Below, in pieces: positions 1-60,042 of a stretch of 60,042 nucleotides of DNA; position 1 is the stretch's first letter; every line of letters begins with the position of its first letter. This stretch comes from Sulfurospirillum tamanense (GTDB lineage Bacteria > Campylobacterota > Campylobacteria > Campylobacterales > Campylobacteraceae): the NCBI RefSeq assembly GCF_016937535.1, contig NZ_JAFHKK010000016.1:1-60042 (forward strand), in the 5' to 3' direction. The translations under genes and the position numbers were made by a program. The notes under the pieces are model-generated. The model made no database searches. It was not told where the DNA came from and saw only the letters and a program-made list of their open reading frames with translations.

Positions 1-951
1 CCCTATGGCAAACTCATCTGCATGAAGCTTGTAAATTACACAAGAATCTTTTACAGATTGTGCTATTCTTAAAGCAAGGGCCTTTAAAACATAATCCCCA
101 AACATGTCACCGTAACTATCATTAATAAAATGAAATTCATCGATGTTTAAAAGCACTATTGTTTCCAAAAAACCATCGCTTTCCAAATCATGTAGTAACT
201 TATTGCGGTTTGGCAACCCCGTCAAATCGTTATAAAACAAACGCTTATTCATCTCTTCCGATTGCAGAAAAATTTGATTTTCCAGTGTTTTTGCCTGATC
301 TGCCATCTGCTCAACATGAGAAGATATTTTTCCCAACTCATTACTAGGCGAATCAAGTTCGACCCTACACATCTTTAGCAAAGCACTGATTGGCCTATAC
401 ATTGACATGAACATAAGAATAGCCAAAAGCACCAAGACCAAAGAGCTTATCCAAAGAAAAATTTTAAAAAACCTTTTTTTCTCCTCAAGCTCATCTTGTG
501 TTGATTTCAAAGAAGCACTTTCGTTTTTTACAATGCTCTGTTCCAAATACTGGCTAATAGCAGCTATTTTTTTAACTTGCAAAGCATCAAGCCCTTCGTT
601 GATGCTTTGCGGCAACCTCTTCAATACAAACTCCATTAAAGAGTGCGCATCAGGGCTTCTTATGGCTATCTCCAAAGAAAGTTCATGCAATTTACCTACC
701 AGTGAGCCAGAGGTTTCTTCCGAAACAAAAAACCCCTGTTCATAAAAAAAACCTTCTTGCAATGCGCGTATTTCTTGATCAATAGAGGCGATTTTATTTC
801 GTACCTGCCTATAGTACTCAACCTTTTGCGTATATTGTGCATAGGCATTTTCTAGGTCGTTTGCATAGCTCGCCCTAACAAAAAAGACAATTATTATTGC
901 CGTAAGCAACCCTAAAAATTTTTCCCTTAACGACACCGTATTCCTTTGCAT
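1..951 (-). CDS. Membrane GGDEF-domain signalling protein (3' end outside window)
   Basis: Open reading frame running off the left window edge. The start ATG at 951 lies 4 bases after the stop of the upstream chemoreceptor, so the two are probably cotranscribed. The N-terminus has a hydrophobic segment (about residues 10-25), a helical, probably periplasmic region, a second membrane segment near residue 170 and then a GGDEF domain beginning at NDLTGLPNR. The signature motif reads K-L-H-A-D-E-F-A-I, so the two glycines of GGDEF are replaced by His-Ala. Glycine loss usually impairs GTP binding, so diguanylate cyclase activity is doubtful; it may be a c-di-GMP or GTP sensor, or pair with a following EAL domain that is cut off here. 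Seen: motif and topology. Inferred: activity. Confidence 0.85.
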   Translation of the reverse strand, partial: MQRNTVSLREKFLGLLTAIIIVFFVRASYANDLENAYAQYTQKVEYYRQVRNKIASIDQEIRALQEGFFYEQGFFVSEETSGSLVGKLHELSLEIAIRSPDAHSLMEFVLKRLPQSINEGLDALQVKKIAAISQYLEQSIVKNESASLKSTQDELEEKKRFFKIFLWISSLVLVLLAILMFMSMYRPISALLKMCRVELDSPSNELGKISSHVEQMADQAKTLENQIFLQSEEMNKRLFYNDLTGLPNRNKLLHDLESDGFLETIVLLNIDEFHFINDSYGDMFGDYVLKALALRIAQSVKDSCVIYKLHADEFAIG

Positions 952-955
952 TCGA

Positions 956-2851
956 CTAGGTTTTAAATTTCCCGAGAGTTTCATTTAGCTGTTCTGTCAT
1001 ACTACTAAGATGATTAGCTGCACTTGCAATCTCCTCCACACTTCTTGCGTTTTGGCTTGAGATGTCATTGGACTCCAAAATTTTAGTAGAAACAGTATTG
1101 ATTTTACTGGCTGTTTCTTTGTATTCATTTACTAATACTTCATTGGTTTTAGTAGCATTATCCATAACAGTTACTGTGCTTAGAATTTTTTCCTCAACAG
1201 ACTTACTTACATCCGAAAGGGCTTCGATGGAGCGTGAGTTTTCTGTCATCTCCTCGCTTGCTTGCACAATAGCTTGTAAAATTACATTAATGGTGGCATT
1301 GATTTCATTGAGGGATTTTTGCGTACGCTCTGCCAATTTTCGTACTTCATCAGCCACTACCGCAAACCCGCGTCCATGGTCTCCTGCTCTTGCTGCTTCG
1401 ATGGCTGCATTAAGCGCCAAGAGATTTGTTTGGTCGGCAATATCTGCAATAATCTCAAGAATGCTTTGAACCTGCTGTGCATCACTATTGAGTTGGCTTA
1501 TTTTGTGGGCCAGTTCAACCTCTGTGGCGGCACTATTTTTAACTTTTAATGCTAGTTCTTGAATATGTTTTTGGGCACTTTTAAGTTCGGTATTTGCTAC
1601 CAATATTTCCTCTCTTGATGCCTCAGCTTTTTGGATTGAAGTTTTAATATCCTCGCCAAGCTCCTTTGTTACCGAGGTAGTTTCCAAAATAAGCGTAGTG
1701 GAGTCCTCTACGCGCTTTCCCACCTCCAAAGAGGTTGCCGAAAGCTCATGAGCAACCGAAGAGTTTTCACTGGATAGGTTTTTTGATAGTGCAATAATAC
1801 TTCTAATTTTTTCTATAAACCGATTAACCTCCTTGCTTGCCTCGGAGATTTCATCGTGTTTTTCGTCCGCCAACTTCTTTGTCAAATCTCCTTCTCCGCT
1901 AGCTAACTCGCTTGCATAGTGTTTCATTTGCATTAAAGGAGACAAGCCTCGCGTGATGCCAATATACAACAAAAACAAAGAAGCCAAAATACCAAAAACG
2001 CCTATGCTAATAAATTTTTTCAATAGCTCATCAAGGGGGCCTGAGAGCTCACTGTGCGGGACTACAGCTAATAAAATATAAGGTGTTCCAGAAATCCTTT
2101 TAAAGTAGTAAATCTTTTTTTCATGACCATGAAGCTGCAAAATCTCCATTCCATGCTCTTTGGATGTAATGGCCTCTTTAAGCACATGCAGCTTTAGCTC
2201 ATCAAGAGTTTTGCCCAGTATTTTATCGCTTGGATGAATAATAACTTTTCCATCCGTTTGCACAAGCACCATATAGCCACTACCCATAGGCTTGGCTGAT
2301 TGGATAACTTTATCAACATCAGCAGTTCTGATTTCAGAAGAGATAACGCCAATGGGCTTGTTGTTTTTCATGATTTCCCTGTTGACAGAGATAAACCGCA
2401 CCAAGTTACCGCTCATCTCCCTGTACTCTTCTGGCCCATGGATGGTTGCTTTTCCGGTTCCAATGGTATTAACATACCAAGGTTGTTTAACAGGGTCATA
2501 CCCCTCTTCCCACCAACCAGTAGTATCAAAATATTCCCCATTTTCCAGCGCCCCAAAAACCCCATAAATCCCCATGGTATCTTTAGCCTGCCGCATGTGC
2601 TTAAGGTAGGTTTCTTTGTCGTATTCCCCCAGTCCCGAGAGCACGCTAGCCAACATGCTTACCACATCTTTTTTGGTGCTAATAAACCCTGCTATATTCT
2701 CAGCAAAGGGCAATACTTCACTTTTAAGCTCAGCTTCGACTTGCTCCAAAGTCTTTTCCTTGATACCCACATAGCCCACATAGCTCAATGCCACAATCAC
2801 AATGGCTGTCAGCAAGGATGCCATGGTGAGTATTTTTGTCTTTAGCTTCAT
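956..2851 (-). CDS. Methyl-accepting chemotaxis protein with periplasmic Cache sensor
   Basis: 631 residues. Membrane segment at about 8-28, a long periplasmic region with dCache-type features (the [14 protein letters not shown] segment and PYILLAVVP), a second membrane segment at about 275-297, a HAMP linker, then the cytoplasmic signalling hairpin with the conserved tip [18 protein letters not shown] and the following [16 protein letters not shown]. It should bind a small ligand, probably an organic acid or amino acid as is common in this class, and control CheA. There is no C-terminal CheR-docking pentapeptide; the protein ends GKFKT. An AAGGACT ribosome binding site precedes the ATG. The ligand cannot be told from sequence. 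It is followed directly by the GGDEF gene. Confidence 0.95.
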
Positions 2852-2911
2852 ACTTAGTCCTTAAAGTTATAATAAATATTTAAGGCGGTAATATACTAAA
2901 AAACCGACTGC

Positions 2912-2932
2912 GATGTATTGTAAAAAAGCGAA
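2912..2932 (-). promoter_or_regulatory. AraC-associated element, copy 1 (minus orientation)
   Basis: Read on the minus strand this is GTTCGCTTTTTTACAATACA. It matches three plus-strand copies at 3802-3825, 3848-3864 and 4846-4870. It lies in the 111-base divergent gap between the chemoreceptor and the first AraC gene, which otherwise shows only AT-rich promoter-like sequence. Proposed binding site for one of the AraC regulators; inference from repetition and position only. Confidence 0.45.
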
Positions 2933-2962
2933 CTTTACAGCGACAATACCAAGGAAAAACGC

Positions 2963-3802
2963 GTGCTAACCTACCAAGAGCTAATGCCCATCACCAAAGA
3001 GATTGCAACATATGTACACTTGTACTCTTTTTCTCAAGGGGTTTTGGACGAACCCCATGCCAAATACATCACCCGAGCATTTCCCACGTTTTTAATACAG
3101 TTTTATTTTGAATTTGAAGGAGGTTTGGCGGAGATAGAATCAAACGGGGAAAAACTCCCCATCCCAAGAAATGGCTACATTAACGCCTGCTCAACCCAAT
3201 GGATAGACATTTTCCAAACCCAAAGCAACAGCACAAAACGGCACGTGAAAAATTTTAAAATAGACCTCTACCCCCACGTACTTTTTGAAGTCTTTGGCAT
3301 TTCACCCTTGGAACTTTCTTTGCTAGAGGGAAGCCTAAAAGAAGTTTGGGGCGAGGGGTATGACTCTTTATATCGCGCACTTGAAGAAAAGCAGAGCGCC
3401 TTGGACATGGTGCATGTTTTTGAAAAATATTTTATAAAAAAACTCAAAAACAACCCCCAAAAAAAGCCTTTTAGTCCGCCTGTGTTTTTCCAACAACATG
3501 CCTCACTAAAAGACCTCTCACAAACTCTTGGCTATTCAGAACGGTGGATACAAAAATACCACATGGAGGTCTTTGGGGTCTCCTTTAAAAAAGCACAAGG
3601 CGTATTGCGGTTTTTTAAAACCATCCAAAGCATCTCTTTACATGTAAAGACAAACTCTCCTTTAAACCTAACGCACCTTGCTTACGAAAGCGGCTACTTC
3701 GACCAAGCCCATTTTATTAAAGAATTTAAACGCTATGCGGGCATGACACCGACAGAATACGTGCGCCAAAAATTTGGCACAAGTGTTTTGTTTTTTTGGT
3801 AA
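2963..3802 (+). CDS. AraC-family transcription regulator, paralogue 1
   Basis: 279 residues from a GTG start with an AAGGAAAA ribosome binding site. The N-terminal 150 residues form a sensor-like domain of unknown ligand. The C-terminal 100 residues carry the AraC double helix-turn-helix, including LSQTLGYSERWIQKYH and the second-HTH signature LAYESGYFDQAHFIKEFKRYAGMTP. It is clearly paralogous to the next gene (shared FKIDLYPH, GYSERW and the C-terminal HTH), so the pair arose by tandem duplication. It probably regulates its own region, including the outer membrane protein at 4913. Effector unknown. The 3' part contains one TACATGTA palindrome, read as Leu-His-Val. Confidence 0.9.
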   Translation: MLTYQELMPITKEIATYVHLYSFSQGVLDEPHAKYITRAFPTFLIQFYFEFEGGLAEIESNGEKLPIPRNGYINACSTQWIDIFQTQSNSTKRHVKNFKIDLYPHVLFEVFGISPLELSLLEGSLKEVWGEGYDSLYRALEEKQSALDMVHVFEKYFIKKLKNNPQKKPFSPPVFFQQHASLKDLSQTLGYSERWIQKYHMEVFGVSFKKAQGVLRFFKTIQSISLHVKTNSPLNLTHLAYESGYFDQAHFIKEFKRYAGMTPTEYVRQKFGTSVLFFW

Positions 3803-3825
3803 TTATTCGTTTTTTTACAAGACAA
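3802..3825 (+). promoter_or_regulatory. AraC-associated element, copy 2
   Basis: ATTATTCGTTTTTTTACAAG followed by ACAA, starting at the stop codon of the first AraC gene and upstream of the second. It is nearly identical to the copy at 4846-4870. It also overlaps an imperfect dyad, TTTTTACA(A)GACA against TGTCTGTAAAAA, spanning about 3811-3840. Candidate operator for the AraC pair. Confidence 0.45.
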
Positions 3826-3847
3826 AGCTGTCTGTAAAAACTATAAT

Positions 3848-3864
3848 TTCGCATTTTTACAAAG
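3848..3864 (+). promoter_or_regulatory. AraC-associated element, copy 3
   Basis: TTCGCATTTTTACAAAG, 41 bases (about four helical turns) downstream of copy 2 and ending 9 bases before the start of the second AraC gene. Its position over the start region suggests repression or autoregulation if it is a real site. Confidence 0.4.
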
Positions 3865-3873
3865 GTTGCGAAT

Positions 3874-4845
3874 ATGCTTGAGTCGCAAAGGCTTCTTTCC
3901 TCTCACCCTCTATTGAGTCACTATATTCATTCTTACACCTCCTCTATTGGTACACTACAAGACCAAGAAGGGAAGTTTTTAGCTAGGGCCTACCCCACCA
4001 TCATGACCCAATTTATTTTTGAGTTTTTTGGAGAAACCAACGAGATACACATGAACGGGATTTTAGAGAAAGACGAGAGGCTTAAGGTTGAGTCAGGAAC
4101 ATACGTAAAAGTTGGACTTCATTCTTGGATTGATATTTACAGACTTCCTGCCAAAAAAGCAAGGGCTGAGAAATTTTTTAAAGTGGATCTATACCCTCAT
4201 GCATTACTTGAGATTTTCAATATCTCCCCCAAGGAACTCATCGGAGCTTGGGATATTAAGCTTGCCGATATTATTGGGGCTAGCACAACCTCTTTGCTTT
4301 GCAAGAAGCTTTGGGAGTGTGCCACAGGCAAGCAAATGGTAGATGTTTTCGAGCATCACATGACAGAAATTCTTTTGAAAAACACAAAAAAAGTATCTCA
4401 CTACCCTTTTAGCATTTTTAGTAAAATGAACAAATGGAGCAATGCTTCATCGGTAGAAGTTGCTCGTAAAATGGGCTATTCGGAGCGGTGGGTGCAAAAA
4501 AAATGTCACGACATGACAGGCATGTCCCTAAAGCAGATGCAGGGCAATTTGAGGTTTCTCAAAGCACTTAGTATTATACACCAGACACTTTTTTCACAAA
4601 ACCCTAAAAAATTGACACACATCGCCTCTGAGTGCGGGTACTACGACCAAGCCCATTTTGCAAAAGATTTTAAGAAATATGCCGGCGTTTCGCCCATGCA
4701 ATACATGTACCATCTTATGCGCTCTAGCAATCAATACCAAATCTACCTCTGCGACATACACTCTTCTGCCTCTAAATCTCTCCACAGCGCAAAGTCTTTT
4801 TCTACTCAGAAAATTATAGTTGATTTGGATTTTAATACATTTTAG
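3874..4845 (+). CDS. AraC-family transcription regulator, paralogue 2
   Basis: 323 residues. Same plan as the preceding gene: an N-terminal sensor-like domain (ARAYPTIMTQFIFEFFGE, KVDLYPH), then the AraC DNA-binding domain with MGYSERWVQKKC and IASECGYYDQAHFAKDFKKYAG. It carries a C-terminal extension of about 45 residues absent from paralogue 1, rich in Ser and of unknown role. The tandem arrangement and shared upstream repeats suggest the two proteins may bind the same or overlapping sites, one perhaps antagonising the other. The likely target is the MipA/OmpV gene immediately downstream, 67 bases away. No effector can be assigned. Confidence 0.9.
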   Translation: MLESQRLLSSHPLLSHYIHSYTSSIGTLQDQEGKFLARAYPTIMTQFIFEFFGETNEIHMNGILEKDERLKVESGTYVKVGLHSWIDIYRLPAKKARAEKFFKVDLYPHALLEIFNISPKELIGAWDIKLADIIGASTTSLLCKKLWECATGKQMVDVFEHHMTEILLKNTKKVSHYPFSIFSKMNKWSNASSVEVARKMGYSERWVQKKCHDMTGMSLKQMQGNLRFLKALSIIHQTLFSQNPKKLTHIASECGYYDQAHFAKDFKKYAGVSPMQYMYHLMRSSNQYQIYLCDIHSSASKSLHSAKSFSTQKIIVDLDFNTF

Positions 4846-4870
4846 ATTATTCGCCTTTTTACAATACAAC
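4846..4870 (+). promoter_or_regulatory. AraC-associated element, copy 4, before the MipA/OmpV gene
   Basis: ATTATTCGCCTTTTTACAAT followed by ACAAC, 43 bases ahead of the ATG at 4913. A TATACAAT-like -10 follows at about 4883-4890. This is the position expected for an activator site overlapping or just upstream of the -35 region. Confidence 0.5.
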
Positions 4871-4912
4871 TTTTTTAAAAACCTATACAATCTCCCATAA
4901 AAAAGGATTTTT

Positions 4913-5650
4913 ATGCGATACATTACCGCACTTACGGCTCTTTCTTTGGCCTATTCATCCAGCGTGGCTTTTGATGAACTCCAATTGGGCTTAGTTGGAT
5001 TTGCTGATAGCAAGCCCTATAAGAGTGTTTCAAGTGAGGCGCAATTATTTCCGTTCATCAAAGCACGCTATGGAATGGTCTATTTTGAAGGGTTGGACTT
5101 TGGCGTAGATGCTTGGGAAAATGAACGCGTTGCGCTCAAAGCTGGCATCTCCTTGGGGACTTATGGCTACAAGGCCAAAGATGGCGCTTATCTTTCAGGC
5201 ATGAAAACCAAAAGGCCATCACTTGATGGTGATTTTAGAGCAAAAGTTACCCTAAGCAAGACTTCTTACCTCACAATTCGCCTAAGTCCTGATATTTCAA
5301 ACCAGCACAACGGCTATGGCGCTTCTGCGCAATACACCAACGTCCTTTTTCAAAAAGACGCCCACCATCTAAGCGGGTTTATCAAGGCTGAATACCTAAG
5401 TGACAAGAAGGCAGATTATTATTTTGGTGTAGCGTCCAAAGAATCTTCAGCTGAACGCAAAGCCTACAAGGTGGGCAATGCAATCAATCCCTCCGTTGGC
5501 ATCAACTATGCATATGCGTTATCCAAGCACTGGACATTTTTGGGTGGTGTGAAGTATGTGCATTTGGATAGCACTATCTACAAAAGCCCTCTAGTGGAAG
5601 ACCATGAGGACATTTCGGCTTATCTTGGTTTCATGTATCGGTTTTTTTAA
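4913..5650 (+). CDS. MipA/OmpV-family outer membrane protein
   Basis: 245 residues with a cleavable signal peptide (MRYITALTALSLAYSSSVAF). The mature part has alternating beta-strand character and ends in an aromatic C-terminus (LGFMYRFF) typical of outer membrane barrels. Features of the MipA/OmpV family are the early LGLVGFADSKPYK strand and the end region SPLVEDHEDISAYLGF. Family members are outer membrane or MltA-interacting proteins, some osmotically regulated or linked to stress by cationic compounds. An AAAAAAGGAT ribosome binding site precedes the ATG. Position after two AraC regulators and a shared repeat suggests it is their target; the substrate is unknown. Confidence 0.85.
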   Translation: MRYITALTALSLAYSSSVAFDELQLGLVGFADSKPYKSVSSEAQLFPFIKARYGMVYFEGLDFGVDAWENERVALKAGISLGTYGYKAKDGAYLSGMKTKRPSLDGDFRAKVTLSKTSYLTIRLSPDISNQHNGYGASAQYTNVLFQKDAHHLSGFIKAEYLSDKKADYYFGVASKESSAERKAYKVGNAINPSVGINYAYALSKHWTFLGGVKYVHLDSTIYKSPLVEDHEDISAYLGFMYRFF

Positions 5651-5689
5651 CTTGCGACAGATGTTTAGGCTAATTAAGGAGATTCTTTT

Positions 5690-6490
5690 ATGCAAAAAAG
5701 CGACACGTATAGGCCGTTATTATATTTCACAGTTACATTTTTTGTAACATTTTTGTTTTGGTTTTTGGGTGCATTTTTAAGCCACCAAGAAACCAACCAT
5801 CCGTTTTATATGCCTTTGATGTTAAGCGGGCTGATTGCCCCTTTTGTTATCGGGCTTCTTTTTTTGTATCGGCTTGACATTAGGGCTAAGTTGGATTTTT
5901 ATGAGCGTATTTATAGCCTTAGGCGCATTCGCCCTGTGATGCTTTTTGCATTTTTAATTCCACCCCTTTCAATGCTTTTGGCCATTACTTTGTCATTGCT
6001 TTTTGGGGGAGAGGTTTCACAGTTTGCCAAAGCAGAAGATTTTTCTTTTGAGTTCCTTGTACCCGCCCTAACGCTTCTTATTTTGGCCGCAACCTTTGAA
6101 GAACTCGGGTGGCGTGGGTACGCTTTTGATAGTTTGGCGGCAAAGTTTAATCTCTTTGGCGCGTCTTTGGTTTTTGGTGTACTCTGGTCAGCGTGGCATT
6201 TTCCTCTTGTGTTTGTCAAAGACTCCTACCAGTATCAATTGCTTCAAGAAGACATATGGCTAGGTGTAAATTTTTTTATCTCTATTGTTCCTTTGGGGGT
6301 AATTCTTAGCTGGGTGTGCGTTAAAAACAACAAAAGTATTCTCATTGCGATTTTATACCATCTTTTTATCAACCTTTCCCAAGAGATGTTTCAAGTGGAG
6401 CAAAGCACAAAGTGCATCCAAACCGTTGTCTTGTTTTTTATAGCAGGAGGCATTGTGTGGTGGGACAAAAAGTTATTTTTTAGACTTTGA
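5690..6490 (+). CDS. CPBP-family intramembrane metalloprotease (ABI/Rce1-like)
   Basis: 266 residues, with about seven to eight hydrophobic segments. The CPBP/Rce1 signature is present: EELGWRGYAF with Glu137, Glu138 and Arg142, then FGVLWSAWHFPL with His170, and a later His in LYHLFIN. Family members are membrane metal-dependent endopeptidases involved in CAAX processing in eukaryotes and in bacteriocin self-immunity or unknown roles in bacteria. It follows the MipA/OmpV gene by 39 bases with its own AAGGAGATT ribosome binding site and may be cotranscribed. Substrate unknown. Confidence 0.85.
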   Translation: MQKSDTYRPLLYFTVTFFVTFLFWFLGAFLSHQETNHPFYMPLMLSGLIAPFVIGLLFLYRLDIRAKLDFYERIYSLRRIRPVMLFAFLIPPLSMLLAITLSLLFGGEVSQFAKAEDFSFEFLVPALTLLILAATFEELGWRGYAFDSLAAKFNLFGASLVFGVLWSAWHFPLVFVKDSYQYQLLQEDIWLGVNFFISIVPLGVILSWVCVKNNKSILIAILYHLFINLSQEMFQVEQSTKCIQTVVLFFIAGGIVWWDKKLFFRL

Positions 6491-6532
6491 GAATCGTGGT
6501 TCTTTTTAAACATCTTAATATTTAGGAAAAGT

Positions 6533-7132
6533 ATGAAACATGTTGTTATTGTCAATGGCTCCTACCGTGCAGGCGGGGTGTGCGATCAAGTGGTTAACGT
6601 CGCTATTGACGCCCTTGAGAGCCAAGCTATGTCCTACACGCTTTTTACTCTAAGAGAACAAACACTTCATTTTTGCACCAATTGCCGTTTGTGCGCCCAA
6701 GAAAAAGGTGAATCGCCAGGCAAATGTGTTTTAAACGATGACCTCAGCAGCATGGTTGACTCTCTTGAAAAAGCCAGCCATTACATCCTCATCTCTCCTA
6801 CAAATTTTGGAACCGTTACGGCTATTTTTAAACAATTTTTAGAACGTCTCATGGTGTATGGGTACTATCCGTGGGGAAAAGGAGCGCCCAGTTACCGCAA
6901 AAAAAAGCTTGACAAAAAAGCTTTGATTATCACCTCTTGCGCAGCACCTTCTTTTTTTGGTTTCTTTTTTCAGACTCGTACGCTGTTAAAAAAGTGCACT
7001 AGAGTGCTTGGTGCAAAAGTCGTAGCAAGTCAGACCATTGGCCTGTGCTCCAAAGATAAAGAATACAAACTCACCGCCAAAGAGATTTATTCTCTCAAGC
7101 GTCACACCAACACAATGTTATTAGGCAGCTAA
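6533..7132 (+). CDS. NADPH-dependent FMN reductase / flavodoxin-fold protein
   Basis: 199 residues. The N-terminus (VVIVNGSYRAGGVCDQVV) is the phosphate-binding loop of the flavodoxin-like FMN reductase family, and the ISPTNFGTVTAIFKQFLERL segment matches the flavin-isoalloxazine contact region. A compact Cys pattern CTNCRLCAQEKGESPGKC resembles the iron-sulfur flavoprotein subgroup and could bind an Fe-S cluster, though spacing alone does not prove it. Likely a cytoplasmic flavin-dependent reductase. It is the last gene of the plus-strand set; its stop codon abuts a 24-base palindrome that may terminate transcription. Confidence 0.85.
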   Translation: MKHVVIVNGSYRAGGVCDQVVNVAIDALESQAMSYTLFTLREQTLHFCTNCRLCAQEKGESPGKCVLNDDLSSMVDSLEKASHYILISPTNFGTVTAIFKQFLERLMVYGYYPWGKGAPSYRKKKLDKKALIITSCAAPSFFGFFFQTRTLLKKCTRVLGAKVVASQTIGLCSKDKEYKLTAKEIYSLKRHTNTMLLGS

Positions 7133-7155
7133 AAAGCCTTACATGTAAGGCTTTT
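7132..7155. terminator. 24-base perfect palindrome between convergent genes
   Basis: AAAAGCCTTACA followed by its exact reverse complement, centred on TACATGTA. It lies exactly between two convergent genes, with A runs on the left and T runs on the right, so it can fold as a hairpin with a U tract on either strand. It is also one of the 32 TACATGTA copies, so terminator and repeat functions may overlap. Confidence 0.6.
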
Positions 7156-7687
7156 ACAACAACCGCTCATCCAGCAGCTTTGCCAAGGCTTGGCTGTCGT
7201 TTTGCTCGGTTTGAGCAGCGTAGTTTTCTAGCTTGGTTAACAGCGCACAGGGGAGGTAGAAACTAGCAAAACATTCGCCCTCTTCTGTGGCTTTTCGAGC
7301 TTCATACTCTTTTTGCACACGGCGTTTGAGTGTTTCATCGATGGGGGAGCGCATGGATTTGTATTCTACTAATTTTCCCTCTTTATATACCCCTGAAACT
7401 TCCGCGTACACCCAGTAAAAGCCGCCATCCTTGCGGAGGTTTTTGACCACCCCTTGCCACAATTCTTCGCGCTTAAGCGTGGCCCAAAGAGAAGCAAATA
7501 CCGAACGAGGCATGTCAGGATGGCGCAAGAGATTGTGCGGTTTGCCCACTAATTCTTCTATTTCGTAGCCACTCACCCGCGCAAAAACATCATTGGCATA
7601 GGTGATGGTTCCTCGCAAATCCGTTCGCGACACAATGAGCTCATTTTCAGGCACTTGGGTTTCCACAAAAGCGTCGTGTCCTCGCAT
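7154..7687 (-). CDS. Aer-type PAS-domain protein without a recognisable output domain
   Basis: 177 residues. One PAS domain (about residues 17-125) with the Aer-type core SRTDLRGTITYANDVFARVSG and the KPHNLLRHPDMP signature that in Aer-like proteins binds FAD and senses redox state. The remaining 50 residues (ECFASFYLPCALLTKLENYAA...) are helical and match no output domain known to me. It starts 9 bases after napD with a GGAGGAAG ribosome binding site and therefore appears to be the last gene of the nap operon. A closely similar PAS domain is found in the c-di-GMP protein at 57630. It may report nitrate-respiration redox state to a partner protein. Confidence 0.85.
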   Translation of the reverse strand: MRGHDAFVETQVPENELIVSRTDLRGTITYANDVFARVSGYEIEELVGKPHNLLRHPDMPRSVFASLWATLKREELWQGVVKNLRKDGGFYWVYAEVSGVYKEGKLVEYKSMRSPIDETLKRRVQKEYEARKATEEGECFASFYLPCALLTKLENYAAQTEQNDSQALAKLLDERLL

Positions 7688-7696
7688 AACTTCCTC

Positions 7697-8050
7697 CTAA
7701 ATCTCTTTCTTTTTTAAATCTCCGTGATACCTGATGTCTTCCGCGCGCAAAGAGTCATCTCTTAATACTTCTGGCACAGGGTCTTTGTCTGCAAACTTCG
7801 CGCGTTCACGGTCTAGTTCATCTTCGCTGTACGCCATCATCATGTCTGCATTGACCACATGGCTCGTGGCTTTGATTTGCTTAAATTTCCCAATCTCCTC
7901 TTCAATCCCCTCACCTTCGACTGTCAGGATGATTTTTCCCATCTCTTTATCGTGAAAGTGGTAGTCGCAGTAGTCGCATTTTTTGAAAGTATCTACAAGA
8001 GCCTCAATGTGCTCCACCTTGGCTTGTACAACAATACTTGAAACATTCAT
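7697..8050 (-). CDS. napD: NapD-type chaperone for periplasmic nitrate reductase
   Basis: 117 residues from the ATG at 8050, which overlaps the napL stop as ATGA and follows a GGAG site, favouring this start over one 4 codons upstream. The N-terminus NVSSIVVQAKVEHIEALVDTF is the NapD ferredoxin-like fold that binds the NapA twin-arginine signal peptide and aids Mo cofactor insertion and export control. The C-terminal 40 residues are an acidic and basic extension beyond the usual short NapD. Cytoplasmic. Part of napAGHBFLD. Confidence 0.85.
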   Translation of the reverse strand: MNVSSIVVQAKVEHIEALVDTFKKCDYCDYHFHDKEMGKIILTVEGEGIEEEIGKFKQIKATSHVVNADMMMAYSEDELDRERAKFADKDPVPEVLRDDSLRAEDIRYHGDLKKKEI

Positions 8051-9003
8051 GGCAATCTCCATAACATAATATAAGGGTCATCGCTTCCACTAACCAACGT
8101 TTTTTCATCTACAAAAACGATGGTATTCATAGTACTGCGTTGCCCTTTAAGGGTATAGCGCTGGGTTTTGGTTTGCAGGTCAAACACCGCAATGGCATTG
8201 TCTTCTGTAAACGCCCACGCCCCAAGGATACTGCTGGGGCTAAGCGCCCCTGCATAAATCAAAAAATCCGCATTAACCCGCTCAAACCTTCCGCTGGCCC
8301 GTTCGTAAATAATCCCCCTTCTGTCTTGTCCTGCGGTTAAGATACGCTCTTTTTTAAAATCGACTTTATACACATTGTCCACATTGCCACCCTTGTAGGT
8401 TTGCAATACTTCACCCATCATCACATCCACCAAGGCAATCTCCCCAGACTCATCGCTCGTAACCGCAAGGGTTTTGCTTTCATTAAGGGCAAAATCTGAA
8501 AAATGGGACTGGTTAATTTGAAACCGATACACCGTTGCCTTTTTCTGGACATCGTACAACATCAGTTCGTTGCTCATCAGCCCCAACAGCACTTGCTTAG
8601 GACTGATGAACTTTGCTTTTTTGATCATCAGTTGTGCGCTTGCATCAAGCACTCGCTCTTTCACTCCTTCGCGCACAATATACAACTCGCGAAAACTCCC
8701 CTGTGTTTGAACCACTGCCAAAAACGTGCTTCCATTGCGCAACACGTCCACGCTGTACACTTTAGCACCCAGCGGATTTCCCATAAAATCCTCAATCCCA
8801 TCAAAAACCACTGCCGTTTCTTGAACTTTGGCCTCAAGGTCAAACACCTCAATGCTTCCCGCATCCGTCCCTGCAATAATGCGCCCCTCTTGTACTACAA
8901 TGTCCAACACATTGCCCTGCGCTTTAAACACATGAGAAGGGGCTACTTCTTGCCCAAAAAGCAAACCAACAATCCCCAGCAAACACAATCCGATTTTTTT
9001 CAC
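8047..9003 (-). CDS. napL: NapL, periplasmic WD40-like accessory protein of nitrate reductase
   Basis: 318 residues from a GTG at 9003 preceded by AAGGAGGG. The start overlaps the napF stop, so translation is coupled. It begins with a signal peptide (KKIGLCLLGIVGLLFG). The rest is built of beta-propeller-like repeats, for example GRIIAGTDAGSIEVFDLEAK and EKTLVSGSDDPYIMLWRLP. NapL is found in nap operons of Wolinella and Campylobacter relatives; its exact role is unsettled, though a modest contribution to nitrate reduction has been described. The longer reading frame upstream of 9003 lies inside napF and lacks a signal peptide, so I rejected it. Confidence 0.85.
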   Translation of the reverse strand: MKKIGLCLLGIVGLLFGQEVAPSHVFKAQGNVLDIVVQEGRIIAGTDAGSIEVFDLEAKVQETAVVFDGIEDFMGNPLGAKVYSVDVLRNGSTFLAVVQTQGSFRELYIVREGVKERVLDASAQLMIKKAKFISPKQVLLGLMSNELMLYDVQKKATVYRFQINQSHFSDFALNESKTLAVTSDESGEIALVDVMMGEVLQTYKGGNVDNVYKVDFKKERILTAGQDRRGIIYERASGRFERVNADFLIYAGALSPSSILGAWAFTEDNAIAVFDLQTKTQRYTLKGQRSTMNTIVFVDEKTLVSGSDDPYIMLWRLP

Positions 9004-9488
9004 ACTTCCCTCCTTTGTATGCGCACGGCATCCACAGGACATACCCCATAGCAAAACCCGCACGCCGTACACACATCCCCCGCAACCACGGGTCGATACA
9101 ACCCAAAAAAGGTAATAGCACCCACCGCGCATACATCTTTACATGTAGCGCACACCACGCCATTCCATGCCAAACACGTTGCGGTTTCTATGCGCACCTG
9201 CGCGCTTATTTTCGCTTCGTTTTCAAGGCTTAAAACACCTTTTGGGCAAGCATGGGCGCACGCTTGACAAAAGGTGCATCCTGAATTTTTAAAAACCAAC
9301 ACAGGCATTCCCTGTTCGTCTTTTTGAATAACCGCTTCTTCACAAACAGCAACACAAGGCGCATCCACGCAACTGGGGCACTCTTGGTGAAAAAGTTCCT
9401 CCGCGCCACCATAGGGCGGTCTTAGGGGTAGGGTTTTGGAGCGCAGGGCAAGGGATGCAAGCATCCCCCGCCTAGACATATCTGCCAC
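9000..9488 (-). CDS. napF: NapF, ferredoxin-type maturation protein
   Basis: 162 residues with four cysteine clusters of the [4Fe-4S] kind: CPSCVDAPCVAVC, CTFCQACAHACP, CLAWNGVVCATCKDVC and CTACGFCYGVCP. This matches NapF, a cytoplasmic Fe-S protein that interacts with NapA before export. It starts with GTG 2 bases after the napB stop; an internal ATG 3 codons on is an alternative start. There is an N-terminal SRRGML pair but no convincing Tat h-region. Contains one TACATGTA, read as Thr-Cys within the third cluster. Confidence 0.9.
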   Translation of the reverse strand: MADMSRRGMLASLALRSKTLPLRPPYGGAEELFHQECPSCVDAPCVAVCEEAVIQKDEQGMPVLVFKNSGCTFCQACAHACPKGVLSLENEAKISAQVRIETATCLAWNGVVCATCKDVCAVGAITFFGLYRPVVAGDVCTACGFCYGVCPVDAVRIQRREV

Positions 9489-9490
9489 AG

Positions 9491-10093
9491 TTAAATCCCG
9501 TCGTTTAAGACATCAAGCAAATTAGAACTCGTTGCTCCACCCTCTTCACTTCTAAATACCGAAGTAAAGCGATTGGGAACAATAAGCGCATTGTCAGATT
9601 GGGGCGCATGGCAAGCTGTACATGTATAGCGATCCATGCTTAGCCCTTCTCGCTCGTGCACCACAACAATGATGTCAGAGGTGTTTGCTACGGGCTTGCC
9701 ATCTTTTTTGAACTCACCGCCAACGTATTGGGTCAACGGACGAAAAGATGCCAAGTGCGAAGCAGGAACTGGCGTTGCAGCAACCGCTTCGGCCATAGCT
9801 GGCATGTGGCAGTCCATGCACATGTTCATCTCTTTGGTGATGTCAAGCATACCTTCCACGTCATGGGGAATCATCGGCGGCACATTTTCAAAAGAACGCG
9901 CAAAGACCTTAGATTCGCCGGGGGCCGTCTTGGCATAGTTTGTGGCGTCTGCTGTGGTTTTATCCTCAGCATACAATGAGGTCTGACGAAGCCCCATCTC
10001 ATCTTCACTAACAGCCTGTTGTGTCACTGCACATCCTGTGACAATCAAAGCCCCAAGGGCTAGGCCAAAAAGAACAATTTTTTGTTTCAACAT
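9491..10093 (-). CDS. napB: NapB, dihaem cytochrome c subunit of nitrate reductase
   Basis: 200 residues. Two haem c motifs, CMDCH and CTACH, with His ligand candidates in SHLASFRPL and VVHERE as in NapB. It passes electrons from NapGH to NapA in the periplasm. The signal peptide ends in IVTGC, a plausible lipobox, which would make this NapB membrane-anchored; canonical NapB is soluble. No napC lies in the operon, as in Wolinella-type systems where NapGH is the quinol dehydrogenase. Confidence 0.95.
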   Translation of the reverse strand: MLKQKIVLFGLALGALIVTGCAVTQQAVSEDEMGLRQTSLYAEDKTTADATNYAKTAPGESKVFARSFENVPPMIPHDVEGMLDITKEMNMCMDCHMPAMAEAVAATPVPASHLASFRPLTQYVGGEFKKDGKPVANTSDIIVVVHEREGLSMDRYTCTACHAPQSDNALIVPNRFTSVFRSEEGGATSSNLLDVLNDGI

Positions 10094-10096
10094 ACT

Positions 10097-10921
10097 CTAC
10101 TCCTGTTGATTTTGATGAATATAGCGACGCACGCCAAAAGAAAGGGCGTCGTCTTCACATACTTCCACACATCGACCGCAGTTAATGCACTCACCCATCG
10201 TGATAGCACCACTACGCTTTCCAACGATTTCTAACACTGGCTTTTCAGGGCAAATATCTTTGCATTTCATGCACAAGGTGCAGTTTGGCTGATGGTGTAT
10301 GACGCGCACAAAACTAAATCTACCCAAAAGGGCATAAAATGCCCCAAGGGGACACACATGTCCGCACCATCCGTTTTTGAGAGCAAAAAGGTCAAACAAA
10401 AAGATGCTAAGCACCGCGGCAAACCCCATGCCAAAGCCAAAAATAATCCCCCGATGCAAGATCCCAATGGGACTTACCATTTCAAATGCCCCAACACCTG
10501 TGGCAAAAGAAAGCACAAGGGCTAGACCCAAAAGCCAGTAGCGTACGCTACGCCCTAGCCAAACCTTTCGTTCTGTTTTATCTAGCAACAAAATACGGCG
10601 CAAAAAGTTGGCAAGGTCAGTAACCAAATTCATAGGACAAACCCACGCACAAAATCCTCTACCCCCAACAAGTCCATAAAACAGAACGATAATCACCGCC
10701 CCAAGCAATGCGCTTGAAGCCACCCAAGCCCCTGTGGCAAAAATCTGCATCAGCGCAAAAGGGTCTGCTAAAGGAATCACGCCAAAGACAAGTGAACTGC
10801 TAAGGTTTCCCTGTAACACGGTCCAGCCGTACACACTTCCTGCCACATACAAGGCTAAAAGCCCACCTTGGGTAAGGCGTCTTGCCACCATAAAACGATG
10901 GCGCTTAAGAAAATCAATCAT
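10097..10921 (-). CDS. napH: NapH, membrane Fe-S quinol dehydrogenase subunit
   Basis: 274 residues, with four to five membrane segments and two C-terminal [4Fe-4S] clusters (CTLCMKCKDICP and CINCGRCVEVCE). Two further paired Cys motifs, CAWVCP and CGHVCP, lie near the membrane and are typical of NapH. With NapG it oxidises menaquinol and feeds NapB. The start overlaps the napG stop by 8 bases. A GAG ribosome binding site lies within the end of napG. Confidence 0.95.
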   Translation of the reverse strand: MIDFLKRHRFMVARRLTQGGLLALYVAGSVYGWTVLQGNLSSSLVFGVIPLADPFALMQIFATGAWVASSALLGAVIIVLFYGLVGGRGFCAWVCPMNLVTDLANFLRRILLLDKTERKVWLGRSVRYWLLGLALVLSFATGVGAFEMVSPIGILHRGIIFGFGMGFAAVLSIFLFDLFALKNGWCGHVCPLGAFYALLGRFSFVRVIHHQPNCTLCMKCKDICPEKPVLEIVGKRSGAITMGECINCGRCVEVCEDDALSFGVRRYIHQNQQE

Positions 10922-11729
10922 CCAAAAGCCCTCCCTCGTTTAGATACTGTTGTGGACTTAACTTGCTTCGGTTGGTCACGGTTGTCTCAAGCCCTTCTAG
11001 GTGCTCTACGCGCTGCACATCTTTAGCATCCCATCCTTTGATGTAATGCTTTCCAACGTCCCCTTGCGCAAGGGCATGAGGACGCACAAAAATGGCAGGT
11101 TTTTCCGTCACACAGGCCCGTTCACACAGCCCACACCCCGTACACGCATCACTGCTTACGACAGGAATCAAATAGGCATGTTTGCCTGTGCGCTCATTGC
11201 GTCGGTACTCTAGCTTAATGGCACTATCCATCACAGGACAGGCACGGTAGCACGCATCGCATTGGATTCCCCAATACGCAATACACGACTCCATGTCTAC
11301 CACCGCTAGGCCCATTCTGGCTTTTTCGATAGCCCACTGCTTCTCACCTTTTTCAATAACCGAAATCCCCTCCTCGCTTAGCGCCCCTGTAGGGCACACA
11401 GGCATACAAGGAATATCAACACACATGTAGCAAGGCGTGTCTCTTGGGATAAAATAAGGCGTGCCTAATGGCTTTTGCGTTCCTGGCGTTGCAAGCATCA
11501 AGGTGTCATAAGGACAGGCTGCTACGCACTGTCCACACCGAATACACAGCTTCAAAAAATCCGCCTCAGCGCGCGCTCCAGGAGGTCGCAAAAGCAAAGG
11601 TGCCGCCTTTGCCTCCACAAGGTACCCTGTCCACACCATCCCTCCCAAAGCGGACAAACCCACACTCTGCGCCATCAAGGAAAGAAACTTTCGGCGTTCG
11701 GTGATTGTTCGCTTTGTTTGATTGCTCAT
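10914..11729 (-). CDS. napG: NapG, Tat-exported Fe-S subunit
   Basis: 271 residues. N-terminal twin-arginine signal (ERRKFLSLMAQSVGLSALGG). Four [4Fe-4S] clusters: CIRCGQCVAACP, CYMCVDIPCMPVCP, CDACYRACP with an upstream Cys, and CTGCGLCERAC. Periplasmic partner of NapH in menaquinol oxidation and electron delivery to NapB. It follows napA by 9 bases. Confidence 0.95.
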   Translation of the reverse strand: MSNQTKRTITERRKFLSLMAQSVGLSALGGMVWTGYLVEAKAAPLLLRPPGARAEADFLKLCIRCGQCVAACPYDTLMLATPGTQKPLGTPYFIPRDTPCYMCVDIPCMPVCPTGALSEEGISVIEKGEKQWAIEKARMGLAVVDMESCIAYWGIQCDACYRACPVMDSAIKLEYRRNERTGKHAYLIPVVSSDACTGCGLCERACVTEKPAIFVRPHALAQGDVGKHYIKGWDAKDVQRVEHLEGLETTVTNRSKLSPQQYLNEGGLLDD

Positions 11730-11738
11730 GGTTTTTCC

Positions 11739-14531
11739 TTAAGCTTTATAAATTTTTACGGCGCATTTTTTATAGTCTGTCTCGCCTGAAAGCGGACATG
11801 TCGCATCAAGGCATACCTTGTTGATGAAAACCTTCTCATCAAAAAATGGTACATAAATAAGCCCTTTTGGCGTTTTGTTTCGGCCTCTAGTTTCCACCCG
11901 TGCTTTGACTTTACCACGACGGCTCTCTACCCATGCAAGGTCACCTTGCTTAAGGCCATACTTTTGCGCATCTTCACTGCGCATAAAGCACAGCGCTTCA
12001 GGCACAGCACGGTAAAGCTCAGGCACACGCATGGTCATCGTACCACTGTGCCAATGCTCCAACACGCGCCCTGTACACATCCAAAGAGGATACGCAGTGT
12101 CTGGCATTTCGGGGGGATCCATGTAAGGACGGGCAAAAATTTTGGCTTTGTTCTTGAGTCCTTTTGCTGTCGTATCTGTCACACCACGCAAATCTCCTTG
12201 CTGCAACGCTTTAGCCAACGTGCCATAAAAGGCAAATTCGCCTGAATTTTCTTTGCGCGCATACGGGTCATACTTGGCATTAAAGCGCCATTGGGTTTCT
12301 TTACCATCCACCACGGGCCACTTCAAACCACGCACGCGGTGGTAGGTGTCAAAGTCTGCGAGGTCATGCGCCTTGCCTCGCCCAAAGTAGGCGTATTCTT
12401 CAAAAAGGTACTTGTGAATGTTAAAGCCATATCCTTTCCACGGCTTACCATCACTTCCAAGCACATTGCGGCTATCGCCCTTTGATTCGGTGTCATCATA
12501 TCCTTCGCCCACAGGGTCGTTGGCGGAGAATTTCTTGGCACGTTCATTGCCAAAGAGGATTTCAAACATCGTAGTGTCTTCGGTGTAACCCATGGCTTTG
12601 GCTTTGTCTATCATGCTTTCGAGTTTTTGTCCGCCACGCAAGGTGTACTCACCCCACGCGTCCTTGACCGTAAAACGCTTAGAAAGCTCTACCCATTGCC
12701 ATGTATCACTCATAGCCTGCCCAACAGGAAGGACTTGCTGCTTCCATAACTGGGTTCGGCGTTCGGCGTTTCCGTACCCGCCCCATTTTTCATATATCAT
12801 CGCTGAGGGCAAGATAAGGTCGGCCACTTTGGCTGAGATACCCGGATACGCATCCGAACACACGATGAAATTATCCATTTCACGTGCCGCCTTAATCCAG
12901 TGGTTTGCATTGGCAGTAGTGTGAAAAATGTTACACACATTCACCCACGCGAATTTCACCACGCCATCTTCAATGTCACGAAAAATTTTCATGATGTGTT
13001 GGTTGCCTACAGGGTTTAGCGTTCCCTCAGGAATTTTCCACACGTTTTCTACTACTTGGCGGTGCTTTGGATTGGCTGTCATCATGTCCGCAGGAAGTCG
13101 GTGGGTAAAGGTACCTACCTCTCTAGCTGTTCCACACGCACTGGGCTGTCCGGTGAGTGAAAACGCGCCGCTTCCTGGCTTTGACTGCTTGCCAAGCAAA
13201 AAGTGAATGTTGTACGCAAGGGTATTAACCCATGTGCCACGAATGTGTTGGTTCATGCCCATCGTCCAAAACGAGACAACTTTGCGGTCTTTTTCGATGT
13301 ATAAATTGGCTAATTCTTGGAGTTTGGCTTTGTAGCTTTCCAAAGACTCATCAGGATTTCCTTTGGAAATCTTGGCCACATAATCTAGCGTGTAAGGTGC
13401 AAGAAATTTTTTGTACTCTTCAAAAGAAATCTCCCAGTGCTTCAAGCCCGCAGGCTTATGTTCCATCACGTCGCCCTCTTTATAGCCAAAAGGCTCAAGG
13501 GATGGGGCTTCTTTGGCCGAGACGATGGTTTTCATCTCTTTGCCGACGGTTTCCATTTCCAAAGCGCTGTATTTGCCCTCTTTGATGGACTTTTCATCAC
13601 TGCGACGCATGCCGTAGCCAATATTCACAGGCTGTGAAGCAAAAACGATGTATTTGTTTACAAAATCCCAATCAATAGCCTCGGGGTGGTTGTACACAAT
13701 CTCTCTGGCAATGTAGTTAAAAATGGCCAAATCGGTACTGGGTGAGAAAATAATCTCTGTATCAGAAAGGTCAGACCCTCGGTGGGTGTAAGTAGAAAGG
13801 TTGATGACCTTGACGCGCTCTGGTGCGGTAAGTTTGCGATCGCTGACGCGTGACCAAAGAATCGGATGCATCTCCGCCATGTTTGCTCCCCATGTGACGA
13901 TGGTATCGGTGAGTTCAATGTCATCATAACAGCCCGCTGGCTCATCAATCCCAAAGGTTTGATAAAACCCAACAACCGCCGAAGCCATACAATGGCGCGC
14001 GTTGGGGTCAATGGCGTTTGAACGAAACCCGCCTTTCATCATCTTTTGCGCCGCACAGCCTTCCATGATGGTGTACTGGCCTGAAGCAAACACGCCTACG
14101 CCCTCGGGGCCACTTTCTTTGAGGGCACGTTTGATGTTTTTTTCCATTTCATCAAAAGCACGCTCCCATGAAATGGGACGGAACTTGCCGTTTTTATCAA
14201 ACTCGCCTTTGTCGTTGGTGCGCAAAAGTGGCTGGGTTAACCGGTCAGCGCCGTACATGATTTTGGCATTAAAGTAGCCTTTGATGCAGTTAAGGCCACG
14301 GTTCACAGGAGCCGCTGGATCACCTTTGACTGCTACAATCTTTCCTTCTTTAGTCGCAACCATGATCCCACAACCGGTACCACAGAAACGACACACAGAT
14401 TTATCCCAACGCCACCCCGACTCTGCTTGTGCAGCGGCCGCGCGCGCCTCGCTGGGAACACTAATACCTACAGCAGCCGCAGCAGTAGCAGCAGCCGATG
14501 TTTTGAGAAAGTCTCTTCGTGAAAGGGACAT
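11739..14531 (-). CDS. napA: NapA, periplasmic nitrate reductase catalytic subunit
   Basis: 930 residues, the usual length for epsilonproteobacterial NapA. Tat signal [20 protein letters not shown]. The [4Fe-4S] site is CRFCGTGCG followed about 27 residues later by the Cys of LNCIKGYF. The molybdenum ligand Cys sits in [10 protein letters not shown]. It reduces nitrate to nitrite in the periplasm using bis-MGD. First gene of napAGHBFLD, with a strong AGGAGG-like site before the ATG and a Crp/Fnr-type box upstream. mobB, needed for MGD synthesis, is elsewhere in the window at 31582. Confidence 0.98.
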
Positions 14532-14561
14532 GAAAACCTCCTGGTTTTTGGGTTACGGCAC

Positions 14562-14605
14562 ATTGTAACCTTTAGCCAAAAGGCAAAGCTATGACTTAAG
14601 TCAAG
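14562..14605 (-). promoter_or_regulatory. napA promoter with Crp/Fnr-type box
   Basis: On the minus strand: a perfect dyad TGACTTAAGTCA (14592-14603, within TTGACTTAAGTCAT) and a -10 TACAAT (14567-14562). The dyad centre is 30.5 bases from the first base of the -10, placing it near -42.5, a class II activator position. The same layout and the same -10 occur before nrfH. It fits control by the FNR-like regulators at 16015 and 22534, whose recognition helices read ETLSR. Confidence 0.75.
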
Positions 14606-14649
14606 CCCTCCTATGCTCTTCCAATACTTTTAAGGGGAAACACTAGAAA

Positions 14650-16005
14650 TCAGCGGGTTTGCTTGGCATTGTGCGCCAAGGACGCAAGATTATCCTTGAG
14701 CTTGTTGAGCATATTTGAAACATTCATCAAGCTCTCAGTGGATTCGATAGCAATGTCTTCGGTGGCATTCATGCTGTGGCCCAGTTTTTTGCGTGTCTCT
14801 TCATCAATCACTAAATCCCGCAATGCTTCTTCAACGTTTTCTGCCAACGCTTGCAATTCACCGATAGAGTTTTCCGCGCGTTTGATGGCTTCTTCGGAAG
14901 AGCGCATCGCCACACTTACCTTGCCAACATACGCTTGCAAATACGAAGAGGCTTCTTGAAGTTCAGTCTCCATACCTTCGGGCACCGAAACAGTTTCGGG
15001 TGTTGCCCCTTCAATGTTGGCCAAACGTTTAGCGCGATCTACAAATCGGTCGATGTTAGACACCATGTCGCGAACCAAAACAAAGGTGTATAAAATAACC
15101 ACCATTGCCATAATCCCAATAAAAAAGAGGCTATTAACCAAGAGTTGGTTTTTATTTTCACTATGCTCAGTGTAGAGCCATACTGCTTCGTCCATGTTGT
15201 CTAAAATACGTACATTATTGCGGTTTACATAAGCAATGGAGGCATTTATAGCACGCTCCACTTCTAGTAAATGGGTCACATAAGTCTCAAATTCACCCCA
15301 ATACTGCTGTAAATGCACCACCGCCCCGTGCACGTCGGGGTGGCCTTGGATGGTCGCATCTTGCGCAAACATAGTGAGGGTTTCATCGTATAAGGCCTTT
15401 GCGTTGACAAATAAAAAATAATCCTCCCGATTGTCTGTGCGCAAATACCGCTCTATAAACAACCCCATGCGCTGGGAGAGCATCCGTTGGCGGCCTGAGA
15501 GGTCGATATATACCCCCTCCAAGTTCTTGGCGACCATCTCTTGTACGATTTTATCAGACATATTCAAAAGCAATTCAATGCGTTTACTGAGCACCTCTTT
15601 GTCGCTCTTGACACTCAAAATTCCTTTTTTAACGCTTTCGAGCTCTTCTTTAAAAGGCCCCCAGCCTTTGGCAACTTCTTCCAACTTGTTCTCAATTACA
15701 CTGTTTTGAGGTGCATAAATTCCCCGATCAGAGTTGCCAAAGCGCAGGTCGTTGAGGTTGTTTTCAAACAACTCCATCGCCCCATCAAGTTGGCGAAAAT
15801 CGTGGCTGTCGCGGTGACGTAAAAAGAAAATTTCTTTACTCATTTTTTGGGTGAGCATCCGTTGCTTGCCCGCAATGTTAATGATAAGCGAATCTTTTTT
15901 AGACTTTTCGTTCATGGCAACCACAAGGCCGATGATGAGAAAAATCATCAACGAAAGCAAGCCGCCAACAATGCGCAGTTTGGTGCTAATGCGTGAGGGT
16001 TTCAT
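14650..16005 (-). CDS. Membrane nitrate-sensor-like protein with two NarX-type P-boxes and no output domain
   Basis: 451 residues. Membrane segment at 12-30, a periplasmic helical region to about 285, a second membrane segment at about 288-311, then 140 cytoplasmic residues. The periplasmic part holds two copies of the NarX/PilJ nitrate-binding motif: IAGKQRMLTQKM (44-55) and LSGRQRMLSQRM (169-180). The cytoplasmic part is a helical, coiled-coil-like stretch without a histidine kinase, GGDEF or chemoreceptor hairpin. It lies 9 bases after a Crp/Fnr gene and directly before napA. It probably senses nitrate or nitrite for this island; how it signals is unclear. Annotated relatives are usually called type IV pili methyl-accepting chemotaxis N-terminal domain proteins. 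Confidence 0.85.
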   Translation of the reverse strand: MKPSRISTKLRIVGGLLSLMIFLIIGLVVAMNEKSKKDSLIINIAGKQRMLTQKMSKEIFFLRHRDSHDFRQLDGAMELFENNLNDLRFGNSDRGIYAPQNSVIENKLEEVAKGWGPFKEELESVKKGILSVKSDKEVLSKRIELLLNMSDKIVQEMVAKNLEGVYIDLSGRQRMLSQRMGLFIERYLRTDNREDYFLFVNAKALYDETLTMFAQDATIQGHPDVHGAVVHLQQYWGEFETYVTHLLEVERAINASIAYVNRNNVRILDNMDEAVWLYTEHSENKNQLLVNSLFFIGIMAMVVILYTFVLVRDMVSNIDRFVDRAKRLANIEGATPETVSVPEGMETELQEASSYLQAYVGKVSVAMRSSEEAIKRAENSIGELQALAENVEEALRDLVIDEETRKKLGHSMNATEDIAIESTESLMNVSNMLNKLKDNLASLAHNAKQTR

Positions 16006-16014
16006 TCCCAGTTC

Positions 16015-16680
16015 CTATTCATAAATTTCTCTTAACGCGTTTTCGTCGCGGATAATAACACAGTTTTTTTCGATTGCAATCACGCCGTTGCGCTCTAGTT
16101 TTTTCAAAATGCGTGAAAGGGTTTCGGGCTGAATGTGTAGCATGTAGGCAATTTCGTGTTTTTTGAGGGTATTAAAATTTTCCAAATCACTCACAATCAT
16201 GTGCGCCACTTTGGCTGAGCCATCAAATACTACGTCGCGGTTGATGATGCACTGAAGTTGAGAAATAGCCCGAAAAGACTCTTTTAATATGCGTTGCATA
16301 AGTGCGGGTGTGGCTTTTAGCACCGCACGAAATGCCTCGCTCTCAAAAGACAATACTTCGCTATCTTGGGTAAATTCTGCGTTGGCATAGCAGACAAAAC
16401 AGTGGTCTTGGCAGATTTTTGCCACATCAAACACCAAGGTGTTAGCACCCAAATGGTAAAGGAAAATTTCATTATCGTAACGGTCAACTTTGTAAAATTT
16501 CACTCCGCCATATACAATAAAATGCAAATAAGGGTCTTCTTCTTTTTCATAATAGAGGGTCTCGCCGCTAGCATGGTGGGAGATCTTGCAACAGGCGCAC
16601 AACTGCTGCAAGATAGACTCATCTAGTCCTGAAAAAAGAGAGATCGAATCTAAGAAAACAGGAGAGATTTGACTTTGCAT
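16015..16680 (-). CDS. Crp/Fnr-family regulator with unusual cysteine clusters
   Basis: 221 residues. N-terminal cyclic-nucleotide-binding-like beta-roll (to about 115), long dimerisation helix, C-terminal winged HTH with IQPETLSRILKKLERNGV. The E-x-x-S-R recognition pattern is that of FNR rather than CRP and predicts TTGA-type half-sites, as found before napA and nrfH. Cysteines are concentrated at C28, C30, C31 (LCACC) and C90, C94, C97 (CQDHCFVC), which is not the classical FNR arrangement but could ligate Fe-S or haem, or sense NO. Cotranscribed with the nitrate sensor. It is a good candidate activator of the nap/nrf genes. Confidence 0.88.
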   Translation of the reverse strand: MQSQISPVFLDSISLFSGLDESILQQLCACCKISHHASGETLYYEKEEDPYLHFIVYGGVKFYKVDRYDNEIFLYHLGANTLVFDVAKICQDHCFVCYANAEFTQDSEVLSFESEAFRAVLKATPALMQRILKESFRAISQLQCIINRDVVFDGSAKVAHMIVSDLENFNTLKKHEIAYMLHIQPETLSRILKKLERNGVIAIEKNCVIIRDENALREIYE

Positions 16681-16704
16681 TATGCTCCTTATTGTTCGTG
16701 CCTT

Positions 16705-16741
16705 ATTGTAGCAAAATGCTTTTATGCTTTACATGTAAAGC
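16705..16741 (-). promoter_or_regulatory. Promoter of the Crp/Fnr gene with 16-base palindrome
   Basis: On the minus strand a TACAAT -10 lies at 16710-16705. A perfect 16-base palindrome, GCTTTACATGTAAAGC (16726-16741), starts immediately past the stop of the OB-fold gene and is centred about 35 bases ahead of the predicted transcription start. It may act as a weak hairpin for the upstream gene, a regulator site, or simply be a copy of the window-wide repeat. Confidence 0.45.
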
Positions 16742-17407
16742 TTATTTTTCTTCAAAAACTGTCTCTTCAAGTATAATTTTATACACATACCCTGAGCCAA
16801 AATCTTTATCCACGCTCACTTTTCCCTTGGCAATTACAATGTCGCCCACTTCTGGCAATGCCAAGGAAGTAGCCACAATGCGCCCTACTTCATCTCCTGT
16901 GCCTGTGCCATCTTGCAAATGAATCCAGTTTTTACCCATAATATTTTGCGATGCTTTGACAACTTTTGCGCGAATCTCCACGGTTTTTCCTGCGTATTCT
17001 TTGCGTTTTTCCATAGCTTCTTGGATGCTCAAAGTTCCCTTTTGCGCGTAGGGTGATGTAGCAACTTTTTCGGTGATAAAAGCCAAATGTTTTGCCTCGT
17101 CTTCTTGGGTGCGGTACTGAAAATCGCTGGTAAAAATCACATCTTCAAAGGTTTGCCCTAACGCCTTGCTCTCGTACGTGGGCATCGCGATTTCCTCTTT
17201 GAAACGCATCCACGCCCCCACAGGCAAATTACTACGTGGCGTCACCACCCAATACTGACGCGCACCATTTTGAATGCCATAATACGTATAGCTTCCCGCA
17301 TGCAACACATGATTTACCTGCGCTTCGTGAATTTTTGCCTCAGAAGCAAAAGCGACACAAGCGCCAAGAAACAGACCCGCAAGGGTTTTTTTAAAACTAT
17401 TTTTCAT
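16742..17407 (-). CDS. Exported OB-fold protein of the nrf cluster
   Basis: 221 residues from the ATG at 17407, which overlaps the end of ccsBA; a longer frame exists but only this start gives a signal peptide (KNSFKKTLAGLFLGACVAFASEA). The C-terminal half has an OB-fold-like pattern (GKTVEIRAKVVKASQNIMGKNWIHLQDGTG ... VGDIVIAKGKVSVDKDFGSG). Such periplasmic OB-fold proteins occur beside respiratory reductase genes; no catalytic residues are visible. Translational coupling with ccsBA suggests a role in maturation or stability of the NrfHA complex. Function otherwise unknown. Confidence 0.8.
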   Translation of the reverse strand: MKNSFKKTLAGLFLGACVAFASEAKIHEAQVNHVLHAGSYTYYGIQNGARQYWVVTPRSNLPVGAWMRFKEEIAMPTYESKALGQTFEDVIFTSDFQYRTQEDEAKHLAFITEKVATSPYAQKGTLSIQEAMEKRKEYAGKTVEIRAKVVKASQNIMGKNWIHLQDGTGTGDEVGRIVATSLALPEVGDIVIAKGKVSVDKDFGSGYVYKIILEETVFEEK

Positions 17408-17408
17408 G

Positions 17409-20054
17409 TTATTCCTTGTTGATATAAGATTGATTTTTATAGGCTGCCCCAGCCAACACGGCCACCGCGCCCAAGATTCCAAATACCCACGCAGGAAGAG
17501 GCACAGGGTCCCCTGTGGCATACGAATGCAATCCTGCGAGGTAAAAATTTACCCCAAAATAGGTCATTAAAATCGACCCAAAGGAGAGAAGAGAGAGAAG
17601 GGAAAAGCTAAACACACTGTAAAGCTTTGGTAAAAACCGCCAGTGCACCACAAGGGCATACAAAAGAATGGATACAAAAGTCCACGTCTCTTTGGGGTCC
17701 CATCCCCAATACCGCCCCCACGACTCATTAGCCCAAATACCACCAAGAAAATTCCCGATAACCAAAAGCGTCAAGCCAATGATGAGCGCGATTTCATTCA
17801 CCCACGCCAAATACGCCACATTTTTTTGCTTTACATGTAAAGGTTTGGCTAAGGCCAACAGGAGCAAACTCATGGCGCCCAAAAGAGCCCCAACGCCCAA
17901 AAATCCGTAACTTGCCGTAATAACAGAAACATGTACGCTAAGCCAAAAAGAGTGTAGCACAGGCACCAAAGGAGTGATTTGAGGATCAATGTTCCCCAAA
18001 TGTGCCACCAACATAAAAATACCTGCGAGTAACAACGCCGCGCTTAATCCAAAAAACGAACGGCGAAACAGCACAAGCCCCGCGAGCGCGCACGACCACG
18101 CGATGTAGACGATGGACTCGTAGGTATTGCTCATAGGAATAAACCCACCCACATACCACCGCAACACAATCCCGCCAATATGCGCCACAAACAACGCCGC
18201 CAACGTGCCAAAGAGCGCACGGTGCAACCATGTTTTTGGGCGATTGCCCCCAAGATACACAAAAGCCAAAACCAAACTCAACACCCCAAGCCCCACATAC
18301 CACCCAATCAAGCGGGGGAAAATCCCCAAGCGATTAAGCCACAACTCTGCATGAATGCGGGCAGAGCTCAACAAGTAAGGCTCTCCAAATGTTTTGGCGT
18401 AAGTTGCAATTTCATCCAAAGGCTCCATCGCTCCTGCGTAATCGCGGGCAAACACACGATCCATGAATCGCTGGGTCGCACGGTGCATACCGTGGGCTTT
18501 TTGAGCCCACATGGCATCCATACTCAGCCACGGAGCGTGTACATCTTCGGGGTCTGGAAAAAACCGAAACAACGCCCCATAAAAGCTCATAATAGCCACA
18601 TTCAACCGCTCATCCACGCGAATCAACTCTTTTTCATAAGTGCCACGGTTGGCGGGTCTGGTTTGGTGGGCTTGGTGGACCAAGACTTCCAACTTATACA
18701 CATTACCCCGAAAAAAATCTTCAAATTTCGCTAAAGAGGTCTCTGGGGATAAGCCAATAAGTTCTTTAACTTTAGGGTCTTTTACCTTAATGAGGGGTAG
18801 GCGTTTCCAAAGGCGTTGATGGGTGAGCATCCCTAGCACCACTTGGTTAGCACTCATGCCAAAGTAAGTCTCTTTTCCCGTAAGTTTGCGCAAAATCTCG
18901 CGGTTGAGTGTGTCCATGGGCTTCATGCGCCCCGCACGCGTTTGCACTACTAGCTCCCCAAACGCTTGGGCCAGAGCCACAGAGCCTTTTTTATGCTCCT
19001 CCAAATAGAGCTCTTCGTAGGTTTGGGCTTGCAAGGGCGCGCTAAGGGTAAACAACAGCAACACACCAAGGGCGGCTTCGTGGGCACGCACTTTAGCCAT
19101 GAGCGTACGCACCCGTGAGCGCGGGTCCAAAAGGTTCCATATCAGGCCTAAAAACAAGAGTCCATACCCTGCGTACGTGGGCCATTTACCAGGGTCTTTA
19201 TTGACCCACAAAATGCTTCCGTGTTCATCATAAGAGCTTTGGTAAAAAGTGTATCCCTTAAGACGCAAAGGGGCGTTCATGCCGACGGGGTAACTTTGGC
19301 CTTCAATACGTACCTGGCTACTGTATGTCGCGGGCGAAGCGCCTCCGGGGTAATAGACAATCTCAAATTCTTCAAGTTCCACCGCAAAAGGTAGGGGCAC
19401 AAAAGCTGCACCATACGAAAGCGCTACATGCATGTCGCCGAGGGTAAAAATCATCGGTTCTGCCATTCTTAAGGCGTATTCCTCTAGGTGCACACGGCGC
19501 GTAATGTCTTTATAAAACAACTCCATCTCAAGGGTCGCCTTAGTCGCTAAACCTTTTTTTTCAATCTCCACACGCTTTACATGTAAACGTACTTTTTGGC
19601 CCTCAAATTCGACACTTTTGCCAAAGGAGTTATACCATGCGTTTGCAGTATAGGCAAAGGCATGGGTTTGGGTTTTTCCTTCTTTATTTAAGGTCAAAGC
19701 AATGCTGTTTTGCGCACTTAAAAAGCCTTGAACCCTCTCGCCCTGGGGCAAGTTTAGCACCCCTTCCACACCAAAATACCGCGTCAATGCCGCGCCTAGT
19801 ATGATAAGCACAAAGGCTCCGTGAAAAAGAAAACGTGGCACGTGGCGCACCATGCGTGTTTTGAGCATCACAGCCACCATGTTGAGACACAACAGCGCCA
19901 AAAGCAACTCAAACCACCACGCTTCATACACCCCCACGCGCGCGGTGGATGTGCCATAATCATTCTCTACAAAAGTCGCCACACCTGCACTTATTCCAAG
20001 AGTTAAAAACAACACTAGCATCAACCAAAAAGAACCTACTATGCGTTTTACCAT
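17409..20054 (-). CDS. ccsBA: CcsB-CcsA fusion cytochrome c synthase (NrfI-like)
   Basis: 881 residues. The N-terminal half is ResB/CcsB-like with membrane segments near 7-28, 45-60, 70-90 and around 295 and a large periplasmic domain; the C-terminal half is CcsA-like with the tryptophan-rich haem-handling segment NESWGRYWGWDPKETWTF. In Wolinella the homologue NrfI attaches haem to the special CxxCK site of NrfA; position just after nrfA, whose first haem site is CWTCK, supports this role here. Two hairpins separate it from nrfA. Contains two TACATGTA copies, both read Leu-His-Val. Confidence 0.93.
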   Translation of the reverse strand: MVKRIVGSFWLMLVLFLTLGISAGVATFVENDYGTSTARVGVYEAWWFELLLALLCLNMVAVMLKTRMVRHVPRFLFHGAFVLIILGAALTRYFGVEGVLNLPQGERVQGFLSAQNSIALTLNKEGKTQTHAFAYTANAWYNSFGKSVEFEGQKVRLHVKRVEIEKKGLATKATLEMELFYKDITRRVHLEEYALRMAEPMIFTLGDMHVALSYGAAFVPLPFAVELEEFEIVYYPGGASPATYSSQVRIEGQSYPVGMNAPLRLKGYTFYQSSYDEHGSILWVNKDPGKWPTYAGYGLLFLGLIWNLLDPRSRVRTLMAKVRAHEAALGVLLLFTLSAPLQAQTYEELYLEEHKKGSVALAQAFGELVVQTRAGRMKPMDTLNREILRKLTGKETYFGMSANQVVLGMLTHQRLWKRLPLIKVKDPKVKELIGLSPETSLAKFEDFFRGNVYKLEVLVHQAHQTRPANRGTYEKELIRVDERLNVAIMSFYGALFRFFPDPEDVHAPWLSMDAMWAQKAHGMHRATQRFMDRVFARDYAGAMEPLDEIATYAKTFGEPYLLSSARIHAELWLNRLGIFPRLIGWYVGLGVLSLVLAFVYLGGNRPKTWLHRALFGTLAALFVAHIGGIVLRWYVGGFIPMSNTYESIVYIAWSCALAGLVLFRRSFFGLSAALLLAGIFMLVAHLGNIDPQITPLVPVLHSFWLSVHVSVITASYGFLGVGALLGAMSLLLLALAKPLHVKQKNVAYLAWVNEIALIIGLTLLVIGNFLGGIWANESWGRYWGWDPKETWTFVSILLYALVVHWRFLPKLYSVFSFSLLSLLSFGSILMTYFGVNFYLAGLHSYATGDPVPLPAWVFGILGAVAVLAGAAYKNQSYINKE

Positions 20055-20077
20055 TTGCTCGCTTTCATTTTTAGCAC

Positions 20078-20138
20078 TTTTTAGCTTTACATGTAAAGCT
20101 AAAAACTACACTATCCCCAAGGAAAACCCTTGGGGATA
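20078..20138 (-). terminator. Two strong hairpins between nrfA and ccsBA
   Basis: Reading the minus strand after nrfA: an 11-base-pair hairpin TATCCCCAAGG/CCTTGGGGATA (20112-20138), then a 28-base perfect palindrome centred on TACATGTA (20078-20105) flanked by T/A runs. They could attenuate transcription into ccsBA or protect the nrfHA message, giving more reductase than assembly factor. The second is the longest extension of the repeated palindrome. Confidence 0.6.
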
Positions 20139-20146
20139 AAAAACAA

Positions 20147-21658
20147 CTATTTCTTTTTAAAGTACGAAGATTCCAAATCTACGTCTTTACGGTTTGCTTC
20201 ATCTAGCAACCCTTTGGCTTTAGCCTGTTTGTGCCACTCTTTTTCAAGAGTCTCTTTAAACTTCATCTTCGCCTCAATCTCTTTTTGCAAGTTTACGCCT
20301 GCAAGAGTTTGGGCTTTTTCTTTGGTGTCAAAATCAGGTGCCATGTATTGGGCATCACCGTATTTTGCCAAAAGACGTACAAGAGAAATACGCGCTTGTT
20401 GGGCTTTTTCACTAGCGTCCGCGAGTAACCGTAAGGTCTCTTCAGGTGCGTGGAAAAATGACCCGTGACTCGCAATAGCGTAATCCCAACGCCATTGTCC
20501 ATGGCGAAGCAAGGTACGAATCTCTTTGAGCTCTTCGTCTGTGGCGCCAAGCTCCATTGCACGGCCTGTTTCTAGGTGTGCTTTAGCTAGGTTATCCATG
20601 GAAATTTCCATCAAGAACTCTTTGCGCTCAAATTTTGTATGAACAATTTCGCGCAATTTATCTTCGCTTTCACGGTGGCAGGTCATACAACTGCGGTCCA
20701 TGTTATCCAGTGGGTTTCCGATTTTGTGATCAGAATATTTCACTGAACCTTCTTGGGTGTAAGGCATGTGGCAATCGGCACATGAAACACCTTTTTGGTA
20801 GTGAATGCCTGTTTTTGCAATCTCATAGCCAGGGTGTTGGGCTTTGAGCATTGGAGTTTTGGAGATTTTGTGCGTCCAATCACTAAAGTCGATACTATCG
20901 TAATAGCGCTCCATTCCCTCAGCAGTTAATCCTTCATGCCATGGCAAGGTAACCACCATCGCTGTTTGGTCTTTGCCTGCTTTGTCGGTGTACTCGGTTT
21001 TTTTGAAATAATACTCAGAGTGGCATTGCGCGCACACTAAAGAACGTTTTTCTTGGTGTGTTGCATCTTCAAAGCGGGGAAGCCCAGCCACTTCAAGACC
21101 ACGGTTAAGGTACTCTCGTCCCATGGCAAGCTCAGCAGTTTTGGGATTATGACAATCCAAACACCCTACACTGTTGACCGCTTCACTACCATAACGCGCC
21201 CATTTTCCTGTAAAGTACTCAAGCTCGCCATCTTCTTCCATCAAACGCACTACATCAGGAGATTTACACGTCCAGCACGCCGTAGGAAAAGGACCTGTTA
21301 GATCATCCACCGGTGCACCCGTGCGCAACGAATTGACATTATCTTGCACCGCATAGTAATGGCCGCGCGGTGAATTGTAGTCAATCGAAAATCGGTACCC
21401 TGCCCAAATCACAGGCAATTGGGGTTTTTTCTTGAGCAAATCTTCCATCTCGTCGCCCTCTTTGGTACGTTTCCAAGAATCGTACTGGCGGGGATAGTAT
21501 TTTGCCCACTCTGAACTCACTGAAGCATTTGCAGGAATCCCCTGTACTTCATTCAGCGCCACGCGCTCTGCTTCTCGCGCATTGATATTGCTTGTTAAAA
21601 ACGCCATTGAAACAATCGCTAACAATGATGCTACAAGCAACAATTTAAATTTTTTCAT
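20147..21658 (-). CDS. nrfA: NrfA, pentahaem cytochrome c nitrite reductase
   Basis: 503 residues from the ATG at 21658, preceded by GGGAG; two upstream in-frame codons (GTG, TTG) are less well placed. Signal peptide present. Haem motifs: the catalytic lysine-ligated CWTCK, then CLDCH, CAQCH, CADCH and CMTCH, the standard NrfA set. It reduces nitrite to ammonium in the periplasm in complex with NrfH. Located 12 bases after nrfH. Confidence 0.97.
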   Translation of the reverse strand: MKKFKLLLVASLLAIVSMAFLTSNINAREAERVALNEVQGIPANASVSSEWAKYYPRQYDSWKRTKEGDEMEDLLKKKPQLPVIWAGYRFSIDYNSPRGHYYAVQDNVNSLRTGAPVDDLTGPFPTACWTCKSPDVVRLMEEDGELEYFTGKWARYGSEAVNSVGCLDCHNPKTAELAMGREYLNRGLEVAGLPRFEDATHQEKRSLVCAQCHSEYYFKKTEYTDKAGKDQTAMVVTLPWHEGLTAEGMERYYDSIDFSDWTHKISKTPMLKAQHPGYEIAKTGIHYQKGVSCADCHMPYTQEGSVKYSDHKIGNPLDNMDRSCMTCHRESEDKLREIVHTKFERKEFLMEISMDNLAKAHLETGRAMELGATDEELKEIRTLLRHGQWRWDYAIASHGSFFHAPEETLRLLADASEKAQQARISLVRLLAKYGDAQYMAPDFDTKEKAQTLAGVNLQKEIEAKMKFKETLEKEWHKQAKAKGLLDEANRKDVDLESSYFKKK

Positions 21659-21670
21659 CAACACTCCCTT

Positions 21671-22207
21671 TTATAGTACTTCTTTAACGCCCAAGTTATT
21701 TGGCGTTGTTGTTAGTCCTCGCACCTTCCCGTGAGGCACGCCCTTATGGCACTCCCAGCATCGTCTCCCTGTATCCACACTTGAATCATCAAAGGTGTGG
21801 TACTTGTCTGCATTGCTCACTAGCGTCGAAGTAAGGCTTGCATGGCAGGAGATACAATTCTCTTGCACACGCCTTGCGCCATCATCGCTGATTTTGATGC
21901 TGTGGTCAAAACTCTGCAGCGTAAAGGCAACTGAGTGATTCCAGCCATCAACCGCTTTAGCGATGTATTTGTCCACAAAATCCCCGCGCGGCAAATGGCA
22001 ATCTACACAGGTTGCGTTTCCAAAATGCGCACTGTGTTGCCATGTGGCGTATTGTGTGTTCATAACATGACAATTGATGCACGCTTTAGGATCGCTAGAG
22101 AGGTAGGAGAGTGCTTTTGATGCATGCACTGTGTAGGCAAACATTCCTACAGCAAAGATAAATGCACCCAATGCACTAAATATAAGGAATTTATTTGGTT
22201 TCAACAT
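21671..22207 (-). CDS. nrfH: NrfH, tetrahaem menaquinol dehydrogenase for NrfA
   Basis: 178 residues from the ATG at 22207 after AAGGAGGG; upstream in-frame codons give a non-membrane leader rich in Arg/Lys and are rejected. One N-terminal membrane anchor (FLIFSALGAFIFAVGMFAY), then four haem motifs: CINCH, CVDCH, CISCH and CWECH. NapC/NirT-family quinol dehydrogenase that anchors NrfA and supplies electrons. Confidence 0.96.
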   Translation of the reverse strand: MLKPNKFLIFSALGAFIFAVGMFAYTVHASKALSYLSSDPKACINCHVMNTQYATWQHSAHFGNATCVDCHLPRGDFVDKYIAKAVDGWNHSVAFTLQSFDHSIKISDDGARRVQENCISCHASLTSTLVSNADKYHTFDDSSVDTGRRCWECHKGVPHGKVRGLTTTPNNLGVKEVL

Positions 22208-22330
22208 TCCCTCCTTGATTTGAATTGGTTGCCTGTGGCAACGCCGCCGCTTTCCCCTTGGGTCTCGCGCCTCCTCTTTCGCAAACCCAACGATTTTTGA
22301 TTGGTAACACTTCTTACCAATACATGCGGG

Positions 22331-22375
22331 ATTGTACTGGATTGACGAAGAATAAATCATTGACTTAGGTCAATG
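22331..22375 (-). promoter_or_regulatory. nrfH promoter with Crp/Fnr-type box
   Basis: An 18-base dyad CATTGAC-TTAG-GTCAATG (22358-22375) and, on the minus strand, a -10 TACAAT (22336-22331). Box centre to -10 distance is 30.5 bases, identical to the napA promoter. The leader from the predicted start (about 22324) to the nrfH ATG is about 117 bases. The rest of the 22208-22533 gap holds AT-rich sequence, one TACATGTA (22438-22445) and the terminator of the next gene. Confidence 0.78.
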
Positions 22376-22503
22376 AAACAGAAAAATGTTATCAAATAGT
22401 TTTAAGCTTTAATTAAAAATTATCTTGGAAAAAGCTCTACATGTAAAGAAAAGGAAGGGATTTTAAAAAGCATACCGCCAAAAAAAACAAAGCGGCTACC
22501 TGA

Positions 22504-22533
22504 CGAAAAATAAAAAAGCTTCCCGCAAGAAGC
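22504..22533 (-). terminator. Rho-independent terminator of the second Crp/Fnr gene
   Basis: On the minus strand, stem GCTTC/GAAGC with loop TTGCGG (22518-22533), starting at the base after the stop codon and followed by a T-rich tract (22517-22505). Confidence 0.75.
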
Positions 22534-23175
22534 CTACTCAAAAATCTGGCGTAGTTTTTCCCCATCAAACTGTGTAATCCGCAACGTTTCGTCCATGCTA
22601 ATCAGACCTTGTTGTTTGAATTTCGTTAGGGTGCGTGAAAGGGTTTCGGGAGTAAGATTCACAAGGGATGCAATCTTGGTGTGTTTAAAATCCCCAAAAA
22701 ACTCCGTATGCTCGATAATAAACTTCGCCACCTTGGCTTCAGAGGTGAGGATAATCTCCTTGTGTACTACTTCGGACATGATTTTTAGCTTTGCAGAGAG
22801 GGATTGGATGATTTTAAAGGAGAGCTCAGGGTTATTAAGCAGCTCTTTCTTAAAGGTTTCATATTCGATTTTAAGCACTTGCCCATCCACCATAAACTCA
22901 GCTGTAGCAGGATAGGGAATGGCTTCAAAGTTAGCCAACTCAGCCACAAAAGAGATGGGGTAAAACTGGTGCAAAAAAATCTGCGTCCCTTTGAAATTGG
23001 TCTTATAGAGTTTTAACACCCCATCAAGGAGTACATGTAAATACGTCGGTTCTTCTCCCTCAAAAAAGAGAATCTCCCCTTTTTGATAAGACTTCACCGT
23101 ACTAATGCGTTCCAAAATCGCCAAATCTTCTTGGCTAAGTTTTGAAAACAAGGGGATTGTTTGTAAATCAACCAT
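22534..23175 (-). CDS. Crp/Fnr-family regulator
   Basis: 213 residues from the ATG at 23175 (AAAGGA upstream); 11 further in-frame codons exist but precede the ribosome binding site. Beta-roll sensor domain, dimer helix and winged HTH with LTPETLSRTLTKFKQQGL, so the same E-x-x-S-R recognition helix as the regulator at 16015. No cysteines in the sensor domain, hence not an Fe-S FNR; perhaps haem- or NO-responsive like other family members in this phylum. It is divergent in sensor but alike in DNA-reading residues to its neighbour, so both may act on the nap and nrf boxes. Confidence 0.88.
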   Translation of the reverse strand: MVDLQTIPLFSKLSQEDLAILERISTVKSYQKGEILFFEGEEPTYLHVLLDGVLKLYKTNFKGTQIFLHQFYPISFVAELANFEAIPYPATAEFMVDGQVLKIEYETFKKELLNNPELSFKIIQSLSAKLKIMSEVVHKEIILTSEAKVAKFIIEHTEFFGDFKHTKIASLVNLTPETLSRTLTKFKQQGLISMDETLRITQFDGEKLRQIFE

Positions 23176-23232
23176 TAAAAATCCTTTATCCGAAACCTTA
23201 CAGAGCAAACCCTTAAAAAGAGTTAATTTGTC

Positions 23233-23838
23233 CTAAACTCCTAGCGCAACGAGCCCGCGCACTCCGTCGATAAACATTTGCACTGCCAACATCAAGAGCA
23301 ACATTCCCATGAGCCGCTCTAGTGCCATTAGACCCTTGGGCTTTAATACTTGGAGTAAAAAAGGCGAAAGCAGCATCACAACCGCCGAAAATAGCCACGC
23401 CAAAAGAAGTGCACCAAAAAGCGTTCCCGTGGCCTCAGCGTGGGCACTAGAGAGCACCAACAACGTCGCTAGCGCCGAAGGGCCTGCCACTAAAGGCATC
23501 GCAATGGGCACCACAAAGGGTTCTCCTTCTTTGCCATACAAGCTCGCACTCCCCGCCTCTCCTGGAAAAATCATCTTCACCCCAATGACAAAAAAGATGA
23601 CCGCCCCTGCGATGCGCACCGCTTCGGTTTCAAGGTGCATCATGGCTAAAAAACTTTCACCAAAAAACAAAAAGAGGGCCAAAATCACTAGGCCAATGGC
23701 CATCTCTCTAGCGATAATCCGCCGCTGCCTCTCTTTGGGAATTCCCTTTAAAATACTCAAAATCACGGGCACGTTTCCAAAAGGGTCCAACACAAATACC
23801 AGTAAAATTGCTGTTGAGAAAAGGGAAAAATCACCCAC
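23233..23838 (-). CDS. MarC-family (UPF0056) membrane protein
   Basis: 201 residues, six hydrophobic segments. Family hallmarks: VLDPFGNVPVILSILKG near the N-terminus and the second-half repeat VPIAMPLVAGPSALATLLVL. Inner membrane protein of unknown transport function; despite the name it is not required for multiple antibiotic resistance. It lies 57 bases upstream of the Crp/Fnr gene and may share its transcript. Confidence 0.9.
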   Translation of the reverse strand: MGDFSLFSTAILLVFVLDPFGNVPVILSILKGIPKERQRRIIAREMAIGLVILALFLFFGESFLAMMHLETEAVRIAGAVIFFVIGVKMIFPGEAGSASLYGKEGEPFVVPIAMPLVAGPSALATLLVLSSAHAEATGTLFGALLLAWLFSAVVMLLSPFLLQVLKPKGLMALERLMGMLLLMLAVQMFIDGVRGLVALGV

Positions 23839-23945
23839 AAAATCTCCTTAGTTAATTCTTTATTTACTGTTTATTTAGACGCTGTTTAACTAGGGGGATT
23901 ATACTTCACTTGTCCAAACAAAGCAACACCCTTTTTGTAAATCAA

Positions 23946-23980
23946 GAGCCCCACCCGCCAATCGGGGCTCTTGTCTTTTT
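23946..23980 (+). terminator. Orphan plus-strand terminator (possible small RNA)
   Basis: Stem GAGCCCC/GGGGCTC (23946-23952 with 23964-23970) followed by TTGTCTTTTT. No plus-strand gene lies upstream (22.2-23.8 kb is all minus-strand). A TATACT -10-like sequence at 23900-23905 would give a transcript of about 70 bases ending here. The rest of the 23839-24061 gap shows only the marC leader and ppaC promoter. Confidence 0.45.
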
Positions 23981-24027
23981 CCCCTCTTTTATCTTTCCCT
24001 CTTAACCTTTCCCTTACGCAAATCCGT

Positions 24028-24033
24028 TATAAT
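24028..24033 (+). promoter_or_regulatory. -10 element of ppaC
   Basis: TATAAT in the context CCGTTATAATGG, 28 bases before the ATG at 24062; AAAGGA ribosome binding site in between. Confidence 0.6.
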
Positions 24034-24061
24034 GGCAAACATTTAATTCCAAAGGATACTT

Positions 24062-24985
24062 ATGCCTATTTATGTCGTTGGCCACACCAATCCCGATTCA
24101 GACTCCATCTGTGGCGCCATTTCCCTTGCGTACCTTAAAACCCAACTCGGACAACCCTGTATGCCTGCACGCCAAGGAGAAATCAGCCCTGAAACGCGCT
24201 TTATTTTGGAAAAATTTGGCGTAGAAGCCCCTGCGCTTAAAACCGAATACGCAGACGAAGAGGTCTACATCGTGGACCACTCCGACCTTGCCCAAAGCCC
24301 CAAAGACATCAAGCAAGCGACCATTCTTGGCATCGTCGACCACCACAAACTGGGTGACCTCACGACCGACACACCCCTAGAGTGTTGGATTCGCCCCGTG
24401 GGATGTTCTAACACCATCATCAAGCAAATGTACGATTACCATAATGTGGAAATCCCCAAAGACATCGCAGGCATTATGCTCTGCGCCATTTTAAGCGACA
24501 CAGTTATTTTCAAATCCCCCACCTGCACCCGCGAAGACACCAAAGCCGTCAAAGAGCTCGCCAAAATCGTCGGACTTGAAGACCCACGCGCCCTTGGCAT
24601 GGAGATGTTCATAGTCAAGTCCGCGGTTAAGGGCACAAGTCCAAGAGAGCTCATCATGCGCGATTTTAAAGACTTTAACATGAGCGGTTCCATGGTGGGC
24701 ATCGGGCAACTCGAAGTGGTAGATTTGAGTGTATTCGATGAAATGAAAGAGGCACTCTTCGCCGAACTTGAAGTCATGAAAAACGAAGCAAACCGCCACA
24801 GCATCATGCTTCTTTTGACCGACATTATCACTGAAGGTTCGCAACTTTTGTGCCTCAGTGACGCCCCTGAAAAAGTCGAACACGCCTTTAACACCACCCT
24901 TGAAAGCCGCCAAGCGTGGCTTCCTAAAGTCCTTAGCCGCAAAAAACAAGTGGTGCCCTTCCTCGAAAAGGTATTTGCCTCTTAA
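24062..24985 (+). CDS. ppaC: Manganese-dependent inorganic pyrophosphatase (family II)
   Basis: 307 residues. DHH-family metal motifs: GHTNPDSDSICG (His8, Asp12, Asp14), VDHSD and the DHH motif IVDHHKLGD; the C-terminal DHHA2 domain carries the conserved SRKKQ loop that binds pyrophosphate. It hydrolyses PPi to phosphate, driving biosynthesis. Cytoplasmic, monocistronic: own promoter and a strong terminator. Family II length (about 305-310) is normal. Confidence 0.96.
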   Translation: MPIYVVGHTNPDSDSICGAISLAYLKTQLGQPCMPARQGEISPETRFILEKFGVEAPALKTEYADEEVYIVDHSDLAQSPKDIKQATILGIVDHHKLGDLTTDTPLECWIRPVGCSNTIIKQMYDYHNVEIPKDIAGIMLCAILSDTVIFKSPTCTREDTKAVKELAKIVGLEDPRALGMEMFIVKSAVKGTSPRELIMRDFKDFNMSGSMVGIGQLEVVDLSVFDEMKEALFAELEVMKNEANRHSIMLLLTDIITEGSQLLCLSDAPEKVEHAFNTTLESRQAWLPKVLSRKKQVVPFLEKVFAS

Positions 24986-24991
24986 CCCCTC

Positions 24992-25036
24992 AAAAGGGCT
25001 GGGTAATTCTCAGCCCTTTTCTTTTTCTTTTTCTTT
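24992..25036 (+). terminator. Rho-independent terminator of ppaC
   Basis: Ten-base-pair stem AAAAGGGCTG/CAGCCCTTTT (24992-25001 with 25011-25020) and a long T-rich tail. Confidence 0.9.
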
Positions 25037-25038
25037 TA

Positions 25039-25105
25039 AGGAACAAAACTGTTCCTCTTTTAGAACTTCGTAAGATATATCCAACTAAAATAGTTGTCTA
25101 TATCT
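25039..25105 (+). promoter_or_regulatory. Two dyads upstream of the Rieske operon
   Basis: First dyad AGGAACAAAACTGTTCCT (25039-25056). Second dyad 25073-25105: 15-base arms starting AGATATA and ending CAACTA, 13 of 15 positions paired, loop AAA. Both lie between the ppaC terminator and the Rieske start at 25125, so they are candidate operators for that operon. The second could alternatively form an RNA hairpin just before the ribosome binding site. Confidence 0.5.
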
Positions 25106-25124
25106 CCAAAATAGCGAGGTTCCC

Positions 25125-25853
25125 ATGCAGCGACGGACATTTAACAAAGTGTTGGGCTCAGGTTTGTTGGTGGCGGCTTCCCCGTCGCTTATTAAAGGAC
25201 TTTTATTTGCCAACGATGGCACACTCTTTGCCAGTTACGAAAGAGCTTTGCTGGTGGATGAAAAAGGTGAGCCTGTTCGCCTTGGCGCCCTTGCCACAGA
25301 AGTGCCTTACGTATTTCACTACCCTCATATTGCCACACCCTGTTTTCTCATCAAGCTTCCAGAGCCCCTCAAGCAAGAGGTTGCCCTAAAATCTTCTTCT
25401 GGAGAAACCTATCTTTGGAAAGGCGGTGTGGGCAAGGAAAAGAATGTGGTTGCTTTTAGCGCCATCTGCTCCCATGCGCTCACGCATCCCAACCCAGAAG
25501 ACAGTTTCATTACCTATGTTCCCAAAGGTGGACAAACCATGGCTTATGACAAAGGTGGTGTAGTGGTCTGCTCTTCTCATCTTTCGGCTTTTGACCCAAA
25601 GCAAGGCGCTAAAAGCGTAGCAGGGGAGGCCAAAGACCCTCTTGCCTCTATCGTGCTTGAATACGACGAAGCCAATGATAAAGTCTATGCTTCTGGCGTA
25701 CTGGGCATGGAGATGTTCCATCAGTATTTTCGTATTTTCCGCCCACAACTGGCCGACAGGTTTCAAAGCGCGCGCAAGGCGAGACAACTTGTCAAAGTTT
25801 CCACCGCCACAGTAACGCTGAGTGCATTTACAAAAGAAATTATCCAATACTAA
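25125..25853 (+). CDS. Tat-exported Rieske-type iron-sulfur protein
   Basis: 242 residues. N-terminal twin arginine RRTFNK followed by a hydrophobic stretch suggests Tat export. Rieske-like ligands: Cys115-x-His117 (CSH) and Cys149-x-x-His152 (CSSH), about 32 residues apart. The usual disulfide cysteines of bc1-type Rieske proteins are absent, as in simpler Rieske proteins. Periplasmic electron carrier or oxidoreductase small subunit. Next come a cytochrome c'-like gene 6 bases on and a convergent flavocytochrome-type gene, suggesting a small periplasmic redox module, perhaps for sulfur compounds. Confidence 0.8.
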   Translation: MQRRTFNKVLGSGLLVAASPSLIKGLLFANDGTLFASYERALLVDEKGEPVRLGALATEVPYVFHYPHIATPCFLIKLPEPLKQEVALKSSSGETYLWKGGVGKEKNVVAFSAICSHALTHPNPEDSFITYVPKGGQTMAYDKGGVVVCSSHLSAFDPKQGAKSVAGEAKDPLASIVLEYDEANDKVYASGVLGMEMFHQYFRIFRPQLADRFQSARKARQLVKVSTATVTLSAFTKEIIQY

Positions 25854-25859
25854 GGGGAG

Positions 25860-26273
25860 ATGATGAAAACAATGATAACATTGGCACTCGCCATGATGCT
25901 TAGCACCGCATTAAGTGCTGCCCAGTACACCAAAAAAGAGCGTTTAGAAGATATGCGAGCCATGACAAATGCTCTAGGCCACATGCAAAAAACCCTTGTT
26001 GGGCAGTGCAAAACCTGTCTTTATAAAGGTGCGGAAGAGTTAGTGTTGGCCCTTCGCGCTCTTGACTCAGTAGATGTAGAGGACTATTTGCCAAAAGAGC
26101 AAGCCAGTGCGCACAAGTTTGCCACCAAAACCGCCAAAAGCATCAAGGTGTACACAAAAGCCATGGTGAAAGCGTATGATGAAAAAGATTATTTTGAAGC
26201 TATTGACATGTACGGACTCATCTTAAACCAATGCGCCTCATGCCACATGCGAGTAAGGGACTGGAACAAGTAG
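25860..26273 (+). CDS. Periplasmic cytochrome c'-like monohaem protein
   Basis: 137 residues, signal peptide (MITLALAMMLSTALSAA). Mostly helical, with the haem motif CASCH at the extreme C-terminus, as in class II cytochromes c. A second CxxC, CKTCL, lies near residue 50 and has Leu where the haem His should be; this may be a lost haem site or a disulfide. Two adjacent ATG codons; the second (25863) is better spaced from AAGGGGAG. Probably cotranscribed with the Rieske gene and its electron partner. Confidence 0.8.
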   Translation: MMKTMITLALAMMLSTALSAAQYTKKERLEDMRAMTNALGHMQKTLVGQCKTCLYKGAEELVLALRALDSVDVEDYLPKEQASAHKFATKTAKSIKVYTKAMVKAYDEKDYFEAIDMYGLILNQCASCHMRVRDWNK

Positions 26274-26283
26274 CCAGTCCCAT

Positions 26284-26308
26284 TGTTTGGGGTCTTACAC
26301 CCCAAACA
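26284..26308. terminator. Hairpin between convergent redox genes
   Basis: Perfect 10-base-pair stem TGTTTGGGGT/ACCCCAAACA with loop CTTAC. It overlaps the last codons and stop of the minus-strand FAD protein. No clear U tract on either side, so it may limit read-through or protect 3' ends rather than be a classical terminator. Confidence 0.5.
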
Positions 26309-27677
26309 TATCGCTCATAATCCCTCGGTACCACTCCCTTGTAGCCTTGCCAAGTTGCGGCGTTCTGAATTTTCCAGTTGTGGCATCCTTAGGCACAAAA
26401 CCCTTGCCTAGCAAACCTCCATTTTCAAAGACAAACTCATGAGTAACCATAATTGCCTCTTCCGGATCGGCCCCCACCATAGAGTAGCACATGTTGGCAT
26501 TTTTAAAAGGAATTCCAGCCATTTCATCTACCGATTTGCCCGCAAGGCGTAGGGCAATATGGCTACCTGCACGCTTACCAGCCCAGTTTGCCGCCTGACC
26601 ACTAGCAGGAACACCGTGCCCCACACAATCCCCAACCACATAAACACTAGGGTCACTCACAGAGACAAAACCTGCTCCCTTAAGCCGCGCGCCACCCCAA
26701 GCATTTGTCTCAATACCTGCCATGGCAATCACTGGATTGGCTTTGTTTTGGGGAATAAGATTCAACACCTGATAAGGCAAAACGTGCTCTTTGATGTTGA
26801 AGTTATCGTCTTCTGTTGTGTAGACAATCTCTTTAGCATCCAAATTAACGTCTTTAATCTTAACCTCTCCAACAAAAACAATGCGGTCTTTAAAGAGGTC
26901 ATTGAATGCTTCTTTAAACGCACCTGCTTTGGCTTGAGGCTCATTGGCCGCATCTAAAATAATCACCTTGCCTTCGATGCCTTCTTTCTCCATATAATGT
27001 GCAATCATGCACGCACGCTCATAGGGTGCGGGTGGGCAGCGGTATTTACCAAAAGGAACCGTAATAACCACATCTCCATCATCCATTTGCTCCAATTGGC
27101 GCTTTAGCGCAAGGTGCTCATTGCCCGCAAGCATTGCCGAAGGCGCTTCTTGGGCTACCCGAGCAATTTTAGCGGCATCCCACTGAGGAAATTGTTGGTC
27201 ATAAGCATAGGCAATCCCTGGAGAAAGCGCCAAAATATCATAGCCTATAGTTCCATGGCTCGTGGTAACAGTTTTTTTAGCCCTATCAATACCTAACACT
27301 TCGCACTGGATAAACCGATACCCAAACTCTTGAGCTGGCCCGTAATAATCCCGCGTCAACACATTCAAATCCGCCCCATCCATTTCCGCAAGGTAGGTAT
27401 TGGAAAAAGGGCACGAAAAGAAAAGGTCGCGACGCTCTAACACTACCACTTCACTCTCAGGATTGTTCTGGCGTACAGATTTTGCAAGGGCAAGCCCTCC
27501 AAATCCACCACCAACTACCACTACGCGGTTTCCTTTTGGGGCAGGCATCAACGTTGGTTGTGTTTTTTGTTTTTCCTTTGGAGTTTTTGGTTCTATCAAA
27601 GAGCTACATCCGCCTACTGCAGCAGCAACCACACTTAAGCCGCCGACTTTTAATACGTCTCTACGATTTAATCCCAT
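26295..27677 (-). CDS. Tat-exported FAD-dependent oxidoreductase, flavocytochrome c sulfide dehydrogenase (FccB/SoxF) type
   Basis: 460 residues. Signal region NRRDVLKVGGLSVVAAAVGGCSS combines a twin-arginine motif with a lipobox-like GGC. FAD-binding VVVVGGGFGGLALAKSV, a second dinucleotide region and the C-terminal YVVGDCVGHGVPASGQAANWAGKRAG. Similar to the flavoprotein subunit of flavocytochrome c sulfide dehydrogenase and to sulfide:quinone reductase relatives; redox-active Cys candidates are those in CPFSN and RCPPAPYERAC. It probably oxidises sulfide or related sulfur species and could pass electrons to the neighbouring cytochrome. AAGGAGTGAG ribosome binding site. Confidence 0.85.
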   Translation of the reverse strand: MGLNRRDVLKVGGLSVVAAAVGGCSSLIEPKTPKEKQKTQPTLMPAPKGNRVVVVGGGFGGLALAKSVRQNNPESEVVVLERRDLFFSCPFSNTYLAEMDGADLNVLTRDYYGPAQEFGYRFIQCEVLGIDRAKKTVTTSHGTIGYDILALSPGIAYAYDQQFPQWDAAKIARVAQEAPSAMLAGNEHLALKRQLEQMDDGDVVITVPFGKYRCPPAPYERACMIAHYMEKEGIEGKVIILDAANEPQAKAGAFKEAFNDLFKDRIVFVGEVKIKDVNLDAKEIVYTTEDDNFNIKEHVLPYQVLNLIPQNKANPVIAMAGIETNAWGGARLKGAGFVSVSDPSVYVVGDCVGHGVPASGQAANWAGKRAGSHIALRLAGKSVDEMAGIPFKNANMCYSMVGADPEEAIMVTHEFVFENGGLLGKGFVPKDATTGKFRTPQLGKATREWYRGIMSDMFGV

Positions 27678-27813
27678 GTCTCACTCCTTATAATGTTAAG
27701 TAAACTTGTCACCATCATAACCCTTTTTCATTGAAATAATTGTTAAACTAATACAATAATATCACTCAACAATACTAAGCTTTACCAAAAAAGACTCATT
27801 AAGAATCTCTTGC

Positions 27814-27819
27814 TATAAT
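27814..27819 (+). promoter_or_regulatory. Extended -10 promoter of the GluRS-like operon
   Basis: TGCTATAAT, an extended -10, 59 bases before the ATG at 27878. A CTTTACATGTAAA palindrome (27848-27855 core) lies in the leader between them. On the minus strand, a TATGAT at 27719-27714 may serve the FAD oxidoreductase. Confidence 0.6.
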
Positions 27820-27877
27820 ACCCACCCATTTAACCATGTAAAACCTTTACATGTAAACCCCATTTAACAGGATACAA

Positions 27878-29122
27878 ATGTACCGATTTGCCCTCTCTCC
27901 CACAGAAGATATGCACCTAGGCAACCTTCGCGTTGCACTGCTTAATTACCTGTGTGCCAAAAAGGATGGGGCGCGTTTTCATGTGCGCATTATGGATAAC
28001 AACAAGGCGCGCAACGGAGATGGCAAAGACCAAGAGATGCTAAACACGCTTGCCGTTTTTGGCATCGCTTATGACGTCTTGCATTACCAAAGCGAAGCCC
28101 TAAAATTCCACCACCAATGTGCCGCCTCCTTACTCTCAAATGGCAAAGCTTTTTCGTGTTTTTGTACCTCTCAAACCCTCAAAACCAAAGAAAAAATAGC
28201 TAAAAGCAACGGTGAAGCTTACTTGTACGATGGCACGTGCGAAACCCTAAGCAACGAAGAGGTGCTTAACAACGAAGGGCCCTTTACGGTGCGCATCAAA
28301 GCCTCAACCCAAAACCCCGAACGCTTTGTCCTACTTCACCACGACAAAAGCCCTACGGAAGATTTTGCTTGCGCGGTGGATGACATGCTCCAAGGCGTTG
28401 GCGTGGTGCTTGATGACGAAGAGTGCGTGGCACGAGCGTCCAAGCACGAATACATCCGCCATAGCCTTGGGTTTAATGAAACCTTACGCACCGTTGCATT
28501 ACCCGTCCTCTTAAATACCAAAGGCGAAAAAATGGGTGCTCAAGATGACGGGTGGCGAGTGGACTGGTTACTAGAACAAGGGTTTTTACCCCAAGCCATC
28601 AGCAACTACCTTCTTTTGCTTAGCACCAACGCCCCTTGCGAACTCTTCACCGCCGAAGAGGCACTGGCATGGCTTGATGCGAGCAAGGGCTTTGCTCCTA
28701 GCGCACCCTTTGACATACGCACCTTGCGCCACCTCAACCGCGAACACCTCTTGCGCATGGAAGATGCGAAACTGGCTGCGTTGCTGGACTTTTCGGGAGC
28801 CGATTTTGGAAAATTGGCTAAAATCTACGCCAAAGAAGCCCCAACGCTAAAAGAGCTTAAACCCAAACTTCACGCCATCTTTTCCCCAAAAGTCCCGCCA
28901 AAGGGCGCCGAAGAGGCGTTTAAAACCTTACAAAATGCCCTGCTTCAAGCACCCCATTGCCAAACCCTTGAAGTGCTTAGGGCACACCTTGAGCTTACAT
29001 GTAAAGGCGAAAGCTCTCTTGAGCTTTTGTATGTTCTGCTCACAGGCTCTTCCCACGGGCCAGCACTTGAAGAACTCTACCCTCTTATCACCCCATACCT
29101 AAAGGAGATTGTCCGCTCATGA
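27878..29122 (+). CDS. Glutamyl-tRNA synthetase 2-like protein with eroded active site
   Basis: 414 residues, colinear with GluRS throughout. The HIGH-type motif is present as MHLGN, but other conserved elements have changed: RFAPSPTG is RFALSPTE, the RIEDTD element is RIMDNN (37-42), PTYNF is PTEDF (159-163), the RGEDHxxNT element is LDDEECVARA (179-188), and KMSKR/KLSKR is KMGAQ (218-222). About 16 residues are missing near residue 144. In epsilonproteobacteria GluRS2 normally charges tRNA-Gln with Glu. Loss of these residues predicts little or no aminoacylation, yet the frame is intact and coupled (ATGA) to yggT. Possibly a regulatory or neofunctional paralogue; a second GltX would be expected elsewhere. 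Confidence 0.85.
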   Translation: MYRFALSPTEDMHLGNLRVALLNYLCAKKDGARFHVRIMDNNKARNGDGKDQEMLNTLAVFGIAYDVLHYQSEALKFHHQCAASLLSNGKAFSCFCTSQTLKTKEKIAKSNGEAYLYDGTCETLSNEEVLNNEGPFTVRIKASTQNPERFVLLHHDKSPTEDFACAVDDMLQGVGVVLDDEECVARASKHEYIRHSLGFNETLRTVALPVLLNTKGEKMGAQDDGWRVDWLLEQGFLPQAISNYLLLLSTNAPCELFTAEEALAWLDASKGFAPSAPFDIRTLRHLNREHLLRMEDAKLAALLDFSGADFGKLAKIYAKEAPTLKELKPKLHAIFSPKVPPKGAEEAFKTLQNALLQAPHCQTLEVLRAHLELTCKGESSLELLYVLLTGSSHGPALEELYPLITPYLKEIVRS

Positions 29123-29412
29123 TTTTTTCAACACTTATCGAAGCTATCGCACAGATACTACACATGGTGATTACTATCTATATCTGGGTTATTATTATTG
29201 CTGCCCTTATCACATGGGTACGTCCTGACCCTTACAATCCCATTGTTCAAGCCCTTATGCGCCTCACGCAGCCTGTGTATGCCTTTATTCGCCGCTACAT
29301 TCCCACAGTCATCGGCGGGATTGATTTGGCGCCTATTATTGTGATTTTAGGATTGCAGTTTTTAGACCTGTTTCTTGTAAAGTTACTTTTTGGGTTGGCT
29401 AATGGGCTTTAA
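29119..29412 (+). CDS. YggT-family membrane protein
   Basis: 97 residues with two long hydrophobic regions separated by the conserved loop TWVRPDPYNPIVQALMRLTQPVYAFIRRYIP, diagnostic of YggT (integral membrane, linked to osmotic stress or cell division). Start overlaps the preceding stop as ATGA; its 3' end overlaps the start of the transglycosylase gene. Confidence 0.9.
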   Translation: MIFSTLIEAIAQILHMVITIYIWVIIIAALITWVRPDPYNPIVQALMRLTQPVYAFIRRYIPTVIGGIDLAPIIVILGLQFLDLFLVKLLFGLANGL

Positions 29413-31057
29413 CCGCGTCGGGTCTGTTTTACTTGCGGGGTCTTTGTTTACATGTAACCTTTTTGGGGTAGCGCTGAGCATTGAAATCCTAAGTGCCTAC
29501 CCCAGAAGCCTCGCAAAAGATTATTACATACACCGGTACCTCACCGAAAACAACCCCACGGGCGCGGAAGCTTGGGAACTTTTAGGCCAAGTCAGTCGCA
29601 TGAGCAATACCTTGCTTTACGCCTTTGGGGACACCGTAGAAGAGCCTGGGTTCAAAGAAGCCATTAGGTGTTTGCGCTTAAAAACAGAGGATTTCATCAA
29701 AGCCTCTGTGGATTGCCAAGCCATTCGCGCTACGCCTTATGTGATGCTTTCTTTGGAAAAAAGCCAACAAGAACGCCTAAAAACACGCCTCCAAAAAGCC
29801 TATCCTGAGCTCTTTTCATGGCTTGACCCCTTGCTCTCAACCACGCCCCTTCAAGCAATGCTTGAAAACGAAACCAAACACTTTCTCTATCTTTACACAA
29901 GTGGTGGCGAAGCGTTTCGCAAAGAGGTGCTCAACCAACCTCTTTCAGAAGAAACCCTCCTTACCCTGAGCACCCAACCGCTGTTTGAACGCTTTCTTAC
30001 TCAGGTGGTTTTTGAACGCACCCAGACCAATGTAGCCGCTTCATTGCTAGCACTTTCCCCTCAAAAGGCTCCTTCTCTTTCGGGTCAGAGTGCCTTTTTG
30101 CTGGGCCTTAACGCCCTTGAACAAACACAAAAAGAGCTTGCCCTTGCTTGGTTTGACGCGAGCTTTAAAAGCGCCTACAACCGCCAAGACAAAGACAGAG
30201 CGCTTTTTTGGAGCTATCTTCTCACCAAAGAAGAAGCTTACCTCAAAACCCTAACCCAAAGTTTTGAGCCCAACCTCTACACCTTGGCCGCCCGTGAGCG
30301 CTTGGGTGCAGAGGAATTTGAAGTCGCTTCGCCTACGCCAACTGTTTCTGCGCTGAAAAACTACTCCATCACCGACCCATTTACGTGGCGGCTAACGCTG
30401 GAACACATCAGAAAAAGTGAAGATTTAGGAGTCTTTTCTGAGCGTTTTTTCACCGAAGAGACTCTGCCTCAATACGCCTTTATCAAAGAGCGACAAGAGC
30501 GTTTTCAAACCCCTTATTTCATCACGCCTTACGCGCAACATCTTGAAGGGCTTGCCCCCAAACGCAAAGCACTCATTTTAGCCATCGCCAGACAAGAGAG
30601 CCGTTTTATTCCCGCTGCAGTTTCTACTTCATACGCCCTTGGCATGATGCAGTTTATGCCTTTTTTGGCCCGCGACATTGCCAAAAAAGAAGGAATAAAA
30701 TCCTTTGACATCGACCACATGTTTCAACCCAAAATCGCTTACCGTTTTGCGAATATTCACCTTGATTACCTTGAATCATGGCTCTACCATCCCCTTTTTG
30801 TAGCATATGCGTACAACGGAGGGATAGGGTTTACAAGGCGCATGTTAACGCGGGGGGATTTGTTTAACGAAGGGCCTTATGAGCCATTTTTAAGCATGGA
30901 ATTGGTGCCTTACGCAGAAAGCCGCGAATACGGCAAAAAAGTGCTCACTAATTACATTATCTACAGCCGCCAAGCGGGGCTAAATGTCTCTATCTGGGAT
31001 CTTTTTCAAAGTTTAAGCGAACCTGCCGCAACGGATCGATTTCGATCTGCAAAATAA
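29402..31057 (+). CDS. slt: Soluble lytic murein transglycosylase (Slt-like)
   Basis: 551 residues from the ATG at 29402, which overlaps the end of yggT; a start 4 codons earlier is possible. Signal peptide, long helical superhelix region, and a C-terminal SLT domain from about residue 395: AIARQESRF with the catalytic Glu, ALGMMQFMP and VAYAYNGG. Cleaves peptidoglycan glycan strands in the periplasm. Its 3' end overlaps the convergent lipoprotein gene by 68 bases. Confidence 0.92.
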   Translation: MGFNRVGSVLLAGSLFTCNLFGVALSIEILSAYPRSLAKDYYIHRYLTENNPTGAEAWELLGQVSRMSNTLLYAFGDTVEEPGFKEAIRCLRLKTEDFIKASVDCQAIRATPYVMLSLEKSQQERLKTRLQKAYPELFSWLDPLLSTTPLQAMLENETKHFLYLYTSGGEAFRKEVLNQPLSEETLLTLSTQPLFERFLTQVVFERTQTNVAASLLALSPQKAPSLSGQSAFLLGLNALEQTQKELALAWFDASFKSAYNRQDKDRALFWSYLLTKEEAYLKTLTQSFEPNLYTLAARERLGAEEFEVASPTPTVSALKNYSITDPFTWRLTLEHIRKSEDLGVFSERFFTEETLPQYAFIKERQERFQTPYFITPYAQHLEGLAPKRKALILAIARQESRFIPAAVSTSYALGMMQFMPFLARDIAKKEGIKSFDIDHMFQPKIAYRFANIHLDYLESWLYHPLFVAYAYNGGIGFTRRMLTRGDLFNEGPYEPFLSMELVPYAESREYGKKVLTNYIIYSRQAGLNVSIWDLFQSLSEPAATDRFRSAK

Positions 31058-31451
31058 GCTTATCAGGGTAGCTTAGAGGCGCTTTGATGTGATAATAGTG
31101 ACTCCAACTGTTTGCCATAGGTAAAAGTTCAAGTAAAGGGCTGTTGTGCTCCAAATACTCCCATGTGGCATTTACATCATTAACTTGTGCACCTAAAATA
31201 GGAGCACGGTAAGGGTTCTCACCCCCTTCGTAAAGTGCAATAATGAAATGCTCATGGGTATTTGGAGGCGTTGCCTCATGGATAATGTCGTTTAAGTACG
31301 TTCCTACTACTAAAAAACGTTTTTCATCTTCAATGATTTCTGCTTTTTGGGTTTTGGTAATGGCTTGGTTTTTCAACACCACGTCCGTTTGGATTTTTTG
31401 CGCGCATCCTACTAAAAAAAGTACTGTCAACCCCAATATTACATACCGCAT
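30990..31451 (-). CDS. Small lipoprotein of unknown function
   Basis: 153 residues; ATG at 31451, with a GTG one codon earlier as alternative. Type II signal MRYVILGLTVLFLVGCAQ with a clear lipobox (LVGC). The mature part shows mixed beta content and no family known to me. It runs convergently into the last 68 bases of slt, so both C-terminal coding regions share DNA. Confidence 0.75.
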   Translation of the reverse strand: MRYVILGLTVLFLVGCAQKIQTDVVLKNQAITKTQKAEIIEDEKRFLVVGTYLNDIIHEATPPNTHEHFIIALYEGGENPYRAPILGAQVNDVNATWEYLEHNSPLLELLPMANSWSHYYHIKAPLSYPDKLILQIEIDPLRQVRLNFEKDPR

Positions 31452-31546
31452 CACATGCCCCGATTTTTAAAGTGGAGTATTGTAGCTTGTTTGGCGTAAG
31501 GAAAGGATTAAAGAGAAGAAGAAGCGGGTTATAAACCTTTTTTTGT

Positions 31547-31552
31547 TATAAT
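31547..31552 (+). promoter_or_regulatory. Extended -10 promoter of mobB-fbp-metG operon
   Basis: TATAAT in TTTTTGTTATAAT, a TGn-extended -10, 30 bases before the mobB ATG. Confidence 0.65.
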
Positions 31553-31581
31553 CCCCCAATTTTAAGCACAAAGAGAGTGGT

Positions 31582-32091
31582 ATGAACGCACGCGCCATCG
31601 CCTTTTCAGGACCTTCTAACAGTGGTAAAACAACCGCCATTGTCAAAGTTGCCAATATCCTAAGCCAAACCTACAAGCTCGCCATCATCAAGCATGACCC
31701 CAGCGACAAAGCTGTCTTTGACAAAGAGGGAAAAGACAGTTGGAAATTTAGTCAAACGGGTGCAGAAGTTGTGGTCGCCTCCCCTAGTCGCACCACCTAT
31801 TTTTCCAAACAATCCCGCGACATTGAGGGCATTATTAGCATGCTTGGGGAGTTTGAGATTTTGTTAGTCGAGGGCCTTAAAACCCTTCCTCTGCCACGTA
31901 TTTCTGTCTTTCGCGACCGCTTAGACCCTGCGTATTTTGACGTCAGCGACGCGTTGGCCGTGGATGAGAGCGTGGATTTAAAAGCGTATGACATCCCCTC
32001 TCACTTAGACATCCTTGACCTAAACGACCCCGAGGCCTTGTGCGCGTGGATTTTGGCCCACGCCAAAGAGGTAAGGAGAGAAAATGACTGA
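31582..32091 (+). CDS. mobB: MobB-type GTP-binding protein of molybdopterin guanine dinucleotide synthesis
   Basis: 169 residues. Walker [10 protein letters not shown] near the N-terminus, then KLAIIKHDP and the [19 protein letters not shown] segment characteristic of MobB. It assists MobA in making MGD, the cofactor NapA needs. Its stop overlaps the fbp start by 8 bases. Cytoplasmic. Confidence 0.92.
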
Positions 32092-32926
32092 GATTTTTGA
32101 CGCCATCAAACACGCCGCCATTGGCATTAGCCGTGCCATCGTAAACGCCGACACGGGCGCCACAAGCCACACCAACGCCACGGGCGATACCCAACTTAAA
32201 CTTGATGTCTTAAGCGACCACATCATCGAAGAAGCCTTTGCTTCAGTAACTAGCGTGCAAGCCATCATTAGCGAAGAAAAAGAGGTTCAAACCCCCTTAC
32301 ATGTAAAAGGACGCTACATCGTCGGGTACGACCCATTGGATGGGTCAAGTTTGGTGGATGTCAACCTGAGCGTGGGCTCTATCTTTGGGATTTACGAAGG
32401 GGGCATTAGCGGGGCAAACCTCAAAGCCGCCGTGTACGTGGTATACGGCCCTAGGGTCGAGCTAGTCATCGCTCACGAAGACGTGCGGCTTTACCGCCTC
32501 ACTCCGGAAGGTGCGTTTGCTTTTGTGCGTACCTTGACCTTAAACCCCAAAGGCAAACTCAACGCCCCAGGAGGCACCCAGCAGCACTGGCCTGCCCATC
32601 ACAAAGCCATGATTGGTGGGCTGTTTGCTCAAGGGTACCGCTTGCGCTACTCAGGGGGCATGGTGCCAGACTTGCACCAAATTCTCCTCAAAGGGGGCGG
32701 GTTGTTTTCCTATCCTGCTACGTCTGATGTACCCAAAGGAAAACTGCGCATGGTCTTTGAAGTGTTTCCCTTTGCCTTTGTTTACACCCTAGCAGGCGGC
32801 GAAGCCATTGATGGCAACGTGCCTTTACTAAGCCTCACACCTAGCCATGCCCACGACACCACGCCATGCTTTTTTGGTTCCCGTGAAGAAATCGCCACGG
32901 TGAGGGCAACCTATGCAAACCACTGA
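32084..32926 (+). CDS. fbp: Class I fructose-1,6-bisphosphatase
   Basis: 280 residues. Metal and substrate motif [23 protein letters not shown], upstream Glu pair in [22 protein letters not shown] and the C-terminal [20 protein letters not shown]. Gluconeogenic hydrolysis of fructose-1,6-bisphosphate. A little shorter than the E. coli enzyme, as common in this phylum. Contains a TACATGTA read as Leu-His-Val. Confidence 0.95.
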
Positions 32927-33113
32927 ACCTTTAGATGCGTTTGAACGGCGGCTTGATGAAGTCAAGGAGCGATTGCAAGCGTGCCAGAAAGAAAAAACTT
33001 ACGAGAGTTGCACTCCATGCGACGCCCTCTTTACGTGTACCCTTCGCAAAGAGTACGTTGCTGCTGTATATGACAGCATGGCCAAGGGCCAAGGCGGCGG
33101 CTTTGAATTTTAA
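32913..33113 (+). CDS. Small conserved-looking Cys-containing protein
   Basis: 66 residues, overlapping the end of fbp by 14 bases and ending 15 bases before metG, so it is certainly inside the operon. An N-terminal helix is followed by CxxC-type cysteines in [19 protein letters not shown], which could bind a metal. It ends GGGFEF. I recall similar short proteins beside metG in related genomes but know no function. Confidence 0.75.
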
Positions 33114-33128
33114 CCCACAGGAAATAGA

Positions 33129-35060
33129 ATGAAATCTTACGTCACTACTCCCATTTACTATGTCAACGACGTGCCCCACATCGGGCATGCTTATACCACC
33201 ATCATTGCCGATACCATGGCGCGCTATTATCGCCTTAAGGGCAGCGACACGTTCTTGCTTACAGGCACTGATGAACACGGCCAAAAAATCGAACAAGCTG
33301 CCAAAGCCAGAGGCTTTACACCAAAGGTGTATGCCGATGAAATCAGTGGTAAATTTAAAGCCTTGTGGGATGATTTTGACATTAGCTACAACCATTTCAT
33401 CCGCACCACCGACGAAGAGCATAAACGTGGGGTACAAAAAGCCTTTGAAGTCATGCTTGCCAAAGGTGACATTTATAAGGGCGAATACGAGGGCTTTTAC
33501 TGCGTAAGCTGTGAAACCTTTTTCACTGAAACCCAGCTTTTGGATGATGGCGGATGTCCAGATTGCGGAAAGCCCACCAATCTTGTCAAGGAAGAAAGCT
33601 ACTTTTTCCGCCTCTCAAACTACCAAGATAAGCTTTTAGAGTGGTACCACAAAGAAGAAAAATGCGTCGTGCCAAAGGGCAAAAAAAACGAAGTGATTAG
33701 CTTTGTCAAACAAGGCCTCAGGGATCTCTCCATCACCCGCACCAGTTTTGATTGGGGGGTAAAACTGCCCGAATCCATGAATGACCCCAGACATGTCATG
33801 TATGTGTGGCTTGATGCTCTTTTAAACTACATCACCGCCCTAGGATATGGCAAAGACGACGCCAACATGGGCTACTGGCCTGCCTCTGTGCAACTTGTAG
33901 GCAAAGACATTTTGCGCTTTCATGCCATCTACTGGCCTGCGTTTTTAATGAGCCTTGACTTGCCTCTTCCCAAACACGTCGCCGCACACGGTTGGTGGAC
34001 GCGCAACGGTGAAAAGATGAGCAAATCCAAGGGCAACGTGGTCAACCCCAAAGAGGTCGCGGATGCGTATGGACTGGAAAATTTTCGCTTTTTCTTGCTC
34101 CGTGAAGTGCCTTTTGGACAAGACGGGGACTTTAGCCAAAAAGCCCTCATCGACCGCATCAACTCCGACCTTGGCAACGAATTTGGTAACCTTTTAAATC
34201 GCATCATTGGCATGAGCGGCAAGTACAGTGCGCACGTTATCGACTCTGCCGACGTCAAAAAATTCTACGCCAAAGAGCTCGAAGAGGCACACGTTATCTT
34301 GCGTGTCGTGGAAAATTACATCCAAGAAGTGCAAACCAACCGCTACTTGGAAGAGCTCTGGAAAGTCCTCACCCTTGCCAACCAATCCATCACCATCCAC
34401 GAGCCGTGGGTAAAAATCAAAGAGGGTAAAACCGAAGAGGCCCTCGCCCTCGTGGCCCTCGTGGCCAACCTTTTGGCTAAAGTGGCTGTATTGCTCTCCC
34501 CCATCATGCCTCAAACCTGCCAGAAAATCGCCCAAGGGATGCACTTCCCCTTAGACAAGGAGGGCTACGACGCACTCATTGCCCAAGAAACGCTTCTTGC
34601 ACCTTTTACTATCGAAAAAGTGCCACCTTTGTTTCCACGTATCGAAGAAGAACGCATGGATTCACCCGAGCCCACACCTCCGCCAAAAGAGACTTCCAAG
34701 GAAACATCAAAGGAAGCAAAAGTTCCAACCGAGGGGCTTGTGGATGTTAAAGAGTTCTTCAAAAGCCAACTCAAAATCGCCACTATCGTCGAGGCTGAAG
34801 AGGTACCTAAAAGTGCCAAACTTCTAAAACTCCAAGTAGACCTAGGCGAGGGCGCAACCCGCCAAATCATCGCAGGCATCAAAGAGCACTACAGCGCCCA
34901 AAGCCTTGTGGGAACCCAAGTGTGCATCGTGGCCAATTTAAAACCCGCTAAAATCATGGGGCTTGAAAGCCACGGCATGTTACTTGCAGCGAAAGATGGC
35001 ACAGGTCTTTGCCTCATGCGACCCGAAACCCCAAGAGAAAGCGGTGCATCGGTAGGATGA
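33129..35060 (+). CDS. metG: Methionyl-tRNA synthetase
   Basis: 643 residues. HIGH motif HIGHAYTT, KMSKS motif as EKMSKSKGN, Zn-knuckle-type cysteines CVSC and CPDC, and a C-terminal tRNA-binding (EMAP-like) domain from about 545 after a Pro/Glu/Lys-rich linker. Charges tRNA-Met. ATG after AGGAAATAG; stop overlaps the next start as ATGA. Confidence 0.98.
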   Translation: MKSYVTTPIYYVNDVPHIGHAYTTIIADTMARYYRLKGSDTFLLTGTDEHGQKIEQAAKARGFTPKVYADEISGKFKALWDDFDISYNHFIRTTDEEHKRGVQKAFEVMLAKGDIYKGEYEGFYCVSCETFFTETQLLDDGGCPDCGKPTNLVKEESYFFRLSNYQDKLLEWYHKEEKCVVPKGKKNEVISFVKQGLRDLSITRTSFDWGVKLPESMNDPRHVMYVWLDALLNYITALGYGKDDANMGYWPASVQLVGKDILRFHAIYWPAFLMSLDLPLPKHVAAHGWWTRNGEKMSKSKGNVVNPKEVADAYGLENFRFFLLREVPFGQDGDFSQKALIDRINSDLGNEFGNLLNRIIGMSGKYSAHVIDSADVKKFYAKELEEAHVILRVVENYIQEVQTNRYLEELWKVLTLANQSITIHEPWVKIKEGKTEEALALVALVANLLAKVAVLLSPIMPQTCQKIAQGMHFPLDKEGYDALIAQETLLAPFTIEKVPPLFPRIEEERMDSPEPTPPPKETSKETSKEAKVPTEGLVDVKEFFKSQLKIATIVEAEEVPKSAKLLKLQVDLGEGATRQIIAGIKEHYSAQSLVGTQVCIVANLKPAKIMGLESHGMLLAAKDGTGLCLMRPETPRESGASVG

Positions 35061-36049
35061 GACTTGAAAGCTTGCTTAGACTCACTGAAGGAGAACTTCT
35101 CACCACGCCTTCGGTGAGTGCCACAGAAGGGTTTGCGCAAGAGCCTTTACATGTAGAGCGTGGGTTTGCGTATTTTGCGCAAGACAGGCTTATCTCTTCC
35201 ATTCAAGAAGCCGTAAAGCGTGGTGCTTACGCCATCTTTACCGACAAAGACGTACCCGTTAGTGACCCTGAGATTGCGTGGATTCGCGTTGAGAGTATCG
35301 AAATGGCGCTCATCCGTCTCATGCGCTTTGAGATTGCCCACGCCAAACACACCTTTGTGCACCTTTCTCCTCTTGAGTACGCCCTTATGCGTGCGCTCTC
35401 TTTGCCAAAGTCGTTGTGTTTTTTGGGCGATTCCCTTGCCCACTCTTTTACTACCATCATGAACGCCGCCGCGCCATTGCATGTCTTTTCCACCAACCGT
35501 GCTTTGGTAGAAAAAATCGCCCCCACCTTTGGCAAGCTTCCAGACCCGCAATACGCCCCTAGTCTTTTACAGCACAGTACCCTCTTTCAAAGCAGTTTTA
35601 CCCATAAGGGGCGCTACTATGCTCACTTGCCACTTTCTTCTTTATTTGTCACTTCTTTTGCACAAGTGGTGGAATTTTTGGACACATTGGGGATTACGTA
35701 TTCTCCTTATCATTTAAAACCCATCGCGCATTTTGAGCCAATTTTTGTAGACAAGCGGATGCGCATTCATCCTTTTGGCACCACGCGCCAAGCCCTTATT
35801 GTAGAGTCTAACCCCCAACTTTTTGCCCAAGAGTTGGCTTCCATCGCGAGCCATTACCCTGAGTTAAAAATGCTTACATGTAAGCCAGAAGGGCAAGCTT
35901 TACATGTAAACACAACCCATACCTATGCGCACACTCACGAACTCCTGGGGTTGCAAGATTTTCGCTATGCTTTAGTTTTGGGCAACAAAGAGACCATTGA
36001 AGCAACCCTGAGCGACCAGTCTGGGCTAGCCCAATTAACACTCTTTTAG
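35057..36049 (+). CDS. Mur-ligase N-terminal-like protein of unknown function
   Basis: 330 residues from the ATG at 35057 that overlaps the metG stop. The N-terminal 90 residues ([30 protein letters not shown]) resemble the MurE/MurF UDP-binding domain. No GKT-type ATP loop of the central Mur ligase domain is seen, so ligase activity is unlikely. The C-terminal part contains [22 protein letters not shown] and a final LGNKET element. Possibly a regulatory or transport partner in cell wall synthesis. Two TACATGTA copies 26 bases apart at 35875 and 35901 lie in two different frames (LTC and LHV). Confidence 0.75.
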
Positions 36050-36057
36050 GAAACCCT

Positions 36058-36477
36058 ATGATTACTTTTGAAAATGAAACGGATTTTGTTTTTTCCCTAG
36101 AACCCCTAGAGGCCATTGCCAACACCCTTAGCACCCAAGAAGTTGAATTACTTTTGGTTGAAAAAGAAGCCATGCAAGCCCTTAACCTCCAAACACGCGG
36201 GATTGATAAACCCACAGATGTGCTAAGTTTTCCCCTAGAGCCTTTTCCCCATGCTCCCCTTGGGAGTATTGTGATTAATCTTGATGCCGTACTGGAGGTG
36301 TCCAAAACCCTTGGCCACACGCCTGAAGCAGAGATAGCTTTGTTGTTTATCCACGGTTTATTGCACTTGCTTGGGTTTGACCATGAGAGCGACACAGGAC
36401 AAATGCGCCAAAAAGAAGAAGAGCTCATTGGTACTTTTGGCCTCCCTCCTAGCCTCATTGTTCGCACGGAGAAGTGA
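36058..36477 (+). CDS. ybeY: Endoribonuclease YbeY
   Basis: 139 residues. The zinc-binding motif [11 protein letters not shown] (His99, His103, His109) identifies YbeY, the single-strand endoribonuclease for 16S rRNA 3' maturation and ribosome quality control. [12 protein letters not shown] is the second conserved block. It lies between the Mur-like gene and the antiporter; its stop TGA overlaps the next ATG. Confidence 0.96.
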
Positions 36478-37406
36478 TGGAGTATCTTGTTTTTTTAGCA
36501 TCCATGAGTGCGCTCATTTATGGCGCGAACCGCATCATCGAACAAAGTGAGCACATTGCGTTACGTTTTGGCATTTCCCATTTCGTCATTGGAGCCACAC
36601 TCATAGCTCTTGGAACAAGTTTGCCCGAAATGGCCACCAGTATTTCTGCTAGCATTCAAGGCAAAGGTGAAATGGCTGTAGGGAATGTCATAGGCAGCAC
36701 CACCTTTAACATTACGCTGGTACTAGGACTTATTTTTCTCATCGCCAAAACCATCACCCCTAAACGCGACATGTTTGCACACGATAGCGCATGGGCGCTT
36801 TTTCCTTTTGTGCTTTTTTTACTCATGGCGTATGATGGCGCTATTGGATTTTTGGATGGGGTGCTTTTTTTGATGATGATGGGGGCTTATTTACTCTTTC
36901 TCAACAAGCAAGAAACAGGTCTTGCACACGAAGAGCCAAACTGTGAAAACTTTTCTTTAAAACAGAGTGCTTTTTGGCTTTTACTTGGCTTTGGGTTTGT
37001 GATTGTCGGGGCGCATTTCACTATCGACAGTGCGGCGTTGATTGCCCGCAATTTTGGGGTAGATGAGTGGTTGATTGCCCTACTTCTCATCGCCTTTGGG
37101 ACGAGTTTACCCGAACTCATTGTCAGCATTGTGGCGGCCAAAAAAGGCAATGGTGACATGATTGTGGGCAATATTGTCGGCTCTAATGTGGCCAATTTCA
37201 CCGTCGTTTTAGGTGCTTCAGCACTTTTTAGCCCGTTGCCTGTTAATTTTGCAACCCACGGTTTTGACATAGCTTGCGCTGGGGCGGCGAGCGTGATGCT
37301 TGTGTTTCTCACCGCCAACCGCCTTTATAACGCTTCTGCAGGAATAGGCCTTCTGGCTATTTTTGCCCTGATGCTCATTAGTGGCCTCGGGCAATTTTTA
37401 GCCTAG
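36477..37406 (+). CDS. Calcium/sodium antiporter (YrbG/CaCA family)
   Basis: 309 residues, about ten membrane segments with the two inverted alpha-repeats GATLIALGTSLPEMATS and IALLLIAFGTSLPELIVS, each followed by the G(N/D)xxGS motif (VGNVIGSTTFN, VGNIVGSNVAN). Exchanges Ca2+ for Na+ or H+ at the inner membrane. The 3' end overlaps the convergent CitC-like gene by 9 bases. Confidence 0.93.
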   Translation: MEYLVFLASMSALIYGANRIIEQSEHIALRFGISHFVIGATLIALGTSLPEMATSISASIQGKGEMAVGNVIGSTTFNITLVLGLIFLIAKTITPKRDMFAHDSAWALFPFVLFLLMAYDGAIGFLDGVLFLMMMGAYLLFLNKQETGLAHEEPNCENFSLKQSAFWLLLGFGFVIVGAHFTIDSAALIARNFGVDEWLIALLLIAFGTSLPELIVSIVAAKKGNGDMIVGNIVGSNVANFTVVLGASALFSPLPVNFATHGFDIACAGAASVMLVFLTANRLYNASAGIGLLAIFALMLISGLGQFLA

Positions 37407-38270
37407 ACTTACCACACAAACAGGAGGTGCATCCTCCCACACTTGGGGTAACAACTCCTTCATGAGCGCGTTGTACGCCTCATTGACATCGCTTTCACAT
37501 CCAATAAACCGATGGGTAATCCCAAGTGCGGGAGCAATGTGGCGCTTGAATATTTTCAAATCCAACTCCCCGTGCAAGGCATTGATGTGGTCTTGGTCTT
37601 TGATAAAATAGGTCGGAAATGTTGCTTTTGAAATCAAATATTCTGAGTTTTCATGCACGCTAATACGTGAAAAAGAAGCTAGGCTTTGCCGCAGTGCCTC
37701 TGTACGTGCTGGCGAATGGGTGCCCTCTTGGCAAACAACAAATACATGCAACCAATCACATTGCCCAAGGGCTTGGTTAATCAGTGCCGTTTCCCTCTCT
37801 TGAAGGGGTGAATCACACAAAACAACACTGCCAATGTTTTTTCCATCAACACACTTTTGGCGCAAACCCTCTTTAAACTGTGCCAGATTGTCGCTGTTTT
37901 CCATCAAAATAACTTCATCGCCGCTGGATTCGATTAATCTAAACCCATGAGACTCAAAATAGGCCTGATTTTTAGGGGCGCTAAACAAAAAAAGTTCTTT
38001 TTGCCCCCGTCTTTTTGCTGCTTCTAAAAGCTCATCAATCACCTTAAGCACAAAGCGCTGACCTCTTAAGCGCGGCGTTACAGCAACGCACTTAAGAATC
38101 TTTCCGCTAATGCCACCACATGCCACCATTTCGCCCTCTTCGCTAGCGGTGACAAACAACTCCACATCATCGCTTAGCTCCAATGCATTTTTATCCAAAA
38201 AGTCTTTGACCTTTTGGACACGCCGCTCATTAGTCACATCAAACTCGCTAAAGCGCACCCATTGCCCCAT
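37398..38270 (-). CDS. CitC-like protein (citrate lyase ligase homologue) lacking catalytic motifs
   Basis: 290 residues. The N-terminal GNAT-like domain (LKCVAVTPRLRGQRFVLKVIDEL ... GFRLIES) and the C-terminal region (CDWLHVFVV, YLISKATFPTYF, LDLKIFKRHIAPALGITHRFIG) align well with [citrate (pro-3S)-lyase] ligase. The nucleotidyltransferase motif, normally NPFTxGH, reads CDSPLQERE (152-160), and the frame ends about 50 residues early, before the usual SxSxVR motif. No citDEF genes are nearby. It is probably not an AMP-forming ligase; an acetyltransferase-like or regulatory role is possible. Confidence 0.82.
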   Translation of the reverse strand: MGQWVRFSEFDVTNERRVQKVKDFLDKNALELSDDVELFVTASEEGEMVACGGISGKILKCVAVTPRLRGQRFVLKVIDELLEAAKRRGQKELFLFSAPKNQAYFESHGFRLIESSGDEVILMENSDNLAQFKEGLRQKCVDGKNIGSVVLCDSPLQERETALINQALGQCDWLHVFVVCQEGTHSPARTEALRQSLASFSRISVHENSEYLISKATFPTYFIKDQDHINALHGELDLKIFKRHIAPALGITHRFIGCESDVNEAYNALMKELLPQVWEDAPPVCVVSLG

Positions 38271-38443
38271 GGATTCTCCTTCATTTGCCTAATTTTGTAC
38301 CAAAAGTGCCTAGCTTTTAGTACAATACGAAAATCGTCAGTGGATTATAACAACGCAAACTTGCATTAAGCTTTGGTTTTTCTTAGCTGTTTTTTTTAGT
38401 TATTTTACTTCTGACTTATTTTAAAACTTTTTTAAGGTCTATA

Positions 38444-38740
38444 ATGGAAACAGTGGGTGTTATTGGGATTATCGGCGTACTTATTGTTGCCTCATGGCTT
38501 TTGCTAAAACCTGGCGCTGCGCCCAAAAGCAAGCGGGAAAAACAAGCGCAAATTAAAGCTTCCTACCTGCTTTTTCTCGATCAAAAACTCTCTCCTTTTA
38601 AGGATGATAGAGAAAGATTCATGAACGAAAAGGCAAAGCTACTGAAGCGTTTTTCTAAAGAATTGCGCCACAACCTCTTTTTTGACGAGGAAGAAGTACG
38701 CGCACTGTTGAGAGAACTGGCTTATTTTGAGCCAAACTAA
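38444..38740 (+). CDS. Small single-pass membrane protein, unknown function
   Basis: 98 residues: one N-terminal membrane segment (VGVIGIIGVLIVASWLLL) and a charged helical cytoplasmic part. AAGG ribosome binding site; ATG inside TATAATGG. Convergent with mrdA, separated from it by the palindrome at 38743. The 173-base gap upstream (38271-38443) is AT-rich and shows nothing clear besides possible promoters. Confidence 0.7.
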   Translation: METVGVIGIIGVLIVASWLLLKPGAAPKSKREKQAQIKASYLLFLDQKLSPFKDDRERFMNEKAKLLKRFSKELRHNLFFDEEEVRALLRELAYFEPN

Positions 38741-38742
38741 AC

Positions 38743-38756
38743 CTTTACATGTAAAG
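38743..38756. repeat. CTTTACATGTAAAG palindrome between convergent genes
   Basis: Perfect 14-base palindrome in the 17-base gap between the small membrane protein gene and mrdA. Member of the window-wide TACATGTA family; no U tract beyond the arms. Confidence 0.8.
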
Positions 38757-38757
38757 C

Positions 38758-40551
38758 TTATTCAGCCTCAATATAGCCCAACTCTTCAAGCTTGTTGTAA
38801 ATTTTGGTCACGATTGGCCCTGCTGCTTGACCGCCATGGCCGCCGTGTTCCACCAGTACGGTTACGACGTAACGTGGGTTTTTGTAAGGACCATAAGAGG
38901 TTAGCCACGCATGAGAGCGGTGAAAATACTCCATCTCCTCTTCTTTAATGCGCTTTTTGACATCTTGCCCAATCCCCACCACTTGCGCTGTCCCTGTTTT
39001 GGCGGCAACTTTAATTTTTGAGTTGATTAGTCGCCAATAGGCTGTACCATTGGGGTGATTGGCTACTTCATACATTCCTTTTTGGATATGGGGCAATTCT
39101 GCCTTTTCAATTTCTGTGAGAATCTCTTCGTCTACAGGATAGACAACCTCTTCGCCATCAATGCGCTTTACAAAATGAGGAGTGACTTTTTTGCCTGTTG
39201 CCAAAATCCCCGTATGCAGGGCAACTTGCAACGGCGTTGAGAGAAAATACCCTTGCCCAATGGAAGTAATGAGGGTTTCTCCTTGGTACCATGGCTTTTG
39301 GTAGCGTTGCATTTTCCAGTGGCGCCCTGGCACTGTCCCAATAAATTCATTGGGCAAATCCACACCCGTACGGTCTCCAAAACCAAGACGCTCCAACACG
39401 GGCGTCAGTGCATCAACACCTACTTTCAGACTTGCTTTATAAAAATAGTCATCACAGCTTTCTCTAATCGCTTTGTTTAAATCCGTGTGTCCATGCCCGC
39501 CATCACGCCAACAGCGGAAGTTCCGCCCACCAAGTTCAAAGGATGCCGTACAATAATACGAAGTCTGGCGCGTAATTTTCTGTGTTCCCAAAAGCGCCAA
39601 CCCCACCCCCATTTTGACAACAGAACCAGGAGGATACAGTCCATTAACTAGTTTGTTGGTAAAAGGATTATCAAGATTGTTCATGAGTTCTTGCCATGCT
39701 TCATGGCTAATGCCTGTGACAAATTGGTTTAAATCATACTCAGGAAAACTTCCCGCAGCCAACAACTTGCCATCTTCCACATCCATCACCACCACAGCCC
39801 CCGCATCCTCAGCAAAAATTTCTGAAATGTACTGTTGCAATTCAAGGTCGATGGTAAGTTCAAGGTCGGTACTGCTTGGCAACGTCTTAGAGAGCTCTTC
39901 GATCTCTTGGTTAAATGCCGTTACTTTGGTGCGACGCTCACCCTCTTTTCCTTGCAAAACTGCATTATAGTAGTGCTCAATTCCCGTACGCCCCACATGG
40001 TTGGTTAGGCGTGAAATAGGGTCTTCGTTATAATCGTCCAAATTGGCACGGCCTACATAGCCAATCACATGGGAGGCTAGTTTTCCGTAAGGGTAGTGGC
40101 GCTTGGAGCTGGGCACAATTTTCAGATTATCACGTAAGCTAATCCGTGAAAAATGTTCAATCACAGCATCGTAGGAGATAAAATCAATAACAGTCACAAA
40201 CCCTTGAAAATAAGGAGAATCTTTACGCAGATAGCGTTTTTTTAACTCCTCGGGGTCTTGTTTTAAAAGGGTGCTTAAAAATGCAATTTCTTCATTTAAA
40301 ATAGCTTCTTTAGAGCGCGCGCTTAAATGGGGTGTAATTCCCACCGAAAAACCCAAACGGTTAACCGCCATCGGCCGCCCTTGGGCATCCATGATAGACC
40401 CACGCAATGGGGCCAAACGCTCAACCTTAATGGCATTTTGATTGGCAATTTCCTCGTAGTAAGTGTTGGACTTGATGCTTATATAATAAATACGCACCAT
40501 CAAAATCACCCACACAAGCACAATAGCACTAAAGACAATTCGCATACGCAT
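38758..40551 (-). CDS. mrdA: Penicillin-binding protein 2 (elongation transpeptidase)
   Basis: 597 residues from the ATG at 40551, which overlaps the upstream stop by one base. One N-terminal membrane anchor (IVFSAIVLVWVILMVRIYYI), dimerisation domain and transpeptidase domain with SVVK (active-site Ser in PGSVVKMG), SCD in RESCDDYFY, and KTGT in AAKTGTAQV. Cross-links peptidoglycan during cell elongation, working with RodA/MreB. Last gene of the long minus-strand operon. Confidence 0.95.
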   Translation of the reverse strand: MRMRIVFSAIVLVWVILMVRIYYISIKSNTYYEEIANQNAIKVERLAPLRGSIMDAQGRPMAVNRLGFSVGITPHLSARSKEAILNEEIAFLSTLLKQDPEELKKRYLRKDSPYFQGFVTVIDFISYDAVIEHFSRISLRDNLKIVPSSKRHYPYGKLASHVIGYVGRANLDDYNEDPISRLTNHVGRTGIEHYYNAVLQGKEGERRTKVTAFNQEIEELSKTLPSSTDLELTIDLELQQYISEIFAEDAGAVVVMDVEDGKLLAAGSFPEYDLNQFVTGISHEAWQELMNNLDNPFTNKLVNGLYPPGSVVKMGVGLALLGTQKITRQTSYYCTASFELGGRNFRCWRDGGHGHTDLNKAIRESCDDYFYKASLKVGVDALTPVLERLGFGDRTGVDLPNEFIGTVPGRHWKMQRYQKPWYQGETLITSIGQGYFLSTPLQVALHTGILATGKKVTPHFVKRIDGEEVVYPVDEEILTEIEKAELPHIQKGMYEVANHPNGTAYWRLINSKIKVAAKTGTAQVVGIGQDVKKRIKEEEMEYFHRSHAWLTSYGPYKNPRYVVTVLVEHGGHGGQAAGPIVTKIYNKLEELGYIEAE

Positions 40552-41036
40552 CAGAGTCGATCCCGAAATAAGATAATTGCCAGCACTGCATCTGTTGCGA
40601 TATAAAGGGCATATTCCCAACCGAAAGCAAAAAAGGAAGTGTTCATAATGTAGGCTAAAAGGGTGTTGGTCGCGAACACGCCCACGTACCCTGAGGCCAC
40701 AAAAGCAACCAAAATACATGGGCGGCACTTAAAGGCACTTTTAATCCAATCTACCACGAGGGCATAAAAAAGAAACAGAAACATGAGCGTCGAAAAGAGG
40801 TAAAACCCTTTGTTGAGCTCTGTAAAAATCAAGTATCCAAAAATTGCATTGCGCAACCAAAAACGCTCTTTCATGGTTTTTTCTTCTTCTTCTTTAAGCA
40901 ACACAGCATAACAAAAGAAAAAGCCAATCAATGGGCTTAGCAAAGGATATAATGAAGAAGCGACTTGGTACAACACCAGTCCGCCAACCAAGGCTCCGTT
41001 TCTTACAGAGAATAAATCAGCGCGATCTCTTCGCAT
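40551..41036 (-). CDS. MreD-like integral membrane protein
   Basis: 161 residues with about five hydrophobic segments. Position directly before mrdA and after the GNAT gene, with start and stop overlaps, suggests a cell-elongation membrane component comparable to MreD, but sequence similarity is not decisive. The start region overlaps the end of the GNAT gene by 34 bases; an internal start is possible. Confidence 0.7.
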   Translation of the reverse strand: MRRDRADLFSVRNGALVGGLVLYQVASSLYPLLSPLIGFFFCYAVLLKEEEEKTMKERFWLRNAIFGYLIFTELNKGFYLFSTLMFLFLFYALVVDWIKSAFKCRPCILVAFVASGYVGVFATNTLLAYIMNTSFFAFGWEYALYIATDAVLAIILFRDRL

Positions 41037-41461
41037 ACTGGAAAATACTTACATTTAATACAATCGGCCCAGATTTTATGGGCAGGAAGGTCTTCTTTAG
41101 GGATTTCACGAAAATCCAAACGCTCGAAAAAGGCTTTTTGATAGGTCAAGGTAAACACTTGTTTAACACCATAGGTTTTTGCTTCTGCTAATAGCGCTTT
41201 AACAATGTGTGAACCCACTCCTTTGCCTCGCAGGGTATCAGAAACAATCAAACTACGGACTTCTGCTAATGTGGGTGCATGAAAATGCAACGCCCCAAAC
41301 CCCGCCAGCACCTCATCTTCAAACGCAAGCATGTAGGAGCGAATGTTGGTTGCCATCTCATCACTGCTACGGTGTAAAATAATCCCTTTATCCACCTCAG
41401 GCTTCACCAGTGCTTGCATCGCAGCGATGTCTTGCAGGGTTGCTTTTTTGTAAGTAATCAC
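41003..41461 (-). CDS. GNAT acetyltransferase, probably N-acetylglutamate synthase type
   Basis: 152 residues. Acetyl-CoA binding motif VSDTLRGKGVGSHIVKALL and FTLTYQKAFFERLDF in the order expected for GNAT. The C-terminal AHKIWADCIKCKYFPVCEEIAL with CxxC...C resembles short ArgA-type N-acetylglutamate synthases. hisB in the same operon is also amino acid biosynthetic. The exact acceptor is not proven. Confidence 0.8.
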   Translation of the reverse strand: MITYKKATLQDIAAMQALVKPEVDKGIILHRSSDEMATNIRSYMLAFEDEVLAGFGALHFHAPTLAEVRSLIVSDTLRGKGVGSHIVKALLAEAKTYGVKQVFTLTYQKAFFERLDFREIPKEDLPAHKIWADCIKCKYFPVCEEIALIYSL

Positions 41462-42063
41462 GCTTGTGTTCCTTCAAATAAATAGTGAAAGATGGCCTCG
41501 GTTGCCTTAGCAATCCCCCGCTGTTTCAACACCGACACAAACATGCTATTGGGGTAAGATTTACGGATGAGCGCAAGCTCGTTTTGCTTGAGTTTATCGC
41601 TTTTAGTAAACACGGTAAGCATCTGTTGGTCTGGACGCAAATGAGACTGTATATGTAAAGAGACTTGCTTATCGATTTCTAAATCAGGATGCCTTGCATC
41701 CACCAGCACCACAAACAAACGAATGGAAGCACGCATAGTGATGAATTCAGTGAGGTTTTTTTGCCACGCCGCTTGTTCGCTTTTTGAAACTTTAGCGTAA
41801 CCAAAGCCAGGTAAGTCCACAAAACGGGCATGGAACTTTTCACCCTCTTTATCAAATACCACTTCAAAAAAATTAATCAACCGTGTTTTACCCGGTGTCG
41901 AAGATTTTTTGGCTAAGTTTTTTCGGTTTGTGAGAGCATTGATGAGCGAGCTTTTGCCCACATTAGAACGCCCCAAAAAGACCACTTCCATACATCCTTC
42001 AGGCATACATTCACGCAACGAAGGAGCCGAGGTCACAAAGGCGGCTTCGGTGATGCGAATCAT
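41458..42063 (-). CDS. engB: Ribosome biogenesis GTPase EngB/YsxC
   Basis: 201 residues. G1 GRSNVGKSSL, G2 region SSTPGKT, G3 DLPGFGYA, G4 TKSDKL and G5 SVLKQRG. Essential GTPase of 50S assembly. Start overlaps the lptA stop by 4 bases. Confidence 0.96.
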   Translation of the reverse strand: MIRITEAAFVTSAPSLRECMPEGCMEVVFLGRSNVGKSSLINALTNRKNLAKKSSTPGKTRLINFFEVVFDKEGEKFHARFVDLPGFGYAKVSKSEQAAWQKNLTEFITMRASIRLFVVLVDARHPDLEIDKQVSLHIQSHLRPDQQMLTVFTKSDKLKQNELALIRKSYPNSMFVSVLKQRGIAKATEAIFHYLFEGTQA

Positions 42064-42530
42064 TGGGCACTCTCTTTTTGATTGTTCATTTGAAAAATGA
42101 ATTTTACAGGCTCGCTTGGCTTGCTGTCTACCGCGTAGCTTCCTGTGGCTTGATTCACCGTAATGCGCTCTCCGTATACCTTACGATCTGTTTCAATTTC
42201 ATGCAAAAAACCATTCTCTTGCACCGTATACACTAAAGCAACTGGGTCATACGTGAGCACCTTCCCACTAGCAAAATAGCGCACCTCATTCATGGTGATA
42301 TTGGCCTTGGCGTTTCCTGTTGCCTCATACATCAAAGGTTCTTTTTTAGCATTAAATGTGATAGTCAACACATCAGAGGTCAACACATCAGTCCCCTTAG
42401 TTACTTTCACATTCCCTGTAAATACCGCTTTTTGTGCCGCTTCGCTCGCATTAAAACGCTCAGCGACCACTTCAACCTGTTCGGCCAACATTAACCCAAA
42501 ACTCAACATCATTGCTACTATAATTCTCAT
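42060..42530 (-). CDS. lptA: LptA-like LPS transport protein
   Basis: 156 residues. Signal peptide (MRIIVAMMLSFGLMLA) and the OstA/LptA beta-jellyroll pattern AVFTGNVKVTKGTDVLTSDVLTI ... ATGNAKANITMNEVRYFASGKVLTYD. Periplasmic bridge carrying LPS from the inner to the outer membrane. Follows lptC with a 4-base overlap. Confidence 0.9.
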   Translation of the reverse strand: MRIIVAMMLSFGLMLAEQVEVVAERFNASEAAQKAVFTGNVKVTKGTDVLTSDVLTITFNAKKEPLMYEATGNAKANITMNEVRYFASGKVLTYDPVALVYTVQENGFLHEIETDRKVYGERITVNQATGSYAVDSKPSEPVKFIFQMNNQKESAQ

Positions 42531-43051
42531 GGTTTCTCCGTTTCTAAAAGTGCGTCTATCTTGGTCGCCTCCAAGGTTTTTTCATCCATATGGTAGACAA
42601 ATCCCTCCCCTTTACTTTGGTGGGGGCCATACATGGCCAAAAAAGGAAGGTTGCCTTTTAGGACTTTATTTTGACGGTCGTAAGTAGCCTCTTGGCTCTC
42701 AAAACTCACCTCGTCGCTTCTAGCGAAGTACACATCCCCTTTTAGAAAAACAAATTTTTCCGTGATAGTAGCACTGTTTGCCCGCAGCAAGCTCACATAA
42801 GTCTCACCTCGCATTAAGGATTCGGCCACAATCAGCTCATCATAGGTGGCAAAACGCTTTAGAGTTTTGGCGTTCGTGATGCTTTGCACCCCAAGGTCTG
42901 AAATCTCATAATTTCGCACCCCGTGCATCACCATATGTGCCGCTTTTGGGTCTTTTGGCTTAAAGTCAAAAAAATACTGCTCTTGGGCCATTAAGAACAG
43001 AGCGACACACATCAATGTGCCCAAAAAAACATACAAGGTTTTTAGTGCCAA
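42527..43051 (-). CDS. lptC: LptC-like membrane-anchored LPS export protein
   Basis: 174 residues. N-terminal membrane segment (TLYVFLGTLMCVALFLMAQ) and a beta-rich periplasmic part containing ATYDRQNKVLKGNLPFLAMYG. Its position between kdsC and lptA is the conserved LPS locus order. Similarity of LptC proteins is weak, so the assignment rests partly on context. Confidence 0.8.
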   Translation of the reverse strand: MALKTLYVFLGTLMCVALFLMAQEQYFFDFKPKDPKAAHMVMHGVRNYEISDLGVQSITNAKTLKRFATYDELIVAESLMRGETYVSLLRANSATITEKFVFLKGDVYFARSDEVSFESQEATYDRQNKVLKGNLPFLAMYGPHQSKGEGFVYHMDEKTLEATKIDALLETEKP

Positions 43052-43536
43052 AGTGCTTCAAGCTCCTTTTCTCGGCCTTCATTTTCCAAAATAAGCTCAA
43101 TCATCTCTCGCGCAGCCCCTTTCCCACCCTTACATGTAAGGACAGTGTTAACCAAAGAACGAATCTGTTTTGCCCCGTCTTTTGGGGTAAACGACCAACC
43201 TGCTTTTGTGAGCATTCCTTGGTCGTTAAGGTCGTCCCCTAAAATTGCCACATTTTCCCACGCTAAATGCTCTTCTTCTAAAATACGTTCCAAGATGGCA
43301 ACTTTGTTTTTTACCCCTTGGTGCACATGGGCCACATTTAACTCTTTTGCTCGACGCTCCACTATAGAGGAGTTGCGCCCTGTGATAATAGCAACCTTTC
43401 CACCCAAGCGACTCCACGCCTCAATAGCTAGGCCATCTTTGACGCTAAAGGACTTTAACTCTTGGCCATCGCTTGCATAGGTAATGCGACCATCAGTTAA
43501 ACAGCCATCCACATCAAAGACTAAAAGATGAATCAC
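43042..43536 (-). CDS. kdsC: KdsC, 3-deoxy-D-manno-octulosonate 8-phosphate phosphatase
   Basis: 164 residues, HAD superfamily type C0. Motif I FDVDGCLTDG, motif II ITGRNS, and the GDDLND motif IV. Makes Kdo from Kdo-8-P for LPS core. A TACATGTA copy is read LTC near the C-terminus. Overlaps hisB start by 4 bases. Confidence 0.95.
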   Translation of the reverse strand: MIHLLVFDVDGCLTDGRITYASDGQELKSFSVKDGLAIEAWSRLGGKVAIITGRNSSIVERRAKELNVAHVHQGVKNKVAILERILEEEHLAWENVAILGDDLNDQGMLTKAGWSFTPKDGAKQIRSLVNTVLTCKGGKGAAREMIELILENEGREKELEALWH

Positions 43537-44105
43537 AGCACACCTTTGGTGCTAGGAATGCTCCCGCGCGCGCTGGGTGCCACTGCTCTTCGCAAGGCTA
43601 CAGCAAAGGCTTTAAAGGCGGCTTCGGTGACGTGGTGACGGTTTTTACCGCGCTCTTGAATAAGATGTACGCTTAGTCCCGCGTTGGTAACTAGTGCGCG
43701 AAAAAACTCCTCTACAAGCTCTCCATCAAATTCGCCAATTTTTCCCTCTACATCTAGCTCGCACACTAAAAAAGGACGGTTACTCACATCTAGTGCGCAG
43801 CTTACAGCCGCTTCGTCCATCACTACCGTAGCGTTACCATAGCGCTCAATGGCGCCCACAGGAAAAAGTGCTTCTTTGAGGGCTTGACCCAACACAATAC
43901 CCACATCTTCTACGGTATGGTGAAAATCCACGTGGGTGTCGCCTTTACATGTAAGAGAGAGATTGAGCCAACCGTGTTTACTCAGGGCTTCGAGCATATG
44001 GTCAAAAAACCCAACGCCCGTACTAATCTCACTTTTTCCCTCGCCATACACCTCTAAACTAAGCACAATTTGCGTCTCTTTGGTTGTGCGTTCTTTTGTT
44101 ATCAT
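43533..44105 (-). CDS. hisB: Imidazoleglycerol-phosphate dehydratase
   Basis: 190 residues, monofunctional HisB. Metal motifs DFHHTVEDVG and HHVTEAAFKAFA with an N-terminal TGVGFFDHML. Sixth step of histidine synthesis. Embedded in the envelope/repair operon rather than a his operon; overlaps rlpA and kdsC by 4 bases each. Confidence 0.96.
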   Translation of the reverse strand: MITKERTTKETQIVLSLEVYGEGKSEISTGVGFFDHMLEALSKHGWLNLSLTCKGDTHVDFHHTVEDVGIVLGQALKEALFPVGAIERYGNATVVMDEAAVSCALDVSNRPFLVCELDVEGKIGEFDGELVEEFFRALVTNAGLSVHLIQERGKNRHHVTEAAFKAFAVALRRAVAPSARGSIPSTKGVL

Positions 44106-44869
44106 CGTGAATCCCTTATAACAAATGACCCTTGGTAACGCCCAAGGCCAATAAAATCTCGCGCCTCATCTTCGCTTCTAAATCCACCCAAATACACACG
44201 GTAAATCGGGCTTCCATCCAATACGCCCTCTTGCACACTTGCAGGGTATCGCCCCTCTTCCATTTGATGCTCTTTTGCAAAAGCGCGCGCACCCTCAACG
44301 CGTCTAAACGCCCCAATTTGAACCAAAAATTCCCCGCCATCAACCTGCTTGGCTGCCTGCGTTGTTCCGCCAACTTTTCCTGCAAACCCAAGCACATCTA
44401 GGCGCACCGGCGCAGTGCCTGATTGAATCATATCAATGCGTTGTGCGCCCGTATAAGAAAGGTCAATGATACGGCTTGCCACAAAAGGACCACGGTCATT
44501 GATGCGCACCACAATGCTTTTACCATTTTGCAAGTGGGTCACCCGCACCATAGTGTTCATAGGTAGAGTTTTATGCGCTGCGGTCATGGCGTACATGTTA
44601 TAAATCTCACCGTTGGAAGTTTTTTTACCGTGAAAATCTTTCCCGTACCAACTGGCAATTCCACTAAAAGAATCCCCAAGGCTCACTGTTGTGGGGTGGT
44701 AAGTTTTGCCATTGATAGTGTAAGAGCGCATGGTGGCACGGTGCATTTGAGGCGTGTCAATGATTGCGCCTTGAGACTTTGTGGGCGCATAGTACACACG
44801 CTGCTTAGAAGAACAGCCACCCAAGGCCAACAAAAGCATTATACAAATGCCTGTCCTAAGGAACAACAA
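44102..44869 (-). CDS. rlpA: RlpA-like septal ring lytic transglycosylase, lipoprotein
   Basis: 255 residues from a TTG at 44869 (GGGGGTAAG upstream); the later ATG would leave too short a signal. Lipobox LGGC. Double-psi beta-barrel core GIASWYGKDFHGKKTSNGE and VRINDRGPF, then a C-terminal SPOR domain (FLVQIGAFRRVEGA ... YRVYLGGFRSEDEA) that binds denuded glycan at septa. Overlaps mltD by 14 bases. Confidence 0.92.
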   Translation of the reverse strand: MLFLRTGICIMLLLALGGCSSKQRVYYAPTKSQGAIIDTPQMHRATMRSYTINGKTYHPTTVSLGDSFSGIASWYGKDFHGKKTSNGEIYNMYAMTAAHKTLPMNTMVRVTHLQNGKSIVVRINDRGPFVASRIIDLSYTGAQRIDMIQSGTAPVRLDVLGFAGKVGGTTQAAKQVDGGEFLVQIGAFRRVEGARAFAKEHQMEEGRYPASVQEGVLDGSPIYRVYLGGFRSEDEARDFIGLGRYQGSFVIRDSR

Positions 44870-46064
44870 TCTTACCCCCTGGGTGAATCACTGTTGAAGT
44901 AAGATTATTTAAGCGCATTAACTCATTAAGGCCAATGTTAAACTTTCGTGAAATTGATCCCAAGGTGTCCCCTTGGCGCACCACATAGTGCTTGGTTGTA
45001 GGTTTTGCAACAGGAACGATAAGTTTTTGGTTGATACGCAAGGTGTTTGACGAGAGGTTATTAAAGTCTTTGACAACCTTATAAGAGATTCCGTACCGCC
45101 TGCCAATCTCATAGAGCGAATCTCCTTTTTTGACCACATGAACATAAAAAGCTTCCGATCCGTCTGAGGGTTTAAAATTTTGCGTAAACAGGGACTTTTT
45201 ATCATAAGGAATGTACACCACATACTCTTTAACGTTAGGCGGTGTAAAAAAGTAATTCAGGTGAATGTTGTACTCTTTTACAATCTTTACTGGCAATCCA
45301 GTACTTTTGGCAATGTCGCTTAACGTCGTACCGCCAGGAACTATTATAGGCGCAAAAGTAGAGCTACTACCTTGGTTCATCAAATAATCCCCATCATGCC
45401 CAATGATAAAATCTGCACTCCCTGAGAGGTGCGCCATGGTGAGAATCTTTCGGATGTAGTTGCGGGTTTCTCTGGGAACGTATTTTTTATTAGGGTCAAG
45501 CAACACACTCAACTCGTCAGTTCCAGCTTCAATGATTGCGCGGCGCACGCGGCCTTCACCGCAATTGTACGCCATGGCAGCAAGGTACCATTTGCCAAAA
45601 TCATCGTGCAGGTATTGCAAAAACTTAATGGCCGCTTCGGTAGATTTAATGGGGTCACGGCGCTCGTCTACGTATTCGTCAATCACTAAACCAAATTTTC
45701 TTCCTGTGTAAGGCATAAATTGCCACAAACCCACAGCTCTAGCACTCGAATACGCGCGCGCAGAAAAATTAGACTCGGTCATCGCTAAGTATAAAAATGC
45801 ATCAGGAATCCCCGCATCTGCAATCATCTGACGCACGATAGGCACAAACTGATAGCCACGCTCCAAAATATTCAAGAAATGGCGGGTACGGTACAAGTCG
45901 AGGTCGTCGCGCATGGAGAGCAAAATAGGGTCATTTAAAAAAGAGGTGTCAATGTCAAGGCTTTTCAAAACCCGCTGTTGTTGCGTGTAATTGTTTTCGG
46001 TAACAAAATAGGCAAAGAGTGTATTTGCGCAGAGAAAAAAGGCTAGCATAAAGCGCCAAAGCAT
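44856..46064 (-). CDS. mltD: Membrane-bound lytic murein transglycosylase D with LysM repeats
   Basis: 402 residues. Signal peptide, SLT domain (YLAMTESNFSARAYSSARAVGLWQFMP with catalytic Glu, AAMAYNCGEGRV) and two clear C-terminal LysM domains (HVVKKGDSLYEIGRRYGIS and YVVRQGDTLGSISRKFNIG), plus a weaker LysM-like segment before them. Peptidoglycan remodelling. The 119-base gap upstream (46065-46183) contains a small GCACC/GGTGC hairpin but no clear promoter. Confidence 0.93.
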   Translation of the reverse strand: MLWRFMLAFFLCANTLFAYFVTENNYTQQQRVLKSLDIDTSFLNDPILLSMRDDLDLYRTRHFLNILERGYQFVPIVRQMIADAGIPDAFLYLAMTESNFSARAYSSARAVGLWQFMPYTGRKFGLVIDEYVDERRDPIKSTEAAIKFLQYLHDDFGKWYLAAMAYNCGEGRVRRAIIEAGTDELSVLLDPNKKYVPRETRNYIRKILTMAHLSGSADFIIGHDGDYLMNQGSSSTFAPIIVPGGTTLSDIAKSTGLPVKIVKEYNIHLNYFFTPPNVKEYVVYIPYDKKSLFTQNFKPSDGSEAFYVHVVKKGDSLYEIGRRYGISYKVVKDFNNLSSNTLRINQKLIVPVAKPTTKHYVVRQGDTLGSISRKFNIGLNELMRLNNLTSTVIHPGGKIVVP

Positions 46065-46183
46065 GAGAATCCTTTAGGGTTAAATCAGAGGGGAAAGCAA
46101 AGCTCTAAAAGCTACGCTAACGCTAAGTTCTCCTTGGTGGAGAGCTTGTGCACCTTTGGTGCTTTTAAAAGATTTATCGTACC

Positions 46184-46975
46184 TTAATCTAACTTTTCAA
46201 ATGCTTTAAAAAGGGCTTTAGCATTTTGAGTAGTTAACGCCATTAACGCCTCTTCGCTCATCCCAAGGACGCGCGCCAAATGGCTCGCTACGTAGGCAGT
46301 GTAGGCAGGTTCGTTACGTTCCCCGCGTTTGGGGTGCGGGGTAAGATAAGGCGCATCGGTTTCAAGTACCAGTTTATCTTTAGGAATGCGCGTTACGATT
46401 TCACCCAATTTTTTCTCGTTTTTAAAGGTCAACACCCCGCCAATGCCAAAATAAAAATTGGCCGCCGCTAAGGGCAACAAGACTTCACTGGCGTTATAGC
46501 AGTGCAACACACCTGAGGGCACCTTGCCTGCAGCAAAGGTGTTGAGCATTTCAAAACTGTCCGCACTGGATTCTCTCACATGAACAATGAGAGGTTTTTG
46601 GTGCTTGGTAGCCAAGGCAATGTGGGCGCGAAACACCTCTTTTTGGGCCGCTTTTTCCTCTATCTTGGCCTGCTCGTCTTTAGGAAGGCGAAAATAGTCC
46701 AACCCGCACTCTCCCACGGCGATGCATTTTTCATCTTGCAAATAGTGCTCTAACACCTGCTCATCGTACTGCGCATGATGGTAAGGATGCACGCCTGCGG
46801 CGTAAAATACATGGGGATAACGGTGGGCGATGGCCTTAGCTTTTGGCAAATCTTCGATGTCGGCCCCTGGAAGCATGATGCCTTTCACGCCCGCTTCCAA
46901 AGCCCGCGCAATCACCGTGTCCAAATCCTCGGTGTAGCGCGCGTCGTCTAGGTGGCAATGGGTGTCGATAATCAT
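46184..46975 (-). CDS. tatD: TatD-family metal-dependent hydrolase
   Basis: 263 residues. TIM-barrel metallo-hydrolase motifs: DTHCHLDD at the N-terminus, GVHPYH, GECGLDYF, HVRES, HCYN and LETDAPYL. Family members are 3'-5' DNases or tRNA quality-control nucleases. The ATG overlaps the response regulator stop. Confidence 0.95.
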   Translation of the reverse strand: MIIDTHCHLDDARYTEDLDTVIARALEAGVKGIMLPGADIEDLPKAKAIAHRYPHVFYAAGVHPYHHAQYDEQVLEHYLQDEKCIAVGECGLDYFRLPKDEQAKIEEKAAQKEVFRAHIALATKHQKPLIVHVRESSADSFEMLNTFAAGKVPSGVLHCYNASEVLLPLAAANFYFGIGGVLTFKNEKKLGEIVTRIPKDKLVLETDAPYLTPHPKRGERNEPAYTAYVASHLARVLGMSEEALMALTTQNAKALFKAFEKLD

Positions 46976-48231
46976 GCTCTCTCCTCGTAAATCTCAACAC
47001 GGTTACGCCCTTGGTGTTTGGCTTCGCCCAAGGCTTCATCGGCGCGCTCAAGCAAGCTCTCCACCTGTGTTTCTCCCTCAAAAGCAAGGCCCATAGAAAC
47101 CGTAATGCGCACCTCTTTTCCCCTTACATGTAAAGGCTGGTTGGCCAAATGGGCGCGCATTTTCACAAACCAACGCAAGGCTTCCTCTTTGCTTACATGC
47201 TTCAACAAAACACCAAATTCTGCTCCGCCAAACCTGCCAATGGCATCTACTCCCTTTGCTTCCCCGCGCAAAGTGCTTGCCACAGAGCTTAGCACCCTAT
47301 CGCCTGCTTCATATCCGTGTGTTTCGTTGATAGCTTTAAGTTGATCAATATCCACAATCCCAAAAGCATAAGACTCTTTTTTCTCTTTTGCTTCATCCAA
47401 ATACGCTTCTACTTGGCGTAAAAAATGACGTCGTTCCAACGCTCCCGTGAGACCATCGGTCGTTCCAAGCATGGCGATAGTTTCGATGTTTTCCATGGCT
47501 TCAATGGTGTTGTTCACTCTACATGTAAGCTCTTCTTTGCCAAAGGGTTTAATGATAAAATCATTGGCGCCATGTTTTAAAAACTTGGCCGCCATGCTCT
47601 CTTCTTCACTGGAGGAAATAGCAATGATGCCAAGCTCGTGTTTGCTTTTTGTTTTGCGAAGCTCCAACACCAATTCCATGCCATTAATCACAGGCATGTG
47701 ATAGTCTGTCACCACTAAACTAATGTCATCATGGTCTTCAAAATAGCGCAGGGCTTCCTCCCCGTGCGCCGCCACAAGGACTTTAAACTGTTGGCTTTGA
47801 AGCAGCATCTTAGTGCGGTTACGCGACGTGATGGCGCTGTCTACCACAAGCACCTTGTGCTGGGTGTTTTTACGCAACCTGTCAATCATACTAAAGATGT
47901 AGTTCACATCGTCCATGTTGCCTTTAAAGACATAATCCACGATGGGTTTTTCTTCAAAAAGCGCTTTGGTTTTTTTGTCGATGTTGCCCGTTAAAACAAT
48001 GACAAGCATCCCAAGTTCTAACACATAATCCACAATCTCTCCATCAGGAGCATCGGGTAAGTTTAAATCCAACAGGGCAATAAAATAGTCATTGGCGTGT
48101 TTTAAAAATACCTTCGCCTCTTCCATAGAATGGGCCACATCCACTTGCATTCCCAAGGAGCTTTCCGTTTTTTTGGCCAAGAGTTTGGCGAGGGCTTTGT
48201 TGTCTTCTACCAGTAAAATTTTTTCTCGCAT
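46972..48231 (-). CDS. cbrR: Response regulator, REC-REC-GGDEF (CbrR type)
   Basis: 419 residues: REC1 with phospho-acceptor in LLDLNLPD (about residue 56), REC2 with VVTDYHMPVINGMEL and the SSEE/KPF switch residues, then a GGDEF domain. The signature is GGAEF, with Ala at the metal-contacting third position, so cyclase activity may be reduced. The same architecture and operon position belong to CbrR, the bile-resistance regulator of Campylobacter jejuni. Two TACATGTA copies (LHV and LTC frames). Confidence 0.9.
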   Translation of the reverse strand: MREKILLVEDNKALAKLLAKKTESSLGMQVDVAHSMEEAKVFLKHANDYFIALLDLNLPDAPDGEIVDYVLELGMLVIVLTGNIDKKTKALFEEKPIVDYVFKGNMDDVNYIFSMIDRLRKNTQHKVLVVDSAITSRNRTKMLLQSQQFKVLVAAHGEEALRYFEDHDDISLVVTDYHMPVINGMELVLELRKTKSKHELGIIAISSSEEESMAAKFLKHGANDFIIKPFGKEELTCRVNNTIEAMENIETIAMLGTTDGLTGALERRHFLRQVEAYLDEAKEKKESYAFGIVDIDQLKAINETHGYEAGDRVLSSVASTLRGEAKGVDAIGRFGGAEFGVLLKHVSKEEALRWFVKMRAHLANQPLHVRGKEVRITVSMGLAFEGETQVESLLERADEALGEAKHQGRNRVEIYEERA

Positions 48232-48251
48232 AGGCTACTGCATTCCTTATG

Positions 48252-49775
48252 TTAGGGTTCTAATAAAGAGAGGGCTAGCTCCCTTGCTTCAGAAGTGATG
48301 GCTTCACCACTCACCATGCGCGCTACTTCTTCCACGCGCTCTTTGGGGCTTAAAAGCCGCACAATGCTTTGTCCCTCTTTTTTCTCCACCACAAAATGTT
48401 GGTCGGCCTTAGAAGAAAGTTGTGGTTGGTGGGAGATGGCAAAAATCTGGTACGACCGAGAGAGGGATTTGAGGACATTGGCGACACTCATAGACTCTTT
48501 GCCGCTTAAGTTTGCGTCCACTTCGTCCAAGATGAGCACACCGCTTCCGCTGTTGAGCACTTCTTGGGCGGTGGCGATAAAAGCAAGGCGCAAACGGTTA
48601 AATTCCCCTGAGCTGATGGAGCGCACTTCAACGCCTTCAAGCACGACTTCAAGGGAATCTGCGCCCGTTTGGCTCACTTCACAAGGGGCCATCACCACAC
48701 GCGCACCGTGCAAATAGAGGGCTTTTAAAAACCCGTTGATACGCGCTTCTAACGCCCCAAGGGCCTTCGCGCGCTCACTGCTTAGGTACGCTGCTTTAAC
48801 CTTGACTTCACCTCGAAGGACTTCGTGACGCTCCTCTAGGGCTTTTTTTTCAAAGGCGATGTTTTCGTAGCGGCTCAGTTCTTCTTTGCGTTTTTGCAAG
48901 TGCGCCAAAATCTCTTCAATGGTTCCGTAGCGGTTTTTGAGGGTGCTGATTTTTTCGATACGGTCTAGTAACGCTTCCACGTCCGCTTCTTCCAAATCCC
49001 CCAACCGTTCGCTGGCTTGTTCAAAATGCATCCGCAGTTCGTTCATGCTTGCGTCAAAAAAATCGCTCGGAATGTCGCTGTGGCTTAGGGCTTCATGCAC
49101 CGCGCTTTCAAACTCAAAAATCCCCTCAGCTTTGGACAAAGCGACTTCGAGTTTTTCCTTTTTGGAGAGCATTTTTTTAAAGCGCATCAAGTCGTCGTCT
49201 TCCCCAAGCTTGGGGCTAACCTCTTCGATTTTTTGAATCTCAAAGCGTGCAAATTCACGCAACTCTTCCACACGACGCTCTTCGTCTTCCACGCGCTTTA
49301 GGGCTTCTTTGGCGGTTTTGTATTCCGCAAAAAGGGTTCCAAACGCCACTTTTTCTTGGGCAAATTTTGGCGTTTTAATACTTCCGTCCAAGAGGCTCAA
49401 AAGGGCTTCGGGGCTAAATTCGTTGCTCTCTTTCACCGAAAGGTAGCGCACCGCGTCTTTGCACACGTAGGTCATGTTTTTGCGTGAGAGCATTTGGCCG
49501 TTGACAAAGTAGCGCACGCTTTTTTGTTTGACACAGCGCAACACATTGGGCTCTTCCGCTTCGATACCCACTTCTTCGAGTGCCAAAGGGCCATTAAGCG
49601 CTGCTTCTAGCAAAGTGGCGTCGCTTTCTTGAAACCCAAACAAGGCTAAAAATGCGCGCATGAGTACTGATTTTCCCGCACCACTAGGACCCGTAAAGGC
49701 GATGAGGCCGGGTGCAAAGGTTAAATCTGCTTCTTTAAAACTTAAGTGGTCTTTGACCAACAACCGTTCAATCAT
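48252..49775 (-). CDS. recN: DNA repair ATPase RecN
   Basis: 507 residues. SMC-like: Walker [11 protein letters not shown], long coiled coils, signature [12 protein letters not shown], Walker [16 protein letters not shown]. Double-strand break repair and natural transformation competence in relatives. The start overlaps the nadK stop by 4 bases. Confidence 0.96.
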
Positions 49776-50647
49776 TCATCCCCCCAGCGGAGTTTATCTT
49801 TCAGTACGTCAAAATAATTGCGCTCTTTTTTGTGCATCAAGTAGGCACTTTTTGGCGCAATGCCAAGCTCTATGCTCTCAAATTCACTCATGGCGTAGGT
49901 GTCTTGGCCATCCACCACCACGACCGTTTCGTCTAAACTTTTGAGCGTAATGCGAAACTCCACGGGCAACACCATGGGGCGTTGGGTTAAAGAGTGCGGG
50001 CAAATGGGCGTCAAGATGAGCGCTTGGGTTAAAGGAAACACGATAGGCCCGCCCGCGGAGAGGTTGTACGCAGTAGAACCCGTGGGCGTGCAAACGATGA
50101 CGCCATCGCCGTGGTAAGAGTTGAACAATTCTCCGTTGATAAACGCGTCGATTTTGGCCATAGCGGAAATGGAAGCGCGGGAAAAAACCACGTCATTAAA
50201 CGCCACTTTACGCACTTCATGGTCGTCTTTTTTAAGCACCACTTCAAGCATCATGCGTGTGTCAATGCGGTACTCGCCCGCCACCAACGACTCCACAAAA
50301 TCCTCAATCTCTTCCAAACGCACATCGGTCAAAAATCCCAACTGCCCCGCATGAATCCCAAGCACAGGAATGCCGTACATGTAACTTTGCCGACACACGG
50401 AAATAAGGGTGCCATCGCCCCCAAGAGAGACGAGCATGTCGCATTTTTTGCACAGCGCGTCTAGAGGAAGGCCTTTTGGAAGGCCTAGCATGTGTGCGCT
50501 TTTTTCTTCTACATGTAAGGCGATACCATGGGCTTGTAGTGCCTTTTCCAGACGCTTTACATGTAAGAGCACATCGCTATTGGGGCGCGCCACAAGACCA
50601 ACATGCGCTAACGAGGCTAAGGGATGGGTGGGTTTGATGATTTTCAT
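49772..50647 (-). CDS. nadK: NAD kinase
   Basis: 291 residues. NAD-kinase signature [12 protein letters not shown] and the glycine-rich [16 protein letters not shown]. Phosphorylates NAD to NADP. First gene of the nadK-to-mrdA operon. No Shine-Dalgarno sequence precedes the ATG, and the best -10 (TAAAAT, 50660-50655, in TGGTAAAAT) would start transcription almost at the ATG, suggesting a leaderless message. Three TACATGTA copies lie in the gene. Confidence 0.95.
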
Positions 50648-50687
50648 AAGGGGGATTTTACCATATTCTTAGAAGATGAGGCGGAGG

Positions 50688-50705
50688 GGCTTTACATGTA
50701 AAGCC
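50688..50705. repeat. 18-base GGCTTTACATGTAAAGCC palindrome upstream of nadK
   Basis: Perfect palindrome, 40 bases upstream of the nadK start. A near copy, TTTAACATGTAAAC, lies about 45 bases further on. Part of the TACATGTA family; its location near the -35 region would allow an operator role. Confidence 0.7.
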
Positions 50706-50785
50706 ATTTATTTGGTCTTAATACAGTGTGATGTTTTATCTTTAACATGTAAACACCTTCTCTTTAGTTTATAAAGTGAATAAAT

Positions 50786-50819
50786 ATGTATTGACAATAC
50801 ATCTACAAAATACTACAAT
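50786..50819 (+). promoter_or_regulatory. Toxin-antitoxin promoter with overlapping dyad
   Basis: Canonical -35 TTGACA (50791-50796), 17-base spacer, -10 TACAAT (50814-50819). A dyad ATGTATT-GAC-AATACAT (50786-50802) covers the -35, the arrangement expected for autorepression by a ribbon-helix-helix antitoxin. Confidence 0.7.
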
Positions 50820-50844
50820 ATTTCATCAACGATAAGGAAAAATT

Positions 50845-51126
50845 GTGGATAAAATCATTCGTTGGGACGAAGCAAAAAATCAACTCTTGCAACTTCAACG
50901 AGGGGTGAGTTTTGAAGAGGTGCTTGCGCTAATTGAGCAAGGTACCATTTTAAATCGCCTCGCGCACCCCAACCATGAAAAATACCCCCATCAAGAGATT
51001 TTTGTCGTTGAACTGAAAGGCTATATTTGGTATGTTCCTTTCGTGGAAAATGAGAGTGAAATATTTTTAAAGACAATTATTCCTAGTCGAAAATTGGTCA
51101 AATCCTTTGGAGGGAAAAAACAATGA
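50845..51126 (+). CDS. BrnT-like toxin of a type II toxin-antitoxin pair
   Basis: 93 residues, GTG start after AAGGAAAA. BrnT/DUF497-like features: IRWDEAKNQ at the N-terminus, RGVSFEEVLALI and a C-terminal basic strand KTIIPSRKLVKSF. BrnT toxins are RelE-fold ribonucleases. The next gene, overlapping by 4 bases, encodes a CopG/BrnA-like protein, which supports the assignment; toxin-first order is typical of brnTA. Similarity is moderate. Confidence 0.75.
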   Translation: MDKIIRWDEAKNQLLQLQRGVSFEEVLALIEQGTILNRLAHPNHEKYPHQEIFVVELKGYIWYVPFVENESEIFLKTIIPSRKLVKSFGGKKQ

Positions 51127-51413
51127 AAACAAAAAAAATAGTCCTAGATACCGAAGAAGCAGAACTCCTCGGAGAGATAGAAGCAGGCGAATGGCGTGAA
51201 AAACCATTAGACAAACAAGAGCTAAGTGTGTACCAAAACCACGCCAAATACACTAAATCATTGAATGAAAAAAGACAAACCACCATTCGCTTTTCCGTCA
51301 GCGACCTAGCCGTCCTCAAAGCAAAATCCAAAGAGCTAGGTATCGGGTATCAAAACCTCATTCAAGCGTTGGTGCATAACTATGTCAAGGGGAAAATTAC
51401 GTTGGAGGTGTGA
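51123..51413 (+). CDS. CopG/BrnA-like antitoxin (ribbon-helix-helix)
   Basis: 96 residues. N-terminal acidic segment (VLDTEEAELLGEIEAGEW) common in antitoxins, and a C-terminal RHH DNA-binding region RQTTIRFSVSDLAVLKAKSK followed by ELGIGYQNLIQALVHNYV. It would neutralise the upstream toxin and repress the shared promoter. Overlap ATGA with the toxin stop. Confidence 0.82.
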   Translation: MKTKKIVLDTEEAELLGEIEAGEWREKPLDKQELSVYQNHAKYTKSLNEKRQTTIRFSVSDLAVLKAKSKELGIGYQNLIQALVHNYVKGKITLEV

Positions 51414-51527
51414 GTTTTTATTCTTTGATATACAAGCGCAGAATGAAACAAATCTTTATATGCGATAAAGATGAATAAAAAGTGCCCTTGCTCTATCGCA
51501 TTAGTCTTCTTGATATTAAGGAAAAAC

Positions 51528-52181
51528 GTGGAAACTTTGGAGGATTATTTTAAAAACACAGACTCTGCAATTAGGTCATTGTTTAATATACTATTGGAAG
51601 ACGAAAGACGATTTGTTGATAATTTTGTTAAATTAGTCTCCACTATACAAACAGCATTGCCAGAGAGTATTAAAGATTATAAATCACAATCCAACTCAAT
51701 GATTTTTTCCAAAAATGTTATCGCAGGTTCGATTCTTCAAATTGCATATATGGCTATAAAACTTTATTCAAAAAACGAGACAAAAAATTCTTTTTTATCT
51801 GAGAGCGAAAATTTTATTAACGATAATAAACTCCAATACGCAGTTAATCGAAACAAAACATTTAAATTTAATACAAAGTTTTGCGCGGGCAGAGAAATTG
51901 GAAATATGCCAATGGGGTTAGTTATTTATGCTGCGCGAAATCAATTTAATCATATGGATCAACGTATCATGGATTTGGATGATCTAGCAAATAAATTAAT
52001 ATTGGATGATTTATACAAAAACTTTCCTCAAAAAATTAATGATTTTGATTTGAATATTTATGGAGATAATACCACCCTTGTCTCATATTCTATTTTAGAT
52101 GTCTTGGGCTGGACATTTCGCACCTCCAAAAACCCATACGAATCCTACAAACAAGATATAAATGAGGCATTATTGTGTTAA
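51528..52181 (+). CDS. Unknown AT-rich protein with HEPN-like R-x4-H motif
   Basis: 217 residues from a GTG with AAGGAAAAAC upstream; an in-frame ATG at 51471 has no ribosome binding site. Largely helical, visibly more AT-rich than neighbouring genes. The segment IYAARNQFNHMDQR contains R-N-x3-H, the RNase active-site pattern of HEPN domains (Rx4-6H). I recognise no named family. Location beside a toxin-antitoxin pair suggests an accessory or defence function. Assignment as HEPN is tentative. Confidence 0.6.
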   Translation: METLEDYFKNTDSAIRSLFNILLEDERRFVDNFVKLVSTIQTALPESIKDYKSQSNSMIFSKNVIAGSILQIAYMAIKLYSKNETKNSFLSESENFINDNKLQYAVNRNKTFKFNTKFCAGREIGNMPMGLVIYAARNQFNHMDQRIMDLDDLANKLILDDLYKNFPQKINDFDLNIYGDNTTLVSYSILDVLGWTFRTSKNPYESYKQDINEALLC

Positions 52182-52199
52182 GCTTTACCACAAACCTGA

Positions 52200-52227
52200 G
52201 AAAAAAAAGGGGGGGCTAACACCCCCC
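52200..52227 (-). terminator. Rho-independent terminator of thiC
   Basis: On the minus strand: stem GGGGGG/CCCCCC with loop TGTTAG (52227-52210), then a run of at least eight T. It begins right after the thiC stop. Confidence 0.9.
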
Positions 52228-54203
<1,976 letters not shown>

Positions 54204-54221
54204 GACAATGACAAAAAGTGC

Positions 54222-54227
54222 ATTATA
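54222..54227 (-). promoter_or_regulatory. thiC promoter -10
   Basis: TATAAT on the minus strand; the predicted transcript starts near 54215, a dozen bases before the riboswitch. Confidence 0.65.
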
Positions 54228-54272
54228 CAAACCCTGTGTAAAAACTCACTTAATATGGCAGTGCATCAAAAA

Positions 54273-54396
54273 TCTTAAGCACAGACTAAACAGGCTTTTG
54301 AGCGGATTTTTGAGCCCATCAAACCCTCGGAGATTTGTCATGGATGATAAATCGAGAATGAGCGAAAAAGCCTGTTTGGTCTGTGCTTTTTTAAGA
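54273..54396. repeat. Long imperfect inverted repeat with nested hairpin
   Basis: Left arm 54273-54299 (TCTTAAGCACAGACTAAACA then GGCTTTT) pairs with right arm 54366-54396 (AAAAGCCTGTTTGGTCTGTG then CTTTTTTAAGA), one mismatch plus a 4-base T insertion. The 66-base interior holds a second hairpin, GATTTGTCAT/ATGATAAATC (54332-54353). Located between the divergent thiC promoter and aspS. It could be a structured RNA, a miniature mobile element or a leader; no coding sense is seen. The rest of 54097-54470 is the thiC leader and the aspS promoter region. Confidence 0.75.
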
Positions 54397-54470
54397 TAAG
54401 CCGTGCACAAGCAAGGTTTTGGTACACTTTAGCCTTTTAAAATTTCCAAAGCTCCCACAAGGAAGACAGA

Positions 54471-56219
54471 TTGCGAAGTCATTATTGCACTGATTTAAAC
54501 ACGACCCACATCGGCCAAGAGGTCGAATTGTGCGGATGGACCAACAGCTACCGCGACCACGGCGGGATTATTTTCATTGACTTACGAGACAAAACCGGAC
54601 TCATTCAACTCGTCTGCGACCCCGAAGATAGCCAAGAAGCCCACGATGTAGCCTCTAAAGTACGCGACGAATTTGTCTTGCGCGCTTACGGCAAAGTGCG
54701 CGCGCGCGGCGAAGGACTAGAAAACCCCAAGCTTGCCACAGGTGCCATCGAAGTTATCCTTAGCCGTCTTGTGGTGGAAAACCCAAGTGCCGCCCTTCCC
54801 TTTGTCATCAACGACAAAGACGTGAGCGAAGAAGTACGCTTAAAGTACCGTTACCTCGACCTGCGCACACCCAAAGCTTACGAGACCTTTCGCTTGCGTA
54901 GCAAAGCGGCCATGGCCGTGCGCAACACCCTAGACGCCAAAGGCTTTTTGGAAGTCGAAACCCCCATTTTAACCAAAGCAACGCCCGAGGGTGCGCGGGA
55001 TTACCTTGTGCCAAGCCGTGTGCACAACGGCGAATTTTACGCCCTTCCCCAATCCCCACAGCTGTTCAAACAACTCCTCATGTGTTCAGGGTTTGACCGC
55101 TATTTTCAGATTGCTAAATGTTTCCGCGACGAAGACTTGCGCGCCGATCGCCAACCTGAATTTACCCAAATCGACATCGAAATGAGCTTTTGCGAGCAAG
55201 ACGACATCATCGCTGTGACTGAAGATTTGCTCAAAGCTGTTTTCAAAGAAGCGGGCCATGAGATTCACGCACCGTTTAACCGCATCACCTACAAAGAAGC
55301 GATGGAACGTTACGGTTCAGACAAGCCTGATTTGCGCTACGACCTTTCCATGGTAGATGTGATGGACATCTTTGAAACCTGCGACAACGAAATCTTTAGC
55401 TCCATCGCCAAAGATGCCAAGAAAAACCGTATCAAAGCCCTCAAAGTTCCCCAAGGTGACACCGTTTTCTCCAAACGCCAGATGAAAGGCTTTGAGGATT
55501 ACGTGCGCAAGTTTGGCGCTTCAGGTCTTGGATATTTTCAAATGAAAGAAGACGGCCTCAAAGGCCCCTTGACCAAGTTTTTTACCGAAGCAGCCCTTGA
55601 GCAGATTGTGGCGCGTTGCGAACTTGTCGTGGGAGACGTGGTCTTTTTTGGCGCAGGCCCCAAAAAACTCGTGCTTGATTACATGGGACGTTTTCGCATC
55701 TTTTTGGCCGAACAAATGGACATCATCCCCAAAGACCGCTTTGAGTTTTTGTGGGTAGTAGATTTTGAAATGTTTGAAGTGGAAGAAGGCAAACTCAAAG
55801 CCTTGCACCACCCTTTCACCATGCCAAAAGACATCAACGCGCCGCTGGATGAGATGGAATCCATCGCCTATGACGTGGTACTTAACGGCGTTGAGCTTGG
55901 CGGAGGAAGTATTCGTATCCACAAAGCGGACATCCAAGCCAAAGTCTTTTCACTCCTTGGCATCAGTGACGAAGAAGCGGCAGAAAAGTTTGGCTTTTTG
56001 CTCAATGCTCTTAAATTTGGCGCACCCCCACACGGTGGTATCGCCCTTGGACTTGACAGGCTAATGATGCTGCTTACTGGCTCTTCTAGCATCCGTGATG
56101 TCATCGCTTTCCCTAAAACCCAGCGCGCCCAGTGCCAACTCACTGGCGCTCCAAGCCCTGTCGAAATGGCGCAAATGCGTGAACTTGGCATTCGACTTCG
56201 CGAAAAAACATCCCATTAA
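54471..56219 (+). CDS. aspS: Aspartyl-tRNA synthetase
   Basis: 582 residues from a TTG with AAGGAAG upstream; translation begins (M)RSHYCTDLN as in other AspRS. OB anticodon domain ([22 protein letters not shown]), class II motif 2 [20 protein letters not shown] and motif 3 [14 protein letters not shown]. The bacterial GAD insertion domain is present. Probably non-discriminating (Asp-tRNA-Asn) in this phylum. Followed by adk after 8 bases. Confidence 0.97.
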
Positions 56220-56227
56220 GGACTCTT

Positions 56228-56800
56228 ATGAAAAAACTTTTTCTCATCATTGGCGCACCTGGTAGCGGCAAAACCACCGATGCGAGCTTGATTGCTCAAC
56301 ACAACCCTGAAACCATCGCCCACTACTCCACGGGCGAGTTGTTGCGAGACGAAGTGGCACGCGGGAGCGCGCTTGGCAAAACCATCGACAGCTTTGTGAG
56401 TGCGGGCAACCTTGTGCCCCTCAACATTGTTATCGACACCATCGTCGGCGCTATTAAACAGAGTGAGAAAAATGTCATCCTCATCGACGGGTTTCCTCGA
56501 AGTGTAGAACAAATGGAAGCCTTAGACGCCATCTTAGCCAAGGAAACCACCATTGTACTTGAAAGCGTTATTGAGGTTCAAGTGAGTGAAGAGGTAGCAT
56601 GTGACCGTGTTTTGGGACGCGGGCGTGGGGCGGACGATAATGCCGAAGTGTTTAAAAACCGCATGAACGTCTACACGTCGCCACTGGGTATGATTCAGGC
56701 ATTTTACACTTCAAAACGCTTGTTGCACAAGATTAATGGCGAGCGCACCATCGAAGCCATCGTGGAAGAGATGGAAAAATTTGTAAAGTCCAAACTTTAA
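56228..56800 (+). CDS. adk: Adenylate kinase
   Basis: 190 residues, short-lid form. P-loop [20 protein letters not shown] and [10 protein letters not shown]. Converts AMP and ATP to 2 ADP. The LID region GRGRGADDN is the compact type. In an operon with aspS. Confidence 0.95.
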
Positions 56801-56828
56801 GACAAGGTTTTCGCAAAAGATTTTTAAC

Positions 56829-57575
56829 ATGAAGCGCTTTTTTAGTGTCATTGTCGGCTCAGAACTTCTCAACGGAAGGCGAGTCGATAAACACTTTACC
56901 TTTTTGCTCCACGCGCTAAAAAAACGGGGTTGGACCCTTGAGGGCAATTTTGTTATCAAGGATGACCCCGCTTTGATGCATTCGGTTTTCTCTCTTCTTA
57001 AATCCCAGCCCAATACTTACATTTTTTCTTTTGGGGGCATCGGCGCTACGCCCGATGATTGCACTCGCGAAGTGGTGGCTAACGTCTTTCGTGATGGCAC
57101 TTTAGCACCCCACCCCCAAGCCCAAGCCCTCATTCACGCCCAGTTTGGCGACCACGTCACCTCACACCGTTTGCGCATGGGCGAACTTCCCAAAGATGTT
57201 GAACTTCTCACTAATGTGGTCAACCAAACCCCAGGCTTCGCCCTTGATGGTCGATTTTTCTTTATGCCAGGCTTTCCCTCTATGGCATGGCCCATGGCCA
57301 AAGAAGCACTGGAACGCTATGTGGGCACCAATCCTGTACACACCTTTACATGTAACTTTTTAGTAGAAACAGGGGAGAGTGAATTGATCGCACTTATGCA
57401 GGCTTTACCCAAAGAAGTCGAACTCTCTTCTTTACCCCACCTACGAAAAGACGGCGCGCGTGAAGTTGAGATTTACCTTGCCTGCAAAGACCAAACGCTT
57501 TTGTTTCAAAGTAAAACACTTTTTTTTAATAACCTCTCAAATTTAGGTATTCCTGTCACTGTTTTAGATGATTAA
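56829..57575 (+). CDS. CinA/MoaB-type molybdopterin-binding-fold protein
   Basis: 248 residues. N-terminal MoCF fold with VGSELLNGRRVDKHF and the diagnostic FGGIGATPDDCTREVVA; GFALDGRFFFMPGFPSMAW also matches CinA-type proteins. The C-terminal nicotinamide-nucleotide amidase domain of full CinA is absent. Possible ADP-ribose pyrophosphatase or molybdopterin-related role. A TACATGTA is read FTC. Confidence 0.88.
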   Translation: MKRFFSVIVGSELLNGRRVDKHFTFLLHALKKRGWTLEGNFVIKDDPALMHSVFSLLKSQPNTYIFSFGGIGATPDDCTREVVANVFRDGTLAPHPQAQALIHAQFGDHVTSHRLRMGELPKDVELLTNVVNQTPGFALDGRFFFMPGFPSMAWPMAKEALERYVGTNPVHTFTCNFLVETGESELIALMQALPKEVELSSLPHLRKDGAREVEIYLACKDQTLLFQSKTLFFNNLSNLGIPVTVLDD

Positions 57576-57589
57576 GTGCTTTTTTAGAT

Positions 57590-57595
57590 TATAAT
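57590..57595 (+). promoter_or_regulatory. -10 element of the PAS-GGDEF-EAL gene
   Basis: TATAAT in TTAGATTATAATGTCG. The ATG inside this sequence (57594) opens the longest frame but coincides with the -10 box, so I prefer the GTG at 57630. Confidence 0.6.
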
Positions 57596-57629
57596 GTCGA
57601 CATACTTGTTTCAAAAAAAAGGGGCAGAG

Positions 57630-59669
57630 GTGCGTCGCATAGAAATTTTGTACATTGAATGGGAAGATGCTTTGGCGCAAAATGTCATTGCACTTCTTCG
57701 TCCTCTTTCTGAGCACCTCTACCACGCCACCTCTGTTCATGAAGCATTACGTGTTTTTAAAAGCGACCTTCCCCCTTTTGTGATTATGTCCGCCTCTTCC
57801 TCCAAGGGCATAAACATTGATTTGTGTAAAACATTCAAAACCCTTTCGCCTAAAACAAAAATTCTTTTACATGTAAACCCAGAAGAGTCCACTGTTTTGC
57901 TTGATGCCATTAGCTTTGGCGTGGATACCTTTGCCCTTAAACCACTCAATAAACCTTCTTTTTTGGCCACTGTTCAGACCATGATGCACACTTTTTTCGC
58001 CACACAAAAAGCCGAGGAAGCCTTACACTTAACACGTCAACTCACTCGCGCTTTTGAGACAAGTACGATTGTTTCAAAAACAGACCTCAGAGGTATTATT
58101 ACCTATGCCAATAAAGCTTTTGAGAAAATTTCAGGCTACACCCAAGAAGAGCTTGTGGGCAAACCTCACAATATTGTTCGACATCCTGACATGGATAAAT
58201 CCGTCTTTGAAGACATGTGGAATGTCATCAGCCATGGCCAAATTTGGAAAGGGGTTGTTAAAAATCGTCACAAAGACGGAGGGCCTTATGTGGTTGAAGC
58301 TACCATCATTCCTATTTTAGATACCCAAGGCAAGGTAGTGGAGTATATGAGTATACGTCATGATATTTCTCAATTAGCAACGCGCAACTCCTATCTCCAG
58401 GATGTCATCGCCCAAAATGAAGAAATTGTCAAGGTCAAATCCAACGAACTCCTTGAAAAACTCTACAAAGACGAGATCACCAAGCTTCCAAATTCCCTTG
58501 CTTTGCAACGCGATATACCGCGGTTTGAAGGGGGAACGCTTTTTCTTTTAGACATTAATAATTTCAATATTTTCAACAAACTTTATGGCTTTGCCTTTGG
58601 GGATATTTTGCTTCAAGAGGTAACTAAGCACATTATGTTTTTATGCGGCAATAAAGAAATCCTTTACAAACTTAGTGCCGACCGCTACGCCTTACTTACC
58701 CATGAGCATAGTCAAGCACATATTGACGATACATGTAACCAAATTTTTGCCTATTTTGACACAACAGAAATTACGGTTGAGACGATTGAAAGTTTCATTA
58801 GTTTTAGCATCGGTGTAGCTAAAATTGAAGACGGGCGCGATGCTATTGTTGATGCAGAATTTGCTCTAGACATTTCCAAAAAGCACGGAAAGCGTTTCAA
58901 AGTTGTCTACGACAGCGGCTCTTCACAAATCCGAGAGGAGCTCGAGAGCATTGGCTGGCTCAATAAAACCCGAGAGTTTATCCACAAAGATATGATTGTC
59001 CCCTACTTTCAACCCATTGTGGACGTACACACCAAAGCAGTACACAAGTACGAGTGTTTGGCGCGTGTTATTGATGGAGATTTGGTCATTCCACCGCTTA
59101 TGTTTATTAACGCAGCCACCAAGCTAGGCTTGCTCACCTCAGTCACCAAAAGCATGATCAACAAATCGTTTCAATACTTTGCAGGTAAAGACATCCGATT
59201 CTCCATCAATATTACTGAGCGAGACATCATGGATGGGTATTTGATGGAATTCATTCGGTTCAAAGCAGAGCGCTATGGCATCGACCCGCACAATGTCACC
59301 TTTGAAATCCTTGAAAACATCACCCTTTCCAAGGAATCCGACCTCATCACAGGAACCATTGGCCTTGTGAAAGATTATGGGTGCGACATTGCCATTGATG
59401 ACTTCGGGAGTGAAAATTCCAATTTTAGCCGCTTGCTTTCTTTGCAATCAGACTACATCAAAATCGACGGCTCATTTGTACACAATTGCGACAAAGACCC
59501 GGAAAAACAAAAAATTATCGATGCTATTGTACAACTTGCAAAGCGGCTTGGTATTAAATCTATCGCAGAATTTGTCTCCACCGAGGCAATCTTTGACACC
59601 ATCAAGGCTCTAGGGGTGGATTATGCCCAAGGGTATCTTTTTGGAAAGCCAGAGCCTAACACCCTCTAA
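57630..59669 (+). CDS. Pseudo-receiver-PAS-GGDEF-EAL protein, probable c-di-GMP phosphodiesterase
   Basis: 679 residues from a GTG (GGGGCAGAG upstream). Receiver-like domain (1-120) lacking the phospho-Asp: the position reads PFVIMSASSS. Aer-type PAS (about 145-265) with KPHNIVRHPDM. The GGDEF domain is degenerate (LSADRYALL). The EAL domain has the catalytic set YECLAR, NITERD, FEILEN, IAIDDFG, IKIDG, EF and GYLFGKP, so hydrolysis of c-di-GMP is likely. It probably senses redox state through its PAS. Three TACATGTA-family sites lie in or near it. Confidence 0.9.
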   Translation: MRRIEILYIEWEDALAQNVIALLRPLSEHLYHATSVHEALRVFKSDLPPFVIMSASSSKGINIDLCKTFKTLSPKTKILLHVNPEESTVLLDAISFGVDTFALKPLNKPSFLATVQTMMHTFFATQKAEEALHLTRQLTRAFETSTIVSKTDLRGIITYANKAFEKISGYTQEELVGKPHNIVRHPDMDKSVFEDMWNVISHGQIWKGVVKNRHKDGGPYVVEATIIPILDTQGKVVEYMSIRHDISQLATRNSYLQDVIAQNEEIVKVKSNELLEKLYKDEITKLPNSLALQRDIPRFEGGTLFLLDINNFNIFNKLYGFAFGDILLQEVTKHIMFLCGNKEILYKLSADRYALLTHEHSQAHIDDTCNQIFAYFDTTEITVETIESFISFSIGVAKIEDGRDAIVDAEFALDISKKHGKRFKVVYDSGSSQIREELESIGWLNKTREFIHKDMIVPYFQPIVDVHTKAVHKYECLARVIDGDLVIPPLMFINAATKLGLLTSVTKSMINKSFQYFAGKDIRFSINITERDIMDGYLMEFIRFKAERYGIDPHNVTFEILENITLSKESDLITGTIGLVKDYGCDIAIDDFGSENSNFSRLLSLQSDYIKIDGSFVHNCDKDPEKQKIIDAIVQLAKRLGIKSIAEFVSTEAIFDTIKALGVDYAQGYLFGKPEPNTL

Positions 59670-60042
59670 ACATCCCTACACTCATCTCTCTTTTTTTCCC
59701 ATATCCTGGGATTTTTTGCACAGTAAACCCAGCCTCTTCTAGTCTCTTGCGCACCGCGGAAGCAGCGGTAAATGTGGCAAAGGTAGCGTCGCTGTTGCTA
59801 TTTTTTGCCATCTCTTCAAAAAGATTCTCTTCCCACATCGTGCTGTTTTTGCTCGGGGCAAATCCGTCTAAAAACCAAGCATCCACTCCCTTGGGAAATA
59901 GAGGAAGTGCGCGGGCAGCCTCATCGAAAATAAGCTTTACATGTAAAGCTCCAAAATGCATCTCATGCACACCACCAACAAGAGGTGGATACGCTTTTTG
60001 CAACACGGACGCATAAGGAGCGAGAGATTGCCATGAGGTATG
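59656..60042 (-). CDS. MnmD/MnmC-N-like tRNA methyltransferase, partial (5' end outside window)
   Basis: C-terminal 128 codons, open to the window edge. AWFLDGFAPSKNSTMWEENLF and ATFTAASAVRKRLEEAGFTVQKIPGYGKKREMS are hallmarks of the MnmC N-terminal methyltransferase (mnm5s2U synthesis in tRNA wobble positions). Convergent with, and overlapping by 14 bases, the PAS-GGDEF-EAL gene. One TACATGTA read Leu-His-Val. Confidence 0.88.
   Translation of the reverse strand, partial: HTSWQSLAPYASVLQKAYPPLVGGVHEMHFGALHVKLIFDEAARALPLFPKGVDAWFLDGFAPSKNSTMWEENLFEEMAKNSNSDATFATFTAASAVRKRLEEAGFTVQKIPGYGKKREMSVGMFRGC

Follow-up and report, generated by a model that had tools for sequence, protein, structure and literature searches.

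The window, that is, the whole stretch of 60,042 nucleotides that was analysed, carries at 14650-16005(-) a real ORF encoding a receptor of 451 aa that crosses the membrane with two TM helices, carries two PilJ modules in tandem in the periplasm, and ends in a cytoplasmic tail of 140 aa. Immediately upstream lies a gene for a putative NssA-type Crp/Fnr regulator of 221 aa (16015-16680(-)), the near-obligate genomic partner of the receptor. The end of this ORF is separated from the receptor ATG by 9 nt, and because of this gap we infer that the two genes are cotranscribed. On the other side, napA, encoding the periplasmic nitrate reductase (11739-14531(-); TIGR01706, 1352.8 bits) and the proposed target of the pair, starts 118 nt downstream of the receptor gene, in agreement with the adjacency reported in a preliminary description of this DNA. 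It is followed by the rest of the nap operon, napGHBFLD (7697-11729(-); names given partly by position). The nrfHA nitrite reductase genes are located at 20147-22210(-).

Two further Crp/Fnr genes were noticed. One, NssB/NssR-like, lies in the window at 22534-23208(-); it is unpaired and falls outside the clade of the paired factors. The other, an unpaired Nss-like gene among nuo-like genes, lies on another contig (C2:159840-160454). Both products keep or nearly keep a YPATA-type motif.

Architecture of the receptor

According to hydropathy, TM helix 1 covers about residues 12-30 (15916-15972(-)) and TM helix 2 about residues 288-311 (15073-15144(-)). Pfam PilJ (PF13675) matched the receptor in two stretches with 91.8 bits (curated cut-off 26.6): module 1 spans residues 32-126 (15628-15912(-); 69.5 bits), and module 2 is encoded at 15265-15513(-). 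The AlphaFold model (mean pLDDT 82) contained two confident helical modules in the periplasm, and its cytoplasmic part was a helical hairpin of low confidence. The best fold matches of the model were PilJ (E 9e-7) and McpS. The solved structure closest in sequence was the nitrate receptor McpN, which overlaid the model at 1.5 Å over 85 columns.

No known output domain was detected in residues 312-451 using Pfam and NCBIfam. The same searches found neither the histidine kinase transmitter domain of the NarX/NarQ class nor the MCP signalling domain of chemoreceptors, so that the absence of kinase and chemoreceptor output claimed in the preliminary description was confirmed. The tail also gave no meaningful match in the fold search. 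It is not featureless, however, and to this extent the earlier picture of 140 residues lacking any known output needs amending: a motif, EDIAIxSxExL...L..L (residues 416-436; 14698-14760(-)), is strongly conserved in its E416-D-I-A-I-x-S-x-E-x-L part, and E416 is invariant in all groups compared, the nos-type receptors included. We propose this motif as the output or docking site. Receptors came in two lengths: those of about 450 aa contain both modules, those of about 335 aa are missing the second, and the tail motif was present in either form. Since full length and tail are conserved in many genera, the gene is not debris, and a truncated NarX or chemoreceptor gene was ruled out.

N-boxes and the predicted ligand

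The two motifs of the preliminary description were found where it had placed them, IAGKQRMLTQKM at residues 44-55 and LSGRQRMLSQRM at residues 169-180. The N-box of nitrate-binding PilJ domains, [IVL][ND]xAGxQRML[ST]Q, was derived experimentally from a nitrate-specific receptor (PMC6381276). N-box 1 of the window receptor, INIAGKQRMLTQ (residues 42-53; 15847-15882(-)), matches it exactly, and N-box 2, IDLSGRQRMLSQ (residues 167-178; 15472-15507(-)), has one mismatch (A to S). McpN, in which the N-box is present, binds nitrate via R61, whereas PilJ, which has two modules and no N-box, does not bind nitrate (PMC6381276); for this reason the N-box is more specific evidence than membership of the PilJ family. 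Judged by its boxes, the receptor is predicted to bind nitrate and is very probably a sensor of nitrate outside the cell.

The G-x-x-R of box 1 was kept in 55 of 56 nap-context receptors, the exception being L025. Within genus g38, one genome (G348) had napA and intact boxes and another (G117) had neither napA nor boxes. Genome G354 carried a pair with intact boxes and no napA match. In the window's own genome the receptor is the sole PilJ protein; it is for this one genome that the preliminary statement on a general lack of NarXL in Epsilonproteobacteria was examined.

Other arrangements were seen as well. Genus g43 (L042, L071, L086, L129-L131) has lost N-box 1 and kept N-box 2, and the second module may therefore take over ligand binding there. 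Other Campylobacterota proteins, of 560-580 aa, contain about four consecutive PilJ modules (G096:C3:7398-8900 and G047:C14:8787-10229), and near a factor-receptor pair and moaA lies the gene of a distinct protein, 776 aa long, in which an N-box-like motif is present (L061:11866-14196).

Pairing with the Crp/Fnr gene

The receptor was searched in 397 Campylobacterota genomes and relatives were found in 142, weak matches counted. This set of genomes was also searched for the factor, and pairing was counted in the 112 for which a receptor match had been listed and used. As tabulated, a Crp/Fnr gene lay immediately upstream of the receptor on the same strand in 104/112 genomes, with gaps of 11-81 nt among these pairs apart from a single 1-nt overlap. 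After the eight exceptions had been inspected (six adjacent, one at a contig edge, and G131 without the factor), the pair was present in 110/112 Campylobacterota genomes. The co-occurrence that had been suggested as a check on the preliminary description was thus found, and chance adjacency was ruled out by this pairing, which also holds at loci other than nap. One further genus, with weak matches at the first search, had the order factor, receptor of about 300 aa, napA.

The pair loci were situated in nap, nrf, norCB-nirS, nosZ, and moaA contexts, and in several Helicobacter-like genera the pair was located away from nap. One of these, genus g9 (L040, L041, L121-L128), carries it at what by eye is a housekeeping locus (tatC, queA, rsmG region), with boxes mostly intact. 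A search of plasmids yielded one Sulfuricurvum match only.

Receptor and factor distances were correlated in a mirror-tree comparison, with r = 0.92 when shared ancestry was left in. When factor and receptor were read through and folded as one chain, the model, with a pTM of 0.54, gave no interface that could be interpreted, and the confidence of the cytoplasmic helix was about 61-75. We found no description of the receptor-Nss pair in the literature that was accessible; an earlier mention in the original 2016 NssA paper is possible.

About 25 Sulfurimonas-family genomes contained a second receptor matching a nos-type query, and the nos-linked loci inspected had the order factor, receptor, nosZ. 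Paralogous pairs directly before nosZ were observed at L073, L074, L133, and L178-L183 (Sulfurimonas-type). The nos-type receptors are devoid of G-x-x-R, and most have a conserved QKxFTQ box in its place, which possibly serves another nitrogen oxide.

The paired factor

The window factor shared 49% identity with the nap-linked factor encoded by genome G167, which we take to be Wolinella succinogenes DSM 1740. In the f8 genomes, the identity of the nap-linked factors to the three W. succinogenes factors was 45-47, 28-31, and 24-28%. For a Nitrosophilus factor encoded upstream of nap, the published identities to NssA, NssB, and NssC are 44.8, 29.2, and 26.1%, respectively (PMC11539149). Because the f8 values match the published ones, the nap-linked factor of G167 was assigned as NssA. 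By sequence comparison, the window Crp/Fnr protein is accordingly identified as NssA-type, the W. succinogenes assignment resting on the published identities plus the presumed identity of the genome. According to reviews citing Kern and Simon 2016, nap and nrf of W. succinogenes are induced by nitrate through NssA, and how the Campylobacterota Nss factors sense nitrate, NO, and N2O is described as unknown (PMC8139620).

Maximum-likelihood analysis placed NssA together with all paired factors in one clade (support 100/97), and NssB, NssC, and NssR-like factors outside it. Four members of the clade have no intact receptor; three of these have long branches, and in the remaining one (G275) remnants of a receptor lie downstream. 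The YPATA effector-pocket motif was present in 0/112 paired-clade factors, in contrast to 20/20 of the other Nss-like regulators compared. Conversely, an IQPETLSR helix occurred in 110/112 paired factors and in none of the 20 others. The strand-loop motif KVDRYDNEIFLY (regulator residues 64-75; 16456-16491(-)) is specific to the NssA clade and is a candidate receptor contact. A factor without a ligand pocket of its own beside a membrane receptor is what direct control would predict.

An FNR-type N-terminal cysteine cluster for [4Fe-4S] was found in 0/112 paired factors; with no cluster motif and no YPATA pocket motif, FNR-type or cAMP-type sensing by the paired factor was rejected. Two other cysteines, C97 and C144 (window 16390-16392 and 16249-16251), were both present in 81/112 factors, both absent from 29, and present singly in 2. 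Their being gained or lost together might reflect an additional redox input. The nearest solved relative of the factor is DNR.

Target promoters

The Crp/Fnr (Nss) site TTGACTTAAGTCAT lies before napA at 14591-14604(-), 59 nt from the ATG, and a -10-like TACAAT (14562-14567(-)) follows 23 nt after it, at class II spacing. It seems that napA is transcribed from a regulated promoter of its own. Before nrfHA, the proposed second target, an exact TTGACCTAAGTCAA site is located at 22360-22373(-), again with TACAAT 23 nt later. From these sites, the NssA-type factor is predicted to activate nap and nrf on nitrate in the window.

TTGA-N6-TCAA was found within one mismatch in 54/54 napA upstreams at pair loci (44 exact) and in 175/773 control genes (36 exact). 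A -10-like hexamer was present 22-23 nt past the site in 33/55 cases, and any other offset occurred at most twice. This spacing is the distance of a class II activator and is compatible with any Crp/Fnr binder; NssB-type factors may share these sites with NssA-type ones. Among the nosZ upstreams examined, the exact site was present in 10/10 (one at a nap-type pair). Upstream of the Crp/Fnr gene itself, sites within one mismatch (24/100) were at background.

Proposed mechanism and alternatives

We consider it fairly probable that the receptor is a dedicated kinase-free transmembrane nitrate receptor that directly controls the neighbouring NssA-type factor through its conserved tail, thereby activating napA and nrfHA. 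This reading builds on what was observed of the architecture, the N-box match, the near-obligate pairing, the clade and its motifs, and the promoter sites. Nitrate would be bound at the dimer axis of the periplasmic PilJ modules via the G-x-x-R of the N-boxes, and the change would travel via TM2 to the helical cytoplasmic tail. There, the conserved EDIAIxS region with invariant E416 would act directly on the Crp/Fnr protein, either freeing it from the membrane or switching it to its DNA-binding form, and the factor would then activate napA (and nrfHA) at class II TTGAC-N4-GTCAA sites. A kinase, a response regulator, and a second messenger would all be dispensable. Contact between receptor and factor, and control running from the former to the latter, are suggested by these features taken together. 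The preliminary reading, in which nitrate bound outside reaches a Crp/Fnr factor inside, gains support from the co-occurrence, the N-box matches, and the inclusion of NssA in the paired clade.

The pair might also be functional and its PilJ ligand be nitrite, another oxyanion, or another small molecule. Pairs are indeed found at nrf, nor-nir, and nos genes too, the nos-type box differs altogether, NarX and NarQ respond to nitrite as well, and some PilJ domains do not bind nitrate (PMC6381276). However, box 1 is an exact copy of a motif taken from a nitrate-specific receptor and the W. succinogenes NssA is tied to nitrate; we regard a different ligand as unlikely.

It is somewhat harder still to accept that the factor senses its own signal, whether redox through C97/C144 or NO via haem like DNR, with the receptor modulating it or aiding Nap assembly. 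The relationship to DNR and the joint presence or absence of the two cysteines would suit such a role, but the full pair is absent from 31/112 paired factors, among them Helicobacter-like and all aligned nos-type factors, and no paired factor has the FNR-type cluster motif. Least probable, in our estimate, is that the receptor signals elsewhere, as a degenerate chemoreceptor in chemotaxis or another complex, and that adjacency merely reflects co-regulation. Its architecture is that of a PilJ-type chemoreceptor minus the signalling hairpin and its tail is helical; nevertheless, the partner is immediately upstream at non-nap loci too, the distances of both proteins track each other (shared ancestry included), and the pocket motif is lost in paired factors only. 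Direct control of the factor by a nitrate receptor thus remains our preferred reading, and the receptor is likely the missing sensor that switches on nitrate respiration without a kinase relay.

A specific gene has here been named that accompanies the nitrate-linked Nss factor across many genera, and if this reading is true, a kinase-free route leads from a ligand outside the cell to a Crp/Fnr factor. The bacteria concerned take part in denitrification and in the turnover of nitrate and N2O. More tentatively, and with the balance slightly against it, the pairs could represent a new signalling class of transmembrane receptors without enzymatic output, each contacting its own Crp/Fnr factor, with the box diversified by pathway (the nitrate N-box at nap, QKxFTQ at Sulfurimonas nosZ).

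Comparison with known systems

In NarX and NarQ, nitrate is sensed by a periplasmic four-helix domain that is flanked by two TM helices and contains a G-x-x-R binding motif (PMC8199190). The receptor likewise has a periplasmic sensor between two TM helices and G-x-x-R, but it has two modules, no HAMP, GAF, or kinase match was found, and its partner is a Crp/Fnr factor rather than a response regulator. With McpN, the nitrate chemoreceptor of P. aeruginosa and its best PDB sequence match, it has the PilJ fold and the N-box in common; McpN, however, has a single PilJ module and is a complete chemoreceptor, whereas the receptor has no chemoreceptor signalling domain. The type IV pilus chemoreceptor PilJ, its best fold match, has the same tandem PilJ architecture and differs in having chemoreceptor output, no N-boxes, and no nitrate binding. 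On the side of the factor, the window Crp/Fnr protein belongs to the same clade as W. succinogenes NssA. The outline of NasS-NasT in PMC3795266 is that of a kinase-free receptor which holds or releases its regulator upon nitrate binding. The scheme proposed here would also be kinase-free control of a regulator, but the regulator in NasS-NasT is an RNA-binding antiterminator and not a Crp/Fnr factor. The NasS-NasT receptor, moreover, is cytoplasmic and unrelated to the PilJ-module receptor.
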